DNA of 15,619 bases from Bacillota bacterium (GTDB lineage Bacteria; Bacillota; Syntrophomonadia; Syntrophomonadales; Syntrophomonadaceae), in NCBI GenBank assembly GCA_017861475.1, contig JAGFXV010000007.1, positions 1-15,619 on the forward strand, read 5' to 3'. This document shows, in pieces, positions 1 to 15,619 of this stretch (its first letter is position 1; each line of letters starts with the position of its first letter). The notes under the pieces were generated by a model that ran no database searches, was not told the DNA's origin, and saw only the letters and a list, made by a program, of their open reading frames with translations. The translations under genes were made by a program, and so were the position numbers.

Positions 1-1
1 G

Positions 2-481
2 GCCTATTTATATCTTCATCAAGCCGACATGATCGATCAAATATTTGCCTTCGATCATCTGACCATTCTGGATCATTCCGTCACCGTCAACAATGTTCCG
101 GAAGGCGACAGCTATCGCTGTAAATTTCATAGTAAAAATGGCGGCTGTCTGCTGGAACAGACCTGGCGCGAATCCATCTGCCGGCATTTTGTCTGTCCGG
201 GAATCGGCTGGTGGGAGGAATCTTCCCTGCAGAAGTGGAAAGAATACATGGAGCAGCTGACCGATCATGAAATCGCGCTGAACCAACGGTTGGCGGATGC
301 TTTGGATGCACAAGGATTAAGTCTGCGCAAGCCTGAATTAAGGGAAAAATACTTCTCCACCCTGATCGAATTATACAAAGAAGAAACCAAACAGACGCCA
401 GATTTTATAAGCCGCATGCCCGCGCAGCAATCCTTCCGGATTATTCGCCCGCTGCGTTTCAAGAAAGACTGGCAGCTTTAA
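2..481 (+). CDS. Cysteine-cluster protein, YkgJ-like (5' end off window)
   Basis: This is the 3' part of a gene. The frame is open from base 2 through the first ATG (29) with no stop, so the true start is probably left of the window. What is visible is about 159 residues, including four cysteines spaced as C-K-F-H-S-K-N-G-G-C, then C-R-H-F-V-C roughly 17 residues later. This resembles the YkgJ/UPF0153 family of small proteins thought to bind zinc or an Fe-S cluster through a C(x)nC...CRxFxC signature; the first cysteines of that signature may lie in the missing part. The C-terminal half is helical and charged, with no membrane segment. It ends 57 bases before the next gene's start, same strand, so the two may be co-transcribed. 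The family assignment rests on the cysteine pattern only. The function is unknown. Confidence 0.5.
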   Translation, partial: AYLYLHQADMIDQIFAFDHLTILDHSVTVNNVPEGDSYRCKFHSKNGGCLLEQTWRESICRHFVCPGIGWWEESSLQKWKEYMEQLTDHEIALNQRLADALDAQGLSLRKPELREKYFSTLIELYKEETKQTPDFISRMPAQQSFRIIRPLRFKKDWQL

Positions 482-524
482 CTGGCTCGCTTTTCTATTG
501 TTATAAAAGAGGAATAAATAAAAC

Positions 525-530
525 AGGAGG
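525..530 (+). promoter_or_regulatory. Shine-Dalgarno that fixes a TTG start
   Basis: A perfect AGGAGG lies 8 bases before TTG 539. The longest open frame begins with a GTG at 530, but that codon shares its first base with this motif and so cannot be the start. The site therefore argues for initiation at TTG 539 (or TTG 542). Confidence 0.75.
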
Positions 531-538
531 TGTTTCTA

Positions 539-1765
539 TTGTTGCCAATCGGCCCGCTGATGATCGAACATCGTTTGATCGAACAATTGATTGCGATTTT
601 GGTTGATCACGTAAAGAAAGCACCCGATGCCAAGCAGATCGATCTGACTCTGATCGATCGGGGCGTTGAATTTATGCGTCGATACGCCGATCGTTGCCAT
701 CATGGCAAGGAAGAGGATATCTTATTCAAGGCGCTGCAGGAAAAAGAATTGGACAGTACGTATAAGAATACTCTCGATGAATTAGTGTATGAACACAGCC
801 TCGCCAGAGAAGCAGTCAAAACCCTGGCTTTAGCCAGCGAAAAAGCTGCTGCCGGCGATGCCAACGGTTACGCCGACATCGTAAAAATGGTAGAGAAGAT
901 CGCGGCTTTGTATCCGCCCCACATTGAAAAAGAAGACAAGCACTTCTTCATTCCGGTGATGGATTATTTCAGCCAATCCGAACAAGAAGATATGATGCAG
1001 AAGTTCCTGGAAGCCGATCAGAAACTGTTGTATGAAAACTACTATCTGATGGTAAATGGGTTGGAAGAAATCAAACCCATGATCACAGCCGAAACTGAGG
1101 AGCCCGCTGTAAAAGCCGATCTATATGTATGTTCAGTATGCGGATTTATCTATGACCCCGCAATTGGGGATCCGGAGCACGACATTCCTGCCGGCACACC
1201 TTTTGACGAACTGCCTGCGGACTGGGTATGTCCTTTGTGCGGAGCCGGCAAGGACATGTTCAACCAGCAGGAAAAAGCGGTTGAAACTCCGGCACCGTCT
1301 GAAATCAAACCGCAAAAAACCGTCAAGGAATATCGCAGCAACGATATCATCGTTTATTGGTATCCCCATGATTGCTCCCATGCCGGCAAGTGCTGGGGAG
1401 ATCTGCCGTCAGTATTTGATATGGATAAACGTCCCTGGGTCAGTATATCCGGCAGCAGCCCGGAAGAAATCATCAAAACCATCGACAAATGTCCCACCCG
1501 TGCTTTGCAGTACAGCCTGCCGGAAGGTTCTGCCGTTGATCCCAATCTTGCCAAAGGGCCGGGGTCGAAAGACTATAAAGCAGATCTTGATAAAGCCGGT
1601 AAAATAAGAGTAATTAGAGATGGTCCGCTGTTGATCGAAGGCCCCAACCAGATCATCGGCATCAACAAGGAAATCATCGCGGAAGGCGATCGCTTTGTGC
1701 TCTGCCGCTGCGGCAAAACCAAAAATGCCCCCTTCTGCGACGGCAGTCACATTCCGGGACATTAA
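539..1765 (+). CDS. Hemerythrin-rubredoxin-YjdI-CDGSH four-domain iron protein
   Basis: A soluble 408-residue protein carrying four different iron-binding modules in a row. (1) Residues about 5-165: hemerythrin-like helical domain, with candidate diiron ligands H11, H54/H55 with E58/E59, H86, and H128 with E132/D133. (2) Residues about 195-241: rubredoxin, with C198-x2-C201 and C231-P-L-C234-G. (3) Residues about 265-325: YjdI/Fer4_19 domain, with C279-x5-C285, the [10 protein letters not shown] stretch, and C318-P. (4) Residues about 385-405: CDGSH [2Fe-2S] domain, with C389, C391, C400 and H404. The linkers near 180-195 and 245-262 are rich in P, E, K and A. Each domain is known alone or in pairs. 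Hemerythrins bind oxygen or NO, rubredoxins carry single electrons, and CDGSH proteins hold labile 2Fe-2S clusters. A role in oxygen, NO or peroxide detoxification or sensing is inferred, not shown. The start is TTG 539, placed by the AGGAGG at 525-530. A GC-rich hairpin follows the stop. Confidence 0.9.
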
Positions 1766-1820
1766 AAAACAGATTTGTTCATCCTTAATATATCTATACA
1801 GACAGAAATGACCAGTCTAA

Positions 1821-1842
1821 AGCCGGGTGAAATCGCCCGGCT
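1821..1842 (+). terminator. Probable intrinsic terminator after the iron-protein gene
   Basis: AGCCGGG (1821-1827) pairs with CCCGGCT (1836-1842). One more wobble pair and two Watson-Crick pairs could extend the stem inward. The stretch after it (TCGTTATTTCATT) is T-rich but not a clean T run, so termination efficiency is uncertain. It sits 56 bases beyond the stop codon, where a transcript end is expected. Confidence 0.6.
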
Positions 1843-2295
1843 TCGTTATTTCATTATAACGGTTTCAATAGAATGCATTAATCAATAAATAAAATGATGT
1901 AAGTTGATATCTTTCAGAAAATTTTGTCACTTTGATATGATATTTATGGTATGATTGTTATAAATGAGGATAATTTCTCCATTATAAGATCTAAATGTTT
2001 AAATACCTCGCTCAATTTAGTAAAAACATCCCTGATTACATAACCGATGAAGAACGAGTTTCAGTAGTTAATAAAATTTTATCTTTTGTCAAATCATTGA
2101 TATAATCAGATTCGCTTATGCCCCATCGCATAGCAATGCCTATATTGAGCTCCTTTTCCGTATCCCCCAAACAAGTTTTCTATAACCCTGACGATGACTT
2201 GAAGTATAACAATCACCTCATTGTATATCCCTAATTCAAGATTGTCTTAAATTAGTGTTTGTATCGATTGTAAATAATTGAATGGAGGAAATTGA
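1843..2295. other. AT-rich intergenic gap without a convincing gene
   Basis: About 450 AT-rich bases. Two short frames stand out but neither has a usable ribosome-binding site. The first is a 36-residue frame on + (1995-2105, ATG start). The second is a 47-codon open stretch on - (2036-2179) that includes MRWGISESDYINDLTKDK but begins without a good start. They overlap each other on opposite strands, so at most one could be real; a decayed gene is possible. No riboswitch, tRNA or transposon end was recognised. The last bases carry the GGAGG (2284-2288) that serves the next gene, and the operon's promoter should lie in this gap. Confidence 0.5.
1924..1952 (+). promoter_or_regulatory. Weak sigma-A-like promoter candidate
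   Basis: TTGTCA (1924-1929), a 17-base spacer and TGGTAT (1947-1952) form a partial match to the housekeeping promoter. An overlapping TTGATA (1932-1937) with TGTTAT (1956-1961) is a second option. In this AT-rich stretch such matches arise easily, and both would leave a leader of more than 300 bases before the operon, so this is only a candidate. Confidence 0.2.
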
Positions 2296-3087
2296 ATGAA
2301 TAATCATGATTTTGAACTTCAAGGACAGATTTTAAATCAAATTCCTACAACAGTGATAGCAGTTGACAAAGACTTTAAAATTATTTACGCAAATATTGCA
2401 GCAGCAAAAATGACTGGTGTTAAAAGTCAGGAAGACTTGCTTGGAAAGCATTGCTATGATTTTTCTCATAACAAACAATGCAGAACACCGGAATGTTGTG
2501 TATTTAAAGCCATGGAAGACGGGAAGATGCATTCCACTCGAGGTCAAACATCCTTTAGTGACGGTTCCATAGTATACATTGAACAGTCCTCAGCAGCTTT
2601 AATAGATAATAACGGCAATATTATAGGAGGTTTGGAATTTGTACTCGATGTTACACAAAGAGTATTGGACGAGGAAAGATTGGCGGAACAGAGCTACACC
2701 ATACGTGAAATGTCAACACCGACTATCAAACTCTGGGAAGGGGTTTTATTGCTCCCGGTAGTTGGTGTTATTGACTCTGATCGAGCGCAGCATATGATGG
2801 ACAGTATGCTCAATAAAATATTGGAAACCTCTTCCCGGGTTATCATTTTGGATATACATGGCGTTGCATCAGTCGATACGGCTGTGGCCAATCATATTAT
2901 TAAAATTACGAAAGCTACACGATTGATGGGATGTGAATGTTTGCTTTCCGGCATATCAGCTTCGGTAGCTCAAACAATTGTTCAATTGGGTATCGAAATG
3001 GGCTCTATAAAGACTACTTCAACTCTGAGTGATGCATTGGAAGAAGCCCTGGCAATCATTAACTTGGAAGTAATCTCTAAAAAGTAA
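2296..3087 (+). CDS. RsbR-like stressosome sensor scaffold (PAS-STAS)
   Basis: A 263-residue protein with an N-terminal PAS domain (about 12-125) joined by a short helix to a C-terminal STAS domain (about 143-255). The STAS part carries the RsbR family core: D-I-H-G-V-A-S-V-D-T195, then LMGCECLLSGIS and A-Q-T-I-V-Q-L-G-I. T195 falls where the phosphorylated threonine of the VDT motif lies in Bacillus RsbR paralogues. In the family, RsbR-type proteins form the stressosome with RsbS; the N-terminal domains project outward as sensors and RsbT phosphorylates the STAS core. The PAS domain contains four cysteines, C53, C62, C67 and C68 (HCYDF...CRTPECCVF), which could bind a metal cluster or respond to redox; this is inference. 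The start is ATG 2296 with GGAGG at 2284-2288. It is the first gene of a six-gene operon, with the next start 17 bases after its stop. Confidence 0.9.
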   Translation: MNNHDFELQGQILNQIPTTVIAVDKDFKIIYANIAAAKMTGVKSQEDLLGKHCYDFSHNKQCRTPECCVFKAMEDGKMHSTRGQTSFSDGSIVYIEQSSAALIDNNGNIIGGLEFVLDVTQRVLDEERLAEQSYTIREMSTPTIKLWEGVLLLPVVGVIDSDRAQHMMDSMLNKILETSSRVIILDIHGVASVDTAVANHIIKITKATRLMGCECLLSGISASVAQTIVQLGIEMGSIKTTSTLSDALEEALAIINLEVISKK

Positions 3088-3091
3088 TCAT

Positions 3092-3096
3092 GAGGG
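3092..3096 (+). promoter_or_regulatory. Shine-Dalgarno that selects ATG 3105 for the RsbS-like gene
   Basis: GAGGG lies 8 bases upstream of ATG 3105 and overlaps the earlier in-frame ATG at 3090. Because the upstream ATG has no site of its own, the downstream ATG is the better start. Confidence 0.6.
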
Positions 3097-3104
3097 CATT
3101 ATAC

Positions 3105-3494
3105 ATGAATAATCATTTGGATGAACAAGTTGTATACGGAAGCTTTATCGGCAACTGTTATATTTTAAATATTCAAGGCGAAATAGATGAAGTTTATTTA
3201 AAGCAATTATATGCGGAAACCTTTTTCATAATCGAACATAACGTTGATTTAAAGGGAACGATATTTGATTTTAGCAACATAAGCACTTTTGATTCGAATA
3301 TATTTATCTCTCTCAGAAATATATCCAAGACGATTTCACTTATGGGAATAAAAGTCATATGGATTGGATTAAAGCCGGGTGTTGTATCAACGCTCGTCGA
3401 TCTAAATGTTAAATCAGATGACATTAGAATAGCAGTGAATCTTCAACATAGTCTGTCTCTGATCAATTCCAAAGAATCTGACTTTCTACTTTAG
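3105..3494 (+). CDS. RsbS-like single-STAS stressosome scaffold
   Basis: A 129-residue protein made of a STAS domain alone, similar in size to Bacillus RsbS. The segment I-F-D-F-S-N-I-S-T-F-D-S64-N-I-F matches the phosphoacceptor loop, with S64 placed as the conserved serine of RsbS that is phosphorylated by RsbT. In the family, RsbS and RsbR build the stressosome core and sequester RsbT until signal-driven phosphorylation frees it. The sequence is more divergent than the RsbR-like neighbour, and the usual G-I/L-x-P-E-like turn is replaced by LKPGVV. The start is ATG 3105, preceded by GAGGG; an ATG at 3090 would add five residues and is less likely. It is located between the RsbR-like and RsbT-like genes, with 17- and 16-base gaps. 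Confidence 0.85.
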   Translation: MNNHLDEQVVYGSFIGNCYILNIQGEIDEVYLKQLYAETFFIIEHNVDLKGTIFDFSNISTFDSNIFISLRNISKTISLMGIKVIWIGLKPGVVSTLVDLNVKSDDIRIAVNLQHSLSLINSKESDFLL

Positions 3495-3510
3495 GAGATC
3501 GCAGGTTTAA

Positions 3511-3966
3511 ATGAAATATAGAAAAGTGACTGATAACGAAAATATAATTTCATTTAAAAAGCTTGATACCCGTACGTTCAAACTTTTGCAACCAATTGAC
3601 AATGAAGCCGTTGTCATTATGACCAGAAAGCTAGCAAAAAATGCTGGCTTTCAGCTTACTGACGAGGTAATGATCGCTACAGCGGCTTCTGAGTTGGCAA
3701 CTAATATTTTGCGGTATGCGCAACAAGGTGAAATAACCGTTACCATTATTCAGATAAATGATACACATCAAACCGGGATTGAAATTTATGCACAAGACCA
3801 GGGGCCGGGTATTCGAGACCTGCAAATGGCCATGAAGGATAATTACAGCACCTCAAAAATGAGTTTGGGGATGGGCTTGCCCAGCGTCGAGAGAATAATG
3901 GATGAATTTGAAATTGAATCAGAATTAGGCCATGGAACGCGTGTGCTGACACGGAAATGGTGCTGA
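3511..3966 (+). CDS. RsbT-like serine/threonine switch kinase
   Basis: A 151-residue GHKL-type kinase of the RsbT/RsbW/SpoIIAB class. The N box is A-S-E-L-A-T-N65-I-L-R-Y-A, the G1 box is D96-Q-G-P-G-I, and the G2/lid region is L119-G-M-G-L-P-S-V-E-R-I-M. All ATP- and Mg-binding positions appear intact, so an active kinase is predicted. In stressosomes RsbT phosphorylates the serine of RsbS and the threonines of RsbR, and the freed kinase then binds a downstream partner (RsbU in Bacillus). No rsbU is present here, so the partner may be the histidine kinase encoded two genes downstream. It is about 20 residues longer at the N terminus than Bacillus RsbT. The last bases overlap or abut the start of the phosphatase gene, which suggests translational coupling. 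Confidence 0.9.
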   Translation: MKYRKVTDNENIISFKKLDTRTFKLLQPIDNEAVVIMTRKLAKNAGFQLTDEVMIATAASELATNILRYAQQGEITVTIIQINDTHQTGIEIYAQDQGPGIRDLQMAMKDNYSTSKMSLGMGLPSVERIMDEFEIESELGHGTRVLTRKWC

Positions 3967-3968
3967 AT

Positions 3969-4556
3969 ATGAATCAATTTGATTATGGTATGGTAATGCG
4001 AGCATTGTTATTGGATGAGTCAGAGTGCGGAGATCTGGCAATTGTAAAAGAAGATAACCAACGATGCTTTCTGGCTTTGCTTGATGTTCTGGGACATGGA
4101 AAAAAAGCCAGAAAAGTTGCAATATCAGCCAAAGATTTTATTGAACAAAATTACCATAAAGACTTGGTAGAAATAATGAATGATTTGCATAATCATTTGC
4201 TGGGTACACGAGGAGCAGTCGCGGCGCTTATAAGAGTTGATATGGGTTCGGGAGAAATGAGCTATGTTGGAATTGGCAATATTGCTGTCAGTATATTTAG
4301 AAGAGAACAAATCAGATTGGTACCTAAAGACGGTGTTATTGGCTATATCATGCCAAGACCGGTGAAACAAGTTATTCCCCTTTGTCAAAAAGACATAATC
4401 ATTATGTTTTCTGATGGGCTAAGACAGCATTTTAATATTTCTGAATGTAGAGATTTGTTTTCACAGCCAGCCCAGAAAATTGCAGAAGAATTACTGAACA
4501 GATTATGGAAAGCCAACGATGACGCGTCGTGTATTGCATTTAAATATATCCCATAG
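3969..4556 (+). CDS. RsbX-like PP2C-family serine/threonine phosphatase
   Basis: A 195-residue phosphatase consisting only of a SpoIIE/PP2C catalytic domain, the size and form of RsbX. Metal-binding motifs are D39-V-L-G-H-G, M-F-S-D149-G-L, and N-D-D185-A-S near the end. RsbX resets the stressosome by removing phosphate from RsbS and RsbR, and its place directly after the RsbT-like gene fits this. The absence of an RsbU-type N-terminal domain makes a reset role more likely than an RsbU role. Two in-frame starts are possible: ATG 3957, which overlaps the previous gene by 10 bases, and ATG 3969, two bases after its stop codon. The latter is chosen because it gives the usual compact N terminus and leaves some upstream purine-rich sequence; the evidence between the two is thin. 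Confidence 0.88.
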   Translation: MNQFDYGMVMRALLLDESECGDLAIVKEDNQRCFLALLDVLGHGKKARKVAISAKDFIEQNYHKDLVEIMNDLHNHLLGTRGAVAALIRVDMGSGEMSYVGIGNIAVSIFRREQIRLVPKDGVIGYIMPRPVKQVIPLCQKDIIIMFSDGLRQHFNISECRDLFSQPAQKIAEELLNRLWKANDDASCIAFKYIP

Positions 4557-4578
4557 AGTATGAAAAGGGGTATTAGCA

Positions 4579-7260
4579 ATGATCAAAATGGGCGACTTAC
4601 TGATAGCTGATAAAAATTCCATTGTTAACGTCAGGAAGAAGATACGCCAATTGGCATTATCTTTAGGTTATGGAATATATAAATCTTCAAGGATCGAGGC
4701 AGCCGTATCAGAAATCTGTCATATCGTTTATGATGATGAGCGTCAGATATCAATTGCTGTCGGTATCGTACAAAGAGACAAACTGTATGGATTGATTATG
4801 AAATTTAGCGGAATAAATAACGTTCAAAACCTTTCATTCGGTGAATTGTTTTTTGATTCATTTGCAGTAAAGAAGATCGGAAGTGAAAATTACATAATTG
4901 AAGCTTTCAGTTGTTTGCCGGATCCAAACATTCTGCAGGATGAAAAATATATAGACAACGTTACAAAAAATTTAGTTTTACCAACTAGAACAGAGTTATT
5001 GTCTGATTTAAAAAAGAATAATGAAATACTTGCAGTACAATCAAAGGAATTACTAATAGCCAAAGAAAATGCAGAAGCGGCGACGAAAGCCAAATCAGAT
5101 TTTCTCGCTAACATGAGCCATGAAATAAGGACCCCAATAAATGCCATTATCGGACTTAACAGCCTTTTGGAAAAGACCGAGCTAAATCACAAACAGCTGG
5201 ATTATGTAAAGAAAATCGGAGCCTCCGCCAACAATTTGCTTGGAATCATTAATGATATCCTTGACTTTTCAAAAATCGAAGCCGGTAAGCTTACCATGGA
5301 AAATATTGAGTTTGATATTAATAAGGTATTGGACAGTATTACTGTTGCTCTTGGTGTAAGGGCTTTTGATAAAGGAATAGAATTCGTTGTCGTAAAGGCA
5401 CCGGATGTTCCTGACGTTTTAATTGGTGATCCGCTCAGGCTTGGTCAGATATTACTAAATCTGGCCAACAACGCAGTTAAATTTACCGATCATGGTGAGG
5501 TAATTGTTCGTATCAAACTGGAGAATATATCAAAAGACGACGCCACGATAGCTTTTTCAGTCGAAGACAGCGGTATCGGAATGACGCAGGAACAAATCGC
5601 GACCCTTTTCAATGCCTTTTCACAGGCGGATGCATCGACAACCAGAAAATACGGTGGTACAGGTCTTGGCCTGACAATTTCCAAAAACCTTATTGAAATG
5701 ATGGGTGGAAACATCAGGGTTGAAAGTGAGTTTGGCAAGGGCAGTAAATTTTCCTTTGATTTGAAATTTGAGATTTTCGAAAAAGAGCATAAGATACCTA
5801 AAATCTTTCCTGAAAGACTACGAGGTATGAGGGTATTGGTTATAGATGACAATAGTGCTGCGAGAGAAGTAATGGATGAATATCTGCAAGCATTTAATTT
5901 CGATGTTTCACTGGTTTCTACAGGATTCGAGGCAGTAAGTGAAATAAATGAAGATTTCAGTTTGATTATACTTGATTGGAAGATGCCTGGATTAAACGGT
6001 CTGGAAACGTGGAACAAAATAAAAGACAAGCTTGGGGCAAATGTTCCCTATGCCATTATGGTTACCGCATATGGAAAGAATGAAATCGCTGACCAGGCCA
6101 TACAGGAAGGTATCCAAAAAATTATGACCAAACCTGTAACACAATCAAGTTTGTTCAATGCAATTCTGGAAGTCTTTGGAGAAACAACGAATGAGGACAA
6201 AATCATTCAGGATAGCAAGACCATTTTGGGATTGGATGCAATCAGGGGAGCAAACATACTGGTTGTTGAGGACAATCAGATCAACCAGCAGGTGGCAAAA
6301 GAAATATTGGTAAACGAAGGCTTCCGGGTTGATATTGCCGATAACGGTCAAATCGCGGTGGAAATGGTTTTAAACAAATACTATGATTTAGTTTTTATGG
6401 ATCTGCAAATGCCGGTTCTTGACGGATACCAGGCTGCCGGGAAGATCAGATCAGAGAATCTTAAAGATTTGCCTATAATTGCTTTAAGCGCCGATGCCAT
6501 GCAAGGAACAAGGCAGCGGGTCGAAGCGGCAGGAATGAATGGTTACATCACCAAACCGATCGATCTTAAAGAAATGTATCGGGCTTTAATTAAGTGGATT
6601 TCTCCCGGTAAACGCGATATATATACAGTTAACAAAACCAGGCCGGAGGAAACATCTTTTGAATTATCTGCAATATTGACATCATTTGATGTAAATTCAG
6701 CCTTATTAAGGCTTGCCGGAAATCAAACATTATATCTCGACATATTGAAAAAATTTGAGATGAACTATTCAAATTTCACAGAAACAATAGAAGAATCAAT
6801 AATGTCCGGAGACACACAAACGTTGGAAAGGCAATTACATACATTAAAAGGGGTAGCCGCCAATCTGGGAGCAAACGAGATTCACTCTATTGCACAGGGT
6901 ATAGAATCAAAAGTGAAATCCGGGAAAGATATTCTGCAACCCGGAGAAATGAAATTACTTTATGAAAAGCTTGCATTAGCTATCGGGGAAATATCTCTGG
7001 TCAGTACCAGTGATGAAAAACCCGCTGCAAAAACTTTCAATGTGGATGAACTAGCCAATGAACTTGATGAGTTAATAATCCTTCTCGATGATTATGACAT
7101 AAAAGCTGAGGAAAAGATCAAGGAGATAAAAGAAAGCCTTATAAAACTTGGTTATTTAGAACAAACGAAACAACTAGAGCACGCAATCACAAACTATGAC
7201 ATTGATTGTGCATATAAGATTTGCACGACGCTTGTTAATGCTTTGCATGGCAGAAAATGA
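4579..7260 (+). CDS. Soluble hybrid histidine kinase with RsbT-like N terminus (HK-REC-REC-Hpt)
   Basis: An 893-residue cytoplasmic multistep phosphorelay kinase with no membrane segment. Residues about 8-85 align by eye with the RsbT-like protein of the same operon (R-I-E-A-A-V-S-E-I-C in place of its N box), but the N-box asparagine and the G1 DxGxG are missing, so this looks like a non-catalytic RsbT-type fold. A charged helical linker (about 138-172) leads to HisKA with S-H181-E-I-R-T-P. The HATPase has N-L-A-N-N-A-V-K-F-T (294-303), D-S-G-I-G-M (330-335) and G-G-T-G-L-G-L (359-365). Two receiver domains follow, with D466 and D608, each with the conserved T/S and K. The Hpt domain carries H754 in H-T-L-K-G, and a helical tail of about 70 residues completes the protein. 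The start is ATG 4579 with AAGGGG 8 bases upstream. Context suggests it takes its input from the stressosome and passes phosphate to the HD-GYP regulator 8 bases downstream; both steps are inference. Confidence 0.92.
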   Translation: MIKMGDLLIADKNSIVNVRKKIRQLALSLGYGIYKSSRIEAAVSEICHIVYDDERQISIAVGIVQRDKLYGLIMKFSGINNVQNLSFGELFFDSFAVKKIGSENYIIEAFSCLPDPNILQDEKYIDNVTKNLVLPTRTELLSDLKKNNEILAVQSKELLIAKENAEAATKAKSDFLANMSHEIRTPINAIIGLNSLLEKTELNHKQLDYVKKIGASANNLLGIINDILDFSKIEAGKLTMENIEFDINKVLDSITVALGVRAFDKGIEFVVVKAPDVPDVLIGDPLRLGQILLNLANNAVKFTDHGEVIVRIKLENISKDDATIAFSVEDSGIGMTQEQIATLFNAFSQADASTTRKYGGTGLGLTISKNLIEMMGGNIRVESEFGKGSKFSFDLKFEIFEKEHKIPKIFPERLRGMRVLVIDDNSAAREVMDEYLQAFNFDVSLVSTGFEAVSEINEDFSLIILDWKMPGLNGLETWNKIKDKLGANVPYAIMVTAYGKNEIADQAIQEGIQKIMTKPVTQSSLFNAILEVFGETTNEDKIIQDSKTILGLDAIRGANILVVEDNQINQQVAKEILVNEGFRVDIADNGQIAVEMVLNKYYDLVFMDLQMPVLDGYQAAGKIRSENLKDLPIIALSADAMQGTRQRVEAAGMNGYITKPIDLKEMYRALIKWISPGKRDIYTVNKTRPEETSFELSAILTSFDVNSALLRLAGNQTLYLDILKKFEMNYSNFTETIEESIMSGDTQTLERQLHTLKGVAANLGANEIHSIAQGIESKVKSGKDILQPGEMKLLYEKLALAIGEISLVSTSDEKPAAKTFNVDELANELDELIILLDDYDIKAEEKIKEIKESLIKLGYLEQTKQLEHAITNYDIDCAYKICTTLVNALHGRK

Positions 7261-7268
7261 GGTGAGTT

Positions 7269-8342
7269 ATGGTACATACGGTATTGATTGTAGATGATAA
7301 GGCTGAAAACATAGACATATTAAAAAGCATTCTCGGTGAAGAATATAATATAAAAGTAGCTATTAATGGGCAAATGTGTATAAAGGCAGCAGAAAAGACC
7401 ATGCCTGATATTATACTGCTCGATATAATGATGCCCGATATGAATGGATATGAAGTATGTACCAGACTGAAAGCCAACCCGATCACGCACAACATACCCG
7501 TTATATTTGTCACGACCAAAGACCATGAATTAGATGAAGCCAAGGGCTTTGAAGTTGGTGCTGTAGATTATGTCACCAAGCCGGTGAGCCCCTTGATTGT
7601 AAAAGCAAGAATAAGAACCCAGCTTGCGCTTAAAGATCAAAACGCAGAATTGGAACGCAAGGTTGCTTGCCAAACAAAGGAAATATATGAAACACGGCTT
7701 GAGATAATCAAAAGATTGGGTCTTGCCGCCGAGTTTAAGGACTTTCAAACCGGGCTGCATATTGAACGAATGAGCAAATATGTTTACTATATTGCAAAAG
7801 CTTACGGTCTAAACGAAACACATGCCAATTTGCTGCTTAATATTGCACCATTGCATGATATCGGCAAAATCGGGATACCGGAGCATATTCTATTAAAGCC
7901 GGGAAAGCTTACTGATGACGAATTTGAAATTATCAAAACACATTGCGAGATGGGTGCACAAATTATTGGTAATCATGATGAGGATTTGTTGAAAGCTGCT
8001 AAAATCGTTGCCATACAGCACCATGAGAAATGGAACGGCACTGGGTACCCATACGGATTATCAAAAGATAATATACATATATATGCCAGAATAGCCGCTG
8101 TTGCAGATGTTTTTGACGCCTTGTCAAACGAAAGACCATATAAACATGCCTGGAGTAATGAAAAGGTCATTGAATATTTAATGAATGAAAGCGGAAATCA
8201 TTTTGATCCGATGGTTGTCAACGCTTTCATTAAATGCATTGATAATATTTATGAAGTGAAAGAAAAGTTTAGTTATTGGAAAAGGGATACTCAGGAGAGT
8301 CTGTCCCGAACTTTGTGTAAAGTCCAAAACGATGCAAAATAA
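7269..8342 (+). CDS. REC-HD-GYP response regulator, predicted cyclic-di-GMP phosphodiesterase
   Basis: A 357-residue output protein. The receiver domain (about 1-120) has D9/D10, phosphoacceptor D52 in L-L-D-I-M-M-P, V-T-T81-83 and K104-P. A helical linker (about 120-148) joins it to an HD-GYP domain (about 148-335). That domain has H196-D197-I-G-K-I-G-I-P, H225, H251-H-E-K-W-N-G-T-G-Y-P261 and D280, so the metal-binding and GYP residues are all present and hydrolysis of cyclic-di-GMP is expected. The start is ATG 7269; a GAGGTGA lies across the preceding gene's stop, which points to coupled translation with the histidine kinase. It is the last gene of the stressosome operon and the only obvious output. 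Its phosphodonor is presumably the Hpt domain encoded upstream. A long hairpin follows. Confidence 0.93.
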   Translation: MVHTVLIVDDKAENIDILKSILGEEYNIKVAINGQMCIKAAEKTMPDIILLDIMMPDMNGYEVCTRLKANPITHNIPVIFVTTKDHELDEAKGFEVGAVDYVTKPVSPLIVKARIRTQLALKDQNAELERKVACQTKEIYETRLEIIKRLGLAAEFKDFQTGLHIERMSKYVYYIAKAYGLNETHANLLLNIAPLHDIGKIGIPEHILLKPGKLTDDEFEIIKTHCEMGAQIIGNHDEDLLKAAKIVAIQHHEKWNGTGYPYGLSKDNIHIYARIAAVADVFDALSNERPYKHAWSNEKVIEYLMNESGNHFDPMVVNAFIKCIDNIYEVKEKFSYWKRDTQESLSRTLCKVQNDAK

Positions 8343-8350
8343 GGTGTTAT

Positions 8351-8393
8351 TTTAAAGGGACAATTGACTATGTAAGTCAGTTGTCCCTTTAAA
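8351..8393. terminator. Long hairpin between convergent operons, probably bidirectional terminator
   Basis: A 19-bp stem with a single T-G wobble: 8351-8369 pairs with 8375-8393 around the loop ATGTA. The stem ends in TTTAAA on both sides, so it offers a T run to transcripts from either direction. It lies 8 bases after the HD-GYP gene and 75 bases beyond the end of the convergent proA, the expected position for a shared terminator. Confidence 0.85.
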
Positions 8394-8468
8394 CGCGGTT
8401 TATTCCCATAAAATGATCAATTGAAGATTGCCAGGTTTACGTGGCTCTCCTGTGAAACTGCAGTTTGT

Positions 8469-9728
8469 TTATCTAATCTGACCGTCGCCGTAAATTACAA
8501 ATTTGGTGGTAGTCAGTTCTCTCAAGCCCATCGGTCCGCGGGCATGCAGTTTCTGCGTACTGATCCCCATTTCTGCGCCGAATCCAAATACATTGCCGTC
8601 GGTGAAACGGGTCGAAGCATTGGCATAAACTGCGGCCGCATCCACCCTGGCCATAAATGTCCGCACCGCCGTATAGTTTTCGCTGACAATAGCCTCACTG
8701 TGACCGGTCCCATACTGGTTGATATGATCGATCGCTTCCTCCAGACTGTCCACAACCTTGACGGCCATGATCAGTTCAAGATATTCCGTCGCCCAGTCCT
8801 CCTCGGTGGCCTCAATCAGACCGGATACGATCCGGCGGGTTGTCTCACAGCCGCGGATCTCCACCCCGGCCGCCTGCAAATCAGCGATGATTCCTGGCAG
8901 AAATTCCTCAGCAACTTTTTTATGCACCAGCAGCGTTTCTGCCGCATTGCATACCGAAGGCCGCTGCACCTTGGCATTGTGAACGATGGGCAGGGCTTTG
9001 GCATAATCGCCGTATTCATCAATATAGACATGACAATTACCCATGCCGGTCATGATCACCGGTACGGTAGCATTTTCAAGCACTGCTTTTTTCAAGCCTT
9101 TGCCGCCGCGGGGAATCAACACGTCGAGATAATCATTCATCTTCATCATAAAAAGAACTGCCTCGCGGTCTTCACTGTCCACCAGTTGAATGGTGCCTTC
9201 CGGCAGGCCGCATTCCATCGCCGCTGCAGATATGATGCGGGTGATGATCCGGTTGGAGTTTAAGGCTTCCTCTCCGCCGCGCAGAATGATGGCATTGCCT
9301 GACTTAAGGCAGAGACTGGCAGCGTCGGCAGTTACATTGGGACGCGATTCATAAATAATGCCGATGACTCCGAGGGGCGTTCTGATCCGGCCAATATCCA
9401 GCCCGTTGGGACGGTGGTGCATTTCCAGCATCTCACCGATTGGATCGGGCAAAGCTGCAATTTCTCTTAATCCCTGAGCCATATCCCGGATACGGGTTGG
9501 GTTTAGCGCCAGCCGTTCAAGCAAGGCTCTGGTCAAACCCTGTTTCTCGCCTTGTTCAAGATCGATTTGATTGGCGGCGATGATCTCTTCCGTCTGCTTT
9601 TCCAGTTGCTCCGCCATATTATATAAAGCTTCATTTTTCATATCCGTCCCGGCGGTAGCTAAAAAGCGGGATGCAAGTTTTGCCTTGCGGCCCTGTTCCA
9701 GTAAAATGGTTTCCATTTCCCTGTTCAT
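8469..9728 (-). CDS. proA: Gamma-glutamyl phosphate reductase (glutamate-5-semialdehyde dehydrogenase)
   Basis: A 419-residue NADPH-dependent enzyme that reduces gamma-glutamyl phosphate to glutamate-5-semialdehyde, the second step of proline synthesis from glutamate. It has the ProA signatures G-V-I-G-I-I-Y-E-S-R-P-N-V-T (about 120-133), L-K-S-G-N-A-I-I-L-R-G-G (141-152), the catalytic cysteine C260 in Q-R-P-S-V-C-N-A-A-E-T, and the C-terminal F-T-D-G-N-V-F-G-F-G-A-E-M-G-I-S-T-Q-K-L-H-A-R-G-P-M-G-L block. Length is normal for the family. ATG 9728 has an excellent AGGAGG 9 bases upstream. It lies 12 bases after proB, so the two form an operon. On the opposite side it converges on the stressosome operon. 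Confidence 0.97.
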   Translation of the reverse strand: MNREMETILLEQGRKAKLASRFLATAGTDMKNEALYNMAEQLEKQTEEIIAANQIDLEQGEKQGLTRALLERLALNPTRIRDMAQGLREIAALPDPIGEMLEMHHRPNGLDIGRIRTPLGVIGIIYESRPNVTADAASLCLKSGNAIILRGGEEALNSNRIITRIISAAAMECGLPEGTIQLVDSEDREAVLFMMKMNDYLDVLIPRGGKGLKKAVLENATVPVIMTGMGNCHVYIDEYGDYAKALPIVHNAKVQRPSVCNAAETLLVHKKVAEEFLPGIIADLQAAGVEIRGCETTRRIVSGLIEATEEDWATEYLELIMAVKVVDSLEEAIDHINQYGTGHSEAIVSENYTAVRTFMARVDAAAVYANASTRFTDGNVFGFGAEMGISTQKLHARGPMGLRELTTTKFVIYGDGQIR

Positions 9729-9740
9729 GCTGCTCTCCTC

Positions 9741-10871
9741 CTACAAACACTTTACCCAGAGATTGTCCCTATGGATGACTTCATCATAGTCCTTGGTGCC
9801 CAGTATTTTTTCGATTTCACTGGATTTTTGCCCGGCGATCTGGCGGATCTCACTGCTGCTGTAATTGGCCAGGCCCCGGGCGATCTCCTTGCCGACCGTA
9901 TTAATGACGCCGATCACCGTACCCCGGTCAAAATCACCTTCAACGGTCACCACGCCGGATGACAGCAAACTTTTGCCCCGGTTCAGCAAAGCCAGTTCCG
10001 CGCCATGGTCGACCTGGATCTGCCCGTGTTCCGCCGAGCCAAAGGCCAGCCATTTTTTGCGGGAAGGCATTTTTTCTTCGCGCGGCACAAAAACCGTGCC
10101 CAGTTCTTCTCCGGCTATGATCCGGCGAATGATATTCCGCTCGGCTGAGTTGGCAATGACCATCGGGATACCGGCGGCCATGCAATTGCGGGCTGATTTC
10201 AGCTTGGTCAGCATCCCGCCGCTGGCAAAGGTTGTGCCCCGGGACACCGCATTGGCTTCCATTTCATCGGTCACTTCGTAGACTTCATTTTGCCGGCAGG
10301 CATTTTTATTGGTGCGCGGATCACTGTCATACAGTCCGTCTACATCAGACAGAATAATGAGAAGATCGGCGTTTATGATCCCGGCCACCATGGTGGACAA
10401 GGTATCGTTGTCCCCGATTTTGATCTCTTCTACCACCACCGTATCATTTTCATTGATGATGGGAATGACCTGCATGTTTAGAATGGCCAGCAGGGTGTTG
10501 GTCGCATTCAAATAGCGGATCCTTTCATCCAGGTCTTCACGGGTCAGCAAAACCTGAGCTACCGTCTTGCCGTAATCAGCGAAAAACTTCTCATACATAT
10601 GCAGCAATCGGCCCTGCCCGATGGCTGCCAAGGCTTGCTTTTCCGGCAGCGTCTTGGGAATTTTCTTCATTCCCATTCTGCTTGCTCCGGTTCCGATCGC
10701 ACCCGAGCTGACCAATACCACTTCAATATCCCGGTTATGCAAATCAGCCAGTTCCCTGACCAGTCTTTCCATGCGTTCCAGATTCGGCTGCCCGTTGGCA
10801 TGGATGAGGGTACTGGTGCCAACCTTCACGACCAGCCGTTTGATATCTTTAAATTCTCCCCTGATATTCAT
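9741..10871 (-). CDS. proB: Glutamate 5-kinase with C-terminal PUA domain
   Basis: A 376-residue kinase that phosphorylates glutamate to gamma-glutamyl phosphate, the first and normally proline-inhibited step of proline synthesis. The amino-acid-kinase domain shows V-V-K-V-G-T-S-T-L near the N terminus, L-V-S-S-G-A-I-G, N-E-N-D-T-V, I-L-S-D-V-D-G-L-Y and G-G-M-L-T-K. The last roughly 100 residues form a PUA domain (D-H-G-A-E-L-A-L-L-N-R-G-K-S-L-L-S-S-G-V). The open frame reaches a GTG at 10883, but that codon overlaps the GGGGTGG that serves as ribosome-binding site 8 bases before ATG 10871, so ATG 10871 is chosen. It is followed at 12 bases by proA and preceded by obg, probably one transcript. 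Confidence 0.96.
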   Translation of the reverse strand: MNIRGEFKDIKRLVVKVGTSTLIHANGQPNLERMERLVRELADLHNRDIEVVLVSSGAIGTGASRMGMKKIPKTLPEKQALAAIGQGRLLHMYEKFFADYGKTVAQVLLTREDLDERIRYLNATNTLLAILNMQVIPIINENDTVVVEEIKIGDNDTLSTMVAGIINADLLIILSDVDGLYDSDPRTNKNACRQNEVYEVTDEMEANAVSRGTTFASGGMLTKLKSARNCMAAGIPMVIANSAERNIIRRIIAGEELGTVFVPREEKMPSRKKWLAFGSAEHGQIQVDHGAELALLNRGKSLLSSGVVTVEGDFDRGTVIGVINTVGKEIARGLANYSSSEIRQIAGQKSSEIEKILGTKDYDEVIHRDNLWVKCL

Positions 10872-10879
10872 TATATTGT

Positions 10880-10886
10880 CCACCCC
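10880..10886 (-). promoter_or_regulatory. Shine-Dalgarno placing the proB start
   Basis: GGGGTGG on the minus strand, 8 bases before ATG 10871. It covers the upstream in-frame GTG (10883), which is therefore an unlikely start. Confidence 0.6.
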
Positions 10887-10915
10887 AACTGTCTTATCTA
10901 TTTGTTTATTGTTTA

Positions 10916-12184
<1,269 letters not shown>

Positions 12185-12640
12185 TCACCTCTTATCAATG
12201 CGAATCTGGCGGGATTCATCCGCCCAGCTGTCGCAGCTGAAATACATTTCTATAGCGGTTTCTTCCTCGTGGATGGAGATATATAAAACAGGATCGTCGT
12301 CCTCTCCTGGCGGAATATCCTTCTGCAAGACAATGATACTGTTTACCGGTTCATTGTTGTCTTTCAGATACCGGGCCGACTTTACATCCAGATCATCATA
12401 CACAAGTATGATTCCCATATCTCTGGCCTTTAACAACTGTTCATAAAAATACAGGGCATCTTGCGGAGCGACCGATTCAAAGATGATCCTTTCCTGATTG
12501 AGCTGGTTGATAATTTCCTTGATATAAGATTTTATCTGTTCCTCCCAGCCCAATTCCAGATATCCGCTGATCACCTGCAGATGATTGGCATAATCATGCC
12601 GCACTCTGCGCAGCAAATTCACCATTTGTCCGGCCTCCAT
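12185..12640 (-). CDS. Spo0B-like sporulation phosphotransferase
   Basis: A small (151-residue) protein with a Spo0B-type alpha-helical dimerisation domain. The motif R-H15-D-Y-A-N-H-L-Q-V-I-S-G-Y-L-E-L-G matches the phosphorylatable-histidine helix of Spo0B and of the SPOB_a-type histidine kinases; H15 is the predicted phosphoacceptor. The C-terminal half is a short alpha/beta region without an ATP-binding N box or GxG, as in Spo0B, which relays phosphate from Spo0F to Spo0A. Its position directly upstream of obg and downstream of rpmA is the Spo0B position in Bacillus. It is shorter than Bacillus Spo0B (about 190 residues). Of the possible starts (TTG 12664, ATG 12643, ATG 12640), ATG 12640 has the best spacing, 7 bases, from AAGGGGG. 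A phosphorelay role is inferred; in many Clostridia Spo0A is activated directly by kinases. Confidence 0.75.
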   Translation of the reverse strand: MEAGQMVNLLRRVRHDYANHLQVISGYLELGWEEQIKSYIKEIINQLNQERIIFESVAPQDALYFYEQLLKARDMGIILVYDDLDVKSARYLKDNNEPVNSIIVLQKDIPPGEDDDPVLYISIHEEETAIEMYFSCDSWADESRQIRIDKR

Positions 12641-12647
12641 CATCAAA

Positions 12648-12655
12648 CCCCCTTC
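12648..12655 (-). promoter_or_regulatory. Shine-Dalgarno of the Spo0B-like gene
   Basis: GAAGGGGG on the minus strand. It lies inside the longer open frame that begins at TTG 12664, and 7 bases before ATG 12640 (4 before ATG 12643), so the TTG start is unlikely. Confidence 0.55.
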
Positions 12656-12713
12656 AATAGGCAAAAGTCACATGTTCATTTGTTATAAACATAAGCTTAT
12701 TCCTTATAATAGC

Positions 12714-12738
12714 AAAAACCCCTGAAATACTCCAGGGG
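12714..12738 (-). terminator. Intrinsic terminator after rpmA
   Basis: On the minus strand CCCCTG and CAGGGG form a 6-bp GC-rich stem (12738-12733 with 12724-12719) with an 8-base loop, followed at once by TTTTT (12718-12714). It separates rplU-rpmA from the Spo0B-like-obg-proBA genes, which therefore likely have their own promoter or depend on read-through. Confidence 0.8.
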
Positions 12739-12773
12739 CCCAGTTCGATGATAAAAGCAAATCTCTGTATCAA

Positions 12774-12822
12774 AAAGTCCGCTCAATAAACGTACTTTAG
12801 GTACGCCTCAATCGCGGACTTT
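12774..12822 (-). repeat. Nested palindrome, possible terminator or interspersed repeat
   Basis: A two-level hairpin. The outer arms AAAGTCCGC (12774-12782) and GCGGACTTT (12814-12822) pair perfectly, and the inner arms CGTAC (12791-12795) and GTACG (12801-12805) pair around a 5-base loop. The interior sides are 8 bases each and contain the same hexamer, CTCAAT, in direct orientation (12782-12787 and 12807-12812). On the minus strand the outer stem ends in a T run, so it could work as a terminator for rpmA in addition to the one 36 bases further on. The layered structure is more elaborate than a normal terminator and may be a mobile or repetitive intergenic element. Confidence 0.65.
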
Positions 12823-12876
12823 CATCATGCTTTGATCTTTACTCTTGTCATCGATCTGGTTTATTAAACCTAAAAT

Positions 12877-13149
12877 CTATACGGTAGCGCTTTCGTCAAC
12901 CGGATATACGCTGACTTGTTTTCTGGTTTTGTCTTTTCTCTCAAATTTGACTTTACCGTCAACAACCGCAAACAGAGTATCATCTCCGCCGATCATAACG
13001 TTGTTGCCCGGATGGATCTTGGTTCCTCTCTGCCGAACCAGAATGTTGCCGGCTCTTACTACTTGACCATCATATCTTTTGACGCCCAGTCGTTTGGATT
13101 CACTGTCGCGTCCGTTTCTTGTACTGCCAACACCTTTTTTATGAGCCAT
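12877..13149 (-). CDS. rpmA: 50S ribosomal protein L27
   Basis: A 90-residue L27, recognised by [22 protein letters not shown] and the [11 protein letters not shown] block. The flexible N-terminal tail reaches the peptidyl-transferase centre of the 50S subunit. The open frame continues upstream to an ATG at 13170, but this runs through a GGGAGGTG that is the ribosome-binding site for ATG 13149; the shorter form also fits the conserved MAHKKG start. Unlike many Firmicute L27 proteins it has no leader ending in two phenylalanines for cleavage by Prp. It is co-transcribed with rplU, 87 bases upstream. Confidence 0.97.
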
Positions 13150-13236
13150 GATTACACCTCCCAGTGTCACTTTATAATAAGGCTTACAATTGTTAATTGA
13201 AAAATAATATTCCCAGTGTAGATCTGGATTTATTAT

Positions 13237-13548
13237 TTAACCTTCGATCTTTTCGATCAAAAGTCTGGTATAGGCCTGACGATGACCCTGTTTTTTGCGT
13301 TCATTCTTGCGTCTCTTGTACTTGTAGACGGTAATTTTTTTGCCCCGTCCTTGTTCCAGCACAGCAGCCGTAACTTTTGCACCTGCTACCAAAGGATTGC
13401 CGACCTTGGTTCCATTGTCATCCTTAAGCATTAAAACCTGATCCAGGGTCACTTTGTCCCCGGCTTCAGCTTGCAGCTTTTCAACTTTGACCATTTCCCC
13501 TTCGGTTACCTTGTACTGTTTGCCACCTGTTTGAATAATTGCGTACAT
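13237..13548 (-). CDS. rplU: 50S ribosomal protein L21
   Basis: A 103-residue L21, recognised by [14 protein letters not shown] at the start and [22 protein letters not shown] near the end. It binds 23S rRNA in the large subunit. ATG 13548 has GGAGGTG at a good distance; the longer frame to 13563 runs through that site and is rejected. It is the first gene of a two-gene ribosomal operon with its own promoter and structured leader. Confidence 0.97.
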
Positions 13549-13642
13549 ACTACACCTCCACATCTTTCAGACTCGCCGGTCATCAGGCAGGCTCAGCCAT
13601 TTTAAAACCTGGACCGTGCGGTTGCAAAAACGTGCAACCCAC
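13549..13642 (-). ncRNA. Structured 5' leader of rplU (L21-leader-like)
   Basis: The roughly 94-base untranslated leader starts with a strong hairpin, GTG-GGTTGCA / TGCAACC-(G)-CAC (13642-13616, loop of 6), followed by an A/T stretch, a second G/C-rich region (GGCTGAGCC, then ACCGGC) and the GGAGGTG of rplU. Firmicutes often carry an autoregulatory L21 leader in exactly this place, and this is the likely class. The assignment rests on position and hairpins and not on a covariance-model match. Confidence 0.55.
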
Positions 13643-13647
13643 AGCTT

Positions 13648-13676
13648 AGACTATCACAATTTAAAACTGCCGTCAA
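13648..13676 (-). promoter_or_regulatory. Sigma-A promoter of rplU-rpmA
   Basis: On the minus strand TTGACG (13676-13671), a 17-base spacer and TAGTCT (13653-13648), preceded by TG-A, make a good extended -10 promoter. The -35 box begins two bases after the rng stop codon. Transcription would begin near 13641, at the base of the leader hairpin. Confidence 0.7.
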
Positions 13677-13677
13677 G

Positions 13678-15102
13678 TTACGTACTGTGCAGATTATATT
13701 CTTCAATACCCATATTGCTGTTCTCTTCAAATCTGATCTTTTTGCCGGTTTTTTTGCGGATATAATTGAGATTGGTATCTTCGTTCATTATGTATTGCAA
13801 CAGTTGCGGATGAGCTTCGCAGACGATCTCCTCGCTCTCCAGATATCCCATATTGGCCAGCTTGCGTTTGACCTCGCAGGCCAGGGCAAAGAGATTAATG
13901 GTGCGGCCTCGGCCATGACAGGTCATGCATTCGTCCGTAAATATCTCGGAAATGCCGTAACGGGATTTTTTACGGGTCATTTCCAAAAATCCCAGCTGGG
14001 TCATACCCATGATACGGTTATGCGCTTTGTCTTTTTCCAGTTCCTGACGCAGGATGGAAATAACATTATCTTCGTTATTCTTGTCCTGCATGTCAATAAA
14101 ATCGATCAGGATGATCCCGCCAATACTGCGCAGCCGCAGCTGCCGGGGTATTTCCAGCGCCGCCTCAAGATTCAGCTTGTAGACGGTTTCTTCAAAATTA
14201 TCTTTGCCGGTAAACTTGCCGCTGTTGACATCGATCACGGTCATGGCTTCGGTTACGTCAAAAATCAGATAGCCGCCGCTCTTGAGCCATACTTTGCGTC
14301 GCAAAGCCTTGCGGATATCCTTTTCCACACCGTATTTTTCGAACAGATCGCCCTCTTCATATTGCACACTGGGCAAAAAAGAGGTGTTCTTTTTCATCGC
14401 AATAAGATCGATTTTCTCTTTAATTTTGAGATTGTTGGTAATGACCCGGCGAATATCAGCATCCAGATAATCCCGCAAAGCGCGTTCGATGACATCGATA
14501 TCCTCATAAATCAGGCTGGGTGAACTTTGATGGGTGAAACGGGTCTGAATATCCTGCCAGATTTTCAGCAAGTAGTTTAATTCCGCCAGAATTTCATTTT
14601 CCCCGGCTTCCATACAAGCGGTTCGTAAAATAACCCCTATATCCGCCGGTTTGTTATCCTCGATCAAGCTGCGCAGCTGATTTCTTTTCTGATTGCCGAC
14701 AATTTTTCGGGATATGGAGACTTCATGCTGAAACGGCAACAGCACCAAAAGGTGACCGGGGATGGTTATGTCGCAGGTGACCCGGGCTCCTTTTTCTGAG
14801 AAGGCTTCTTTCTTGACCTGCACCATGATCTCCTGACCACTTTTTAGCAGCTGATCAATTTTTTTGCCTTTGCGGTTGCCCGGCCCCAAAACATCTCCAA
14901 CATATAAAAAAGCATTTTTATTGAGGCCAATATCGATAAATGCACAGGAAAGCCCCGGCAGCACATCCTTTACCTTGCCTTTATAGATGTTGCCCACGCT
15001 TTCATCCTGGTCAGCCCAGAAGACTTCCACCAAACGGTCATCTTCAACAATGGCCACTCTTGATTCCCATGGATAAATCTCGCCGATAATGTCCCTTACC
15101 AT
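13678..15102 (-). CDS. rng: Ribonuclease G/E family endoribonuclease
   Basis: A 474-residue enzyme of the RNase G type, without the long C-terminal scaffold of RNase E. Features in order: N-terminal S1-type RNA-binding region (about 38-115, beginning V-G-N-I-Y-K-G-K-V-K-D-V-L-P-G); catalytic DNase-I-like domain with the two metal-binding aspartates D291 (V-I-D-V-N-S-G-K-F) and D334 (I-L-I-D-F-I-D-M); zinc-link C392-M-T-C395-H-G-R-G-R; and a small C-terminal domain. The family trims 16S rRNA 5' ends and decays mRNA. The start is ATG 15102 with GAGGGTG upstream, 3 bases after the stop of the preceding gene, so the two are co-transcribed. The neighbourhood (DUF2344, rng, rplU, rpmA) is a common clostridial order. 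Confidence 0.95.
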   Translation of the reverse strand: MVRDIIGEIYPWESRVAIVEDDRLVEVFWADQDESVGNIYKGKVKDVLPGLSCAFIDIGLNKNAFLYVGDVLGPGNRKGKKIDQLLKSGQEIMVQVKKEAFSEKGARVTCDITIPGHLLVLLPFQHEVSISRKIVGNQKRNQLRSLIEDNKPADIGVILRTACMEAGENEILAELNYLLKIWQDIQTRFTHQSSPSLIYEDIDVIERALRDYLDADIRRVITNNLKIKEKIDLIAMKKNTSFLPSVQYEEGDLFEKYGVEKDIRKALRRKVWLKSGGYLIFDVTEAMTVIDVNSGKFTGKDNFEETVYKLNLEAALEIPRQLRLRSIGGIILIDFIDMQDKNNEDNVISILRQELEKDKAHNRIMGMTQLGFLEMTRKKSRYGISEIFTDECMTCHGRGRTINLFALACEVKRKLANMGYLESEEIVCEAHPQLLQYIMNEDTNLNYIRKKTGKKIRFEENSNMGIEEYNLHST

Positions 15103-15105
15103 TCA

Positions 15106-15619
15106 TTACACCCTCTTTATCGGTGAATAAAATTGTTGGTCTTCTTTAATATAATTCCCCTGGCGGAAAATGTCAGCAATATCTTTTGCATTTAGCCCAT
15201 TTTCGATGAAAAGCGCCTGTAATTCGTCATATCTGATATTAAGCGGTTCATTGATACTGACCATGACTGACAGCAAGTCATATTCGTCCGCGGCGGCGAT
15301 ATTCATTTGATAAAGACCCGGCCGCAGATCCTTCTGCACATTTTTATTTTTGCCCCGGCTTTGCACCGGCAAAGAATCCCGGTTTAAAAGTCCATTGACC
15401 AGTGACTGCAGATCATTTCCCGCTTCGATTACAAACGTATATTCAGCCGCGTTGATGATTTTCATCAGCGAAGGGGCATTATCCTCGATCTGCTGACAGT
15501 CCGTGATTTTTATAGCCGCAGGCAGCACCTCATTCATGCAGTTGATAAAATCCTGCTGGTCCATTTCCTCCAAATCAAGATCAAAATATTCATGTTTGCC
15601 CCAAACCCCAACCGGAAGG
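15106..15619 (-). CDS. DUF2344 / TIGR03936 radical-SAM-linked protein (5' end off window)
   Basis: This is the 3' part of a gene that enters from the right edge. The frame is open to base 15618, and the residues there (P-V-G-V-W-G-K-H-E-Y-F-D-L-D-L) look like the conserved middle of DUF2344, so a TTG at 15573 is internal. The rest fits the family's C-terminal half: L-P-A-A-I-K-I-T-D-C, then V-I-E-A, and D-L-R-P-G-L-Y-Q-M-N. Proteins of this type occur alone next to, or fused to, a B12-binding radical SAM protein upstream of rng; their reaction is not established. No catalytic motif is visible in the part seen. Confidence 0.75.
   Translation of the reverse strand, partial: LPVGVWGKHEYFDLDLEEMDQQDFINCMNEVLPAAIKITDCQQIEDNAPSLMKIINAAEYTFVIEAGNDLQSLVNGLLNRDSLPVQSRGKNKNVQKDLRPGLYQMNIAAADEYDLLSVMVSINEPLNIRYDELQALFIENGLNAKDIADIFRQGNYIKEDQQFYSPIKRV

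Follow-up and report, generated by a model that had tools for sequence, protein, structure and literature searches.

A minimal stressosome cassette with a predicted phosphorelay output and a hybrid histidine kinase carrying an RsbT-derived N-terminal domain

The window, as we call the whole stretch of 15,619 nucleotides analysed here, carries six open reading frames on the plus strand at 2296-8342, with gaps (by coordinates) of 2, 16, -10, 22 and 8 bases. The first encodes an RsbR-like protein (2296..3087) with a PAS domain at about residues 11-123 and a STAS domain at 147-247, recognized by Pfam, PDB relatives and motifs. It is followed by an RsbS-like protein consisting of a single STAS domain (3090..3494; Pfam, PDB relatives), an RsbT-like serine kinase whose N, G1 and G2 motifs are all preserved (3511..3966; Pfam HATPase_c_2, alignment) and an RsbX-like PP2C phosphatase (3957..4556; Pfam SpoIIE/PP2C, PDB relatives). 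The last two genes encode a hybrid histidine kinase (4579..7260; Pfam, motifs), composed of an RsbT-like pseudo-domain, a linker, HisKA, HATPase, REC1, REC2 and Hpt, and a REC-HD-GYP response regulator (7269..8342; Pfam Response_reg and HD_5, motifs). An earlier, sequence-only reading had proposed six closely spaced genes with these identities; ORFs, gaps and Pfam domains confirm the spacing, and Pfam together with PDB relatives the identities.

A terminator-like hairpin on the plus strand (1820..1843; 10 pairs, 7 GC) follows the upstream gene and marks the upstream edge of the cluster. At the downstream edge, a 17-pair hairpin found by folding (8353..8391, assigned to neither strand) lies where the HD-GYP and proA genes converge, in a stretch that folds at -29.1 kcal/mol. 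Internal promoters or terminators splitting RSTX from the kinase genes, which would have spoken against a single cassette, do not exceed chance: terminator-like sites number 6 (4.3 +/- 2.1 in shuffles) and promoter-like sites 26 (25.1 +/- 5.5), and the lone plus-strand terminator-like site within the cluster, at 5347-5363, is weak. The six genes are likely to share one transcript.

The first four products have the features of a stressosome core and its phosphatase. In a PDB sequence search, the RsbR STAS domain scored 166 bits to 7o0i_B, which we take to be the V. vulnificus stressosome RsbR, versus about 109 bits to the Listeria RsbR chains (6qcm, 7b0u). This domain is C-terminal, and T195 and T227 occupy both RsbT target sites, as in a core RsbR. 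RsbS resembles RsbS in the PDB (2e-10 by sequence search) and has the target serine in its only STAS domain. This residue is S69 counted from the listed ATG and S64 counted from the ATG at 3105; the latter is the likely start by eye, because GAGGG directly precedes it, and the phosphosites S64 and T195 named earlier are therefore right. RsbT resembles SpoIIAB (1e-6) and keeps its ATP motifs, and RsbX, a single-domain PP2C protein placed immediately after RsbT as in RSTX modules, resembles the SpoIIE-type chain 3zt9 (3e-17) and RsbX (6e-10) in the same kind of search.

The PAS domain of RsbR holds cysteines at positions 53, 62, 67 and 68. The first three (window 2452-2499) are kept in 9/9 PAS-type RsbRs aligned (including L028-L031, L033, L035, L036 and L038), and the cysteines may possibly form a metal or redox site. 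A blue-light receptor of the YtvA type was considered for RsbR and rejected, with 100 bits against the NCBIfam YtvA cut-off of 250 bits.

The Bacillus/Listeria SigB stressosome operon shares RsbR, RsbS, RsbT and RsbX with this cluster. It also contains RsbU, RsbV, RsbW and SigB, none of which was identified in the window, so the earlier remark that RsbU, RsbV and RsbW are not nearby holds within it. The neighbours are genes for a hemerythrin-rubredoxin protein, proA, proB and obg. In the organism's own assembly (77% complete) the PF01740 STAS family was matched three times: by RsbR, by RsbS and within a 608-aa frame.

The kinase shows the Pfam order HisKA, HATPase_c, two Response_reg and Hpt, with intact motifs SHEIRTP (from residue 180), ILDWKMPG (464, REC1), FMDLQMPV (606, REC2) and HTLKG (754, Hpt). 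The downstream protein has LLDIMMP from 50, HDIGK from 196 and GTGYP from 257, as expected of an HD-GYP phosphodiesterase, which predicts breakdown of c-di-GMP. In the organism's own genome, 15 matches to GGDEF exceed the family cut-off, and c-di-GMP is therefore likely to be made there.

The sequence-only reading of the kinase as HK-REC-REC-Hpt was correct in architecture, but missed a further domain at its N-terminus. Residues 1-115 (4579..4923) are homologous to RsbT by sequence and by predicted fold, that of the SpoIIAB/RsbW/RsbT serine kinases. We aligned 27 RsbT proteins, 10 RsbT-RsbX fusions (T-X) and 17 kinase N-domains (13 plus four near-duplicates). The N-box Asn is present in 27/27 RsbT, 10/10 T-X and none of the 17 kinase domains; the G1 Asp in 27/27, 9/10 and again 0/17, G1 being mostly deleted in the kinases. 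Both G2 glycines are kept throughout in RsbT (27 and 27 of 27) and T-X (10 and 10 of 10), and in 4 and 2 of the 17 kinase domains. The N-domain is thus a pseudo-domain, RsbT-derived as judged by alignment, that has lost the ATP-site motifs and is not an RsbT kinase. Retained is the first half of the RsbT fold, namely a helix with R19 and K21 and a second helix around S44. Arg occupies the column of R19 in 17/27 RsbT, 7/10 T-X and 12/13 kinases, and this column presumably matches a known SpoIIAB contact residue. A conserved joint, PTRTELLSDLKKNN (4981..5034, about residues 135-152 of the kinase), was defined by alignment and links the RsbT-like domain to the kinase helix. Within this joint, Glu139 is kept in 15/15 and the last Asn in 11/11 aligned sequences.

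RsbU_N (PF08673), the domain found on other stressosome effectors, gave no Pfam match at the kinase N-terminus, and hhalign to RsbU_N returned E 0.2. A PDB sequence search with the N-domain profile produced no match at E 10, and Foldseek with the predicted fold gave only three matches at E 0.001. The Vibrio-type N-domains fail to reach RsbT in direct comparison (E 0.0088 and 0.11), and their link runs only via other kinase domains and the fold. A tblastn search of plasmids with the V. maerlii N-terminus hit 1105 records; among the 20 listed, 18 cover just the kinase-core stretch. A tree built from 50 sequences of RsbT, T-X and kinase N-domains over 117 columns places the kinase domains among the RsbTs; they may have two origins, with L066/L069 next to the RsbT of L069 itself, but the best split has a support of only 62.

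For such kinases a transient phosphorylation by RsbT was hypothesized in Vibrio, after binding between VvRsbT and VvD1 came out negative (PMC9237108). Under this proposal, RsbT would phosphorylate, for example, a Ser/Thr of the N-domain, and the RsbT-like fold would be incidental. The sole invariant serine of the N-domain, S44, sits in the second helix and is better read as structural, because it is part of an N-box Ser-Glu pair also found in RsbT; we regard this explanation as very improbable.

Cassettes of this kind recur. A single genome scan, started from the RsbR STAS domain, returned 18 loci, four of which were set aside: L042, which is cut by the end of its contig, the chimeric L038, and L043 and L044, where STAS stands alone and neither S nor T was seen. 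A histidine kinase with the same N-domain follows the stressosome genes in 14/14 usable loci, as established by direct comparison in 12 and by profile in the Thalassotalea (L040) and V. maerlii (L045) loci. The next gene encodes a REC-HD-GYP protein in nine of them (L028-L035, L037), from Fibrobacter, Acetobacterium and Firmicutes MAGs, with HDIGK and GxGYP kept in 9/9; in L036 and L039 the sequence ends within the kinase. The combination of PAS sensor, HK-REC-REC-Hpt and HD-GYP, which the sequence-only reading took to be apparently uncommon in a Firmicute and a candidate for a distinct system, is therefore shared in its kinase and REC-HD-GYP genes by nine other loci of this neighbourhood scan. 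Nor is the kinase a one-off: by Pfam, HisKA-HATPase-REC-REC-Hpt proteins occur in Fibrobacter (L028) and, behind RSTX, in Thalassotalea and Vibrio maerlii. The kinases of Acetobacterium L030 and Clostridia MAG L037 have an extra PAS domain, and that of L041 consists of HisKA-HATPase only. The Acetobacterium and Clostridia cassettes L031, L032 and L036 showed no ORF for RsbX in the interval from RsbT to the kinase, and some genes are split (X and R in L034, R in L037). The L041 locus (9626-13574) lies on a contig of 127 kb whose bin was assigned to a Methanomicrobia archaeon; it contains R-S-T-X, a 409-aa pseudo-RsbT kinase and a REC protein without further domains.

Kinases with this N-domain adjoin RST genes in every case, 3/3 among the matches in 398 genomes (window included) and 14/14 in the RsbR-started scan. 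This exclusive association argues against the N-domain being a roleless relic on a kinase that is merely co-transcribed and answers to something else, as does conservation of the fold and joint across phyla, with K21, S44 and E139 invariant in the kinase alignment. Loss of the catalytic motifs and the large sequence drift, with N-domains 18-42% identical to that of the window, are what a relic would show; on balance we consider it most improbable.

To place this output among others, we classified 52 loci of the phylum, an uneven sample drawn by RsbS-search and kinase N-domain-profile matches. They comprise 51 distinct loci, L076 being the same locus as L022; L097 and L107, both with RsbT, were counted. 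Outputs with a diguanylate cyclase domain are RsbU_N-GGDEF (10), another helical N-domain with GGDEF (20) and other GGDEF proteins (2). The remainder are RsbU phosphatases (6), histidine kinases with neither an RsbU_N nor an RsbT-like domain (4), pseudo-RsbT kinases (2), an RsbU_N kinase (1) and loci with no clear output (6). RST-linked kinases that lack an RsbT-like domain are short in L025, L026 and L073 and 485 aa long in L067. The kinase of L111 has RsbU_N by Pfam (4.5e-9), and RsbU_N-GGDEF proteins stand behind RSTX in same-phylum genomes L023, L024 and L027. From this survey, there would be at least two routes by which effectors connect to the stressosome, through a domain bound by RsbT or through one that looks like RsbT. 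RsbX itself begins with an RsbT domain in 18/51 RST loci (L019, L021, L022, L025, L066-L070, L073 and others), with the N-box Asn kept in all ten aligned.

Several loci of the survey have features of their own. RSTX-adjacent cyclases with an N-domain of about 95 residues (L019:9833-10618, L020:6550-7341, L021:6783-7610 and 17 more) received no Pfam name for it in the three tried (L019, L020, L021), and the domain is weakly RsbU_N-like (hhalign 8.9e-4). A 766-aa protein directly upstream of RsbR in L068 (3250-5550) starts with an RsbT-like domain (E 7e-19) followed by a long remainder. In L111 (3586-6957), the genes after R, T and X encode the RsbU_N histidine kinase, then a REC protein, and finally a REC-HD-GYP protein that ends in an RsbT-like domain. 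The RsbT match of L107 (2503-4665) is split in two, with about 1.7 kb separating the parts, in an otherwise complete RST locus.

RsbX acts on STAS proteins and in many loci is itself joined to an RsbT domain. Taken together, RsbT-type domains are most simply read as docking tags for the STAS shell. This shell is the described site of RsbT (PMC9237128, PMC12154155). From the gene identities, the homology and predicted fold of the N-domain, its loss of ATP motifs and its recurrence at RST(X) loci, we infer a docking partner, a direction of control, a phosphate route and an effect on c-di-GMP. The cluster would be a minimal stressosome of RsbR, RsbS, RsbT and RsbX with a phosphorelay output, whose kinase docks via its dead RsbT-shaped domain; we consider this reading, docking and activation included, reasonably probable. 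Speaking against it are the empty PDB profile search, the few Foldseek matches, the indirect link of the Vibrio-type N-domains, the residual G2 glycines and the RST-linked kinases that lack the domain. The dead domain would dock on the RsbS/RsbR STAS surface at the place used by RsbT, and with the ATP lid lost its docking surface may differ from that of RsbT. Once the RsbR PAS sensors perceive a signal, RsbT would phosphorylate RsbS and RsbR, and docking of the pseudo-RsbT domain would shift, switching kinase activity through the conserved joint and the dimerization helix. Phosphate would then pass from the HisKA histidine to REC, Hpt and the REC of the HD-GYP protein, a four-step His-Asp relay in the standard kinase-REC-Hpt-REC order. 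The HD-GYP output would lower c-di-GMP, and RsbX would reset the STAS proteins.

The partner of the N-domain might instead be RsbT itself, since GHKL domains can dimerize: RsbT released upon stress would pair with the RsbT-like domain and activate the kinase, and for Gram-positives the output is described as proceeding through release of RsbT (PMC9237128, PMC12154155). However, VvRsbT-VvD1 interaction tests were negative (PMC9237108), although the N-domain is known here from V. maerlii and not from VvD1. RsbT activates RsbU by contacting its N-terminal four-helix domain and linker rather than a second RsbT (PMC12143880), and the T domains on RsbX point to STAS docking. We therefore hold pairing with RsbT to be unlikely. 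The Vibrio result also means that a missing RsbT-histidine kinase interaction, proposed earlier as a refutation, cannot serve as one, because a kinase that mimics RsbT is expected to meet RsbS/RsbR. More generally, docking on the STAS shell may extend beyond this kinase: dead, sometimes live, RsbT domains would be a client-docking tag on histidine kinases, RsbX and occasionally other proteins, the scaffold would switch docked clients directly, and RsbT release would be one output mode. We put this wider reading forward tentatively, as a possibility somewhat short of probable.

Both precedents cited in the sequence-only reading hold. In V. vulnificus, rsbRSTX-D1-D2 has the same R-S-T-X order followed by a two-component sensor kinase and a predicted c-di-GMP phosphodiesterase (PMC10014275, PMC9237108). 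Its RsbR is globin-coupled, whereas that of the window has PAS, and the REC-HD-GYP output of the window is unlike that of rsbRSTX-D1-D2. As in the Vibrio-type clusters of V. maerlii and Thalassotalea, a REC-REC-Hpt hybrid kinase lies downstream of RSTX in the window, and the V. maerlii kinase shares both the HisKA-HATPase-REC-REC-Hpt order and the pseudo-RsbT N-domain. V. vulnificus strains lacking either RSTX or D1 have similar phenotypes, both with reduced fleQ transcription (PMC10014275); this agrees with activation of the kinase by the stressosome better than with restraint alone. Globin-coupled RsbRs have eleven downstream types, including phosphorelays, and RsbU_N was undetected for most, V. 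vulnificus included (PMC9237108). In Moorella thermoacetica the stressosome is likewise coupled to c-di-GMP, there through a diguanylate cyclase: RsbT meets RsbU_N, and an RsbU_N-GAF-GGDEF cyclase makes c-di-GMP (PMC12143880, PMC4976288), whereas the window lacks RsbU_N and has a phosphorelay with a phosphodiesterase. RsbU_N kinases and cyclases are treated in PMC12143880. Such kinases next to rsbT, of which L111 has one, are similarly stressosome targets, but their N-domain has four helices and is what RsbT targets, and that of the window kinase is RsbT-like itself.

RSTX with two-component genes acting on c-di-GMP is thus already known, and the RsbT-derived kinase N-domain is an added variant. 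No description of an RsbT-like domain on such kinases was found in the mostly open-access literature searched, including passages of PMC4976288 and PMC3360785. With the domain as a marker, stressosome clients could be predicted from sequence; it also makes RsbS/RsbR binding cheaply testable and suggests how stress sensors get wired to new outputs. If the docking is true, it is an example of a duplicated kinase converted to an adaptor; if RsbT-type domains are client-docking tags, the missing link for Vibrio-type stressosomes is supplied.

The cassette also differs from its surroundings. The six genes have a low GC content of 0.32-0.41, compared with 0.49-0.52 for proA, proB, obg and the gene upstream of the cluster; the rest of the window (12179-15619) stands at 0.44. 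DNA of a same-genus genome, G001, matches the window to 1770 and resumes at 8467, with a 198-aa gene replacing the cassette, and a second one, G002, has a different gene ahead of proA; RsbS was found in neither. Since these two genomes carry other content there and gave no RsbS match, the cassette is lineage-specific among the genomes compared. Identities to Fibrobacter L028 (R 61%, T 59%, HK 54%, HD-GYP 66%) and Acetobacterium L030 (61%, 56%, 43% and 43%) suggest transfer of the cassette between phyla, RsbX being slightly nearer to L030 (45%) than to L028 (44%). The slot before proA (window 1770-8467) is a variable site, with contents that differ between G001 and G002. Upstream of it, window 530-1765 encodes a four-part protein of hemerythrin, rubredoxin, Fer4_19 and CDGSH domains; the match at the corresponding place in G001 is confined to residues 195-410 and lies in an ORF of 232 aa.
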